Below are positions 1-42,574 of a stretch of 42,574 bases of DNA, piece after piece. Where the stretch lies: positions 1 to 42,574 of the IMG/VR virus record IMGVR_UViG_3300048038_000024; one strand, written 5' to 3'. This stretch comes from a virus. Within the stretch, counting starts at the first letter, position 1. Each line of letters opens with the position of its first letter. Made by a program: the position numbers and the translations under genes. The notes beneath the pieces were generated by a model. The model made no database searches and was not told the origin of the DNA. It saw only the letters and a program-made list of their open reading frames with translations.

Positions 1-115
1 GTAGAGCATCCCGATCCGCAACGGCGGACAGGCCTTATCGGGAGGGTCGAGTGGTTCGCGCAGAATAAGTTCTTAAAAAGTTTGTAAGGTTAGATAACGG
101 GCGCGTAGCTCAGGG
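1..115 (+). repeat. tRNA-derived tandem repeat, unit A
   Basis: This is the first of three head-to-tail units of about 115 bp. It begins at the D-loop motif GTAGAGCAT, carries a nested palindrome (TCCCGAT ... ATCGGGA enclosing CCGC-ACGGCGG) where a tRNA anticodon arm should be, and continues with GGGTCGAGTGGTTCGCGC. A spacer follows, and the unit ends in a perfect tRNA-Lys 5' half (GGGCGCGTAGCTCAGGG). It may extend beyond the left window edge. It is not a functional tRNA, because no 7-nt anticodon loop can be formed. Confidence 0.75.
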
Positions 116-230
116 GTAGAGCATCCCGACTTGTCGGGAGGGTCGAGTGGTTCGCGCAGAATAAGTTCTTAAAAAGTTTGTAAGGTTAGGTAACGGGCGC
201 GTAGCTCAGTGCCCGCCGTCGGCGGGTAAA
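116..230 (+). repeat. tRNA-derived tandem repeat, unit B
   Basis: This is the second unit. Its anticodon-arm position holds a shorter palindrome (TCCCGACTTGTCGGGA) without the nested insertion seen in units A and C. Its D-loop end carries an extra small palindrome, CCCGCCGTCGGCGGG, just before the next GTAGAGC. The rest is almost identical to units A and C, which implies recent tandem duplication with separate gain or loss of palindromes. Confidence 0.75.
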
Positions 231-346
231 GTAGAGCATCCCGATCCGCCACGGCGGACAGGCCTTATCGGGAGGGTCGAGTGGTTCGCGCAGAATAAGT
301 TCTTAAAAAGTTTGTAAGGTTTAGATAACGGGCGCGTAGCTCAGGG
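231..346 (+). repeat. tRNA-derived tandem repeat, unit C
   Basis: This is the third unit, nearly identical to unit A (CCGCC in place of CCGCA in the nested palindrome). Its 3' end supplies the 5' half of the intact tRNA-Lys: the acceptor and D-stem of the real tRNA at 330-346 are the last part of this unit. The unit therefore runs directly into the functional gene with no gap. Confidence 0.75.
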
Positions 347-401
347 GTAGAGCATTTGCCTTTTAAGCAAAGGGTCGGTGGTTCGAGCCCACCCGCGCTC
401 A
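330..401 (+). tRNA. tRNA-Lys(UUU)
   Basis: A full cloverleaf folds by eye: acceptor GGGCGCG/CGCGCTC with one G-U pair, D-stem GCTC/GAGC, anticodon stem TTTGC/GCAAA with loop CTTTTAA, and T-stem GGTGG/CCACC around TTCGAGC. The anticodon at 362-364 is TTT. The discriminator base is A at 401 and CCA is not encoded. It is preceded by three degenerate copies and followed by a rho-independent terminator. Confidence 0.9.
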
Positions 402-403
402 CT

Positions 404-438
404 TGGAAATCCCACTTTATAAGTGGGATTTCTTATTT
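404..438 (+). terminator. Rho-independent terminator after tRNA-Lys
   Basis: The inverted repeat GAAATCCCACTT / AAGTGGGATTTC with a 3-nt loop is followed by a T-rich tract directly after the tRNA. The same element, with one mismatch, recurs at 814-840 in the partial duplicate. Confidence 0.75.
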
Positions 439-464
439 TAAACAATAATTCTTTATGGGGACGT

Positions 465-722
465 ATGTCACAGCACTTCGTTTATATCATCAAAAATCCT
501 TCCGGCAAACATTACATTGGCGAAACGGAAAATCTTGAAAGACGCTTACACGAACACAATAAAGATAACGGTCATTTTACCGGCAATAATGGATCGTGGG
601 AGCTTGTAATTTATTCCACCTGTCAAAGTAAATCAGAAGCCGTACAACTTGAAAAGAAATTGAAGAACTTTAAAAACTCAAAATATGTGATTAAGTATCT
701 TTCTGAATTGCATGACGGGTAG
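465..722 (+). CDS. GIY-YIG (URI family) endonuclease
   Basis: A small single-domain GIY-YIG nuclease of 85 residues when started at the ATG at 465, which follows GGGGACGT. An in-frame ATG at 423 adds 14 unconserved residues and would overlap the terminator. The signature is FVYIIKNPSGKHYIGETENLERRLHEH, here seen as the Y-I-I and Y-I-G elements with a following Arg and His, and a C-terminal E-x-L-K-x-F-K helix. Family members nick or cut DNA with one metal ion; the role here is unknown. The gene sits 63 nt after tRNA-Lys. Its last two codons and its stop (GGG TAG) lie inside the next tRNA-derived repeat, so the gene is physically fused to the repeat array. A partial second copy begins at 873. 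Confidence 0.8.
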   Translation: MSQHFVYIIKNPSGKHYIGETENLERRLHEHNKDNGHFTGNNGSWELVIYSTCQSKSEAVQLEKKLKNFKNSKYVIKYLSELHDG

Positions 723-898
723 AGCATCCCGATCAGCCACGGCGAACAGGCTTTATCGGGAGGGTCGGTGGTTCTCCACGGGATGCTGCGCAGAGCCCAC
801 CCGCGCTCACTTGGAAATTCCACTTTATAAGTGGGATTTCTTATTTTAAACAATAATTCTTTATGGGGACGTATGTCACAACACTTCGTTTATATCAT
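717..898 (+). repeat. Partial second copy of tRNA/terminator/GIY-YIG unit
   Basis: From 717 the sequence again starts at the tRNA D-loop (GGGTAGAGCAT). It carries the nested TCCCGAT...ATCGGGA palindrome and continues into a T-arm and acceptor 3' half, with an extra 18 bp in the T-loop. A slightly degraded terminator and the first nine codons of the GIY-YIG gene follow. Compared with 345-490 it is a tandem duplicate with a unit length of about 372 bp. Similarity ends near 898. Confidence 0.8.
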
Positions 899-983
899 TA
901 GAGCGCACATCCCGCAACAACTATTAACATCAATACTTTCCACGCAGTATTCGAATGGGTTGCTTCCGAGAATAATACCTTGA
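873..983 (+). pseudogene. Truncated second GIY-YIG copy
   Basis: The first nine codons (MSQHFVYII) match the intact gene at 465, including its upstream GGGGACGT. After codon 9 the similarity stops abruptly and an unrelated frame runs to a stop at 983. The GIY-YIG core is absent, so no nuclease can be made from it. Confidence 0.7.
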
Positions 984-1120
984 CATTGGAGCATGTTTCC
1001 GCTATTTTATTAGAGCATTTGTTCCAGAAATTCTCATGCCGGAATAAATGTACGACTTCCGATTTTATTTTGTCGAATTCAACTTTCCTCCACTTTTCGG
1101 AAAATAATCAAAGTACAAGA
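899..1120 (+). other. Unassigned flank with possible gene remnant
   Basis: No intact gene is visible here. One plus frame (902-1132) is open for 76 codons without any usable start codon, right after a stop. Its product would contain stretches such as FHAVFEWVASENN and LEHVSAILLEHLFQKF. It may be an internal fragment of a host gene cut by the prophage. Its stop lies just inside the proposed prophage end. No family was recognised. Confidence 0.35.
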
Positions 1121-1255
1121 AAGATGACATGATAGGATGCGGGTATTTTATAATGTCCCGATTTATGAGCATCACAACCGGCGCGCAAAACAACCTACCC
1201 GTAACTGCAACAAATCTTTTTTTTTCATGACTCCAAGTTGACAAGATTTTCCCTA

Positions 1256-1297
1256 ATAAAAAAGCCCGGGAACGCCATATTTTCTGGCAATCCCGGG
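1256..1297 (-). terminator. Terminator of the rightmost phage operon
   Basis: On the minus strand a CCCGGGA...TCCCGGG stem, extended by GCCA/TGGC, is followed by CTTTTTT. It lies 17 nt beyond the stop of the adenine methylase gene and closes the minus-strand late transcript before the prophage end. Confidence 0.8.
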
Positions 1298-1313
1298 AGT
1301 GCACACAATTGCA

Positions 1314-2114
1314 CTAATAATTCATTATCACCAACTCCTCCGACTTCGGCTTGCTAAACCCCTCCCGGTTGGCTAATGTAGCCCCACAGGAGTGCTTAGC
1401 CCCGCTTTTCTCCACAATCCGGTACTTCCCATACAGCTCCCGGACTAACGGATGCTCGTAATAACTCAGCATGAACTTGCCCTGAATACCCTTAAGAAGC
1501 CGTGCTAACCGCTGGTGATCATCGATCGTGAAGTTCACATCCTTTGTTTTGTAGTAAAACTCCTTCTCAACATATGGAGGATCCAAATAGAAGAAAGTGT
1601 TTTTCCCGTCGTATTTCCGGATAATCCTTTCGAAATCCAAGCACTCGATCTGCACACGCTTAAGCCGGGCGTTGATCAGATCCAGCCTTTTCAGAAACGG
1701 CAGCCATTTGCCGCTTTCCACCTTTTTCGCTGTAACCGCGTAAGCCCAGCTATTTGTATTGCCACCTGAGAACGTCTGCATTCTCCGAATCGCGTAAAAC
1801 ATAGCCTTTTCCGTGTCGCTTAAGAATTTATCCTCCTGCAGGCGCTTCATTGCCTCAGCGTACATTTCCCGCGAGTGCAATGTCCACTGTGCACGGTGTT
1901 CAAACTCCGGGTAATTATCCCGGATAACCCGGAATAAATTAGTAAGGTCGCTGTTCAGATCGTTGTAAACCTCAAGAAAACTCGGTTGTTTTTTGAATAA
2001 TACCCAGCCGCCGCCGCCAAAAACCTCACAATAGGTTCTCGTAACGTAGTCAGTTTGGAAATTTGAGATAAGGAAGTTGGCAAGATAATTTTTGCCGCCG
2101 ATGTAGGGTACCAT
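1314..2114 (-). CDS. D12-class DNA adenine-N6 methyltransferase (right end)
   Basis: A Dam-like enzyme of 266 residues, normal for the class. It has the AdoMet-binding motif near the N-terminus (YIGGK at residues 4-8, then EVFGGGG at 30-36) and the catalytic DPPY at 178-181. It would transfer a methyl group from S-adenosylmethionine to adenine N6 in a short target that cannot be read from sequence. It is the last gene before the terminator at the right end, the place where Mu carries its DNA-modification gene mom, so protection of phage DNA against host restriction is the likely job (inference). Its start lies immediately after a hairpin whose 3' arm contains the likely ribosome-binding site. 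Its more GC-rich codon use matches the adjacent fibre gene more than the central tail genes. Confidence 0.85.
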   Translation of the reverse strand: MVPYIGGKNYLANFLISNFQTDYVTRTYCEVFGGGGWVLFKKQPSFLEVYNDLNSDLTNLFRVIRDNYPEFEHRAQWTLHSREMYAEAMKRLQEDKFLSDTEKAMFYAIRRMQTFSGGNTNSWAYAVTAKKVESGKWLPFLKRLDLINARLKRVQIECLDFERIIRKYDGKNTFFYLDPPYVEKEFYYKTKDVNFTIDDHQRLARLLKGIQGKFMLSYYEHPLVRELYGKYRIVEKSGAKHSCGATLANREGFSKPKSEELVIMNY

Positions 2115-2165
2115 AAAAAGCCTCTGAATTTAATAATTAATCATTATTTTTACTCAGAGGCTTTT
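2115..2165 (-). promoter_or_regulatory. Hairpin overlapping the methylase ribosome-binding site
   Basis: Arms GCCTCTGA and TCAGAGGC flank a 26-nt AT-rich loop. On the minus strand the 3' arm (TCAGAGGC) is followed by TTTTT and then directly by the ATG of the methylase at 2114. The element therefore looks like a terminator and also places the Shine-Dalgarno-like AGAGG inside a stem. The plus strand also has a short T run after it. Confidence 0.6.
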
Positions 2166-2199
2166 ATTGGTTTTCGATAGAGAATCTATAAAAGTCCCT

Positions 2200-2264
2200 G
2201 GAGCCGTTTCGTTGGAAAGCGTACCGGGGCTCTCGAAAGCCCCGGTGAAGCACGAAGCGGCTCC
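2200..2264. other. Long nested inverted repeat after the fibre gene
   Basis: The outer arms GGAGCCGTTTCGT and ACGAAGCGGCTCC (13 bp, one mismatch or G-U) enclose an inner 9-bp stem ACCGGGGCT/AGCCCCGGT. It lies 11 nt past the fibre stop codon on the minus strand. There is no T-tract, so a transcript 3'-end structure or processing site is more likely than a simple terminator. Confidence 0.6.
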
Positions 2265-2275
2265 GCTGTTTTAAC

Positions 2276-5200
2276 CTAACCCGATATCTTTGCGCTCGCA
2301 TAGCAGAATTGTACTGCCTTACTATCTCCGCTTCGAATGCTCAGTGTCACGCTCGTTTCATTTTTCGGCACATCCACTTCGAACATTACCTCGTGCCAAT
2401 GCAACGCGACATAATTCGTTAAAAAGACTGTATTCTGCGCATTTTTAATCAACCGTACATCTAATATGCCCAGATCATACTTATCCTCATCTGTCCAACT
2501 GCCCGTCATGTTGCCGCCCGCAGATGAAAATACACTCGGAAAATACCGACACCATATCTTAATCTGCAATTTTCGTTTTCGGTAAGCGTCTGCCGCGAAA
2601 GTAATTGTCTGTGAAAGATAATTAGCGGTTGTTAAAGGCACCATCTTCGTAATGCCAACCGGATACACGTTATCAGCCGGATCCGCAGGCGTCAGTGATC
2701 CCGTCACAGTCCAGCTGCTCAGGGAATCAACCTTCGAAACAGTCAGCAACTCCGCTGTGCTCAAATCCTGCAATAAGGGGATTTGCCTGTAATTTGCATC
2801 CTTTCGCTCTTCGCCAACCCACTCAGCATATACGGAATTCAGACTAAACCCGCCGTTTTTGTATACTAAAAATGATATCTTATCGTAGTTCATATATTTC
2901 CCAAGTGCCGTAACCTGCACAACGCCATTGCTGTTAGTCATGACATCCCAGACCTTCGTCTGTGCGTTCCGGGAATACACCGTTACCGAGGTATCGCTTA
3001 AGAATAATTTGAATTGTTTCATCCATTTGGCTGTAGTCGGCACAATCACTTCCACAAGGGCATAATCCGCGAATGCAATACTGCTACCCGCTCGAAGATC
3101 GAGATATTCATGTACGGATTGACTGCTATGATGCGGTGACAACGCGTCCCATACCGTCAAATCATCAAAATAGTAATTATCCGCGTCGAGCAGGGCATAT
3201 TGCGACACAAGCAACTCTTTGTATGCAATTGCCCGCTCCAGCTCAGTACTGAACATCAGATCGGCAACCGTGCTAACCGTGTAGCTTGTCCGCCTCCGGA
3301 AGATCTTTATCCCTTGCTTCGGTCGCGGAAGTGCGTCAATATATTTTTTGAACGAATCCCAAAATAATGTATTAACACGCAACCCGGGATGCGAGCTTGC
3401 CCAAAATGGCGCGTACCTCGTCGTGAACATATTCGCGGTTTTTTCAAGCACGTCAAAAAACAAACATCCCTCAGTCCTGGCTACATTACTGAGCGCGGTT
3501 TGAACAAGATCGGCGTAATTGGGAGATCCGCCCGCCACATTGTGATATTCTGAGCAGATGACCGGAATCATTCCTAACCCCTTAACTGCCTGAATCACTT
3601 TCTTTAGATCCAAAATGTAATTTTCAAGAAGATTAGTGCTATTAATAACGCTCTTGTTATAGTCATTCGCGAACGACATCAATACCGCATATGTGCCGTT
3701 TAGCTTGCTAATTCCATAATTCGGATGATAGGTAGGATTGTCAGATACTATTCTTGCCAATATATCAGCGTAGTCATCCCCGCTTTTGGACAAATTTTCA
3801 AAATTCCAATCCGAAAACATCGAGAGATAAGATATATACGCCTTGCCCTTCAACGTGTAGTAACTCTCTGAATAGCTGTCGCCGATAATTATTATCTTGT
3901 CGCTGTTCCCGATCGATATCCGTTTTTTATTGTAAACGCTAATTTCAATCGCTCTGCCAAATGGTTCAAACCATGTAGCCGCCGCCGCATTCTCAAACTG
4001 GAATGTATCAATGCCCGCCATATATCCCGATACGATAACAAATGCAACACCGCTCGGCACGGTGAATGAAGTAGTCCCGCCTGAACTGCCGCCGCTTACA
4101 ACATTTTTATTCACATCATAATAACAGACCTTACGCATATTGTATACGCCATCCCAGCCCGTGTATGTCTGTCCGACAATCACCGGGATAAAATCTGTAT
4201 AAAAATATGTTGATGAAGCATTCTTTCCGCCGCTCTCATCACAATAATAGTTCAATGTTGCTTTTGCAATATCGCATAAATTCTTCCCTGGTCGTACCCA
4301 GGCTTCTTTCTCAATAACAATACTGTTATTCTTTAGGGATAGTGTTTTATCGGCGTTCTGCTGCAACTCCGTGCCGCATATCTCTGCTTTTATTGCCGAT
4401 GCAGGTATGCTGTTAATATCATAACCCACAACGCCGAACTTATCATGATACGCCTCAAATGCGGTTGCCGTTGCCGATTGCTCAAATTGGAATGTTGCTA
4501 TATCGCTATTGTATGGCGTCACGATAACATAAGCCACTCCGGAGGGAACGGTAAATGAATATACTTCTGACCCACCGCCGGATACAACATTTTTATTCGC
4601 GTCGTAATAACAGGTCTTTTTCATCGGATGCGCTCCGCCGGTGCCGTAATAAACCAATCCGACTGTAACCGGGATAAAATCAGAATAGGAGAAAGCCGCG
4701 TTGGCATATTTCATGCCGTCAGTATCGCAATAATAACCGGTTGTCGCCAAAACTCCGTTAAATAAATTCTTTCCCTTTGAAGCGGAAAGAATCTTGTCGA
4801 TGGTTATTGGTTGTACTGCGGTTGAGGGGATTGAATTATCGTCGTGTCCGGGAATTCCGAACTTTTCATAATATGCGGCAAACGCGGTCGGAGCGGCTGC
4901 CTGCTCGAACTGGAATGAATTTAATTCGGTTTTATAAGTTGTAATAATTATGAATGCGGCTCCCGTTGGTACGGTAAACGTTGTCTGTTCCGTACTCCCG
5001 GCACCATCAAATCCGCCGGCAACAAAGCTTTTATTCGCGTCAAAGTAACACGAAAATCTAATTTTATGATTACTACCGTTCCCAGAATATTGCAATCCGG
5101 CAGTAACAGGAATATAGTCAGAGTATAAGTACGCAGTACTATCTCCAATAACGCCCAAACAACTCATATATTTATCAAGCGTAACCGCCGCTTTATTAAA

Positions 5201-5845
5201 TAAATTTTTCCCCTTCGTTATAAAATTCACTTTTTGCTTCGTTATTGCATTATCCTGCATGCCAGCGGTTGAAAGCGCACCCGCGCTATTCGCGTTAGCT
5301 GCTATTGCCTCAATAACAGAAAGGGAAGCATGTGCATGCTTCTTACTCACTGCGTCCGCCAAATTCGCATCCGTTTGCGTGTACGTATCAAGCGTGTCCT
5401 TATTCGAATGAGAGTGCTGCAACGCCACAGCCCCGTCATAAGCCGTTTTCAAAGCTGCCGAAAGCAAACCCCTGACCGAAGTCGTCGCGTCCGGTATAGC
5501 CGCAATTACCTCAGTCATGTTAATATATATTGCCTTAAGCTTCTGAGCCGTTGTATCGAACGCCGTGTACACAAAATTAACAATCGTACTCAACCGCTTT
5601 TCGGCGTGAAATAAATTCGAGTCGTAAAGCGAGGGACTCGTCCCGCCCGCGGGATCCATCCATATATCGTATTCCCCGTCAGGAACTCCCGTCCGGTAAT
5701 ATCTTCCCAAAATCGTGCTGTGTTCGGTTAACGCCAGCGCGCCGTCCGGGTACGTGCTGCCATTCGGCACAATCCATACCTTCGCGTTCTGTAATGGCGA
5801 GCCGCTGTTTGTTCGTAAAGTCGCTATGTATTTTGAAGTTGCCAT
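2276..5845 (-). CDS. Tail fibre/spike with three repeats and SGNH hydrolase domain
   Basis: A 1189-residue receptor-binding protein. Residues 1-210 form an N-terminal attachment region shared with the truncated fibre at 5950-6849 (including NMTEVIAAIPDATTSVRGLL). Three tandem modules of about 145 residues begin with GKNLF/GKNLC at 212, 358 and 520; each has a YxDFIPV element and a F-TVP-G-A-IIV strand pattern, suggesting beta-sandwich sugar-binding domains. Residues 650-840 look like an SGNH/GDSL hydrolase: GDSYSES with Ser657, Asn-Asp at 727-728 and SSHPG with His819. The usual Asp three residues before that His is Ala here. Such domains on phage spikes remove acetyl groups from surface polysaccharide. 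The C-terminal 350 residues are unrecognised and beta-rich. Confidence 0.75.
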   Translation of the reverse strand: MATSKYIATLRTNSGSPLQNAKVWIVPNGSTYPDGALALTEHSTILGRYYRTGVPDGEYDIWMDPAGGTSPSLYDSNLFHAEKRLSTIVNFVYTAFDTTAQKLKAIYINMTEVIAAIPDATTSVRGLLSAALKTAYDGAVALQHSHSNKDTLDTYTQTDANLADAVSKKHAHASLSVIEAIAANANSAGALSTAGMQDNAITKQKVNFITKGKNLFNKAAVTLDKYMSCLGVIGDSTAYLYSDYIPVTAGLQYSGNGSNHKIRFSCYFDANKSFVAGGFDGAGSTEQTTFTVPTGAAFIIITTYKTELNSFQFEQAAAPTAFAAYYEKFGIPGHDDNSIPSTAVQPITIDKILSASKGKNLFNGVLATTGYYCDTDGMKYANAAFSYSDFIPVTVGLVYYGTGGAHPMKKTCYYDANKNVVSGGGSEVYSFTVPSGVAYVIVTPYNSDIATFQFEQSATATAFEAYHDKFGVVGYDINSIPASAIKAEICGTELQQNADKTLSLKNNSIVIEKEAWVRPGKNLCDIAKATLNYYCDESGGKNASSTYFYTDFIPVIVGQTYTGWDGVYNMRKVCYYDVNKNVVSGGSSGGTTSFTVPSGVAFVIVSGYMAGIDTFQFENAAAATWFEPFGRAIEISVYNKKRISIGNSDKIIIIGDSYSESYYTLKGKAYISYLSMFSDWNFENLSKSGDDYADILARIVSDNPTYHPNYGISKLNGTYAVLMSFANDYNKSVINSTNLLENYILDLKKVIQAVKGLGMIPVICSEYHNVAGGSPNYADLVQTALSNVARTEGCLFFDVLEKTANMFTTRYAPFWASSHPGLRVNTLFWDSFKKYIDALPRPKQGIKIFRRRTSYTVSTVADLMFSTELERAIAYKELLVSQYALLDADNYYFDDLTVWDALSPHHSSQSVHEYLDLRAGSSIAFADYALVEVIVPTTAKWMKQFKLFLSDTSVTVYSRNAQTKVWDVMTNSNGVVQVTALGKYMNYDKISFLVYKNGGFSLNSVYAEWVGEERKDANYRQIPLLQDLSTAELLTVSKVDSLSSWTVTGSLTPADPADNVYPVGITKMVPLTTANYLSQTITFAADAYRKRKLQIKIWCRYFPSVFSSAGGNMTGSWTDEDKYDLGILDVRLIKNAQNTVFLTNYVALHWHEVMFEVDVPKNETSVTLSIRSGDSKAVQFCYASAKISG

Positions 5846-5857
5846 TTTCCTTATTTC

Positions 5858-6075
5858 CTATATTTCTTGTGACATACTAATTTCTGAAATCGGTGTAATT
5901 ACCGGTGCGCTGTTGCTGAAATCAACCTCCTTGAGGCTCCTGAATTCTATTACCAATAAATCAGTAAAGTCCAGAGTCGTAAGGTGCTTCGGAGTAACAC
6001 GCATATAAAACAATACGTTATTGCCCGATGAATCCTTAAACGGCTGCCCGTCATTATGCGCCCACAACTGCACTT
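5858..6075 (-). pseudogene. C-terminal fragment of a second 164-residue tail protein gene
   Basis: About 71 codons match the C-terminus of the intact gene at 6861-7355: DGQPFKDSSGNNVLFYM against DGQPFKDASGNEVLFFM, then VIEFRSL, VITPISEISM and a shared QEI ending. In this frame a stop codon precedes the homology at about 6076, so the first half of the gene is missing. It sits immediately before the 1189-residue fibre gene, just as the intact copy sits before the truncated fibre. It is therefore a scar of duplication or recombination. Translation from its in-frame ATG at 6073 cannot be excluded. Confidence 0.75.
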
Positions 6076-6849
6076 ACTGGATACCTGTTTAACATAATCA
6101 TATGCTGTTCTTCCAACTATCCGCTGTATCTCAGTAACTGTTGATTCTGCGCTCGTTAAGGCATTGTTTCTGAGTGATGTCAACAGAACACCATGACCGT
6201 GTATTTTTTTATTGGGGATTGAAGCATCCGGTATTTTTGAAGAAATGACAGAATTAGATTGCAAGCCAGAAGAACCTAAAGCCCCGGAACTATCAGAATT
6301 TGCCGCAACAGCTTCAACTTTGCTTAAGTTAGAGTGTGCATGCTTCTTGCTAACTGCATCAGCAAGGTTAACCTCTGTCTGAGTATATGAATCGAGGGTG
6401 CTTTTATTTGAATGAGAATGTGAGGCTGTTACAGCAGCATCATATGCCGTTTTAAGCGCTACAGAAAGCAAACCACGAACGGAGGTTGTTGCATCTGGAA
6501 TAGCAGCAATAACCTCAGTCATATTGATAAACGCCGCTTTAAGTAGTCCGGTACCCAAATCGAAAGCATTTGCTATGAAATTTGAAATAGTTGTTAATCT
6601 AACTTCGGCATGATAGATATTTTGGTCATATAGCGATGGAGTACTTGCTCCGGCTGGATCGATCCAAATATCATATTCTCCGTCAGATACACCAAGGCGA
6701 TAATATCTCCCCAAAATGGTCGCATGTTCAGATAATTCAAGTGCCCCGTATGGATACGTGTTACCCGTTGGAACAATCCATACACGTGCATCCTGTAAAG
6801 GAGTTCCCACGTTTGTTCTTAGTGTCGCTACATATTTTGATGTTGCCAT
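5950..6849 (-). CDS. Truncated tail fibre paralogue
   Basis: The first 210 residues or so align clearly with the N-terminus of the 1189-residue fibre (MATSKY start, ILGRYYR, GEYDIW-DPAG, NMTEVIAAIPDATTSVRGLL, HAH). About 45 further residues follow. After residue 258 the frame runs out of phase through the fragment of the neighbouring gene, giving a Cys/Arg-rich tail that is probably not a natural domain. No hydrolase or repeat modules remain. It may be a dead copy, or it may still make a short fibre or adaptor, because its start (after AAATGATA) and attachment domain are intact. Confidence 0.65.
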   Translation of the reverse strand: MATSKYVATLRTNVGTPLQDARVWIVPTGNTYPYGALELSEHATILGRYYRLGVSDGEYDIWIDPAGASTPSLYDQNIYHAEVRLTTISNFIANAFDLGTGLLKAAFINMTEVIAAIPDATTSVRGLLSVALKTAYDAAVTASHSHSNKSTLDSYTQTEVNLADAVSKKHAHSNLSKVEAVAANSDSSGALGSSGLQSNSVISSKIPDASIPNKKIHGHGVLLTSLRNNALTSAESTVTEIQRIVGRTAYDYVKQVSSKCSCGRIMTGSRLRIHRAITYCFICVLLRSTLRLWTLLIYW

Positions 6850-6860
6850 ATTATCATTTC

Positions 6861-7355
6861 CTATATTTCTTGTGCCATACTAATTTCTGAAATTGGAGTA
6901 ATTATTGGTGAACTGTCGCTAAAATCAACCTGACTCAGACTTCTAAACTCAATAACCAATATATCTTTAAATACCAGTGTTGATAAATTCCTGGGCCGGA
7001 CAGTCATAAAAAATAAAACCTCATTACCTGATGCGTCTTTGAATGGTTGTCCATCCGAATGTTGATAGAGAATAACATCTTTTTTGTTGAATTGGTAAAT
7101 TTCCTCAAATTTACTGCGCCGTTCAGTGCTGGTAGGATATTTGAACAAATAAACTATGCCTGAAAAAATCCAATAATCACCCCTATCGAGAATTACTCGT
7201 TTAGCGCTAAGCTCACTCTCAATAATTGTTTCCTTTGCTTCAGCGTCGTTTTTATCGCCGACCCAATGATTAAGAAGAACATTTGTCTCGTTCACTAATC
7301 CAAAATTGGCAATGAACTTTGGCGCATCATTTCCAAAAATGCTGTTGTTTATCAT
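6861..7355 (-). CDS. Tail protein of unknown function, 164 residues
   Basis: No family was recognised. The protein is mixed alpha/beta without membrane segments or a signal peptide. It lies between the 429-residue tail protein (4-nt overlap) and the fibre, with 11 nt before the fibre start, so a role as fibre connector or tail-tip component is likely by position. A C-terminal fragment of a homologue lies upstream of the second fibre at 5858-6075, which shows that this gene and the fibre travel together as a cassette. Confidence 0.65.
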   Translation of the reverse strand: MINNSIFGNDAPKFIANFGLVNETNVLLNHWVGDKNDAEAKETIIESELSAKRVILDRGDYWIFSGIVYLFKYPTSTERRSKFEEIYQFNKKDVILYQHSDGQPFKDASGNEVLFFMTVRPRNLSTLVFKDILVIEFRSLSQVDFSDSSPIITPISEISMAQEI

Positions 7356-8641
7356 GAAACCTTCCCAATATTTATTCCTTCGAATGTGGTAGATGAATTA
7401 GTATAATCCTTAACTAATTCAGTTAATAGAAGAATTGTTCCATCATCTAAAACCAAATCCTTGATGAAATTGTAGTTAATCCCGAACATGTTTCCTTTTA
7501 CAAACTGCAAATTTTGAGTTTTGTGCCGTATGTTATACCAAAAATCAGCAAGAAATTTGTTCATGGATGTATAAATCTGTCCGCCATTTAGATTAGGGTC
7601 TGAAACACCAAAAATTTCTTTGAGACCATCGCTTGAACCTCCTCTTTGAACATTGGCAAGCAAGAAATGTGAATCTCCGGGAGGATCATAATCAAAAAAC
7701 ATACCCCACAACTTTAGTTCAAGTGATTGTCCGGATATTTGTGATAAAGACGCATCTCCGGCTCCTTCTACACTCTGAGCGCTATTTGTTCCGTATGCAG
7801 TAACTTTTACATATTCATACTTTTGAGTCTTATAAAACGTATGCTTTGACAATATTATCCCAGCACTTTGTCTTTCATTCCCAGTATTAAAAATCATCTT
7901 TTTGAAAAAGGGTTTTTGTGCGGATAACATACCAGAAATTGAAGCGAATGAGATGCATAATAGCTTTAAATAATCTGCAAGTGATGAACATCCCGCAGCA
8001 TCGGCAAGACCAGTAGTAACACAGATATCTGCATGAAATTTCAATTCACTCGATTTGATATCAAATAGTGGATGAGATATGTTTGGATCAGTACTAAAGT
8101 TCCAATCAGATTTGATATCGACTGTACTTATGGATGAATCTACTTTCTGAAATATTTTCAATAAGATCGAGGGGAACGGTTCAACTCCATAGGTCTGAAA
8201 ACCAGCTGGATTATAGAGACCGCCAGTGTCATCAGTAAGTTTTAAAGTATTGAGTATATCCATTTTGGGAGCGCATGAGAATTTTACTTCCTTAGTCCCT
8301 TCATCATATTCTATTGTATCCGGTATGATGTTGCCTTCAAATTCGAGTACACTATTCACGTAGAGCTTTACTATGGCTTCAATATCATTATCGGGTAAGA
8401 AGAATAAATTGTGTAATGTATTGTTCTTCTCCTGAAGAGAAAGATCATATTTTGCCGTCGATATCAGTGAGTCTGTTAAATCATATGAAATACCCAGAGT
8501 ACCCCATTTACTAACAAAAATCCCCTCATCATTAAATTTCAAGTTCATATTAGTTACAGAATTTGGGAACTCCATTGTTATACGAATGGTATCATTAGTG
8601 TTTATTTTCTCAGTTGGAGATGTTAAAAATATAGTACCCAT
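7352..8641 (-). CDS. Probable tail-tip/distal tail protein, 429 residues
   Basis: It lies directly after the tape measure gene (1-nt overlap) and before the fibre cassette, the usual place of distal-tail or tail-hub proteins in siphoviruses. The N-terminal 150 residues look beta-rich (ITMEFPNSVTNMNLKF, YVNSVLEFEGNIIPDTIEY), like the beta-sandwich and ring-forming domains of such proteins. No catalytic motif or lysozyme domain is visible. The assignment rests on position and predicted fold only. Confidence 0.55.
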   Translation of the reverse strand: MGTIFLTSPTEKINTNDTIRITMEFPNSVTNMNLKFNDEGIFVSKWGTLGISYDLTDSLISTAKYDLSLQEKNNTLHNLFFLPDNDIEAIVKLYVNSVLEFEGNIIPDTIEYDEGTKEVKFSCAPKMDILNTLKLTDDTGGLYNPAGFQTYGVEPFPSILLKIFQKVDSSISTVDIKSDWNFSTDPNISHPLFDIKSSELKFHADICVTTGLADAAGCSSLADYLKLLCISFASISGMLSAQKPFFKKMIFNTGNERQSAGIILSKHTFYKTQKYEYVKVTAYGTNSAQSVEGAGDASLSQISGQSLELKLWGMFFDYDPPGDSHFLLANVQRGGSSDGLKEIFGVSDPNLNGGQIYTSMNKFLADFWYNIRHKTQNLQFVKGNMFGINYNFIKDLVLDDGTILLLTELVKDYTNSSTTFEGINIGKVS

Positions 8642-11283
8642 TAATTAAACCTGCTCTTAAATTCTGCAGCTTTTTTGTTTGTTAGATAGATATCCCGTCC
8701 CTGAATGGTACCATCTACAGCTATTTTTAGTTTGCCAGTTCCACTGTTGCCGGTAATTAAATTAACATTCAAAGCCTGTACAGCAGTTTGAATATCCTTT
8801 AATCCGCCTTCTAAATTACCGGAGGCTGTTCTTTTTACTGGGCCGGTTAATCCGGCAGGAGTGGGGGTACTATCTGTTCCCCCAAAAGGATTTACTATCC
8901 CAAGAGCTTTACCAAGATTAGTACCGAGGTTGGGCGATATTAAATTTAATCCATTTACAAGTAGTTGAAACTCAATCCATTGTTCTATCATTTGAGCTAT
9001 ACTTCTTGCAAAACTTTTTGCCATTGAATTAAATACAGTGGAAAGCCTCAAATCCGCAAGTCTACCTCGCTCTTCGATCTGATCATACATCGAATCAAAA
9101 CCAGATTTTATGACATCCTGTGCTCTTTTCGCGTTATCAACAGCTACCGGATGATCTTTCTTAAACTTTGTTGTATTGCTTTCAGATTGACCAGAGGCAT
9201 AAGCACTCACTTTACTGCTATTTTCCTGAATACCATTTGCAGCATAACCACTTACATCGAGTAATGCTTTCTGATCTTTCGGATGCGCAGCGTTCCACTC
9301 TTTTATTTTTTCGTTTTTTTGCTCTAACGCATCAATTTCAAGCCGTAATTGCCTATCAAGATATTCCGCATATAGGCTAATAGAAAGTTCATGATTCTGG
9401 ATACGAGTGTCCAATAATCCTTTTTCGAGACTCATTACTTCGGAGATGTAATTTTTCTCAAAATCGATTTCTTTTTGATGTTCTTCATCCAGTATGTTGG
9501 CAGCTTTTTTGAAATATTCATCGTTTAGCTTATCCAGCTCATCTTTGCGTGTTTTTTCATCTTTAACCGATTTTTCAATGATGTTTTTTTGTTCTTTGTA
9601 CCACAAGTCGTTAGCTGCTATTTTTTTATCAATACCTTCAATCATGGCATCGATCTGGCGCTTTTCGGAAGCCAATGAAGAATTAACCATTTCTTCATCA
9701 ATTTTAGAAAGCTTGATTTTTATATCATTTGCGGCATCAACGCGCTTGGAGCTATCTTTAATGTAGTCTAAGGATTTAGGATTGGCGATGTTGAGAAGCA
9801 ATTCATTCCAGGCTTTTATTTGGTCGCTCCAGGAAGCTTTTTCCGCTTCTAATTTCTTAGAAAGAGCTGATATTTTATCGGTAGCACTACCCTTTGAATC
9901 TGAGCCACCACCGTCGTCTACCTTCTTACTTCTTGTTTTATAAAGTTCCTTTTGAGCTTCATTGACTTTCTTAAGCCATTCTTCAGTGTTTTTCTCTTTT
10001 TTCCCGTCGAAGTTTATGAGATTCCCCTGAATGCCTTTATTAATTGGGTCTATTTTTTCGTGCCAAGCTTTATTGAAATTTATGATTTGAGATTTCAGAT
10101 CATCGAATAACTTACCAGGATGACCTGCGTTCTTAATTACTGCAGCAAAAGTACTTCCCATCATTCCAAAGGCAAATCCGAGTCCCAGGATAACTTCAAA
10201 TAACGACGCACCGGCTATTGTCATTACTTTGATAAAACCGGTTAATAAATTCATCCCGGATGAACTGTTTTCGCTTTTCGTTGCCATTTCGTCAGCAGCA
10301 TCAAGATAAGGTCGTATTGCTTGTCCTACAGCTTCACCAATCGATAACTTGAGATTATCGAAATGAACAGATAGTGACTCAATTGAATCAGCCAATGATT
10401 TTTGCTTGTTTTTAACATCATCCATTGTTAGTCCTGATGCTTTTAGAATAGCTTCAAGACGGATTTGTTTTTGAGTTTCAGCATCAAGATTATTAATTGA
10501 ATCCCCATGAGCCTTGGCACCCTCTTTTACAAATTCATTAAAAATACCTTTCTGAATACCCAATGACTTGAGGGCTTTGACGTTTCCTTCAGATGCCATA
10601 GTAACTTTTTGGAAGCCTTCCTCGGTGGATGTGCCATAAGCTTCAGCGGCGTTCTTTGCTAAAAGGAATAAAATAGGTTGTTTTTTAATCGACACACCAA
10701 GGTCAGTTGCCTGGTTAGATAAGCGAATCAAATCGCCTTGCTTTACTGTGTTAGATGTTGCCTTTTTGAACAACTCGATATCTTCGGTTGTCCCTTGAAA
10801 ATAGTTCCTCATCTCTTCGACTTTTGCAAATTCCTCAACCGATTCCTTTAGATAGTCGAGAACCTTTTTTGCCGCATAAAGACCACTAACCCATTTAACC
10901 ATGGAACCGAGTGCAGAATCCCCGCCAAATAGTCTTGAGAATATTCCTCCTTTAGCTTCCTCTTTTGGCTCTGCTGAACGCTTAAAATTAACAACAGCTT
11001 CTTCACATTTCGCTAAGGAATTTCTCAATATCTCCAATTGTCCCAGGGGAGCACCCATCTCAATTTTTTCCTGCAACTTAGCCCGGAGACGGGAAGCAAG
11101 AGCTTCAATTTCGGTAATACTTTTTTTGGCAAGCATATCATTAAAACGTAGTGAGCTGCCACTAAAGTTTTTTTCAATGCGTTGGGCAGTGGAAGCCATA
11201 TTCTGTTCTGCTTTTTTTACCTGAGCTTCCAATCCCGCCAAACGGGGTTCGATATCAATTATTAATTTTCCGACATCTTCCAT
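8641..11283 (-). CDS. Tail tape measure protein
   Basis: At 880 residues this is the largest gene of the tail block. The N-terminus is coiled-coil (about residues 10-110). A central hydrophobic stretch near 355-385 (MTIAGASLFEVILGLGFAFG and following) is typical of tape measures. Long charged helices run from about 490 to 690, and a second hydrophobic patch lies near 770. The motif ANAAEAYGTSTEEG and its surroundings resemble tape-measure N-terminal domains. The protein sets tail length and helps DNA entry through the inner membrane. Its start lies 7 nt after the end of the frameshifted tail-chaperone frame, the canonical arrangement. Confidence 0.85.
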   Translation of the reverse strand: MEDVGKLIIDIEPRLAGLEAQVKKAEQNMASTAQRIEKNFSGSSLRFNDMLAKKSITEIEALASRLRAKLQEKIEMGAPLGQLEILRNSLAKCEEAVVNFKRSAEPKEEAKGGIFSRLFGGDSALGSMVKWVSGLYAAKKVLDYLKESVEEFAKVEEMRNYFQGTTEDIELFKKATSNTVKQGDLIRLSNQATDLGVSIKKQPILFLLAKNAAEAYGTSTEEGFQKVTMASEGNVKALKSLGIQKGIFNEFVKEGAKAHGDSINNLDAETQKQIRLEAILKASGLTMDDVKNKQKSLADSIESLSVHFDNLKLSIGEAVGQAIRPYLDAADEMATKSENSSSGMNLLTGFIKVMTIAGASLFEVILGLGFAFGMMGSTFAAVIKNAGHPGKLFDDLKSQIINFNKAWHEKIDPINKGIQGNLINFDGKKEKNTEEWLKKVNEAQKELYKTRSKKVDDGGGSDSKGSATDKISALSKKLEAEKASWSDQIKAWNELLLNIANPKSLDYIKDSSKRVDAANDIKIKLSKIDEEMVNSSLASEKRQIDAMIEGIDKKIAANDLWYKEQKNIIEKSVKDEKTRKDELDKLNDEYFKKAANILDEEHQKEIDFEKNYISEVMSLEKGLLDTRIQNHELSISLYAEYLDRQLRLEIDALEQKNEKIKEWNAAHPKDQKALLDVSGYAANGIQENSSKVSAYASGQSESNTTKFKKDHPVAVDNAKRAQDVIKSGFDSMYDQIEERGRLADLRLSTVFNSMAKSFARSIAQMIEQWIEFQLLVNGLNLISPNLGTNLGKALGIVNPFGGTDSTPTPAGLTGPVKRTASGNLEGGLKDIQTAVQALNVNLITGNSGTGKLKIAVDGTIQGRDIYLTNKKAAEFKSRFN

Positions 11284-11289
11284 AACTAC

Positions 11290-11533
11290 CTAAAATTTAT
11301 TCTCGGCTATGCGTTGTTGTACATCATCTGATAAACGGCGCGCGGCATCCTCAGCCGTTTCAAGACTTAATTCGTTGCCTAATTTGAAATTGTTAATGTT
11401 GGGGACTTGTGACAATAACCAGTAGTATTGTCTGATTGAAAGTTTGCCGATAGTATCGACTGTTAAAAAGGCATATGTGCTTAAGAGAAGAGCGCTGCTA
11501 ACTTCCTCAGAAACGGGAGGTGCTTTTTTTTTT
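11290..11533 (-). CDS. -1 frameshift extension of the tail assembly chaperone
   Basis: This frame has no start codon of its own but is open from the A10 run (11524-11533) to a stop at 11290-11292. Slipping back one base in that run extends the upstream protein by about 78 residues (APPVSEEVSS..., then LTVDTIGKLSIRQYYWLLSQ, ending ENKF), giving a 212-residue fusion. The arithmetic of the two frames fits -1 exactly. Fusion chaperones of this kind (lambda gpG-T type) load the tape measure during tail assembly. The gene position, just before the tape measure, matches. Confidence 0.75.
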
Positions 11534-11927
11534 CATCGTCTTCGCTGACGACAGTACTGGTTTCCAGTTTCATGATAGTTTCAACGTATTCAAATAACTT
11601 ATCCTCCGGTATCATTTTAACGAATTCAGAGAAGATGATATTTTCGTTTTTAATCTTGAAGGAATTATATAAAAAGTACTGCAATACAAACGTGTTGCTG
11701 GTATTAAAATGCGTGACTTCCTGACGGGAATATTGTCTGCGCATTTCACTCATGATAAGCGCGAGACGTTCTTCCTTATCCACAACCGATTCCTGGATAA
11801 TTCGGATATTATACTTCCTGAGATAGGATTCCATTGCGCTTACATCCGAATCCTCTTTTGCGCGCTCGGAAAAAGCATAATATTTCCCATCATTTAGGAG
11901 CAGTTCTATTTCGCGTTTTTTAATCAT
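11481..11927 (-). CDS. Tail assembly chaperone (short form)
   Basis: A 148-residue acidic, helical protein between tail tube and tape measure. It ends EDDEKKKHLPFLRKLAALFS in the zero frame. The codons for EKKK form a run of ten A residues, a strong slippery site. Most ribosomes should make this short form and a minority the 212-residue fusion. Sequence identity to known chaperones was not recognisable, so the call rests on position, size and frameshift architecture. Confidence 0.7.
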   Translation of the reverse strand: MIKKREIELLLNDGKYYAFSERAKEDSDVSAMESYLRKYNIRIIQESVVDKEERLALIMSEMRRQYSRQEVTHFNTSNTFVLQYFLYNSFKIKNENIIFSEFVKMIPEDKLFEYVETIMKLETSTVVSEDDEKKKHLPFLRKLAALFS

Positions 11928-11948
11928 GGTTTTTGTTTTTTTAGTACT

Positions 11949-11972
11949 GCCCCGGGACCGTAATCCCGGGGC
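11949..11972 (-). other. GC-rich hairpin between tail tube and chaperone genes
   Basis: The perfect inverted repeat GCCCCGGGA/TCCCGGGGC around a 6-nt loop lies 23 nt past the tail-tube stop. It is followed on the minus strand by A-rich, not T-rich, sequence, so it is likely an mRNA stabiliser or partial attenuator rather than a terminator. It would let the abundant tube protein be made in excess. Confidence 0.5.
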
Positions 11973-11995
11973 TGATTGATTTTTAATCAGTTAAC

Positions 11996-12610
11996 TTACG
12001 CCGGTGTGGCGTTTGAAGTCTTAACAAGCGAGCCTGTTCCCTCAAAGTTTCCGGAGAGTTCCGTCGAATTGGCACCGGTAACTTTTGCTCCGGTCTTAAA
12101 CGATTTAAAAATCGCGGTACCTGAGTAATAGTTGTTCGCATCGATATCGAGTTCTACGGCATATGATTCTCCCAGTGGGGCCATTGCCGCGCCGTCATAG
12201 TCAAATCCTTTCCAATCGCCTTTCCAATCCTTATGTCCGGAAATTCCTTTTTCTTTCCAATCGCCGCTTTCAGAATCAGTGGTTTCACTGATCTCGGAAT
12301 CTGCATCGAGATTCCATTCGGTGATTGGGATGATTCTCTGAACTGTTCCGCCGGTGGTATACGTTTGTGAGGTTGTAAGCTTCACCGTAAACGTGGTTGT
12401 GGTAGGTGCACTTGCTACCAGCATCCCTTTTCCGCCGTTATTCAAATCAGTCATACCGGCAACCGATTTGTTAAGAATAAACTGTCCGGCGACAAAACCA
12501 TGAGGCGTTGATGTTGTTACTGTAACGACACCATTTGCATAGGCAACACTGGCAATGCTAACTGCCGAACCTAATTTGACTCTGCCCGATTTACCATTTA
12601 ATTTGTTCAT
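11996..12610 (-). CDS. Major tail tube protein
   Basis: A 204-residue, beta-rich and Gly/Thr/Ser-rich protein just upstream of the tail chaperones, as expected for a siphoviral tube protein. The C-terminal half (TEWNLDADSEISETTDSESGDW..., then GTAIFKSFKTGAKVTG and a final GNFEGTGSL) resembles tube proteins of this fold. Residues 15-90 look like an inserted surface domain with repeated Val/Thr strands (VTVTTSTPHGFVAGQF). No sheath gene is present, so the tail should be non-contractile. Confidence 0.7.
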   Translation of the reverse strand: MNKLNGKSGRVKLGSAVSIASVAYANGVVTVTTSTPHGFVAGQFILNKSVAGMTDLNNGGKGMLVASAPTTTTFTVKLTTSQTYTTGGTVQRIIPITEWNLDADSEISETTDSESGDWKEKGISGHKDWKGDWKGFDYDGAAMAPLGESYAVELDIDANNYYSGTAIFKSFKTGAKVTGANSTELSGNFEGTGSLVKTSNATPA

Positions 12611-12618
12611 ATAAGCTC

Positions 12619-12843
12619 CTATCTGCTAAGTTTTGAAATTTCTGATTCAATCTTTTTCTCAATCGATATTCTAAATTCATCCAGCTTTTCTAGGAAAGCC
12701 GAAAGTTCGATTTTTGCTTCAAGCTTTGTTTCCAGGACGATTATCCGACTGTTCATCTTAATCCAAACAGCAATAATAGAACCTGCTAATCCAAGGACCG
12801 CAACCGTTGAGCCGATTAATTCTGCTGATACCTGTATGTTCAT
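12619..12843 (-). CDS. Small membrane protein of the lysis region
   Basis: 74 residues: one hydrophobic segment (about residues 8-29, LIGSTVAVLGLAGSIIAVWI) followed by a charged coiled-coil (LETKLEAKIELSAFLEKLDEF). It overlaps the end of the 237-residue gene by 4 nt, so translation is probably coupled. The topology resembles small holin or antiholin accessory proteins and the haemolysin XhlA type. The function is inferred from context only. Confidence 0.55.
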   Translation of the reverse strand: MNIQVSAELIGSTVAVLGLAGSIIAVWIKMNSRIIVLETKLEAKIELSAFLEKLDEFRISIEKKIESEISKLSR

Positions 12844-13553
12844 ATTGCAATCGATAATGAAGTTTGTAATTGTGGAATTAGTTTGATATTCCCGTTCTCA
12901 AAACGGATACGTGAAAGGACATTATTTGTCCAGTGCATAAATAAAATTTTTGTGTTGTATGAAAGACTGACAAATGGATCCTTTTGAAATATGTCATTTT
13001 CATAACTGAAACTGTATCCCGCACCAATCAGAATACTCGGCAGTTTTACCGTCTCATGGACTACCTGATTTGTTATTGTTTTTTGTAACGATACAAAATC
13101 AGTTTCCTCACTAATTATAAACTTAGAAGCCGGATGGAGTGGCAGCGGAGAATTAAATAATGCTTTAACATGGATATCGCCGGAGAACATACCTTTTGAA
13201 TCACTGAAATGAAATACAGTATCACCGGTGGCGTTGTAACAATAATCATTCAAATTAGGGCTAACCTGGTGCAGGGAATCTTTTAACTTGGCTTCCCAGT
13301 AAGCTTTTGCCTCCGCATAAATACTATCAACGTTCGCATGATAATAAACGTATGCCGGCTTAGTGCTTGCGCTGAAGGTCGGAGCTACTGTTGCTGTGGC
13401 CGATTGATGAACCTTACTCGTATCAATCGTTACTGTTTGATTTACGGGGCTATATTGCTTTTCAGTATAAGCTTTGCCAGTGAAAAATCCACCGGCAAAC
13501 GTACCGGCAAGAACAAAAAAACACACAATAAGAATGATTCCTGTTTTATTCAT
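12840..13553 (-). CDS. Membrane-anchored lysis protein, possible spanin
   Basis: 237 residues with an N-terminal transmembrane or signal-anchor segment (residues 4-26, GIILIVCFFVLAGTFAGGFF) and the remainder apparently periplasmic. The C-terminal 70 residues contain alternating hydrophobic strands (SILIGAGYSFSYEN, PFVSLSYNTKILF, IRFENGNIKLIPQL). No lipobox is visible. It lies between holin-like and small membrane proteins, overlapping both. A spanin that links inner and outer membranes at lysis is the best guess; the long beta-rich C-terminus would be unusual for one. Confidence 0.5.
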   Translation of the reverse strand: MNKTGIILIVCFFVLAGTFAGGFFTGKAYTEKQYSPVNQTVTIDTSKVHQSATATVAPTFSASTKPAYVYYHANVDSIYAEAKAYWEAKLKDSLHQVSPNLNDYCYNATGDTVFHFSDSKGMFSGDIHVKALFNSPLPLHPASKFIISEETDFVSLQKTITNQVVHETVKLPSILIGAGYSFSYENDIFQKDPFVSLSYNTKILFMHWTNNVLSRIRFENGNIKLIPQLQTSLSIAI

Positions 13554-13837
13554 CAGCTTACCCCATCATACTTATTGAAAATTGAATCAAACGTATATCC
13601 GGTGGTAAATACAACTATCAGGTCGACGTTTCCGCCGGTTGATAATTGAAAGTGATAAGCTGCAAAAGCGACGGTGGTGGCAATAAACGCAATAACCGTA
13701 TTTTTCGGATGATCCCTGAAATAGTCTTTAACTTCGGTTATCGTTTCGCCTTTTATCTCTTTTTTCAAAAAGTGAACGAGCATTCCGGCTAAACAGATCA
13801 GGTACTGACCGAGTGGAGAAAATACTATATCCTTCAC
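13553..13837 (-). CDS. Putative holin
   Basis: 94 residues with two hydrophobic segments (about 8-24, LGQYLICLAGMLVHFLK, and 46-62, NTVIAFIATTVAFAAYHF) separated by a charged loop. It overlaps the lysin gene by 4 nt and the spanin-like gene by 1 nt. Size, topology and position suit a pinhole or class II holin that lets the lysin act or depolarises the membrane. There is no family-specific motif. Confidence 0.55.
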   Translation of the reverse strand: MKDIVFSPLGQYLICLAGMLVHFLKKEIKGETITEVKDYFRDHPKNTVIAFIATTVAFAAYHFQLSTGGNVDLIVVFTTGYTFDSIFNKYDGVS

Positions 13838-14478
13838 GCTTTTTTCTCCTTCGAAGAAGCAACTGCAGGTTCCGGTTCAAGATTTTCAGGAAACGAAAAG
13901 TCTTTCTCATTCAGCAGCGTGTACGTAAAATGGTTACCATACCGGCGCAGCTGCTCTTTAACCAGATTCATCACTTCGTTAAAGTCATCAATCGATTGAA
14001 ATACTTGGCATCCTGCGGAGAATTTTCCAACGGAGCCGGTAACACCGGTACGCTGTGCATGATGGATGTTGATACCATACATGCCTTTTTCAGTCTTTCC
14101 AAAATCAACTTTATTATCCCTGTTTGGGTCACGATAAACCGTGACGGGTCCTAATCTCTGGCATAAGGCAAGATAGTCGCCATGGTGAAGATCGTACTGA
14201 TAAACCGGATATTGTCCTTCGGCAAGAATTGCGGTACCATCTACGTTAACGGGATTGTTCATATAATAACGGCCAGGGTCGGTTGTTATCGCGAACAAAT
14301 GAAAACTCTCATTGCCATCGGCATCGTTATAGAAAACAACAAGAATATCATCAAACTCATTGACTACACCGGGATTTGAACGAATCCCGATAAGATTAAG
14401 CTCACAAGGTTGCGTGGCAACTTTGTAGCCTTTCTCCGTCAATATTCTTTTTATTTCACCAAGTTGATAATTTTTCAT
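13834..14478 (-). CDS. Phage lysin with L,D-transpeptidase-like active site
   Basis: Started at the ATG at 14478, preceded by AAAAGGAAGTAAC; an in-frame ATG 57 nt upstream lacks such a site and adds 19 unlikely residues. The product is 214 residues. The sequence GINIHHAQRTGVTG...KFSAGCQVF has the His and S-x-G-C arrangement of YkuD-type L,D-transpeptidases. As the first gene of the holin and spanin-like cluster, it most likely cuts or remodels peptidoglycan cross-links during lysis (inference). No signal peptide is present, so release would need the holin. The C-terminal 25 residues are a charged tail. Confidence 0.65.
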   Translation of the reverse strand: MKNYQLGEIKRILTEKGYKVATQPCELNLIGIRSNPGVVNEFDDILVVFYNDADGNESFHLFAITTDPGRYYMNNPVNVDGTAILAEGQYPVYQYDLHHGDYLALCQRLGPVTVYRDPNRDNKVDFGKTEKGMYGINIHHAQRTGVTGSVGKFSAGCQVFQSIDDFNEVMNLVKEQLRRYGNHFTYTLLNEKDFSFPENLEPEPAVASSKEKKA

Positions 14479-14547
14479 GTTACTTCCTTTTAAGGATGCT
14501 CCCGGGGAGTGCCGAACCCGGGATGGAAAATCCATTGTGCATCCAAA

Positions 14548-14997
14548 TTATTTTTTTGAATTCTTTTTCTCAGCCGGGGCATCCACATTTACGGGATTAT
14601 CTTCACCGCTTTTTTCAACAGGCTCGGTTTTCTGCTCGAGTAAAAGTTCCAGATCGGCAATTTTCGCGGTAAGTGATGCAATCTCTTTGTTCTGGTCAGA
14701 AAGTTCTTGACATTTTAATTCGGCATATTTCTTTGAAGTTTCCAGTTCGCTTTCAAGAAATTCAACTCTCTGCTGTTTAAGATCGAGGTCTTCTTTCAAT
14801 TGTTTGTTAACTTCGATAAGCTCAAATACCTCAATATCGTGTTTATCCTCAATCATTGTATAGACGCTACCATCGGTGGGCTGAACTAAATGAGGAATTG
14901 TCTGAGCATAGCTTTCTTCAAGTTCGACCACTTCACCCGGGAAGACCATGGTTTTATCGTTCATGAAGGTAGCTGTAACAAGATATTTCTTTTTCAT
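14548..14997 (-). CDS. Coiled-coil protein after the major capsid gene
   Basis: 149 residues with a short N-terminal beta domain (MKKKYLVTATFMNDKTMVFPG) and a coiled coil from about 62 to 120 (VNKQLKEDLDLKQQRVEFLE). The C-terminus is low-complexity and acidic, then Lys-rich. It follows the major capsid gene and precedes the lysin gene. The ribosome-binding sequence GGAGTGC is the same as in several early genes. It may be a minor head or head-tail joining protein; the family was not recognised. Confidence 0.55.
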   Translation of the reverse strand: MKKKYLVTATFMNDKTMVFPGEVVELEESYAQTIPHLVQPTDGSVYTMIEDKHDIEVFELIEVNKQLKEDLDLKQQRVEFLESELETSKKYAELKCQELSDQNKEIASLTAKIADLELLLEQKTEPVEKSGEDNPVNVDAPAEKKNSKK

Positions 14998-15039
14998 ATA
15001 GCACTCCTGCTTTTTTAAATTTCTAAATTCTTAACTATC

Positions 15040-15070
15040 CTCATGCCCTCTGGTAAAGAGAGGGCATGAG
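15040..15070 (-). other. Hairpin after the major capsid gene
   Basis: A perfect 12-bp inverted repeat CTCATGCCCTCT/AGAGGGCATGAG with a 7-nt loop lies 11 nt past the capsid stop. No T-tract follows on the minus strand. It probably stabilises the upstream capsid message or reduces read-through. Confidence 0.55.
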
Positions 15071-15080
15071 AAATAGTCAA

Positions 15081-16145
15081 CTATGCAATTGCATTCTCAA
15101 TGAAAAATCCAAGGTCGTTTGCGGTGATGAGTTCTTTCACGCATTCACCGGCTTTAACTATCTGGGCGCCGTTTAATCCAACTTTCTGATCAAACCACTG
15201 GTAAGCAGCTTTCGCACCAAACTGTGCGGTAAGAGCAAAGGTTACTCGGTTGGTTGTATCGGCAAGGAGGTCACGAGCGATAAGTGCAATATGTTTTCCC
15301 CATACGCGGCTTAAGGAAACGGTTTGTCCTTTTTTCGCGGTGTTAATAAATCCCTGACCAACGAGCAAGTCGTCAAGTTCAAAAAGATCCGCTACTTGTT
15401 TTCTTGAAACAATACCTTGTGTTCCGGCATTACCAAGTATCGCTGCCACAATCTGTGGATGACTGCGAAGTTTAGTCCAGGCTGCCTGTCCGATAACCAT
15501 TACGTTACCGCGCATAACCATTTTATCTAGTCCTGCCTGTATTACATCAATAGGATAGGATGTCGTCGGGTTATTAAATTGTGTGGTTGATGTATCGGCA
15601 AGGTTTATTTTATTGCCGGTAGCATAATTCGCTGCGGTAAATACAAGTCCTGCAGTACGTACTTCACGCGAAAGTGCGTTCAAATTTGCAATACCTTCAA
15701 CAGCTCTTCCTAATGGATCATAGCCTTGTGGAGCGTTATTCAAATCGTCAATCGGGACAACATCTTCCAATGCATAAAGTTCACACTGGTCGGTTACTTC
15801 GGTTGCGCTGAATTCTACTTGATTTGGTGATGATTTTCTGTCTACCTTATTATCAGGCAGGGTAAATCCCTCTGCGAGATTATATCTCAGGTATTTGAAT
15901 TGCTGCTGACCAACCGGTGTACGTGGTGCAACCTGGTCGGCAATTAAAGATGGATTCATGTATGCGATAACAATACCGCTTAATCTTGGGTCCAAAGGAA
16001 ACGGTGCCGGATCGGCAGGACGGAGAACGATAATATCGTTGAAATCATTATCAACGCTATTCGCGTTCAGGGGAGAATTAAAGAGAGCCGCAAGCGCAAC
16101 AATAAGCGCCATCAGCAATCCGTATGTTTTTTCTAAGAGTTTCAT
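15081..16145 (-). CDS. Major capsid protein with signal-like N-terminus
   Basis: 354 residues. The body matches a major capsid family found in Mu-like siphophages: LDPRLSGIVIAYMNPSLIAD near the start, QQQFKYLRY, the region YDPLGRAVEGIANL, MVIGQAAWTKLRSHPQIV, VWGKHIALIARD, and a final KELITANDLGFFIENAIA. Unusually, the first 30 residues (MKLLEKTYGLLMALIVALAA and onwards) look like a signal peptide: two lysines then a hydrophobic core. A good Shine-Dalgarno (TGAGGT) precedes this ATG, and no other Met occurs before the conserved core, so the extension appears genuine. It may be a cleaved scaffold-like segment or a membrane-targeting signal. Confidence 0.85.
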   Translation of the reverse strand: MKLLEKTYGLLMALIVALAALFNSPLNANSVDNDFNDIIVLRPADPAPFPLDPRLSGIVIAYMNPSLIADQVAPRTPVGQQQFKYLRYNLAEGFTLPDNKVDRKSSPNQVEFSATEVTDQCELYALEDVVPIDDLNNAPQGYDPLGRAVEGIANLNALSREVRTAGLVFTAANYATGNKINLADTSTTQFNNPTTSYPIDVIQAGLDKMVMRGNVMVIGQAAWTKLRSHPQIVAAILGNAGTQGIVSRKQVADLFELDDLLVGQGFINTAKKGQTVSLSRVWGKHIALIARDLLADTTNRVTFALTAQFGAKAAYQWFDQKVGLNGAQIVKAGECVKELITANDLGFFIENAIA

Positions 16146-16160
16146 GCTAACCTCAATGTT

Positions 16161-16556
16161 TTAATTATGAATTTGAAAAATTGGATACCAATCTTGTATT
16201 TTATACGAACTGAGTTTCTCTCCGTTCTTCGTATCCGGGTCAGGGTCATGTATCATCTTCCCATCCCAGTAAATTGCATGCGTTCTATCTTTATGATATT
16301 TACTATCAACTATGACAAGTGCCGCCATGCTTCGTATATCAAAAGTTTCTAAAATTTTACCACGAATTATTCGGGGTTTCTGAAAGCAATAAAATCCTGT
16401 GATATATCCTTTAGTAAAGCCAAACTGAATAAATTGTCTTATTGAATACGGTCCGGTTGAATCGTTGCAAAACTCGGTAAACTCGTCTATTTCGCATTTA
16501 AATGCCGTGCATGCGCACACGGCAACACAATTAGCCGAACCGTGCTTCTGTTTCAT
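16161..16556 (-). CDS. Papain/C39-like cysteine peptidase, putative
   Basis: 131 residues. The N-terminus SANCVAVCACTAF places a candidate nucleophile Cys10 at a helix start, and HAIYWDGKMIHDPDP supplies His93 and Asp104 in the order and spacing of papain-fold C39-like peptidases. The gene is inserted between the decoration and major capsid genes, with 4 nt to the upstream gene and 15 nt to the capsid start. A role in trimming a head protein or in cell-wall degradation is possible; neither is shown by sequence. Confidence 0.6.
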   Translation of the reverse strand: MKQKHGSANCVAVCACTAFKCEIDEFTEFCNDSTGPYSIRQFIQFGFTKGYITGFYCFQKPRIIRGKILETFDIRSMAALVIVDSKYHKDRTHAIYWDGKMIHDPDPDTKNGEKLSSYKIQDWYPIFQIHN

Positions 16557-16560
16557 CTAA

Positions 16561-16977
16561 CTAAGTAGCTGAATAAGTTTTGGCAATTAAACTCGGAGCA
16601 ATAAGAACACTTCCGATATCGCCGGCAACGCCGCTTTCTTCGGCAATTCCGATAACCAGTACGTCAGCTGCTGCGCGCAACTGGGTAGTAACGGTGATCG
16701 CTTTACCGTTTGAGTCAGATGTCAAAACATCACCGCGGGTTACGTTACCGCCGTACTCAACTTCGGCAACACCGACACGGGCAATATCCAAACGCGCGCC
16801 ATCGGCAAAAGATGTTGTGCCGACACTACACGATACGCCAACCAGTTTATCAGTTGCGGCGCTTGCCTGAGCAACAACTCCATCGCTCGATCCAAATTTT
16901 ACGATACGAAAAGGAGCTATAACTCCTGATGCCAGGTAGCATAAAATTTTAACTAAACTTACTTTTCCCATTTCCAT
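16561..16977 (-). CDS. Capsid decoration protein (DUF2190-like)
   Basis: 138 residues, beta-rich, with the pattern APFRIVKFGSSDGVVAQASA, then LVGVSCSV, VEYGGNVTRGDVLTSDSNGK and GIAEESGVAGDIGSVLI. This is typical of DUF2190 capsid cement proteins that trimerise on the capsid surface. It lies between protease/scaffold and major capsid, as in other Mu-like phages with siphoviral tails. Confidence 0.75.
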   Translation of the reverse strand: MEMGKVSLVKILCYLASGVIAPFRIVKFGSSDGVVAQASAATDKLVGVSCSVGTTSFADGARLDIARVGVAEVEYGGNVTRGDVLTSDSNGKAITVTTQLRAAADVLVIGIAEESGVAGDIGSVLIAPSLIAKTYSAT

Positions 16978-17033
16978 TCTCCGGAATATTATTTAATAAA
17001 TATTTTCTTGTTCAATACTGCTGCAATTGGCAA

Positions 17034-18176
17034 CTATTTTTTAGTTACGTGGTTAACAGCCTCAGTGAAGGATATCGTGATTCCTAATTTCGCCTGCTCA
17101 TTTCTGTAAGCTGTGGCTGAGTTAGCAATAGCTTTCGGGTCCTGCATGTCGACCTGATCTTTATCGATCTTAACAACCGGTGGAATTGCCGAGTTGTCAG
17201 CGCGTGAATTCAGGTTAGCTTCAACTGCCGTGAAATCCTTAATAGCGTCCTGAATGAACTGGTCTTTCATCGCCGGAAGGATTTTTCCCTTCGTGATAGC
17301 GGAATTAACCAGGGCTTCCGCTTTTTCTTTCAATTGAACAGCCGCGTTGGCTTTGAAAGCATCGAGTTCGGTTTTCATTGTGGTATATTCTGCAGCGGTA
17401 ACCGGAGCACTGGCTTTCTTTGCTTCGTCAATTGCCGCATTAACAATAGCGTCAAGAGTTGCTGTTTCCGGCAAACCGTATTTTTTAGCACTGTTAGCAA
17501 TTGCTGTTGTTATTTCGGCTTCCGTTGCAGTTGGCGTTAAGCCTAAAAATGCGAGGATTTTTGGATTCATTTCTTCTTCTCCGTTTGAATTAAGTTTGAA
17601 ATTTTTATTGCTTTTTGAATTACCGATAGAATCGATCTCAGTATCCATGTAGGGTGTATTGGTTAACCCTACGCTATGAAGTACCGCGCCGATCTCTTTT
17701 CCCTGTTTATCGGTCTGATTGAAAAGGTAAACCGGTGATAAATATCTGAATGCCTTCCCATTAACTTTTTCTTTTCCCGCTTCTGTCCATTCAGGATATT
17801 TTATGTATAACCCGTCAGCTTGAGCTTTAACGGAATCCTTTGGACTCCATCCGGCCGCCTCGGCATTCATGCAGTATAATGACTCATGCCCGAAATCAAA
17901 CAAAACATCCGTTCCTGAGTTGAGAATGTTAAGAGCCATTTCCTGAATATGTTGGGGAGTTATTTCATGTGCGCCGCAAGGATGCGTGGGGAAAGTACCG
18001 ATTGGAACAACTTTGATAAATTCTGAAACTTTACCGGCATCAGTGAGTGATTCTATCTCAAGTGAGTTCGCATAGTATTTCAGAGTCTGCTGTTTTGCGT
18101 TAACGAACAAGCTGTTTAAAACTTGTTTGCTCTCTGCTAAAAATTTTCTGAAGAATTTCATCGATGTTCCATACAT
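17034..18176 (-). CDS. Mu I-like prohead protease/scaffold
   Basis: 380 residues. The N-terminal 200 residues match the Mu I protease family: FIKVVPIGTFPTHPCGAHEIT, then DVLFDFGHESLY (the His and acidic residues of the active region), AAGWSPKDSVKAQADGLYIK and KAFRYLSPVYLF. After residue 200 the sequence becomes helical and Lys/Ala/Glu-rich, the part that acts as scaffold in Mu gpI/Z. An internal ATG near 17570 (MNPKILAFLGLT...) could start a separate scaffold protein as in Mu, but its ribosome-binding site (GGAGAAGAAGAA) is only moderate. It is the first gene of the minus-strand late operon. Confidence 0.85.
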   Translation of the reverse strand: MYGTSMKFFRKFLAESKQVLNSLFVNAKQQTLKYYANSLEIESLTDAGKVSEFIKVVPIGTFPTHPCGAHEITPQHIQEMALNILNSGTDVLFDFGHESLYCMNAEAAGWSPKDSVKAQADGLYIKYPEWTEAGKEKVNGKAFRYLSPVYLFNQTDKQGKEIGAVLHSVGLTNTPYMDTEIDSIGNSKSNKNFKLNSNGEEEMNPKILAFLGLTPTATEAEITTAIANSAKKYGLPETATLDAIVNAAIDEAKKASAPVTAAEYTTMKTELDAFKANAAVQLKEKAEALVNSAITKGKILPAMKDQFIQDAIKDFTAVEANLNSRADNSAIPPVVKIDKDQVDMQDPKAIANSATAYRNEQAKLGITISFTEAVNHVTKK

Positions 18177-18326
18177 TTTTTATTCACGAAAATCACGAAG
18201 CAATATTACACACGCTCTCTACTATTTGAAAATGGTTCCAATTCATCTATAATAGATGAACATGTTGTTATACAATGGCTTAGACCTACTTCTTACATTT
18301 GCACATCGTTTAATTATAGGTATGAT
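18177..18326. promoter_or_regulatory. Divergent late control region
   Basis: This 150-bp AT-rich gap lies between the minus-strand protease and the plus-strand terminase. It contains a 19-bp palindrome TTCATCTAT-A-ATAGATGAA at 18242-18260 and a second small dyad TTGTTATACAA at 18265-18275. The palindrome is the best candidate for an activator or repressor site serving both late operons. A possible -10 (TATGAT) lies right before the terminase start. Confidence 0.6.
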
Positions 18327-18836
18327 ATGAAACCCTTTTCTCCTGATACAATTGCCAAAATAAAAGCCTTATACGTCAATGAGGGTAAGTCGGCACTTGA
18401 TATTTCTAAAAAATGTCACGGTCAGCCGTCTTCGCAAACAATATCCGGATGGGTTAAAAAATATGATTGGAATAAATTGCGGGATGAATATCTCAACGAA
18501 AAATATGAAGAGCTTTCACCGCAAAACATTGCGCAAAAAATTCTTCAAAAAATTCATCACCTGCTCAATCAGGATGTAAAGAAGTTTACAACAAAGGATG
18601 CGGATGCTCTTGCCAAACTCCGCGTCAGTATGGAAAAGCTCACCGATAAAAAGTATCAGATTCCCATGATGTATGAAGTCTTGACTCAGTTCATTGAGTT
18701 CCTTACCGGCAATTATCCCCAGTACGTTAATGACGAATTTCTCAACGTAGTCAGGCATTTCAAGAATGAACTCAAATCGAATCTTGAGGATAATACCCTG
18801 ATTCACATTAAAAAGCGGGAGCCTAAAAATGGGTAA
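18327..18836 (+). CDS. Terminase small subunit (DUF1804/Mu gp27-like)
   Basis: 169 residues. The N-terminus is a helix-turn-helix (SPDTIAKIKALYVNEGKSAL...SQTISGWVKKYDWNKLRDEY) as in Mu-type small terminases, followed by helical oligomerisation sequence (IAQKILQKIHHLLNQDVKKF). It overlaps the large terminase start by 8 nt. It would recognise phage DNA ends for headful packaging. Confidence 0.75.
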   Translation: MKPFSPDTIAKIKALYVNEGKSALDISKKCHGQPSSQTISGWVKKYDWNKLRDEYLNEKYEELSPQNIAQKILQKIHHLLNQDVKKFTTKDADALAKLRVSMEKLTDKKYQIPMMYEVLTQFIEFLTGNYPQYVNDEFLNVVRHFKNELKSNLEDNTLIHIKKREPKNG

Positions 18837-20346
18837 TATTTACCGCGAAGAAGATGAGCAGTTTGAGCAATTTCTCAGGCGGGCTGTAACCCGCTGCTCC
18901 GAAACCGAACTTACCGAAGAAAATCGGAAAGAACGCCGTGCCCGGTGTGATAGCGATGAGTTCGAGTTCTGCCGCGAATATTACCCGGAGATATTTTCCG
19001 GTCCCTGGAACGAACTCCATCATCATATTAAATCTCTTGAATCAGGCGAACATGGTATCGGTGGATGCCGTTTCTTTGGTAAAACTACCTATGGCATATT
19101 TGGTAAAATAGTCAAACGCATAGCCCTTGGTGGCATCGGTCTCATAGGACTTGCTCTCCGTGATGAGGATGACGCGAAAGAACGCACATACCTCATTTAC
19201 CGAAAGATCAAGAAAAACAAAAAGCTTTGCTATGATTATCACATCAATTTCCAGCAGGAGAAAAAAGGATTTTACATCATCAACAACAAATCTTTCGTAA
19301 GTCTCGGTATGAGAGAGGGATTGCGTAACTGGTTTGATGATAATATGAAACGCTTTGAACTGATTGTCTGTGACGATTTATTTAACCGGCAAACGGTTTC
19401 ATCCGAAGTGGATAATGAAAAGGTTTATAATTTCGTTACCTCTGAGTGTTCGGGACAGCTTAATCCTGATGGTTTACTCTTATGGTTTTTTAACCTCATT
19501 ACGGAAAAATCTCCCGGCTCAAGGTTTGTTGAAGATCGTCCTGAATCTTGCTTTACACTTCCCGCGTTAAATGATAAGGATGAAACAAACTGGCCCGGCT
19601 CGTTCTGGACAACTGAGCAGCTGCTACTTAAAAAAGCAAAAATCCCACTTGAGGTTTGGCTTGGTGACTGGATGAATCGACCCGTACAAATAGGTGAATT
19701 CCTCAAAACTGAGTGGCAAACATTTGTCAATATCAATACTCTGAATATAATTGCCACTATCGGTGCCATGGATCCATCCTACGGTAAATCTCCATCCGCG
19801 TGTCTGAAAGGCGGCGTTATATTAGGTTTAACGGATAAAGGGAAATCCGTACTGCTTGATGTGTACGCACGAAAAGAGGATTATTGTTTTGTTTTTGATT
19901 GGTTTAACCGATGCCGTCAGTTGTATCCGGCATTCAAGGCAATTCTCTGGGAGGATGATTTTGCCCAGTGGACTACCGCTATGCCATATTATAATGATTG
20001 GGTTAAACAGACAGGTTTACGGTTGCCGATTATCAGGTTTTTATCCAGCTCGCTTAAAACCGAGTTTTACGGTTCTGATAAGATAGGTAGAATAATGAAT
20101 CTTGTTTATCCTTATCAAACGGCAAATATCATCATAAATGAGGATATAAAAGCCTCTCCGGATTTTAAGGTTCATAATACACAATACATTTCATTTGGTC
20201 GCGCTAAAGAAAAACTCGATGTGCTTGATGCCGAAGCCTCCGCGTTTATCATGCTCCCCGGTTATGTGGGTAATCAAACTATCAAAAATTTGAAAGAACG
20301 GAAATACGCGCGCTCCCGTAATTCAAATTGGCTTCATAACAGATAA
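18829..20346 (+). CDS. Terminase large subunit (Mu gp28-like)
   Basis: 505 residues, the usual size. The ATPase half has a Walker-A-like CRFFGKTTYG (about residues 79-88) and Walker B LIVCDDLF (about 179-186). The RNase-H-like nuclease half has a first acidic strand IGAMDPSYGKSPSACLKGG and a second, AILWEDDFAQ. It pumps replicated phage DNA into proheads and cuts when full. It is followed by the portal gene after 14 nt. Confidence 0.85.
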   Translation: MGNIYREEDEQFEQFLRRAVTRCSETELTEENRKERRARCDSDEFEFCREYYPEIFSGPWNELHHHIKSLESGEHGIGGCRFFGKTTYGIFGKIVKRIALGGIGLIGLALRDEDDAKERTYLIYRKIKKNKKLCYDYHINFQQEKKGFYIINNKSFVSLGMREGLRNWFDDNMKRFELIVCDDLFNRQTVSSEVDNEKVYNFVTSECSGQLNPDGLLLWFFNLITEKSPGSRFVEDRPESCFTLPALNDKDETNWPGSFWTTEQLLLKKAKIPLEVWLGDWMNRPVQIGEFLKTEWQTFVNINTLNIIATIGAMDPSYGKSPSACLKGGVILGLTDKGKSVLLDVYARKEDYCFVFDWFNRCRQLYPAFKAILWEDDFAQWTTAMPYYNDWVKQTGLRLPIIRFLSSSLKTEFYGSDKIGRIMNLVYPYQTANIIINEDIKASPDFKVHNTQYISFGRAKEKLDVLDAEASAFIMLPGYVGNQTIKNLKERKYARSRNSNWLHNR

Positions 20347-20360
20347 TAAAGGATTTTACG

Positions 20361-21506
20361 ATGTTACAGGTAAATAAAAATTACGGCATAGTTGGAGTTG
20401 CTTTTACTCCTGATTTTTATAAACGTGCTTTTCTGCAGTGGCAGCTCGGTATTTACCGCGATGTATACGCGCTTATTGACCGCGCTGAATGTGACGGATT
20501 TATCGCGGGATGCCTTACGGCGAGACATTCGGGCTATAAACGGAAATATCAGATATCGGCAGTAAGTGACGATGCCACGGATCAGAAAACAGCGCAATTT
20601 GTTAATGATACTTTTGAAAATCTCAATATGCGCGTTCTGTTCGAGAATATCATTGAGGCAAAACTTAAAAAGTATTCGGTTATTGCTCTCAACTGGGAAA
20701 CTGTCGATAATCAGCAGGTTGTCACTTCATTTAAGTTTTACGATCAAAAGTATTTCCGTATCGATCCAAAGGATGAAATACTTAAGATCGATATGGGATC
20801 GAATCTTATTCCAATTGAACCCGATAGTGCTCTGATCATTGAATATCATAAAAAAATGATTATGCTTACTATTCTTAAAGCATTCATCCGTAAGGAATTT
20901 GGAGAAGAGTCCTGGTCATCATTTCTTGAGATATTCGGTGAGCCGTTTATCTGGGGAGAATATCCTCCGGGACTGGGAGATAAAGAACGGGAAAACCTTG
21001 AACAGGGAATTCAGCAGCTTGGAGCATCCGCACGTGCTGTCGTTCCACAGGGTTCAAAAGTAAATATTACCGAAGCCACACGGAGCACGGCCGATCATAA
21101 AGATTATAAGGAAGATGTTAAAACGGAAATCTCCCTTGCTCTGCTCGGTCATGAAAAAGCTGCAGGAACTCAGCAAAAAGGACTGCAAGTGGGAGGAAAT
21201 AACGATGCGTTCCGTGTTACCCAGCATATTGCCATAGACGATATGGATTTTATCGAGTCGGCAATTCAACCTTTAATCAGGATGCTCGTAAATCGTAACT
21301 TCCCGAATATCCGGAAATATCCAAAACTCGTGTTTGATAAATCCGATGCCGCAGACCCAAAAGATAAACTTGCCGCGGCGCAACTTGCTTTTAACGCAGG
21401 AGCGGAAATTGACGCATCATTTTTTGATGATTTCGGAGTGCCGATTTTAAATAGAGAACAACCATTAAAAGTTACTCCATTATTCCCCGGAGATCAGGTT
21501 TTATGA
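20361..21506 (+). CDS. Portal protein (DUF935/Mu gp29-like)
   Basis: 381 residues with landmarks of Mu-type portals: ALIDRAECDGFIAGCLTARH early, KKYSVIALNWE, FGEPFIWGEYPPG in the centre, and SKVNITEATRSTADHKD followed by ISLALLGHEKAAGTQQKG. It forms the dodecameric DNA channel at the head vertex. It is slightly shorter than typical members at the C-terminus. The stop overlaps the start of a 53-residue frame by 4 nt (ATGA). Confidence 0.85.
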   Translation: MLQVNKNYGIVGVAFTPDFYKRAFLQWQLGIYRDVYALIDRAECDGFIAGCLTARHSGYKRKYQISAVSDDATDQKTAQFVNDTFENLNMRVLFENIIEAKLKKYSVIALNWETVDNQQVVTSFKFYDQKYFRIDPKDEILKIDMGSNLIPIEPDSALIIEYHKKMIMLTILKAFIRKEFGEESWSSFLEIFGEPFIWGEYPPGLGDKERENLEQGIQQLGASARAVVPQGSKVNITEATRSTADHKDYKEDVKTEISLALLGHEKAAGTQQKGLQVGGNNDAFRVTQHIAIDDMDFIESAIQPLIRMLVNRNFPNIRKYPKLVFDKSDAADPKDKLAAAQLAFNAGAEIDASFFDDFGVPILNREQPLKVTPLFPGDQVL

Positions 21507-21664
21507 TTTCGCCCACGTTTAACGAAAAAAGCCAGGGAGGTATAAATGTCCCAGTTTTCCCCCTGCCTGCCGTAAAACGCACCACGAACGCATTGCGAAC
21601 GCTTTCAGTTGAATATATTTTTAAATCCCGGTACCGTACAAAACTTAATTTTCGGGAGTCTTAA
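21503..21664 (+). CDS. Small basic protein, 53 residues, coupled to portal
   Basis: A short frame starting at an ATGA overlap with the portal stop and ending 6 nt before the gpG-like gene. The product starts MISPTFNEKSQGGINVPVFP and ends in a basic stretch (SRYRTKLNFRES). It fills the place where Mu encodes the minor head protein gpF, which is absent here. It could be a remnant or a short connector protein. The tight packing on both sides supports translation. Confidence 0.5.
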   Translation: MISPTFNEKSQGGINVPVFPLPAVKRTTNALRTLSVEYIFKSRYRTKLNFRES

Positions 21665-21670
21665 AAAATT

Positions 21671-22120
21671 ATGGAATATTATTCCCGTTTAGATGCCCTC
21701 CTGGATGCCCTCAAAAGTCAGAAACTTTTGAATAAACTTGCCCTCGGTGTTGAGAGGATAATTCTGGACCGTACACGTAAGGGAATGGATGTTGACGGAC
21801 AGTCTTTTACCAATTACTCGGAGCCTTATAAAAAGAAACGTGCCGCTGCTCAACTTAACACGTATCCGGTGGATCTGTTTTTTGACCATACGTCCGGTAT
21901 GCTTACCAAAGTAGATCATGTCATTAATGCTAATATGGAATCCGTCCGTGTCCTTATCAATGACCCGGAGAAAGAAAAGATTGGCGGATATCATAATACA
22001 TCGGGAGCGGGCAAGAGTAAAGTAATCCGTAAGTGGTGGGGAATCAAATCAAGTGAGGAATTGGAGAAACTGAGAACTCTCGCTATCGATACTGTGAAAA
22101 TGATAATTAAAAATTTTTAG
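21671..22120 (+). CDS. Virion morphogenesis protein (Mu gpG-like)
   Basis: 149 residues with the family pattern LALGVERIILDRTRKGMDVDG-SFTNYSEPYKKKR near the N-terminus and a C-terminal LRTLAIDTVKMIIKN helix. Proteins of this family (Pfam Phage_tail_S) complete tails or join heads and tails. The position after the portal matches Mu. Confidence 0.8.
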   Translation: MEYYSRLDALLDALKSQKLLNKLALGVERIILDRTRKGMDVDGQSFTNYSEPYKKKRAAAQLNTYPVDLFFDHTSGMLTKVDHVINANMESVRVLINDPEKEKIGGYHNTSGAGKSKVIRKWWGIKSSEELEKLRTLAIDTVKMIIKNF

Positions 22121-22129
22121 GAGCATGTT

Positions 22130-22561
22130 ATGTTTATAGACAAAGATTTTGTAAAAAGTAATTTCCCGCCCTGGTCAAAATACTGCGTTGATGAAAATGG
22201 GGATACTCAGGATTCAATCCTTGAAAGCTGCATTCAGCTTGCTGAGAAGAAATTGCTTACTTACGTCAAAGTGGATGAGTCTACCATAACCGATAGCCTT
22301 ATTCTCGACCTCTTCAATATCGTTCGTTATAATTGTTTTGGATTGATTCAGGGAGATACCGAATTTAAAGAGCCTCCCCAGATCGTAAAGGACTTTAATG
22401 CCACTATCAAAAATCTTGAGCAATATAAATCAGGCGAACTGCGTATTGAAGGAGCTCCCACAAGCGGAGTAAATAAGGTAACCATCAAAAGCAAACCTCG
22501 TTTATTTGGCTCCTACTTCAATCCTACGGGTCCCATTGATCCTGAAAGGGGGTTATACTGA
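22130..22561 (+). CDS. Head-tail connector (Mu gp36/DUF1320-like)
   Basis: 143 residues. It starts FIDKDFVKSNFPPWSKYCVDENGDTQDSI, continues with helices typical of DUF1320 (CIQLAEKKLLTYVKVDESTIT) and ends with a Gly/Pro-rich tail. Small helical proteins of this type plug beneath the portal. It is preceded by GGAGCATGTT and overlaps the next gene by one base. Confidence 0.75.
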   Translation: MFIDKDFVKSNFPPWSKYCVDENGDTQDSILESCIQLAEKKLLTYVKVDESTITDSLILDLFNIVRYNCFGLIQGDTEFKEPPQIVKDFNATIKNLEQYKSGELRIEGAPTSGVNKVTIKSKPRLFGSYFNPTGPIDPERGLY

Positions 22562-23070
22562 TGCTTAATACTCAATTAGCCATCCTTGCGTATTTGAATT
22601 ATGGCAAAGGGACGTATTTCCCGTTTGTTAAAACAATTAAAAAATACCGGGGTGAAATTGCCAATGCGGCAGCTCAGGAAGAAAAGATAAGAAAGTTTGC
22701 TGACCCGCTTCCGGGTATCTATATTCTCGGTATCGACTCAAACCCGATTGCCGAAATACAAAAAAGTCAGTTTGATTTGCTGGTAATAACCGAATCACGG
22801 GTATTTGACATCGAGAAAAAAGAATATGATAATTTTGTAATTATCGAGAATGTAACAAAATTTATTAGTGAAGTGCCGGGATGGATGTACAATAATAAGC
22901 CCTACGGCATTGATAGAGAAAAGGTAAAAGTGAAGACACTGCTATCGGATGCACGTTTTGTCATCTTTAGTATTTCACTTTTTATCGATAACCTCTATAA
23001 CTCCGAGTACATCGCCCTTACCGGCGACCCGCCTTACATCCCCACACTATCCCAAATTAATATGACCTGA
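22561..23070 (+). CDS. Mu gp37-like (DUF1834-type) tail/connector protein
   Basis: 169 residues with LPGIYILGIDSNPIAEIQKSQFDLLVITES, a beta-rich core resembling tail-terminator-type proteins of Mu-like phages, directly after the gp36-like gene as in Mu. It is the last gene of the plus-strand head module, followed by a strong terminator. Confidence 0.65.
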   Translation: MLNTQLAILAYLNYGKGTYFPFVKTIKKYRGEIANAAAQEEKIRKFADPLPGIYILGIDSNPIAEIQKSQFDLLVITESRVFDIEKKEYDNFVIIENVTKFISEVPGWMYNNKPYGIDREKVKVKTLLSDARFVIFSISLFIDNLYNSEYIALTGDPPYIPTLSQINMT

Positions 23071-23080
23071 CCAGTCATAA

Positions 23081-23112
23081 AAAAGAAGCCCCGAAATTCG
23101 GGGCTTCTTTTT
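23081..23112. terminator. Bidirectional terminator between convergent operons
   Basis: The stem GAAGCCCCGAA/TTCGGGGCTTC is flanked by A-rich and T-rich tracts on both sides (AAAAA before, TTTTT after). It separates the plus-strand head genes from the end of the long minus-strand early operon. Confidence 0.9.
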
Positions 23113-23144
23113 ATCGTACTTGCTACAAATTGAACAACTATGAG

Positions 23145-23609
23145 TTAAGACTTTTTCTGCAACTGCTCAACAGCTAATTTGAATTTATCCATGGACATGC
23201 AGTCTTTTCCGTCAAAGTCGCATGTACAATCACATAATGAATCGAATACTTGTTCAATCTCTTTTTCCAAACTTTGCTTTTCCTCAAACATTTTACTGCC
23301 CACATCTGAAAAACCGACATTCTCCCCATCAGCCATTATTTTTTGATATAATTTCAAGCAAGTATTTGCCAACTGAATTGTTTCTTGAATTAACCTTTCT
23401 TTATATGTAAACGAATGTCCGCAAGCCTGACAGGATATTTTATTATCCTGGTTAACTTCAAAAACTCTTTTTTCAAATTTGAACTCAACTATGCTCTTGT
23501 GGAAAGTATCAAAAACCGCAATCACATCTGTTAACATTCCTGGGATATGTAACTGAGTGTTTATTGATTTACAACTGGGACAACTAAAAGGAACTTCCTT
23601 ATTTGCCAC
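23145..23609 (-). CDS. Zinc-ribbon protein of unknown function
   Basis: 154 residues with an N-terminal CPSCKS pair and a second pair CQACGH near residue 60, together a likely four-Cys zinc site. A helical region (LIQETIQLANTCLKLYQKIM) follows, then an acidic C-terminus with CDCTCDFDGKDC, a second Cys cluster. It is the last gene of the early minus-strand operon and overlaps the preceding 65-residue gene by 11 nt. No family was recognised. Confidence 0.55.
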   Translation of the reverse strand: MANKEVPFSCPSCKSINTQLHIPGMLTDVIAVFDTFHKSIVEFKFEKRVFEVNQDNKISCQACGHSFTYKERLIQETIQLANTCLKLYQKIMADGENVGFSDVGSKMFEEKQSLEKEIEQVFDSLCDCTCDFDGKDCMSMDKFKLAVEQLQKKS

Positions 23610-23796
23610 TTTTTACTCCTGACTTCTTAATTTTTCCGAAGCGTACTTTCATATCCAGTTTGAACAAAAGCTTTATTGCATACCACAAACGCGTATACCA
23701 GGGTGATTTCATAAGTGACCTGATCATATCATTCATTTTATAATCGGTCATTCTGTCAACGGTTTTATGAACTTTTTTAACTATTCTTTGATTCAC
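23599..23796 (-). CDS. Small basic protein, 65 residues
   Basis: Begins at a GTG that overlaps the TGA of the HD-domain gene (GTGA), so translational coupling is likely. Very rich in Lys/Arg/Met (MNDMIRSLMKSPWYTRLWYA). It could be a nucleic-acid-binding or membrane-peripheral protein; nothing specific was recognised. Confidence 0.5.
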   Translation of the reverse strand: MNQRIVKKVHKTVDRMTDYKMNDMIRSLMKSPWYTRLWYAIKLLFKLDMKVRFGKIKKSGVKSGK

Positions 23797-24542
23797 GCCG
23801 TTTCTCCTTCGTTTAATAATTCATTTGAGCGTTCATCTCGCAAAAGGGCTACTCCCTGAGCGGGGTGAGGAGCTTCTAACGATATCTTCAATTTCCCATC
23901 CATTCCGGATTCAACGAACCGGTTAATAAAAAACGGATTGACTTCCTGCATGTCTTGACCTAAAATCTGACTGCTGAACAAATCGAGAACGTGGATGAAT
24001 TTAGATAACTGATTTCCGCTTCTTCCTTTTGTATTTGCCTCCGCCCAGCCACCTTCGGCATGCATAATAGCGATGTATTGCTTTTCGGTTACCTTAATGC
24101 CATAGTATAACATTAGCCACGCGGTTTTACTATCCATACCGATATGATTAAAAAATCCAATCCGATAGCGAAAGCTTGGTCTCGTTTTTCCGTCTGCTTC
24201 GGGTATCCATTCAAATGCTATCGTCTTTGAAAAGTCATGCAAAAGAATAACGACGACGATATCTTCGAGAGTGAAATCCATACCGGCGGATTTATAGGTA
24301 TAATACAATGTCGAACCAAGCAAATACATATCCTGTAAATGCCGTAAATAACCACCCTCCCACCAGTGATGATGACCAGTACCTGCGGGAATTTCGTGTA
24401 ATAAAGCCGGTTTCGTTGTATGAATATGAAGCGGACAATCGGCACTTTCAAGGTCATTATAAGCCGAGGCAATTTTATCGCGGAGAATGGGGTCTGCAAT
24501 TGTATCCAACATTTCTTCTAACATTTCATTCTTAATAACCAT
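23793..24542 (-). CDS. HD-domain phosphohydrolase/nuclease-like protein
   Basis: 249 residues with the metal-binding pattern of HD proteins: GTGHHHWWEGGYLRHLQDM (His57-59 and His68), then LLHDFSK with the His-Asp pair at 102-103. The HHHWWEGGYLRH element most resembles the YhaM-type 3'-5' exonuclease HD domain, but no N-terminal OB-fold is present. Possible substrates are RNA/DNA ends or nucleotides. It lies one base after the PolX-like gene, which suggests joint action on nucleic acid. The C-terminal third is unrecognised. Confidence 0.65.
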   Translation of the reverse strand: MVIKNEMLEEMLDTIADPILRDKIASAYNDLESADCPLHIHTTKPALLHEIPAGTGHHHWWEGGYLRHLQDMYLLGSTLYYTYKSAGMDFTLEDIVVVILLHDFSKTIAFEWIPEADGKTRPSFRYRIGFFNHIGMDSKTAWLMLYYGIKVTEKQYIAIMHAEGGWAEANTKGRSGNQLSKFIHVLDLFSSQILGQDMQEVNPFFINRFVESGMDGKLKISLEAPHPAQGVALLRDERSNELLNEGETA

Positions 24543-24543
24543 A

Positions 24544-25062
24544 TTAAAGCCACCTTTCTTTGGGTTCGGTATATTGAATACCAGTTATTGTATAAAAGTC
24601 TTTTTCAAGTTTTACGGGAATAATCTTTTTATTCTTTATCAGATTTCCGTCTTCGCATCTGAATCCTCTCCGGAGAAGTTCACGCATGATGTTTTTGCAA
24701 TACGTATCAGACCCGGTTCTTATAAGCAGAATCAGTCCGAAATTATTTTCATTCGCAATGAACAGATCGAGTTTTATTCCTTCAGGCAAATTGATTTGTG
24801 TGTATTTCCCCAGTGCATTGCCTTTAACGCGCTCCATAGCATTCACGTATTCAACGAACTCCGGGAGAGGTTGTAACTGGTGGATGGTTTCAAATAAACC
24901 GTCTGACGTTACCGCTGTCTGCTTTGGAGCGCATATGATTTCAATATCCTTAACTTCCGGCTTTTGTCTACGGAGACTTCCACCTATCTTTATTTGCGTA
25001 CACATCGGCTTCAAATCTTTGTAATACCTCAAAGCAATATTCAGGGCTAATTCGTGCTGCAT
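24544..25062 (-). CDS. Stand-alone DNA polymerase X-like nucleotidyltransferase
   Basis: 172 residues covering only palm and thumb-like parts of family X polymerases. Residues 27-32 GGSLRR and the following KDIEII (Asp39, Glu41) form the first catalytic motif. GIKLDLFIA gives the third carboxylate, Asp99, and ENNFGLILLIRTGSDTYCKN matches the pol beta substrate-binding segment. The usual DxD is DxE here. No 8-kDa lyase or helix-hairpin-helix domain is present. It could fill short gaps or act as a terminal transferase. It overlaps the C5 methylase by one base. Confidence 0.75.
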   Translation of the reverse strand: MQHELALNIALRYYKDLKPMCTQIKIGGSLRRQKPEVKDIEIICAPKQTAVTSDGLFETIHQLQPLPEFVEYVNAMERVKGNALGKYTQINLPEGIKLDLFIANENNFGLILLIRTGSDTYCKNIMRELLRRGFRCEDGNLIKNKKIIPVKLEKDFYTITGIQYTEPKERWL

Positions 25063-26867
25063 TATGCCCGTTCCTTTTTCTGTTCGGCTGTAATTACCAT
25101 ATAAAGTGCCTCCACCATTCGTTGTGCGACAATTGGTACTACTGCGTTCCCGATAAATTTTTTCTTATCAGCTTGACTTCCGAGCAATATATAATCATCA
25201 TCGAAGCCCTGAATTTTTAATAATTCCGGTACTTTCAGCATACGCATGGAAATATCAATAATGCCGTAAGCCGCCATGAACAACTTGATTCTCTTGACAA
25301 ATTCAGAGTCGCTTGCATATATCTCAATTGCCAAATCTCCGGACTCCATCGAAATTAAATACGGAGGCCGTTTATCCATTCTGGCTATGAGCGTAAAGGC
25401 AGGATTATCAACTGAACTTCCTTTACTTGCATATTGAGGATTCATCAAATAATGATATTTCCTGTTGGCAAGTATTGTTCTTGCGGGTTCATCAATAACG
25501 TTTCCGGTATTCCTGAATGACGTATCCATTATCCAGGGCTGAATATTCAGATTGACAAGAGCGGATTGATTTTCCGTTGTTATGGTATAGTGTGAGTCTT
25601 CGATATTCCGGGGATTTGATTTTAAGTATGAGATTAAAAATTCGGTGTTAACTATATTCAATTTTGGAACAGTCGTTATTGCTCCCGCAGGTGACTCAAT
25701 ACTCTGATTTTGTTTGCCCTGTCCAAATTGCAAGTCAAGAAAATGAGAACTTACAATTCCCATTCTATCTTTAGTCGTTAAAGTAGCACAAACTTCTTCA
25801 GGTGAAATTATATTCTCACCGGTACCGTAGTATTTTATAAGATAATTCGGTTGAATAAGACTCATACCAACACGGCAAGTTAATGTAGCAGCGGGATCAT
25901 CGATGCTACTGCCCTTGTTTACGTCTGTATTATTACAACTGCTGTAATATTTAGCGAGAAAAGCAGGTTGAATTAAGCCAATTCTGTTCTGTGTGGTAAT
26001 GGTAATAGCCGGATCATTAATACTATTTCCGTTATTGATACCGGTAATGGCGTTATTGCCCATCCATTTAGTAAGATATGCCTCACTTCCATTGGCGATA
26101 AACTTAACCAAACCGGCATAAATGCGTTTATAAGTGTTTTCCGATAGAGGTTTATCTCTGAAAATACTACTTCCTTTATCCTGGAAATCAAGACATTCCT
26201 TGACTGGTTTCCATTTTTTTAAGCCGGACATATCTGTTTTTTTTGTATGGGTAGGTTCAGGATAAATAATAGGCATACCCGGCTTTGCAAAAATTAAGAA
26301 TAATCGGATGCGTGAAGTATGTGCTCCATAATCAGCGGCATTTAAAAGCTTCTCCTGGAATACGTATCCGAGAGCTTTTACTTTTTTAACCCATTGAAGA
26401 TATAAACGACCTTTGTCCTTGCTAACCGGCTTGCCGTTTTCGTCAAGGTCTCCCCACATACGAAACTCTCGTACATTCTCAATTAATAAATAATCCGGCG
26501 AAAGGTGTTTTAAATATCTGAATAGTTCATTGGCTAATGTCCTTGAATCGCGGTCCCGTGGTTTACCGCCTTTGGCATTTGAAAAATTGGTACACTCAAG
26601 CGAAGCCCACAAACAACTGATGGCATTCTCTGAAAAACTGGGCAGATGGTTTACATCAAAAGTTCTGATATCTTCATTAAAATGAATTGTCTCTTTGTGG
26701 TTAGCAGCATGACTTTGTATCGCAATAGGATCATGATTGATACAAGCGATAACCCTGGCGATTTTTTCACCGTTAAATACGGCGTTTTCAATGCCTGATG
26801 TTGAGCCACCGGCTCCGCAGAACAGGTCAATCACTTCAATCGATGTAAATAAATTTTTATTCGGCAT
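25062..26867 (-). CDS. C5 cytosine DNA methyltransferase with seven internal repeats
   Basis: 601 residues. Catalytic motifs: I (VIDLFCGAGGSTSG, 12-25), IV (SLECTNFS, nucleophile Cys92; Pro before Cys is replaced by Glu), VI (IENV, 129-132), VIII (TSRIRLF, 184-190), IX (VPELLKIQGF, 546-555) and X (FIGNAVVPIVAQRM). Between VIII and IX lie about seven degenerate units of 30-39 residues beginning near 263, 302, 341, 375, 409, 441 and 477, each with aromatic/KYY, a G-S-I-D-D-P-A element and T-I-T-T. This region is where target recognition resides. It would protect phage DNA against restriction; one enzyme with several recognition units is conceivable. Confidence 0.85.
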   Translation of the reverse strand: MPNKNLFTSIEVIDLFCGAGGSTSGIENAVFNGEKIARVIACINHDPIAIQSHAANHKETIHFNEDIRTFDVNHLPSFSENAISCLWASLECTNFSNAKGGKPRDRDSRTLANELFRYLKHLSPDYLLIENVREFRMWGDLDENGKPVSKDKGRLYLQWVKKVKALGYVFQEKLLNAADYGAHTSRIRLFLIFAKPGMPIIYPEPTHTKKTDMSGLKKWKPVKECLDFQDKGSSIFRDKPLSENTYKRIYAGLVKFIANGSEAYLTKWMGNNAITGINNGNSINDPAITITTQNRIGLIQPAFLAKYYSSCNNTDVNKGSSIDDPAATLTCRVGMSLIQPNYLIKYYGTGENIISPEEVCATLTTKDRMGIVSSHFLDLQFGQGKQNQSIESPAGAITTVPKLNIVNTEFLISYLKSNPRNIEDSHYTITTENQSALVNLNIQPWIMDTSFRNTGNVIDEPARTILANRKYHYLMNPQYASKGSSVDNPAFTLIARMDKRPPYLISMESGDLAIEIYASDSEFVKRIKLFMAAYGIIDISMRMLKVPELLKIQGFDDDYILLGSQADKKKFIGNAVVPIVAQRMVEALYMVITAEQKKERA

Positions 26868-26914
26868 TCTTTGATTTTTTCTTTGTTATGAGTTACTTAG
26901 TATTTCAGATTTGA

Positions 26915-27751
26915 TTAAGGTCGTGATTGACTAAATAATCCATATTCAAATGGGTCATAATTAGTCCAGACTACCTCCTGAGATGAACTATGAAATAATC
27001 CGGTACCTTTTTTTCTTGCCGTAAACTTTTTGAATTGAGTAAGATGGTCGTTATATAGCTCATTTTCATAACCGGAAATTGCAATGCGCCCTTGTATACT
27101 TTTTACTATAGTCAATAACTCGACATGGTCGTTAATGCTCATTTCATGTTCGTATTCATTCTTGTTACAACGAACTTCATGTAAATAGGGCGGTTCGGCA
27201 TAAAAAAGAGTACGTGGTGAATCAAATTTTTTAATTACTCGGCGATAATCCATATTCAAAATCTGGACTGTTTTCATTCTTTCAATAACAGCAATTAGAT
27301 TTGGTAATTTAGAAAGCCATCTGGATACAGCTTCAGAAATACTTGCCCTGGTGTTATTAGTACTCATTTTCCAACCGGTTTGTCTTGACATCGTTCCATT
27401 AAAACTCATATTTACGACAACAAAGAAATTGCGTGCTCTTTCAACTGCATCTCCAACATTTATGTTATGATAACAATTAAAATATTCTTCCCTGGCATAG
27501 GGAGTTAAATAGATTTTTTTAATTAATTCATCGCCATTGTCTCGTAATACTTCAAAAAAATTGATTACGGAATTATTTACATCATTGAATGTCTCAATTT
27601 TGGAAGGTTTTTTATTCCATGTAATAATGCCGCTTCCTCCAAATAATTCAACAAAGGAGTAGCTTTCCGGCAGGAGTGAAAGAACAAAATCAAGATGATT
27701 GAATTTTCCACCAAAGTAGTTAAAAGGAATAATTTTTTTATTTGTTTGCAT
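26915..27751 (-). CDS. D12-class adenine methyltransferase with EPPY motif
   Basis: 278 residues. The AdoMet site is clear: NYFGGKFNH (11-19) and FVELFGGSG (33-41), followed by ETFNDVN. The catalytic motif IV reads AEPPYLH, with Glu186 in place of the Asp of DPPY; the codon is GAA, read directly from the sequence. The target-domain region carries SFNGTMSRQTGW. The substitution may lower or abolish transfer, or the protein may serve as a DNA-binding decoy. It is clearly diverged from the DPPY enzyme at 1314-2114. It lies in the modification cluster next to the C5 methylase. Confidence 0.75.
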   Translation of the reverse strand: MQTNKKIIPFNYFGGKFNHLDFVLSLLPESYSFVELFGGSGIITWNKKPSKIETFNDVNNSVINFFEVLRDNGDELIKKIYLTPYAREEYFNCYHNINVGDAVERARNFFVVVNMSFNGTMSRQTGWKMSTNNTRASISEAVSRWLSKLPNLIAVIERMKTVQILNMDYRRVIKKFDSPRTLFYAEPPYLHEVRCNKNEYEHEMSINDHVELLTIVKSIQGRIAISGYENELYNDHLTQFKKFTARKKGTGLFHSSSQEVVWTNYDPFEYGLFSQSRP

Positions 27752-27795
27752 GGCACTTATATTTAATATCTTATTTATCTATTCGTTCTCCGAGT

Positions 27796-27813
27796 GATTC
27801 GCCTAAGCGAATC
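27796..27813. repeat. Short palindrome between methylase and minor head genes
   Basis: GATTCGC-CTAA-GCGAATC is a perfect 7-bp stem with a 4-nt loop, flanked by TCTCC and GGAGA, which could extend it. There is no T-tract. It may be a mobile palindromic repeat or an mRNA processing site. Confidence 0.45.
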
Positions 27814-27825
27814 GTATCGAGGAGA

Positions 27826-28557
27826 CTATTGTTTATAAAACGGGTCCGGCTCCCAGTCATGTAAGCATCGCCATCCACCGCAGTAAGTAATTACCGGAAG
27901 TGATGTTCCGTTGCTCATTCCACGTATTTCACTGACATGAACCGATATACCACGATTAGCTCGGGCAACTTCCTGAATGCAAAATTCATGACTGTTGCTT
28001 CTTAATGTTGAATCCACATAGCGCATGTAATCAACTTCACCAAGAACCGCCTTTTCTAATTTGAGATTCCTGGCATAGCCTTTTATTTGAGTTTGCGCGA
28101 TAGTATCTGAGTAAAAGCTTACCGTGTCGGATATCTTTGAAACATTGGTGGCAATTTCCGCACGAGTCATATTAGTGCTGATTCCTTTTTCAAGCTGCTT
28201 TGCTATGTACTCAGTTTCTTTTTGTGAAAACTTTCCCAGATAACTTTTATTGATAGATTCCAAAGCGCGGATAGAACTCATTTCACGACTTACATCCGTG
28301 CCGATATCACCATAAATATCATTTACTTTAGTTACGAGAATATCATACTTTGAAAATATCTCCGTCGCAAATTCCTTAAAGGTTGGAGGGAAAATTGAGT
28401 CAACCAATAAGCGCAAATCGAATAAGTCGGCATCCGTATTCCGGGCTAAGTAATCAACGAGTTTAGTATCAATTACATGAATAAAATCCGATGCCGATAA
28501 ACTCTTTCTCAGCTCTTCAATCTCTTTTTTGAATTCCAAATACCTTTTATTATCCAC
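27826..28557 (-). CDS. MuF-like minor head protein
   Basis: 243 residues. The C-terminal half has the pattern of phage head morphogenesis proteins: MTRAEIATNVSK, then IAQTQIKGYARNLKLEKAV (helix with the 'AxTE' equivalent), YVDSTLRSNSHEFC, and a final YCGGWRCLHDWEPD. The N-terminal half is helical. The minor head protein is normally encoded directly after the portal. Here it lies on the opposite strand in the early/middle region, some 6 kb from the portal. It may be injected with the DNA. Confidence 0.65.
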   Translation of the reverse strand: MDNKRYLEFKKEIEELRKSLSASDFIHVIDTKLVDYLARNTDADLFDLRLLVDSIFPPTFKEFATEIFSKYDILVTKVNDIYGDIGTDVSREMSSIRALESINKSYLGKFSQKETEYIAKQLEKGISTNMTRAEIATNVSKISDTVSFYSDTIAQTQIKGYARNLKLEKAVLGEVDYMRYVDSTLRSNSHEFCIQEVARANRGISVHVSEIRGMSNGTSLPVITYCGGWRCLHDWEPDPFYKQ

Positions 28558-28641
28558 GATGCTTCCTTAATTCGAAGATCACGATTGCCATAATGAACCC
28601 GGCAGAAACATATTGCGCAACGACCGCTATTTCCCTGATGT

Positions 28642-28989
28642 TCATAATTCAAGCTTTGTTTGTTTAGGATTGATTTTCTTTGATCTGATATCGTCACAAA
28701 ATTCTTTAAGACTTGGCAAATTTTTTCTCTCGGCGCGCGGTATCTGCATTTTCATAAAATCGTAGAGTCTTTCAAGTACCTTGTCACCGTGTATTTCCAG
28801 GTCATCATAAAACTGTTCAATTGTTTTCCAGCCGTAACCGCATTGGAGACAAAAATATCTACGGATAACGTCGTCGCGCGTCCTCTCGGTGCCGCCCAAA
28901 TTGACGATTGGCACATTATAAGGTCCCTTCGGTTCGAAGTCCTTGTTCCCGCATCGGGGGCACCGGAGAGTGATCTTGGCTCGCGGCAT
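28642..28989 (-). CDS. Zinc-ribbon protein downstream of MuB-like ATPase
   Basis: Started at the ATG one base after the ATPase stop (115 residues). A longer frame to 29163 would lie inside the ATPase gene and is unlikely. CPRCGNKDFEPKG and CLQCGYGW provide a four-Cys zinc ribbon. The C-terminal half is helical and ends in a Lys-rich tail. The fold resembles small transcription- or DNA-repair-type ribbons and could regulate middle/late genes, but no family was recognised. Confidence 0.6.
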   Translation of the reverse strand: MPRAKITLRCPRCGNKDFEPKGPYNVPIVNLGGTERTRDDVIRRYFCLQCGYGWKTIEQFYDDLEIHGDKVLERLYDFMKMQIPRAERKNLPSLKEFCDDIRSKKINPKQTKLEL

Positions 28990-28990
28990 G

Positions 28991-29935
28991 TTATGCTGAT
29001 CTCTTTTTTTGTTCGGTTGTCTGGGCAAGGCGGTTGATAGCTGCCTGTACCCGCGGAGTAAACTTATTTGTAACGTTAAGAGTCGAATGTACCGTTGCAA
29101 CTCCGAGATTTGCTTCTTGGGCAACCATGCGAACGGATAAGTTATACGCCTGCATTTGTTCACCTATGGTTGGTTTAACAACGTCTTCATCTATAACGCT
29201 CTTTCCCGCTTTGCGGGCTTCGGTCATTTTCTTTTCGACATAATCGACTATCTGCAGGGGCACTTTGCAAATGATGGCAATAGTCTTTCCGGCTTCCGGA
29301 GTTATTGATTTGCCAAAGACCTCCTTAATGTAATTAACGCGTTCACCAAAGGTCATCCAACCATTTCGCTCATTCATTTCAATGATGGTAGAACGCCATA
29401 AAGCTTCTTTTCTCGTTTCAACGTTTGTGATGAGTGAGGGGTGACCGATCAGGACAACCGAGAATAAATTCTTACTGCCTTTATAGGTCATTTCCCGAAG
29501 TTCTTTTATTGCTCTGAAAATAGAGTTATGCAGGCGGTGAGCTTCTTCAATAACCACGACCACTGTTTTCTTATTGTTGACAACAGTTTCTCCCAGCACA
29601 CGGCGCAATTGCATGGTACGGGCTTCCAGGTCACGCTTGGGTGATTCATCTGAAAGGGAATAAATTATGGCATTCATTATCGAGGCAATGTTAACTCTCT
29701 CTTTGAAGAGATTGCTGACATAAATAAACTCGCAAATCGATTCCTGGTTATTGGCGCAAAGTTCGAATAAGGAACTTTTCATTGTCCCAACGGGACCCGC
29801 TAAAACGACCATCTTTTTATTGAGGAAACCGTCTTCGATATCATCGCAAAAGCTTTCGCAAGCTTTGGAATAATAATTACCCATCTTTGGAAGCCCGAAG
29901 TGACGGAGTAACCGGCTATCTATTTCTCTGTTCAT
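28991..29935 (-). CDS. MuB-like AAA+ transposition ATPase
   Basis: 314 residues. Walker A is GPVGTMKS (47-54) and Walker B VVVVIEEAH (125-133), where Glu replaces the usual Asp; VVLIGHPSL (160-168) is the sensor region. It fits the ExeA/MuB family that binds target DNA, polymerises and activates the transposase. The C-terminal 58 residues contain a LacI-like helix-turn-helix (VRMVAQEANLGVATVHSTLN) followed by PRVQAAINRLA. In Mu B the helix-turn-helix is N-terminal, so the order is reversed here. It overlaps the DUF3164-like gene by 4 nt. Confidence 0.8.
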   Translation of the reverse strand: MNREIDSRLLRHFGLPKMGNYYSKACESFCDDIEDGFLNKKMVVLAGPVGTMKSSLFELCANNQESICEFIYVSNLFKERVNIASIMNAIIYSLSDESPKRDLEARTMQLRRVLGETVVNNKKTVVVVIEEAHRLHNSIFRAIKELREMTYKGSKNLFSVVLIGHPSLITNVETRKEALWRSTIIEMNERNGWMTFGERVNYIKEVFGKSITPEAGKTIAIICKVPLQIVDYVEKKMTEARKAGKSVIDEDVVKPTIGEQMQAYNLSVRMVAQEANLGVATVHSTLNVTNKFTPRVQAAINRLAQTTEQKKRSA

Positions 29936-30597
29936 AATGCTTCCTCCGGAAATTTTTCATCAATGGAACTGAAATTCAAAGGCAGCGTTTCCCACTCGGA
30001 ATTATAGTCCTTACGGTACTGGATAATCAGGTACTCTTTCCGTTCCGTTATTTGTATGCTCTTATCGATTAATTCGAGAGCATCCTTCCACTCGGCATCG
30101 GTAATGTTATACGTGCGAAGAGACAAGATGGAAGCCTTATTCAGGAATCCTTTCTTATCGGTGCGGAAAACGTTATCAACAACCTGAACCAACGCGGCAT
30201 TAGCACCAACGCTCCATTTTTTAACGCAGTTTTTTATCTTTATCTCTGCCAGTTGTATGTTGGCATCGAATTCAATAACGTTACTGCTCTTCTTAATCAC
30301 GCGGCGGAGGTTATCAAAACTCGAAAGCTGCATATTATAAAGCTTCTCTGAGTTGGGGTCGATACCTGCAATCTTCATCAGATAGTCGGCATGCTTTTTC
30401 ATCTGAGAGACGATCTTTGATTTTTCCTTAGCCATTTGCCGGCTTAACTTTAAAGCCTTGGCAAAAATGCGCTCAACAGTCATATCCCTTCTCAAATCTT
30501 CGGGACGTATCAATTCAACAGGGACATCTTTTCCCTTTGAATTAGCCATTACATTCCCGCTATATTTGACAGGTTTCTTTCCTTTTTTAGTAGCCAT
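29932..30597 (-). CDS. DUF3164-like protein
   Basis: 221 residues, basic N-terminus, then helical sequence (VERIFAKALKLSRQMAKEKS, NIQLAEIKIKNCVKKWSVGAN). It resembles DUF3164 proteins that occur in Mu-like phages between or next to the A and B genes. The function is unknown. It is preceded by GGAGTGCTAT and coupled to the ATPase by a 4-nt overlap. Confidence 0.6.
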   Translation of the reverse strand: MATKKGKKPVKYSGNVMANSKGKDVPVELIRPEDLRRDMTVERIFAKALKLSRQMAKEKSKIVSQMKKHADYLMKIAGIDPNSEKLYNMQLSSFDNLRRVIKKSSNVIEFDANIQLAEIKIKNCVKKWSVGANAALVQVVDNVFRTDKKGFLNKASILSLRTYNITDAEWKDALELIDKSIQITERKEYLIIQYRKDYNSEWETLPLNFSSIDEKFPEEAL

Positions 30598-30609
30598 ATA
30601 GCACTCCTT

Positions 30610-30810
30610 TTAATTAAGTTTTACATTTATTATAGTACGATATACATCTATTTTAGCCTGAGAAGCTGCCAGACGTTTTTCAACTTCAAGTTGCAAGTGT
30701 AATGGAGCGTTTTTATTTCTCAGTTTTACTAATTCACTTGCAATTTGGGAGAATGTTTGTTCTTCAGCGAACCACATATTTGTTAAATCGTTTATCCTTT
30801 TATTAGCCAT
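30610..30810 (-). CDS. Small early protein, 66 residues
   Basis: A helical protein of unknown function (FSQIASELVKLRNKNAPLHL). It has a clear ribosome-binding sequence AAGGAGTGCC before its ATG and lies in line with the early operon, 12 nt before the DUF3164-like gene. Confidence 0.55.
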   Translation of the reverse strand: MANKRINDLTNMWFAEEQTFSQIASELVKLRNKNAPLHLQLEVEKRLAASQAKIDVYRTIINVKLN

Positions 30811-30874
30811 AAGGCACTCCTTTTTAATTAGTATAAATTTTCAATGGAGAGACGTGCGGTGCGCGTCTCCTGTT

Positions 30875-31330
30875 TTAATTCCCATCAGTAAGCATTAGAA
30901 ATCCGCCAGATTTTAGTTTATCGAAATAGCTTATATTAGCTTTGCCATCATATAAGTAAGGGAAAAGCATCTGAAGAGAATCAGCCTGTTCCAATTGAGT
31001 CATAGCTAAATTTGAAGTAACCCAGTCAAGAATGCATCTCCATGCAGTTCGCTCAGCCTGTTCCTTTACAAAATTGATTTGAGAGGGTGTTCTTGGATGT
31101 TTTATTTTTGCCAAAATCTTATATGCATTCTCTATCTTAACTGGTATTTGGAATGTCATTGGAATCTCATTAAAAAATATAGAGAATAGAATACCAGATG
31201 GACGGTCTCCTTCATAACTCTTCGCTATTTGTGTCGCGCCGGCTTCAACAAGATATTTTTCAATTAACTCAATGGATCGTGAAATTGACATACTGGATGT
31301 CCTATTTTTCAGTTTTGTATTCTTATTCAT
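30875..31330 (-). CDS. Conserved phage protein of unknown function, 151 residues
   Basis: Contains IELIEKYLVEAGATQIAKSYEGDRPSG near the N-terminus and ERTAWRCILDWVTSNLAM later. This pattern is seen in small proteins of many mobile elements (general recollection, no named domain). It lies between the transposase and the 66-residue gene. A DNA-binding role in early replication is possible but not shown. Confidence 0.55.
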   Translation of the reverse strand: MNKNTKLKNRTSSMSISRSIELIEKYLVEAGATQIAKSYEGDRPSGILFSIFFNEIPMTFQIPVKIENAYKILAKIKHPRTPSQINFVKEQAERTAWRCILDWVTSNLAMTQLEQADSLQMLFPYLYDGKANISYFDKLKSGGFLMLTDGN

Positions 31331-31348
31331 TTTACACTCATTTATTAA

Positions 31349-32947
31349 CTATAGAACGTTAGTTTTTCTTGAAATTTCAAGCCAAATCATATCGATATCG
31401 GCTTTCTTTAAACTCAACTCCAGTACCTCGTCAAATACTTCCGCATAATCGGCGTAGGTCTCTTTGCGGTTATTTTGATAAATGATTTCTCCGATATATT
31501 TTTTAGCGGCGTATAGGTCGGCAAAAACATAATCAATACCCTCAGAAACTTCCGCAAATTTTGATGTCGCTTCGGCTCTTACAACCGATGGTTTTAAATA
31601 GGCGACATTATCGGTGACACTTACTGATTCAAATTCTCTGTCCGGCTTTTTTGAATCCGAATTTATTTGCGCTTCCAGACTTTGTTTATATGTCTGTTTT
31701 TCACGATGACTGAAATCACCCAGGTCAACATATCCGCGTACCGCTTTTAATTGGAATGGCTTTGAATATTCGTCAACAAGTTCACCGATAGCCTCACTAC
31801 GCGCGTTAATGCTGACATTGATAAACTTTCCTATATATTTTGAATTGCCTACATCATATTTCTGATTATTAACCGTAACTAATCCGGCATTATCAACGCG
31901 GCGTTTGTATTGTTTAGCAAGGATACTGCTCATATCGATAGTTATTTCCCGCTGTTCATGAAGCTGCAATCCTGATTTATACACGTGTATTTTACTCTCA
32001 TGCTTGATCGGATGATCTTTCATTGCCCAGCGGATAGCAAACTGAGAAAGTTCATAATTATAATCAGCAAGATTAATGGTTGCGCCGGAGCCTAATCGCA
32101 TAGCAAGTGGAAGTTCAAATCTGCGCCATAAAGCTTTCCACTGGCTTTCCTGTTTTTGTATACCGCGTTTTTTCCAGGGACGGACAAGTTCTCTCGTTAT
32201 TTTAAGATTCTCAAGCAGCTCTAAAAAAGCACCACTCTTACCCAAGGAACCGTTATCAAGTTTTAATATGCCCGGTAAAAATCTGATGGGATTTTCGTCT
32301 TCGTCTCTTCCATATACCCAGTTAACAAACTCGACACCGGCTAGAACACTTTCACCACCGGCAATAAATGCACGGCTGATATTCAATCTGCTGTATGAAT
32401 CGGTTATACCGCATAGCCAGGTGCGAAGCTGATGCTCGTTCTCTTTATAATCAAGAACGTGCCCGGATACTTTTAATACATAATCTTCGCTTGCAGCATC
32501 AAATGTTTTGACTTGGAAATATTCACTGCGGGAAAAATCAAGCTGATGCATCTGATTGGAATAAGCTGCCTCAACCCGGACAACCCTTTCCTTGGCTCTG
32601 AATCCTGATTCCCGAAGTCGACGGTTTACAGTTGATACCCGTAATCCCTCTGCTTCAGAAACCCCGGAATCAATAAGAATTTGTATGCATTCTTCTGTAC
32701 ATAATTCACGACCTGCCTGTCCCATCTGCATACTTTGCAGCTTTAATTTCCCTATTTCGTCAATAATATGCTGAGGTATCACTTGTTCCCGTTTTAATTT
32801 CTTTACGGGCCCAAATTCATCTCGCATTTTCCTGTAAATAGTATCGGTTGATACTCCGAACATATCCGCGTAGCGCCGCATGATATTATCACGGCTGCCA
32901 CGTAGAGCGGCACTCAGTTCAAACTTTATTTCAGCAACATTAATCAT
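31349..32947 (-). CDS. DDE transposase (MuA-like)
   Basis: 532 residues. The N-terminal part carries helix-turn-helix-like DNA-binding segments (YADMFGVSTDTIYRKMRDEFG at 26-46, less one residue at a time). The RNase-H-fold core has Asp137 (MHQLDFSR), Asp231 (GILKLDNGSLGK) and Glu267 (QKQESQWKAL), with a D-35-E spacing; Asp183 lies in the CGITDSYSR strand. A beta-barrel-like region (VDNAGLVTVNNQKYDVG) and a charged C-terminus follow, the latter probably contacting the ATPase partner. It cuts the phage ends and joins them to target DNA for replicative transposition. Its start overlaps the GemA-like gene by 8 nt. Confidence 0.85.
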   Translation of the reverse strand: MINVAEIKFELSAALRGSRDNIMRRYADMFGVSTDTIYRKMRDEFGPVKKLKREQVIPQHIIDEIGKLKLQSMQMGQAGRELCTEECIQILIDSGVSEAEGLRVSTVNRRLRESGFRAKERVVRVEAAYSNQMHQLDFSRSEYFQVKTFDAASEDYVLKVSGHVLDYKENEHQLRTWLCGITDSYSRLNISRAFIAGGESVLAGVEFVNWVYGRDEDENPIRFLPGILKLDNGSLGKSGAFLELLENLKITRELVRPWKKRGIQKQESQWKALWRRFELPLAMRLGSGATINLADYNYELSQFAIRWAMKDHPIKHESKIHVYKSGLQLHEQREITIDMSSILAKQYKRRVDNAGLVTVNNQKYDVGNSKYIGKFINVSINARSEAIGELVDEYSKPFQLKAVRGYVDLGDFSHREKQTYKQSLEAQINSDSKKPDREFESVSVTDNVAYLKPSVVRAEATSKFAEVSEGIDYVFADLYAAKKYIGEIIYQNNRKETYADYAEVFDEVLELSLKKADIDMIWLEISRKTNVL

Positions 32948-33554
32948 TCATTTTTCCATTAGTTTGACTGTGTTTATAAATCATTTCTAATTCTTCATTG
33001 CTGGCACTATTTACTCTCTGATATAATTCACGTTTTGACTCGATTATGTCGTTATCGAGGGAGGCGGGATCCATTGCTTTAATTACCGCACCGGCAAAAA
33101 CTCTCTGCATTCCGATTATTACTTTTTTAGCTTCGCTAATGGTCAGCATCTGCACGGCTTTAACCTTGCCTGTTTGCCGTATCATAAACGATATTGTATG
33201 GTTCTTATCCCATGCGAGAAATTTTTGCAATAGGAGTATTCTGATGGCTTGCAGTTGCGTAATGTTTGCGCTTGTATGATCCTCCCCGCGTCTTCCGGTA
33301 CCGTAATATTTTCTTGAATTGATTTTTTTGATAAGTCCGGATTGCCGTGCAGTTTCGGTTAACCTGGTGATCAAATCTCCCGCCTGTCTAAATGATAAGT
33401 CTGTCGTATGTTCAACGCCATATTGCGCTAACTGCAAACGACGTGTTTCTTCATCGATATGGAGTTTTGATTGAATAGTACGAATAGCCTTTATTTGACC
33501 TTTCGATATTCTTTTGATACCATTTCCGCTGGCAATGCCGGACATATTGTTCAT
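32940..33554 (-). CDS. GemA-like protein (Mu gp16, DUF1018)
   Basis: 204 residues. The core KAIRTIQSKLHIDEETRRLQLAQYGVEHTTDLSFRQAGDLITRL matches the DUF1018 pattern, and GRRGEDHTSANITQLQAIRILLL supports it. In Mu, GemA affects host DNA supercoiling and gene expression. In Mu it lies after A and B; here it lies immediately before the transposase, which is a rearranged order. Confidence 0.75.
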   Translation of the reverse strand: MNNMSGIASGNGIKRISKGQIKAIRTIQSKLHIDEETRRLQLAQYGVEHTTDLSFRQAGDLITRLTETARQSGLIKKINSRKYYGTGRRGEDHTSANITQLQAIRILLLQKFLAWDKNHTISFMIRQTGKVKAVQMLTISEAKKVIIGMQRVFAGAVIKAMDPASLDNDIIESKRELYQRVNSASNEELEMIYKHSQTNGKMND

Positions 33555-33569
33555 TTGCTTTATATCCGC

Positions 33570-34508
33570 TTATATCAGTTTTTCAGCGACATCAGCGAAT
33601 TCAACGATCATCTCTTCATTGAGTGAATCGAACATTTTAATGATACTTAATAACTCATCCCGCAGCTCTTTAGGATCGTCGCCGGTAACTCCGCAGTTAC
33701 GCAGTATCAGTGAGCATTGTATAAGTGAGTTTTTAGCCTCATGTACCCGGGAAAATTTATCTTTGAGAAGCGATGCCTTGCCTCCGAACTGGGCTTCTAT
33801 TTTTTTAGCAATTTTATTTTCTTCGGTGAGCGCGTCAATTGTTTTTGCGCGGTCAGCCTGTTCGCTTTCAATAAGTTTTAATTTTTCGTTAACGCGGGAT
33901 AACTCTGCCTGAGATTTGCGTTTATAATCAGCAAGTTTTTTTCCCAGTTCTTTTGCTGTACTTTCAATAACGTCCTGCATGGTTAACTGACCGCCAGGAA
34001 GATCAACCTTGCCCTTTTTTATAAGGTTTGCGACTTCTTCGTCTTCCATTTTCGATAGTTCGAAGAGTTTAGAAAATCCTAAAGAACCTACATTTTGAGC
34101 AATTTCGGGACTATTTAGTGCCATTAATGGCACTTTTTCTTCATCAGAACCATGACAAAGTGCACTTAAGGGCACCGAATTATCGGTGTTTGGTAATAAT
34201 AAGTTAGTCGCTGAATCAAATTTTGAGGCAATTGAGTATAATCGATATGCCTGCCGTCTTGCAAATGGTAGCAAATTGTCGATATATTCATCTCTTGATG
34301 AACATCCGAGACCCAAATAAAGTTTTTCATCAAACATTTTTTTAATGCCAAACGCCGTGATCAGGGAGCCCATCATAATGTTTTGTTGAACGAAAGCCGC
34401 CTGACGTTGGATGTCGGGAGTAACTTCAATAAATTTATCATTCTCAGCATCATACACTGTCATTACTGCAAGTTGTTTGTCGGTTTTGGTAAGTTTATTG
34501 TCTTTCAT
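33570..34508 (-). CDS. Coiled-coil early protein, 312 residues
   Basis: Residues 45-95 (ITAFGIKKMFDEKLYLGLGC, FARRQAYRLYSIA) look like the start of DUF3102-type DNA-binding proteins. Residues 180-250 form a long coiled coil (KKLADYKRKSQAELSRVNEK). The ribosome-binding site is AAGGAGTGCTC. It probably takes part in early replication or partition-like functions; the function is not known. Confidence 0.55.
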   Translation of the reverse strand: MKDNKLTKTDKQLAVMTVYDAENDKFIEVTPDIQRQAAFVQQNIMMGSLITAFGIKKMFDEKLYLGLGCSSRDEYIDNLLPFARRQAYRLYSIASKFDSATNLLLPNTDNSVPLSALCHGSDEEKVPLMALNSPEIAQNVGSLGFSKLFELSKMEDEEVANLIKKGKVDLPGGQLTMQDVIESTAKELGKKLADYKRKSQAELSRVNEKLKLIESEQADRAKTIDALTEENKIAKKIEAQFGGKASLLKDKFSRVHEAKNSLIQCSLILRNCGVTGDDPKELRDELLSIIKMFDSLNEEMIVEFADVAEKLI

Positions 34509-34518
34509 TGAGCACTCC

Positions 34519-34722
34519 TTAGAATTGGATTGTTAAATTTTTGAATTGGAAATATTTAGCGATACGTTTTTTAGTTAATGATATTAAGGCAGATAATATC
34601 AGCTTCACCGGCAGACCACTTTTGCGCGGTCCTGCTATGCTGACAAACTCTTCGCCCTTTATCATTTGTAAATAGGTCACTTTATCATTGTTTTGAATAC
34701 GAACCGTGTAACTGTTTTTCAT
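34519..34722 (-). CDS. Small early protein, 67 residues
   Basis: No family was recognised. The N-terminal half looks like short beta strands (SYTVRIQNNDKVTYLQMI) and the C-terminal half is basic and hydrophobic. It sits 10 nt from each neighbour in the early operon, which supports translation. Confidence 0.5.
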   Translation of the reverse strand: MKNSYTVRIQNNDKVTYLQMIKGEEFVSIAGPRKSGLPVKLILSALISLTKKRIAKYFQFKNLTIQF

Positions 34723-34732
34723 TTTGAAATCC

Positions 34733-34987
34733 TTATTTTAAAATTGCCTGACGTGTTATTCCGAAACTGTTCGCGGCGCGTTCGCCGTTGCTGAAAGTAA
34801 GCATGAATTCCCTGAGCGTGCTTTCTGTGTCCTGGTCGATGTCTATTCTTGAATTACCCGTGGATGAGCTTCCGATCTCTTTTAATACTCTGCGTATCTG
34901 GCGGGTAGAACAACCAAGTCTCTCGGCTATTTCTTTTTGAGTAAATCCCATCTTGGTCATGCTGACAACTGAATCTTTATTGATCAT
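34733..34987 (-). CDS. Helix-turn-helix regulator, 84 residues
   Basis: Residues 13-38 (MGFTQKEIAERLGCSTRQIR and on) form a clear homeodomain/resolvase-type helix-turn-helix. A second partial one (GERAANSFGITRQAILK) ends the protein abruptly. It could be an early activator or an architectural protein, and is one of few candidates for a middle/late regulator, as no Mor or C homologue was seen. Confidence 0.6.
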   Translation of the reverse strand: MINKDSVVSMTKMGFTQKEIAERLGCSTRQIRRVLKEIGSSSTGNSRIDIDQDTESTLREFMLTFSNGERAANSFGITRQAILK

Positions 34988-34990
34988 TAC

Positions 34991-35560
34991 TTATCTCGTT
35001 GCCTGTTGAAACTTATTGAGTATGAAAGCATAAATTTCATCGGATGAACTATCTGTCATTAGTTCAGTATCTGACTTAATGATATTTAAAAGTGTTGATA
35101 ATTCTTCCTGAGTTGACTCAAGCAAAACGGTAACGATTTTTTTATAACCGTCTTCTAATAATTCTTTATCTCCCTGAACTTTCATCGCTTCATCAGCAAG
35201 CTTATGTAATGATTGCAGCGCACTACATAAAGGGCATTCTCTTCCTGATATAAATGTAATAGCCTCGTGTCCTCTGTCGCAAAAGTCATGGAGAAGTTCC
35301 GGCTCGTATACTTGTTTCAAATCCTTATACAGTTGCTCTCCAACCTTTTTAGATTGCGGGACTCCATGTATTATTATATCTGCTCCGTTTATTTCAACGT
35401 CGGCAGTTGATCTAATTAATGTTGAAAGATGAACTGATGGTAGCTCTCCGATCTTTTGTCTGATATCGATATCAAAGAATGGAATGTTTTTCCCATCATC
35501 CGTTGTACATGAACTCTCTTTATACTTAGAGGAAAGAATGATTTTCATTGTGGCACTCAC
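34991..35560 (-). CDS. Early protein with Cys cluster, 189 residues
   Basis: Begins at a GTG that overlaps the stop of the preceding short frame (GTGA); an in-frame ATG at 35548 is an alternative. HDFCDRGHEAITFISGRECPLC contains a His/Cys set that could bind zinc. The rest is helical with acidic segments. No family was recognised. Its 3-nt spacing to the helix-turn-helix gene marks it as part of the early operon. Confidence 0.55.
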   Translation of the reverse strand: MSATMKIILSSKYKESSCTTDDGKNIPFFDIDIRQKIGELPSVHLSTLIRSTADVEINGADIIIHGVPQSKKVGEQLYKDLKQVYEPELLHDFCDRGHEAITFISGRECPLCSALQSLHKLADEAMKVQGDKELLEDGYKKIVTVLLESTQEELSTLLNIIKSDTELMTDSSSDEIYAFILNKFQQATR

Positions 35561-35706
35561 TTGGTTGTTGTATGAATAAGGTTCTTATTTTCTAAATCGA
35601 GATTGAATTGAATCTCTCTTGCGATATCACTGATACCCGGAATAAATAATGAGTTCGGCTCTGAATTTACCGTTGTAAATCGGGAGGAATACTTCCCGAA
35701 GCCGAA
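35557..35706 (-). CDS. Open frame without start codon, possible -1 continuation
   Basis: A 49-codon frame following a stop, lacking ATG, GTG or TTG, whose TGA overlaps the GTG start of the next gene. The product ends IPGISDIAREIQFNLDLENK and looks like genuine coding sequence. It is in the -1 frame relative to the 67-residue gene that overlaps it, so it may be reached by frameshifting or may be the remains of a single longer gene broken by an indel. Confidence 0.4.
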   Translation of the reverse strand, partial: FGFGKYSSRFTTVNSEPNSLFIPGISDIAREIQFNLDLENKNLIHTTTK

Positions 35707-35870
35707 TCATCTGTTGTTGTTATGCGCCAGAGAACTGTTTGGATAAAACAAATAGCGGTATGTAGTAGTTCTTCCGGGCGGCGATTCCACATACTCACGC
35801 CGCACACACCCGCGCTTACTCGTTTAAGTTCTCTGTCTGATTGGGGTATATTGTTTGGGTTATTCTTCAT
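35667..35870 (-). CDS. Small early protein, 67 residues
   Basis: Starts inside the end of the CII-like gene (ATGAAGAATAA overlap), which suggests coupled translation. It contains a Trp/Cys-rich middle (VCGVSMWNRRPEELLHTAIC) that does not match any family I know. Its last 13 codons overlap the downstream frame at 35557-35706 in a different phase. Confidence 0.45.
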   Translation of the reverse strand: MKNNPNNIPQSDRELKRVSAGVCGVSMWNRRPEELLHTAICFIQTVLWRITTTDDSASGSIPPDLQR

Positions 35871-36336
35871 TGTTAAACTCCATCTCGGTCTGACCGATCA
35901 GTTCTTTCTTACAAAATTTTTGTGCTTCGGATGAACGCTGCATTACTTCAAGTAATATTGCCTCAACCTCTTTATAATTTTTCGCGGTAGGAGTATCAAG
36001 AAATTTTTTCATGGATGCCAAAGCCCGGACTGTAGTACCCTGGTAACCATCTATCATATCGATTTCATCCATCTTTCTGGCTCTGAATCTCGGCATTTTA
36101 ACTAATATGAATCCGCAGAGATAAGCGATGCGCTCTAATATTGAATAGTTACTGGTGGCGCGCATAAGAGGAATAAGTCTTGACAGTGGCATCTCAGCCC
36201 CGGATTCATTTTCCAGTCCATACCGGTATAAACTCGGTTGGCTAACACCCATCAGCTCCGCAATTTCTGCTATCGGTTTTTTATTCCGGTGAATTGTTGC
36301 GTAAATCAGCGTTTTAATGTCGTTTATGTCACTCAT
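35860..36336 (-). CDS. CII-like phage regulator
   Basis: 158 residues. IYATIHRNKKPIAEIAELMGVSQPSLYRYG is a helix-turn-helix, and the following PLSRLIPLMRATSNYSILERIAYLCGFILVK matches the layout of phage regulatory CII (CP76-type) proteins. It is the second gene on the early transcript, after the small regulator facing the repressor. Confidence 0.65.
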   Translation of the reverse strand: MSDINDIKTLIYATIHRNKKPIAEIAELMGVSQPSLYRYGLENESGAEMPLSRLIPLMRATSNYSILERIAYLCGFILVKMPRFRARKMDEIDMIDGYQGTTVRALASMKKFLDTPTAKNYKEVEAILLEVMQRSSEAQKFCKKELIGQTEMEFNNEE

Positions 36337-36415
36337 GATAATATTCGTCTAAAATTTTAATTGATTTTCGGTTCCATGTACCCTAAATTGCATCAGCAGG
36401 TATTCAGCATTCGGC

Positions 36416-36661
36416 TTAAGCAGCTTTTATCAAAGCGGCAAACTCCGCGCGCAAATAGTCGAGTATTCTATTCAATGCTCTCTCGCTATTGCGCTCGCCT
36501 TTAAGCAGATACCCGACATATATCGGTGAGTATCCAGTTGCCTTTGCGATTGCGTTCTTGTTGAGCAAGTGAGTCGGGATCTGATCAATTGTTTTACGGA
36601 TTTTTTTTAAAGTGTTTGTCATTGTTTTCTGAATACCGTTAATAATTTTGTGTACTATCAT
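36416..36661 (-). CDS. Ner/Cro-like early regulator
   Basis: 81 residues from the ATG at 36661, or 68 from an ATG at 36622 (MTNTLKKIRKT), the more natural N-terminus. A helix-turn-helix is visible in NKNAIAKATGYSPIYVGYLLKG. It is the first gene of the leftward early operon and faces the repressor across two operators, the position of Mu ner. It probably turns down repressor and early transcription. Confidence 0.65.
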   Translation of the reverse strand: MIVHKIINGIQKTMTNTLKKIRKTIDQIPTHLLNKNAIAKATGYSPIYVGYLLKGERNSERALNRILDYLRAEFAALIKAA

Positions 36662-36731
36662 ACACTAACTTAACCAATTGGTTAAGTAATGTCAAGGAAA
36701 ATCTTATCCAAATGGTTAAATTTTTATTAAT
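36662..36731. promoter_or_regulatory. Lysis-lysogeny switch operators
   Basis: A perfect 20-bp palindrome with half-site ACTTAACCAA lies at 36668-36687. A second, imperfect copy TTATCCAAATGGTTAA lies at 36704-36719. The centres are 34 bp apart, close to three helical turns, so bound dimers would sit on one face of the DNA. A -35-like TTGACA on the minus strand (36690-36695) lies between the two operators and would be blocked by occupancy. Confidence 0.75.
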
Positions 36732-37079
36732 ATGTCTTTAGGCGAAAAACTCAGGCAGTTTGGGCTTAAAAAGTTTGGTTCTTTAACCAAATTCGCAGAT
36801 AATATGGAAATGTCTTTACCATCCCTTTCTCGTTATCTAAATAATACAAGAGAACCAGGTACTGGAATTCTAAAAAAATTACTGGTTTTGGGATGTGATA
36901 TTAATTGGTTGTTATCAGAAGATTTAGCAGATAGAACTATGAATGAACAAACTGCTAAATACGATCCTGATAAAATCAGGGTATTGGAGCTTGAAAGTGA
37001 GAACGAAGCATTAAAAACTCAGATAAGTGATATTCAAAGGGCTGCAAAGCTCATTAATGAGGCTATGAACAAAAAATAA
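36732..37079 (+). CDS. Prophage repressor (c-like)
   Basis: 115 residues. The N-terminal 60 form an XRE-type helix-turn-helix (SLTKFADNMEMSLPSLSRYL). The C-terminal 35 form a coiled coil (IRVLELESENEALKTQISDI), a likely dimerisation element. There is no S24 cleavage domain, so induction would not use RecA cleavage, as with the Mu repressor. It is divergent from the early operon, with operators between. Confidence 0.75.
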   Translation: MSLGEKLRQFGLKKFGSLTKFADNMEMSLPSLSRYLNNTREPGTGILKKLLVLGCDINWLLSEDLADRTMNEQTAKYDPDKIRVLELESENEALKTQISDIQRAAKLINEAMNKK

Positions 37080-37088
37080 GGGGTTGAT

Positions 37089-37718
37089 ATGAAGGTTTGC
37101 AAATATTGTGGAAATGTTACTGAAACCAAGAAAAAATATTGTCCATCTTGTGGGGGAAATCTGTCGACTCCGAATAGGGGAGTTAAAATATTCGTTTCTA
37201 TAATCTTTGCAATTGCGATAATCCAGGTTTTTGTTAATGTTATCGAAAGTATTTTTAGACCGACTAAGGTTTCAACAAGTGTCGAAGTCCCTAAATATAT
37301 GCGTGATATTAAACCCACACCACAGCAACAACACGATATAGATTCTCTCAATAAACAATATGTAGAAATTGAAAAAAAAGCACGATTAGAAATGATGATT
37401 CAAGCCAAAAAGGATTCAGTTTATGAATTGGCTGCCACAAAGAGGATTTCCGGTCTAATTGCAAAATATAATAACTATTTGCCTCGCGGATATAACTTTG
37501 AAATTGATGAAAGACTTCAAAAAAACAATTTTCAATTGGATGAAAGCAAATTGGAAAAAGCCCCCGATGGCAATGTTAGTATTTGTAGACATTTTTCAAA
37601 GATAATTACTGAGAAAGTCATGAATAGACCTACCGAATACAAAATTTTATTTTCATACCAGGAGGGATATTCGACTTCACATGTTTATTATACTGTGGAC
37701 GTAGTAATAGTAAAATAA
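37089..37718 (+). CDS. Zinc-ribbon membrane protein, 209 residues
   Basis: CKYCGN and CPSCGG at the N-terminus form a double zinc knuckle. A transmembrane segment follows at about 35-55 (VKIFVSIIFAIAIIQVFVNV), then a mostly charged extracytoplasmic or cytoplasmic domain. It begins 9 nt after the repressor and is likely co-transcribed with it in the lysogen. A role in superinfection immunity or another lysogenic trait is an inference from position. Confidence 0.55.
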   Translation: MKVCKYCGNVTETKKKYCPSCGGNLSTPNRGVKIFVSIIFAIAIIQVFVNVIESIFRPTKVSTSVEVPKYMRDIKPTPQQQHDIDSLNKQYVEIEKKARLEMMIQAKKDSVYELAATKRISGLIAKYNNYLPRGYNFEIDERLQKNNFQLDESKLEKAPDGNVSICRHFSKIITEKVMNRPTEYKILFSYQEGYSTSHVYYTVDVVIVK

Positions 37719-37731
37719 AAGGAAAAACAAC

Positions 37732-37959
37732 ATGTTTTGTAGAAATTGCGGTAACGAAATTCGGGACAACGAAAATTTTTGCGCGAGATGTGGTTCACAT
37801 AAAAATTTTATTCCACCTAATCGGCTAACACAACAACAAAAAGACGGATTTCCAAACAAGGGGTTCGCATATTACTTTTTTGCGGTCGCATTAGGATTAT
37901 TAGCCCTTGTATTCTTCTTTGTTATTTCGAAAATTAATGGAATCTCATTTTTTAAATAA
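37732..37959 (+). CDS. Zinc-ribbon membrane protein, 75 residues
   Basis: CRNCGNEIRDNENFCARCG is a typical short zinc ribbon. A transmembrane helix follows at 46-66 (YYFFAVALGLLALVFFFVIS). The gene ends abruptly, and the next 49 codons, one frame back, encode a recognisable C-terminal motif, so this may be the front part of a frameshifted gene. It is in line with the repressor transcript. Confidence 0.55.
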   Translation: MFCRNCGNEIRDNENFCARCGSHKNFIPPNRLTQQQKDGFPNKGFAYYFFAVALGLLALVFFFVISKINGISFFK

Positions 37960-38102
37960 AACTTGATTATTCACGATATAAAACAACTACCGAAAAAGTG
38001 AGTTCAGGAAGTAAATATACTGGAGAAACGTTCACGGGACCGCGTGGAGGTACATATCATTACTCTAAATCTGGAAAAAAAGTCTACACAAAGCACAAAT
38101 AG
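37956..38102 (+). pseudogene. Frameshifted C-terminal motif (GPRGGTY-type)
   Basis: A 48-codon frame overlapping the stop of the previous gene in the -1 frame, without its own start codon. It encodes YTGETFTGPRGGTYHYSKSG and ends KKVYTKHK. Motifs of the form GPRGG-x-Y-x(5)-GKK-x-Y occur at the ends of small proteins in this bacterial group (general recollection). The simplest reading is one gene, zinc ribbon plus membrane helix plus this tail, broken by a one-base change. Confidence 0.5.
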
Positions 38103-38162
38103 TTGGTGATTTTGACCTCTTAAAATGTCTTCTAAGCCATTAATATTTTAATTTTTAGAAAT

Positions 38163-38200
38163 AAAAAAAGCCGATTTGTCTATTAAATCGGCTTTTTTTT
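38163..38200 (+). terminator. Terminator of the repressor operon
   Basis: AAAGCCGATTT/AAATCGGCTTT forms a stem with a 7-nt loop followed by eight T residues. The run of A before it would make it work in both directions. Confidence 0.9.
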
Positions 38201-38203
38201 GTT

Positions 38204-38376
38204 AATTCTTACATCCCTTTGCATTTTCAGGCTCATAAATGACCTATAAGCGATTGTTTTTTTCTATTGCATACAATCTTACGGCTTTTTACCAGAAGAA
38301 ATCGCGACTTCTATTTTTTTCACCATAACCGGCATATCAACTTCAAAATTTTACCAGGAGCTTCCAATAATTTCCG
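38204..38376. other. Prophage left-end region and host promoter zone
   Basis: No gene is visible. It contains the proposed inverted end pattern at 38231-38280 (matching 1121-1170). After it comes AT-rich sequence that probably carries the promoter of the large secreted protein gene. A frame TAFYQKKSRLLFFSP ending in a stop follows the proposed end and might be the other half of an interrupted gene, which is speculative. Confidence 0.4.
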
Positions 38377-38487
38377 TTGAAGTTTTTTCTCCTGAAAATG
38401 TCCGCTTTCCTTTGTATTTTAATCACTTATTTGTTGCAGTTATTACTATTATTTCTTTTACCCCCTATGTATCGTGAATTAGTTAAA

Positions 38488-41400
38488 ATGAAAAAATCAA
38501 TATTTGCCCGGATTCTTCTATTTACTCTCGTATTTTTTGTCGGCATTATACATCCTTCCGGTATCGTTAAAGTATCAAAAATTCAAGTTGCCGGTTTAGT
38601 AACATTCAAATTCACTAAATCACTCCAGTCAGACGTTATTACGTGGAAAGCCACCCGCTATTTTATTGATGAAACCACAAACGTAACGACTTACGCGACA
38701 GATACGCTGACTGCAACGGGTGATACTGCACAGTTTAATTTGCAAAAAACGACCGGATATTATACCTATTACAAAATATACGCGTATGAGGTCGGCAAAG
38801 CAGACTCGGCTATTGTTCAGGTTTTTAATGCCGGAGTTGTGCAAAAATATTTATATATAAATACGGCTTATTCTCCCTATGCTATTCCCGTGTGGGTGGT
38901 TCTTCCCACAAAGTTTTCAGTGCAATCAAAGTTTATTATGACGATGCACGGTCAGAACAGAGATGCATCCGATATCGCAACCGATTGGATGCCATTCGCG
39001 AATACAAATAATTATGTTGTCGCGGCTCCTGAATTCAATGATACGGATTGGAGTACCGACGACTATAATCTTGGGAATATGTTCACGAATTCCTCCTATA
39101 CCGCATTGAATCCAAAATCTGCATGGACATTTACTATTGTTGAACAGATTCACCGTGAGTTGTATGCTGCATGCAGTCTTATTGATTCTACATACGAATT
39201 GTGGGGACACTCTGCCGGCGGCCAGTTTGTTCACCGGCTCGCGTTCTTTCTTCCCGATAGTCTTATCACGAGGTACATTGCCGGCAATTCAGGCTGGTAC
39301 ACGTGTCCGGATTCGACTATTGCTTTTCCATGGGGCACCATAAATTCGCAATTGAACATCAGCAAAGCCGATATGATCGCTTTTACCAACAGAAATCTTA
39401 TTGTGATGCGGGGTACTGCGGATACGGTACGGGATGGAGTTTTGAATACGGATCCGAACTCCGACGCTCAGGGTTTGAACCGGTATGCACGAGCCGGTTA
39501 TTTTTATAATAAGGGAGTCAGTGCCAATGCAAATCTCAAGTGGCAATTGGTTGATGTCCCCGGTGTCGGACATGATGATCAGGCTATGGCACTCGCCGCG
39601 GGGAGTTATATTGTCGCTCAAGGCACCCGGTATGCTGTTACCTCGGGGAACTGGACTGATGCTATCTGGTCGACAACTTCGGGTGGACGCGCGGGTTCGG
39701 CATCAACACCGACGTCGGCTATCAACATTATCATCAATCCAAATGTTACGGTGACCATTAATATTGCAACGGCGGCGTGCAACTCGGTTTCATTTTCCGC
39801 AACCACTTCCAAAATCAGTTTTGCTGCAAACAGCGTGTTAAGCGTGTATGGTGATTTTAATTTGGTTTCATCCGCCAAATATGCTTTCGCCTCATGGTCT
39901 GTCGGAGCAAAATTAAAATTTGCGGGATACGCGGCTACTCAATCCATCACCGGATTAAGCACAAGCAAAACGAGTTCAAGCCAGAATACATTCTACGAAA
40001 TTGTCGTTGACAAACCACTTGGCAGAGTAATTACTCCGGGAACAAATGATTACACCCTCATGCTCGGCAGAAGTCTCGAAGTGGTTAACGGTACATTTGA
40101 GTTAGGTGATGGCGATGATATTATCGGGTATGACGCTGCTGCGCTTGCCGCGACCAAACCAACCATTACGATTCAAAGCGGAGGAATATTCAGCTGTCTC
40201 AATAATCAATATAACACGTATATTCGCTCCGGATTATCGGGAACCGGCATGGCTAATCCTATTGGAAAATTTTCTATCGCCGGAACGGTCAACGGACTTT
40301 CATCGGGCAGTTCAAACGGAATGGGATTCAGCGGCGTTGATGTCCTAAGCGGTGGGGTACTGAATGTTACTTCGGGCTGGGGCAGCGTGAAATGTTTTGG
40401 GGTCGGCACGTTAACAATTTATAGCGGCGGAACATTCCGTTCGTCAACAACAAGTACATTATGGCCCGATGCTGCTACCGTAAAACTTAATTCCGGTGGT
40501 AATTACATAATTACAGCGGTGACGGCATATATTTGTCCTACTTTTACAAACAGCGGCACGTTTATTTATGCCCGGACGCTGGCGGGGGATCAGACGATAG
40601 CGGATATTAATTATAATAACTTGCAGATATCTTCCGGTGGAAATAATAAAAACTGGAAACTGAGCGCTGGCCGGACTATATCCGGGACACTCACTATCGA
40701 TACGGGCGCGACGTTCAATTATTACGGAGCCGCGCTTACCCTCGGTACCGGTACTCACTATATCAACGGCACTATCGGTATCGGGAAATCGTTAATCAAT
40801 AACGGAACACTTGTATATGGGGATACTTCAACGCTCATGTACAATGATTCAACTGCCGCGCAGACAACGTCAAATAGTGAATTTCCTTCAACGAGCGAGC
40901 CGGCCAATCTTGCGATTAATAATGCTGCCGGCGTTACTCTTCATGCTTCGCGGACAATAACTAATATAGGACTATATAACGGGACGCTCACCTTAGGCGC
41001 GAATGATCTGACAATGAAAGGTGCCGTTATTGATACTCCGGGCGTGAGCAGCATGGTTGTTACTTCGGGGAGCGGTCAGCTTAAGAAAACAATTACGGCA
41101 ATTCCAGCGGCATTTACTTTTCCTGTCGGAACCGCGGCAAAATATTCACCCGTAAAAATATCTCTTACAAGCGGAAGCCTCTCCAATGCATCTATCGGCG
41201 TTAAAGTCTCCGCTGTCAAGAGCACTAATAATACAAGCGTGGCAAATTATCTTAACCGCACGTGGACTGTCACCGGCAATGGGATTACCAATCCGGTTCA
41301 TACCGATACATTATACTATGCCTCATCGGATGTCGCCGGGACTGAATCGAGCCTTGTGGGCGGTTTGTATTCGGGTGTTGCATGGAGTAATCTCGGGGTG

Positions 41401-42123
41401 GTCAATTCAGCAAATCATTTTATCTCCGGACGCGGAATAGCTTCATTCGGAGAAGTTACGGCAGGAGAGGCAGGTGCGTTTATTAATTACGGGACGGTAA
41501 CTGTAAAAGTTATCCCACAAGGTTTCTACAACACCGCCGGCCACCTGAATGCCGCGGATACGATACGCGTGTTTTTAGCTGACAGCGTGACCCCATTTGC
41601 ATTCATTGACAGTACAAATGCAATTCTTGATTCGGTAAGTTTTTCGGCAACAGCGGTTTTTAACAATGCAGTGACAGGAAGTTACTATGTGGTAATTAAG
41701 CACCGGAACTGTGTGGAGACCTGGAGCGCGTCGGCTATTGCATTTGCCAAACGGGCAACAGTCTCGTATGATTTTACAGACGCGCAGACAAAAAGCTATC
41801 AGAGTAATGCGGTTCTTGTTTCTTCTTCTCCGGTTCGCTGGGCTATGTTTAGCGGCGATGTAAATCAGGATGGCTACGTGGATCCGTTAGATATGTCCCT
41901 CATTGATCAGGATTCATATACTTATGTTTCGGGGATAGGATTAGCAGCCGATTTAAACGGAGATCGCTATGTTGACCCGCTCGATATGTCGATTGCCGAT
42001 CAGAATTCATTTAATTATGTCGGGATAAAGAGGCCGTGGCCGGCCGGAAGCAGCCGCCAAACTTATAGCAAGTATCAGGGGATGCTTTATAAAGATTATC
42101 TGAAATTGATAAAGCATAATTAG
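38488..42123 (+). CDS. Secreted esterase-like protein with dockerin-type repeats
   Basis: 1211 residues from the ATG at 38488, which gives a proper signal peptide (KKSIFARILLFTLVFFVGII); an in-frame start at 38377 adds 37 very hydrophobic residues and is less likely. Roughly residues 130-390 form an alpha/beta-hydrolase of the PHB-depolymerase/feruloyl-esterase style: FIMTMHGQNRDASD, GHSAGGQFVH with the nucleophile Ser, and GVGHDD with the His. About 600 residues of Gly/Ser/Thr-rich beta repeats follow. The C-terminus has two calcium-binding units, DVNQDGYVDPLDMSLID and DLNGDRYVDPLDMSIAD. It is a host gene for degrading a polymer outside the cell. Confidence 0.75.
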   Translation: MKKSIFARILLFTLVFFVGIIHPSGIVKVSKIQVAGLVTFKFTKSLQSDVITWKATRYFIDETTNVTTYATDTLTATGDTAQFNLQKTTGYYTYYKIYAYEVGKADSAIVQVFNAGVVQKYLYINTAYSPYAIPVWVVLPTKFSVQSKFIMTMHGQNRDASDIATDWMPFANTNNYVVAAPEFNDTDWSTDDYNLGNMFTNSSYTALNPKSAWTFTIVEQIHRELYAACSLIDSTYELWGHSAGGQFVHRLAFFLPDSLITRYIAGNSGWYTCPDSTIAFPWGTINSQLNISKADMIAFTNRNLIVMRGTADTVRDGVLNTDPNSDAQGLNRYARAGYFYNKGVSANANLKWQLVDVPGVGHDDQAMALAAGSYIVAQGTRYAVTSGNWTDAIWSTTSGGRAGSASTPTSAINIIINPNVTVTINIATAACNSVSFSATTSKISFAANSVLSVYGDFNLVSSAKYAFASWSVGAKLKFAGYAATQSITGLSTSKTSSSQNTFYEIVVDKPLGRVITPGTNDYTLMLGRSLEVVNGTFELGDGDDIIGYDAAALAATKPTITIQSGGIFSCLNNQYNTYIRSGLSGTGMANPIGKFSIAGTVNGLSSGSSNGMGFSGVDVLSGGVLNVTSGWGSVKCFGVGTLTIYSGGTFRSSTTSTLWPDAATVKLNSGGNYIITAVTAYICPTFTNSGTFIYARTLAGDQTIADINYNNLQISSGGNNKNWKLSAGRTISGTLTIDTGATFNYYGAALTLGTGTHYINGTIGIGKSLINNGTLVYGDTSTLMYNDSTAAQTTSNSEFPSTSEPANLAINNAAGVTLHASRTITNIGLYNGTLTLGANDLTMKGAVIDTPGVSSMVVTSGSGQLKKTITAIPAAFTFPVGTAAKYSPVKISLTSGSLSNASIGVKVSAVKSTNNTSVANYLNRTWTVTGNGITNPVHTDTLYYASSDVAGTESSLVGGLYSGVAWSNLGVVNSANHFISGRGIASFGEVTAGEAGAFINYGTVTVKVIPQGFYNTAGHLNAADTIRVFLADSVTPFAFIDSTNAILDSVSFSATAVFNNAVTGSYYVVIKHRNCVETWSASAIAFAKRATVSYDFTDAQTKSYQSNAVLVSSSPVRWAMFSGDVNQDGYVDPLDMSLIDQDSYTYVSGIGLAADLNGDRYVDPLDMSIADQNSFNYVGIKRPWPAGSSRQTYSKYQGMLYKDYLKLIKHN

Positions 42124-42574
42124 AAAAGAATTCTAAGTTCACAGAATTATTTTTTTGATAAAACTTTGCCATAGAACTACAGTTTGAGTCCTTGTAATAT
42201 TAGGGCTTGTCGATTAGTCAATAAAAGGGGCTCCCCGCTGCGTTCAGAAATCCACAAGTCACAGAATCCTCTTGAAGAACTTGCAATACTCCTGATGCGA
42301 CAGGAGGCTTAACTAAAAACCGTAATGATACGAGAAGTTTACCCAAGATAAAGAAGAGAGATAAGGGTAATAAAAATAACGGGATAGGGAAATTAAAAGA
42401 TGAAAAGGACACAAGCTAAGCTTAATCCATAGTAAAAACATCAAAGGTGCTTCTCGCGGATACTCCTGCAAGGAGTAAACAGGAATAACCGCCGGTGAAG
42501 TCATGGGAACCGGCGGATAGAAGCAAACCGCAGGACAACTCATCCGCGCAGCGGGTGAATAATCACACCATAAG
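42124..42574. other. Structured non-coding stretch at the window edge
   Basis: No credible gene is present. Consecutive hairpins are visible: TACTCCT/AGGAGTA (42461-42477), CCGCCGGT/ACCGGCGG (42489-42516) and CCGC/GCGG near 42544-42553, amid purine-rich linkers. This looks like a folded RNA, for instance the 5' part of a group II intron continuing past the window, but no diagnostic intron motif was identified. Confidence 0.3.

Follow-up and report, generated by a model that had tools for sequence, protein, structure and literature searches.

A GIY-YIG nuclease gene in a tandem tRNA-Lys array and related putative homing-like cassettes at bacterial tRNA genes

The window analysed here is the whole 42,574-bp stretch of IMGVR_UViG_3300048038_000024, a linear provirus record. 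From position 1 to approximately 898, it consists of host-like DNA that carries a tRNA-Lys array at the left end of the record, while a Mu-like provirus and right-hand region, recognized from PHROGs matches and open reading frames (899-42574), lies outside the cassette. All features of the array are on the plus strand. ARAGORN calls just one intact tRNA-Lys in it, with anticodon TTT (330-402; Rfam RF00005, 69.7 bits), and this gene is preceded by three pseudo-tRNA-Lys units. In the first, which is end-truncated (1-98; GTAGAGCA), a hairpin at 9-43 (TCCCGATCCGCAACGGCGGACAGGCCTTATCGGGA) stands in place of the anticodon arm, and the T-arm is broken after GGTTCG and followed by a leader that is also found before the intact tRNA-Lys. 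The second unit (99-194; 96 bp) comprises tRNA nucleotides 1-26, a minimal hairpin at 124-139 (TCCCGACTTGTCGGGA), a truncated T-arm, and the leader. The third (195-329) has a D-loop hairpin insert at 210-230 (TGCCCGCCGTCGGCGGGTAAA), an anticodon-arm hairpin at 239-273, and the leader at its end. Behind the intact tRNA there is a terminator-like hairpin, seen as an inverted repeat (406-432), and then a stand-alone GIY-YIG nuclease gene encoding 85 amino acids (465-722). This gene runs into a 3′ tRNA-Lys fragment (717-810) that starts in the D-loop and retains an intact 3′ acceptor strand; in this fragment, a hairpin at 727-761 replaces the anticodon arm, and an 18-nt insert at 775-792 separates TTC from GA in the T-loop. 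The last segment (814-898) holds a second copy of the terminator hairpin (814-840) and the start of a second GIY-YIG gene, of which only the codons from 873 to the cut at 898 are present. Positions 385-490 and 793-898 form a 106-bp direct repeat (98%) that includes the tRNA 3′ end, the terminator hairpin, and the start of the GIY-YIG gene. Every pseudo-tRNA of the window has, in place of its anticodon arm, a hairpin whose ends are TCCCGA/TCGGGA. Weak Rfam matches in the window to rnk_pseudo, BSnc119, and BSnc120 fell below gathering scores and were dismissed as chance.

The motif GTAGAGC occurs at 1, 116, 231, 347, and 719, which confirms the spacings of 115, 115, 116, and 372 bp on which the initial annotation was based. 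It had read the first of these as 115-bp units. Although the spacings are correct, Tandem Repeats Finder detects a true repeat of 96 bp (34-209; 97% matches), to which hairpins are added: one upstream unit has an anticodon hairpin that is about 19 nt longer, and another has the 21-nt hairpin in its D-loop. Thus, the equal spacings are partly a coincidence of a 96-bp repeat with hairpins of differing size. Similarly, all units had been described as joining just before GGTAGAGC. This join is meaningful at 717-719, where the GIY-YIG reading frame meets the tRNA fragment, but elsewhere the point at which the units of a tandem array are taken to begin is arbitrary. At that point, the nuclease gene does take its stop codon from the next tRNA fragment, as had been noticed, since it ends in the TAG of GGGTAGAGC in the D-loop. 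The same type of stop is found in other Lys loci (twice in L004, and in L071 and L096) and is absent in L094 and L108.

The encoded domain belongs to the GIY-YIG superfamily (PF01541, E=2.3e-18), and Y7, Y17, G19, R27, H31, N32, and E63 are invariant in 14 GIY-YIG proteins; judged by its sequence, the 85-aa protein of the window keeps the predicted catalytic-type residues intact. In general, the proteins of these cassettes are of about 70-95 aa and single-domain, being filled by the GIY-YIG domain, and no separate C-terminal DNA-binding domain was found in them. By sequence, they are nearest to UPF0213 and to the structure-specific SLX1 enzymes. Their resemblance to I-TevI is weak, with I-TevI-type profile matches falling below the NCBIfam cut-off. 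No close relative of the window protein was found in viral contigs, and the plasmid and phage collections contained distant GIY-YIG relatives only. The three closest genes in the genome collection (L004-L006) come from Ignavibacteria assemblies, and all of them lie downstream of a tRNA-Lys(TTT). Two of these three loci also have a 5′-truncated tRNA-Lys with a hairpin for its anticodon arm, whereas in the third the contig ends inside the gene; L004 contains two units in tandem. When 391 genomes of the class were searched with a narrow pattern for the Lys fragment, only 3 matched, which is explained by variation in both the hairpin sequence and the tRNA.

The arrangement of the window is one case of a much wider one. 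A survey of 61 genomes from a single family and 99 from across the phylum, most of them draft assemblies, gave 159 non-duplicate GIY-YIG loci. An intact tRNA is found within 500 bp of the nuclease gene in 129 of the 159 (median about 45 bp), although such counts are not fully independent, as the genomes are related and from one phylum. The tRNAs are of many isotypes and, in all 129 loci, on the same strand as the nuclease gene. The remaining 30 loci are mostly near contig ends, with tRNA fragments, or in other associations (RNase P RNA, tmRNA, or palindromes). By contrast, for Y1 transposases taken as a control from the same 61 genomes, a tRNA lies within 500 bp in 0 of 30 loci and within 1.5 kb in one. 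There is likewise no tRNA near four GIY-YIG relatives from outside the phylum (Azospirillum, Acetoanaerobium, Sinorhizobium, and a Rhizobium phage). Within the cassettes, which have units of 315-410 bp, the GIY-YIG gene is alone, with no site-specific integrase. Rfam matches revealed no group I intron in the window region or in the 20 loci scanned, and the tRNA is intact outside the cassette.

Beyond adjacency, the search of related genomes showed that a partial copy of the same tRNA recurs on the far side of the small GIY-YIG gene in 119 of the 129 loci, so that an intact tRNA at one end is matched by a partial copy at the other, as in tRNA islands. Thus, an association of GIY-YIG gene, tRNA, and partial copy is widespread in Bacteroidota-type bacteria. 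Two orders are observed: tRNA, GIY-YIG gene, and 3′ fragment in type A, which includes the window, and 5′ fragment, GIY-YIG gene, and tRNA in type B. When the tRNA of the same genome was ranked against tRNAs with the same anticodon from other genomes, the fragment best matched the former in 86 of 106 testable loci, where 13 were expected. The position of the break is typical of each isotype. The D-loop break proposed from the window holds, at the level of the D-arm, for Lys, Val, and Ala, but the break is in the anticodon region in Asp and elsewhere in Asn, Pro, and Ser; for instance, it is at nucleotide 28 in most type-B Pro loci and in the anticodon loop in type-B Ser(TGA). A more general rule, that all breaks are in loops, was rejected because 48 of 119 break positions are in stems (40% against a background of 56%), partly owing to the limited resolution of the short matches used to place the break points, which can misplace them by several bases. 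As a set, breaks are only moderately enriched outside stems. The inserts within the fragments are palindromic (n=110), with a mean stem of 6.1 compared with 3.3 after shuffling, and 80 of the 110 reach p<=0.05. One recurrent site of clean insertion, seen in many isotypes, is TTC^GA or TTC^AA in the T-loop; another is GGATA^GA in the D-loop of tRNA-Arg.

These hairpins also exist apart from the nuclease. The pattern TCCCGA-N2-14-TCGGGA occurs 1,325 times in the 61 genomes, whereas the reversed pattern occurs 106 times, and its abundance (that of the former pattern) tracks the number of GIY-YIG genes (Spearman 0.56, p=2e-6; -0.16 for the reversed-pattern control), with 1-7 hairpins in the five genomes that have no GIY-YIG match. 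In genome G185, about three quarters of 53 hairpins are no more than approximately 200 bp away from a tRNA gene or a tRNA fragment (L023 and L062 among these loci). Short palindromes accompany the cassette and are also dispersed without the gene, as in REP/RAYT systems. Furthermore, five loci of this genome (L229, L234, L240, L241, and L244) have several hairpin-bearing partial tRNAs and no GIY-YIG gene, and positions 1-329 of the window are a hairpin-fragment array of the same kind. A nuclease thus need not be inside each unit, and the arrays of G185 are possibly non-autonomous. These observations are also compatible with simple slippage or tandem duplication of tRNA loci with the GIY-YIG gene hitch-hiking, as tandem arrays, decayed copies, and nuclease-less hairpin arrays all exist. 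Nevertheless, chance duplication would not be expected to produce a pattern that recurs at many isotypes throughout a phylum and combines strict strand agreement with isotype clades and palindromic inserts at fixed sites, and the 30 control loci give no hint that fragment arrays are equally frequent with unrelated genes. We consider ordinary slippage extremely improbable.

The relationship with particular tRNAs can also be followed in the nuclease phylogeny. On a tree of 139 GIY-YIG proteins, whose 74-column alignment is too short to settle deep forks, the isotype label changes 39 times, compared with a mean of 103 after shuffling, and none of 200 shuffles was as low. Sizeable groups with members from different genomes are seen for each of Asp, Asn, Ser, Pro, Met, and Cys. 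This fidelity could in part stem from old insertions that were inherited vertically and then lost. Presence is patchy within a genus. Genome G182 has five units of 315 bp at a tRNA-Asp, and its array is missing from the orthologous tRNA-Asp, called by a common upstream flank of about 1 kb, at four informative sites in genomes of the same genus; a fifth site, in L182, is cut short at the tRNA by the end of its contig. Similarly, insertions of G408 at tRNA-Ser(CGA) and tRNA-Ser(GGA) are absent from the syntenic loci in G492, G182, G491, and G348. A comparison of L068 with L203 shows, separately, that the block of these two tRNA-Ser genes is apparently inverted between G408 and G182 relative to common flanks.

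The number of GIY-YIG copies varies from 0 to 22 per genome, and tandem copies, with units of the length given above, are found in L004, L047, L052, L053, L056, L057, L060, L061, and L141. The last of these has eight copies at 1289-4052 with a period of about 364 bp, placed after a tRNA-Met-like fragment; ARAGORN calls no tRNA in this interval. Tandem copies differ mainly at synonymous sites (in L004, dN is 0.061 and dS 0.50), and a dN well below dS implies that the copies are under purifying selection. Comparisons of dN/dS between loci were discarded owing to saturation. Selection of this type, together with same-strand placement beside tRNAs, might suggest that the nuclease is kept for the host, with the arrays regulating or raising tRNA dosage or protecting tRNA genes, and SegB provides a precedent for tRNA dosage (PMC13096335). 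However, such a domesticated function is hard to reconcile with patchiness within a genus, with the range of copy numbers, and with fragments that lack half of the tRNA and are plugged by hairpins, and we regard it as very unlikely.

Taken together, tRNA adjacency with strand agreement, partial tRNA copies, isotype clades, empty orthologous sites, and recurrent tandem units support the proposal of the initial annotation that a tRNA-targeted and nuclease-linked process of amplification or homing, rather than random duplication, is at work, although its interpretation as a whole is only partly supported. The cassettes colonize tRNA genes and, rarely, other structured-RNA genes, and the tRNA itself stays intact. 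Judging from sequence comparison, they are probably isotype-specific, homing-like GIY-YIG elements that would spread by break repair with the tRNA pieces as homology arms. We infer that the adjoining tRNA is the target from the placement of a free-standing nuclease gene beside it in so many loci. The nuclease would cut an uninvaded tRNA gene, and repair of the break would copy the cassette in; the homology would come from tRNA sequence on both sides, with the intact gene on one and the fragment on the other, so that tRNA function would be restored. Hairpins in the loops of the fragment may then prevent it from acting as a tRNA or from being cut again. Break repair between repeats could expand and contract the tandem arrays, and fragment-only arrays such as that at 1-329 would be decayed or nuclease-less derivatives. 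Such a homing model would account for the identity of fragments to the local tRNA, for the survival of an intact tRNA, for the fidelity of clades to isotypes, and for the patchy distribution and growth of the arrays. As an intact tRNA is evidently tolerated beside the nuclease, the cut site must either be protected or be unlike the bare tRNA. By contrast, the nuclease-less arrays and the fact that the proteins are single-domain and look closer to UPF0213 and SLX1 than to I-TevI count against homing.

A few cassettes are located outside tRNA genes. In L107 (1501-1701, minus strand) and L110 (1501-1701), a GIY-YIG reading frame is inside the RNase P RNA gene, in the P3 region, bounded by inverted repeats of 19-23 bp and flanked by the complementary strands of P1 (GGAAAGCC/GGCTTTCC and GGAAAGTC/GACTTTCC). 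In L163, two GIY-YIG units of about 388 bp follow a tmRNA gene (1132-2016 in coding orientation), with conserved non-coding repeats between them. The reading frame of L054 (1252-1473) is between inverted repeats CACCCCGTCAAATA and TATTTGACGGGGTAAA and apparently splits a small protein-coding gene. In addition, a distinct GIY-YIG subfamily is beside dispersed palindromes of the TGTCATTCCGAACTTGTTTCGGAATCT type and not beside tRNAs (L051, L066, L067, L089, L090, L137, L138, and L167). Rfam detected no RNA in the 13 loci that lack a tRNA, RNase P RNA, or tmRNA, several of which are flanked by palindromes instead. By analogy, this subfamily may be related to its repeats as RAYT is to REP. Such a palindrome-linked minority is not explained by the homology-arm model and counts against it.

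The main rival is a hairpin-directed mobile element, in which an SLX1-like, structure-specific GIY-YIG enzyme would act on DNA hairpins and place genes or palindromes at their loops. In this case, tRNA genes, RNase P RNA genes, and REP-like palindromes would all be hit as foldback sequences, and the system would be a GIY-YIG counterpart of RAYT/REP. It is consistent with SLX1 structure-specific endonucleases being the nearest characterized relatives with solved structures, with the RNase P RNA insertions in two genomes, where the reading frame is between inverted repeats and P1 pairs across it, with the palindrome-flanked subfamily, with precise insertion at tRNA loop sites such as TTC^GA of the T-loop, and with the clustering of hairpins at tRNA loci. 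Nevertheless, the fidelity of clades to isotypes suggests recognition of sequence over that of hairpins in general, and break positions show just a moderate preference for loops. Overall, we hold hairpin direction to be rather unlikely.

Several known systems share part of these features. SegB of phages T4/T6, a GIY-YIG homing endonuclease with a free-standing gene close to phage tRNA genes, causes tandem amplification of tRNA-Tyr together with segB in a process that depends on recombination (PMC13096335). A GIY-YIG enzyme can thus amplify tRNA-containing units by recombination, and the likeness to the cassettes extends both to a GIY-YIG gene tied to tRNA genes of many isotypes and to tandem amplification of tRNA and nuclease gene by cutting and recombination (PMC13096335). 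However, SegB is phage-borne, whereas the cassette proteins are chromosomal and single-domain, and neither hairpin-plugged tRNA halves nor isotype-specific clades are reported for it in the available text (PMC13096335). The best match of the cassette proteins in sequence and domain length is UPF0213 (PDB 1zg2 and 1ywl), whose PDB entries are named hypothetical and record no tRNA link. SLX1, the nearest characterized family, is larger. I-TevI-type enzymes of group I introns have a common catalytic domain, but their profile matches are weak, and the cassette has neither an intron nor a separate DNA-binding domain. We know of no settled function for small GIY-YIG proteins such as UPF0213.

Genomic islands that integrate at tRNA genes use tyrosine integrases, keep the tRNA intact, and leave a partial tRNA copy at their far end. 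The cassettes resemble them in their insertion at tRNA genes and in having the intact tRNA with a partial copy at the far end. Unlike the islands, they have no integrase, are of about 0.3-0.4 kb, duplicate 5′ as well as 3′ halves, have fragments plugged by hairpins, and form tandem arrays that contain the nuclease. RAYT transposases, in turn, are encoded by a small gene tied to REP palindromes that are also dispersed without it. The cassettes share this combination of a small enzyme gene and short, dispersed palindromes, but their enzyme is GIY-YIG and not a Y1 (HUH) transposase, and they are tied chiefly to tRNA genes, while the Y1 family of the same genomes has no tRNA link. No published account of the GIY-YIG/tRNA-fragment arrangement was found in the open-access literature, and although GIY-YIG nucleases, tRNA targeting, and palindromes are known singly, their combination appears to be new.

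The cassette has the look of selfish DNA of a kind not yet described, one that resides in tRNA genes without breaking them. On balance, the evidence tilts slightly towards a new class of mobile elements, in which stand-alone GIY-YIG nucleases would recognize tRNA and other structured-RNA genes one isotype at a time. On insertion, they would bring along a copy of half the gene, so that the RNA still functions, and the half that is displaced would be blocked by hairpins. Such elements would also give rise to hairpin arrays without a nuclease, and tRNA loci across the phylum would be their standing habitat. The strand-locked and isotype-specific link to tRNAs gives this branch of GIY-YIG proteins a testable role as enzymes of tRNA-gene homing or mobility and predicts a way for selfish DNA to inhabit essential RNA genes without disabling them. 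It may also explain arrays of tRNA fragments and palindromes that annotation has missed, and it offers many natural enzyme-target pairs, with one clade per tRNA isotype, for the study of target choice by compact nucleases.

Finally, the position of the array at the left edge of a provirus could suggest that it is a scar left at an attachment site by the Mu-like prophage or by some other element that integrates at tRNA genes. PHROGs matches assign to this phage a major head protein (15081-16145), a terminase (18829-20346), a portal (20361-21506), a transposition ATPase (28991-29935), and a transposase (31349-32947). The phage genes examined in the window include those for a Mu-type transposase and a transposition ATPase but none for an integrase that targets tRNA genes, which argues against such a scar, as does the same cassette at tRNA-Lys in contigs L004-L006 without any prophage; this origin is hardly credible. 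The left junction of the provirus adjoins the GIY-YIG copy that ends at 898, the remainder of which is absent from the rest of the record. The provirus also has a D12-type adenine methylase gene that is confirmed by Pfam (1314-2114) and, by resemblance only, a second D12-type adenine methylase gene (26915-27751) and a DNA cytosine-methylase-like gene (25062-26867).
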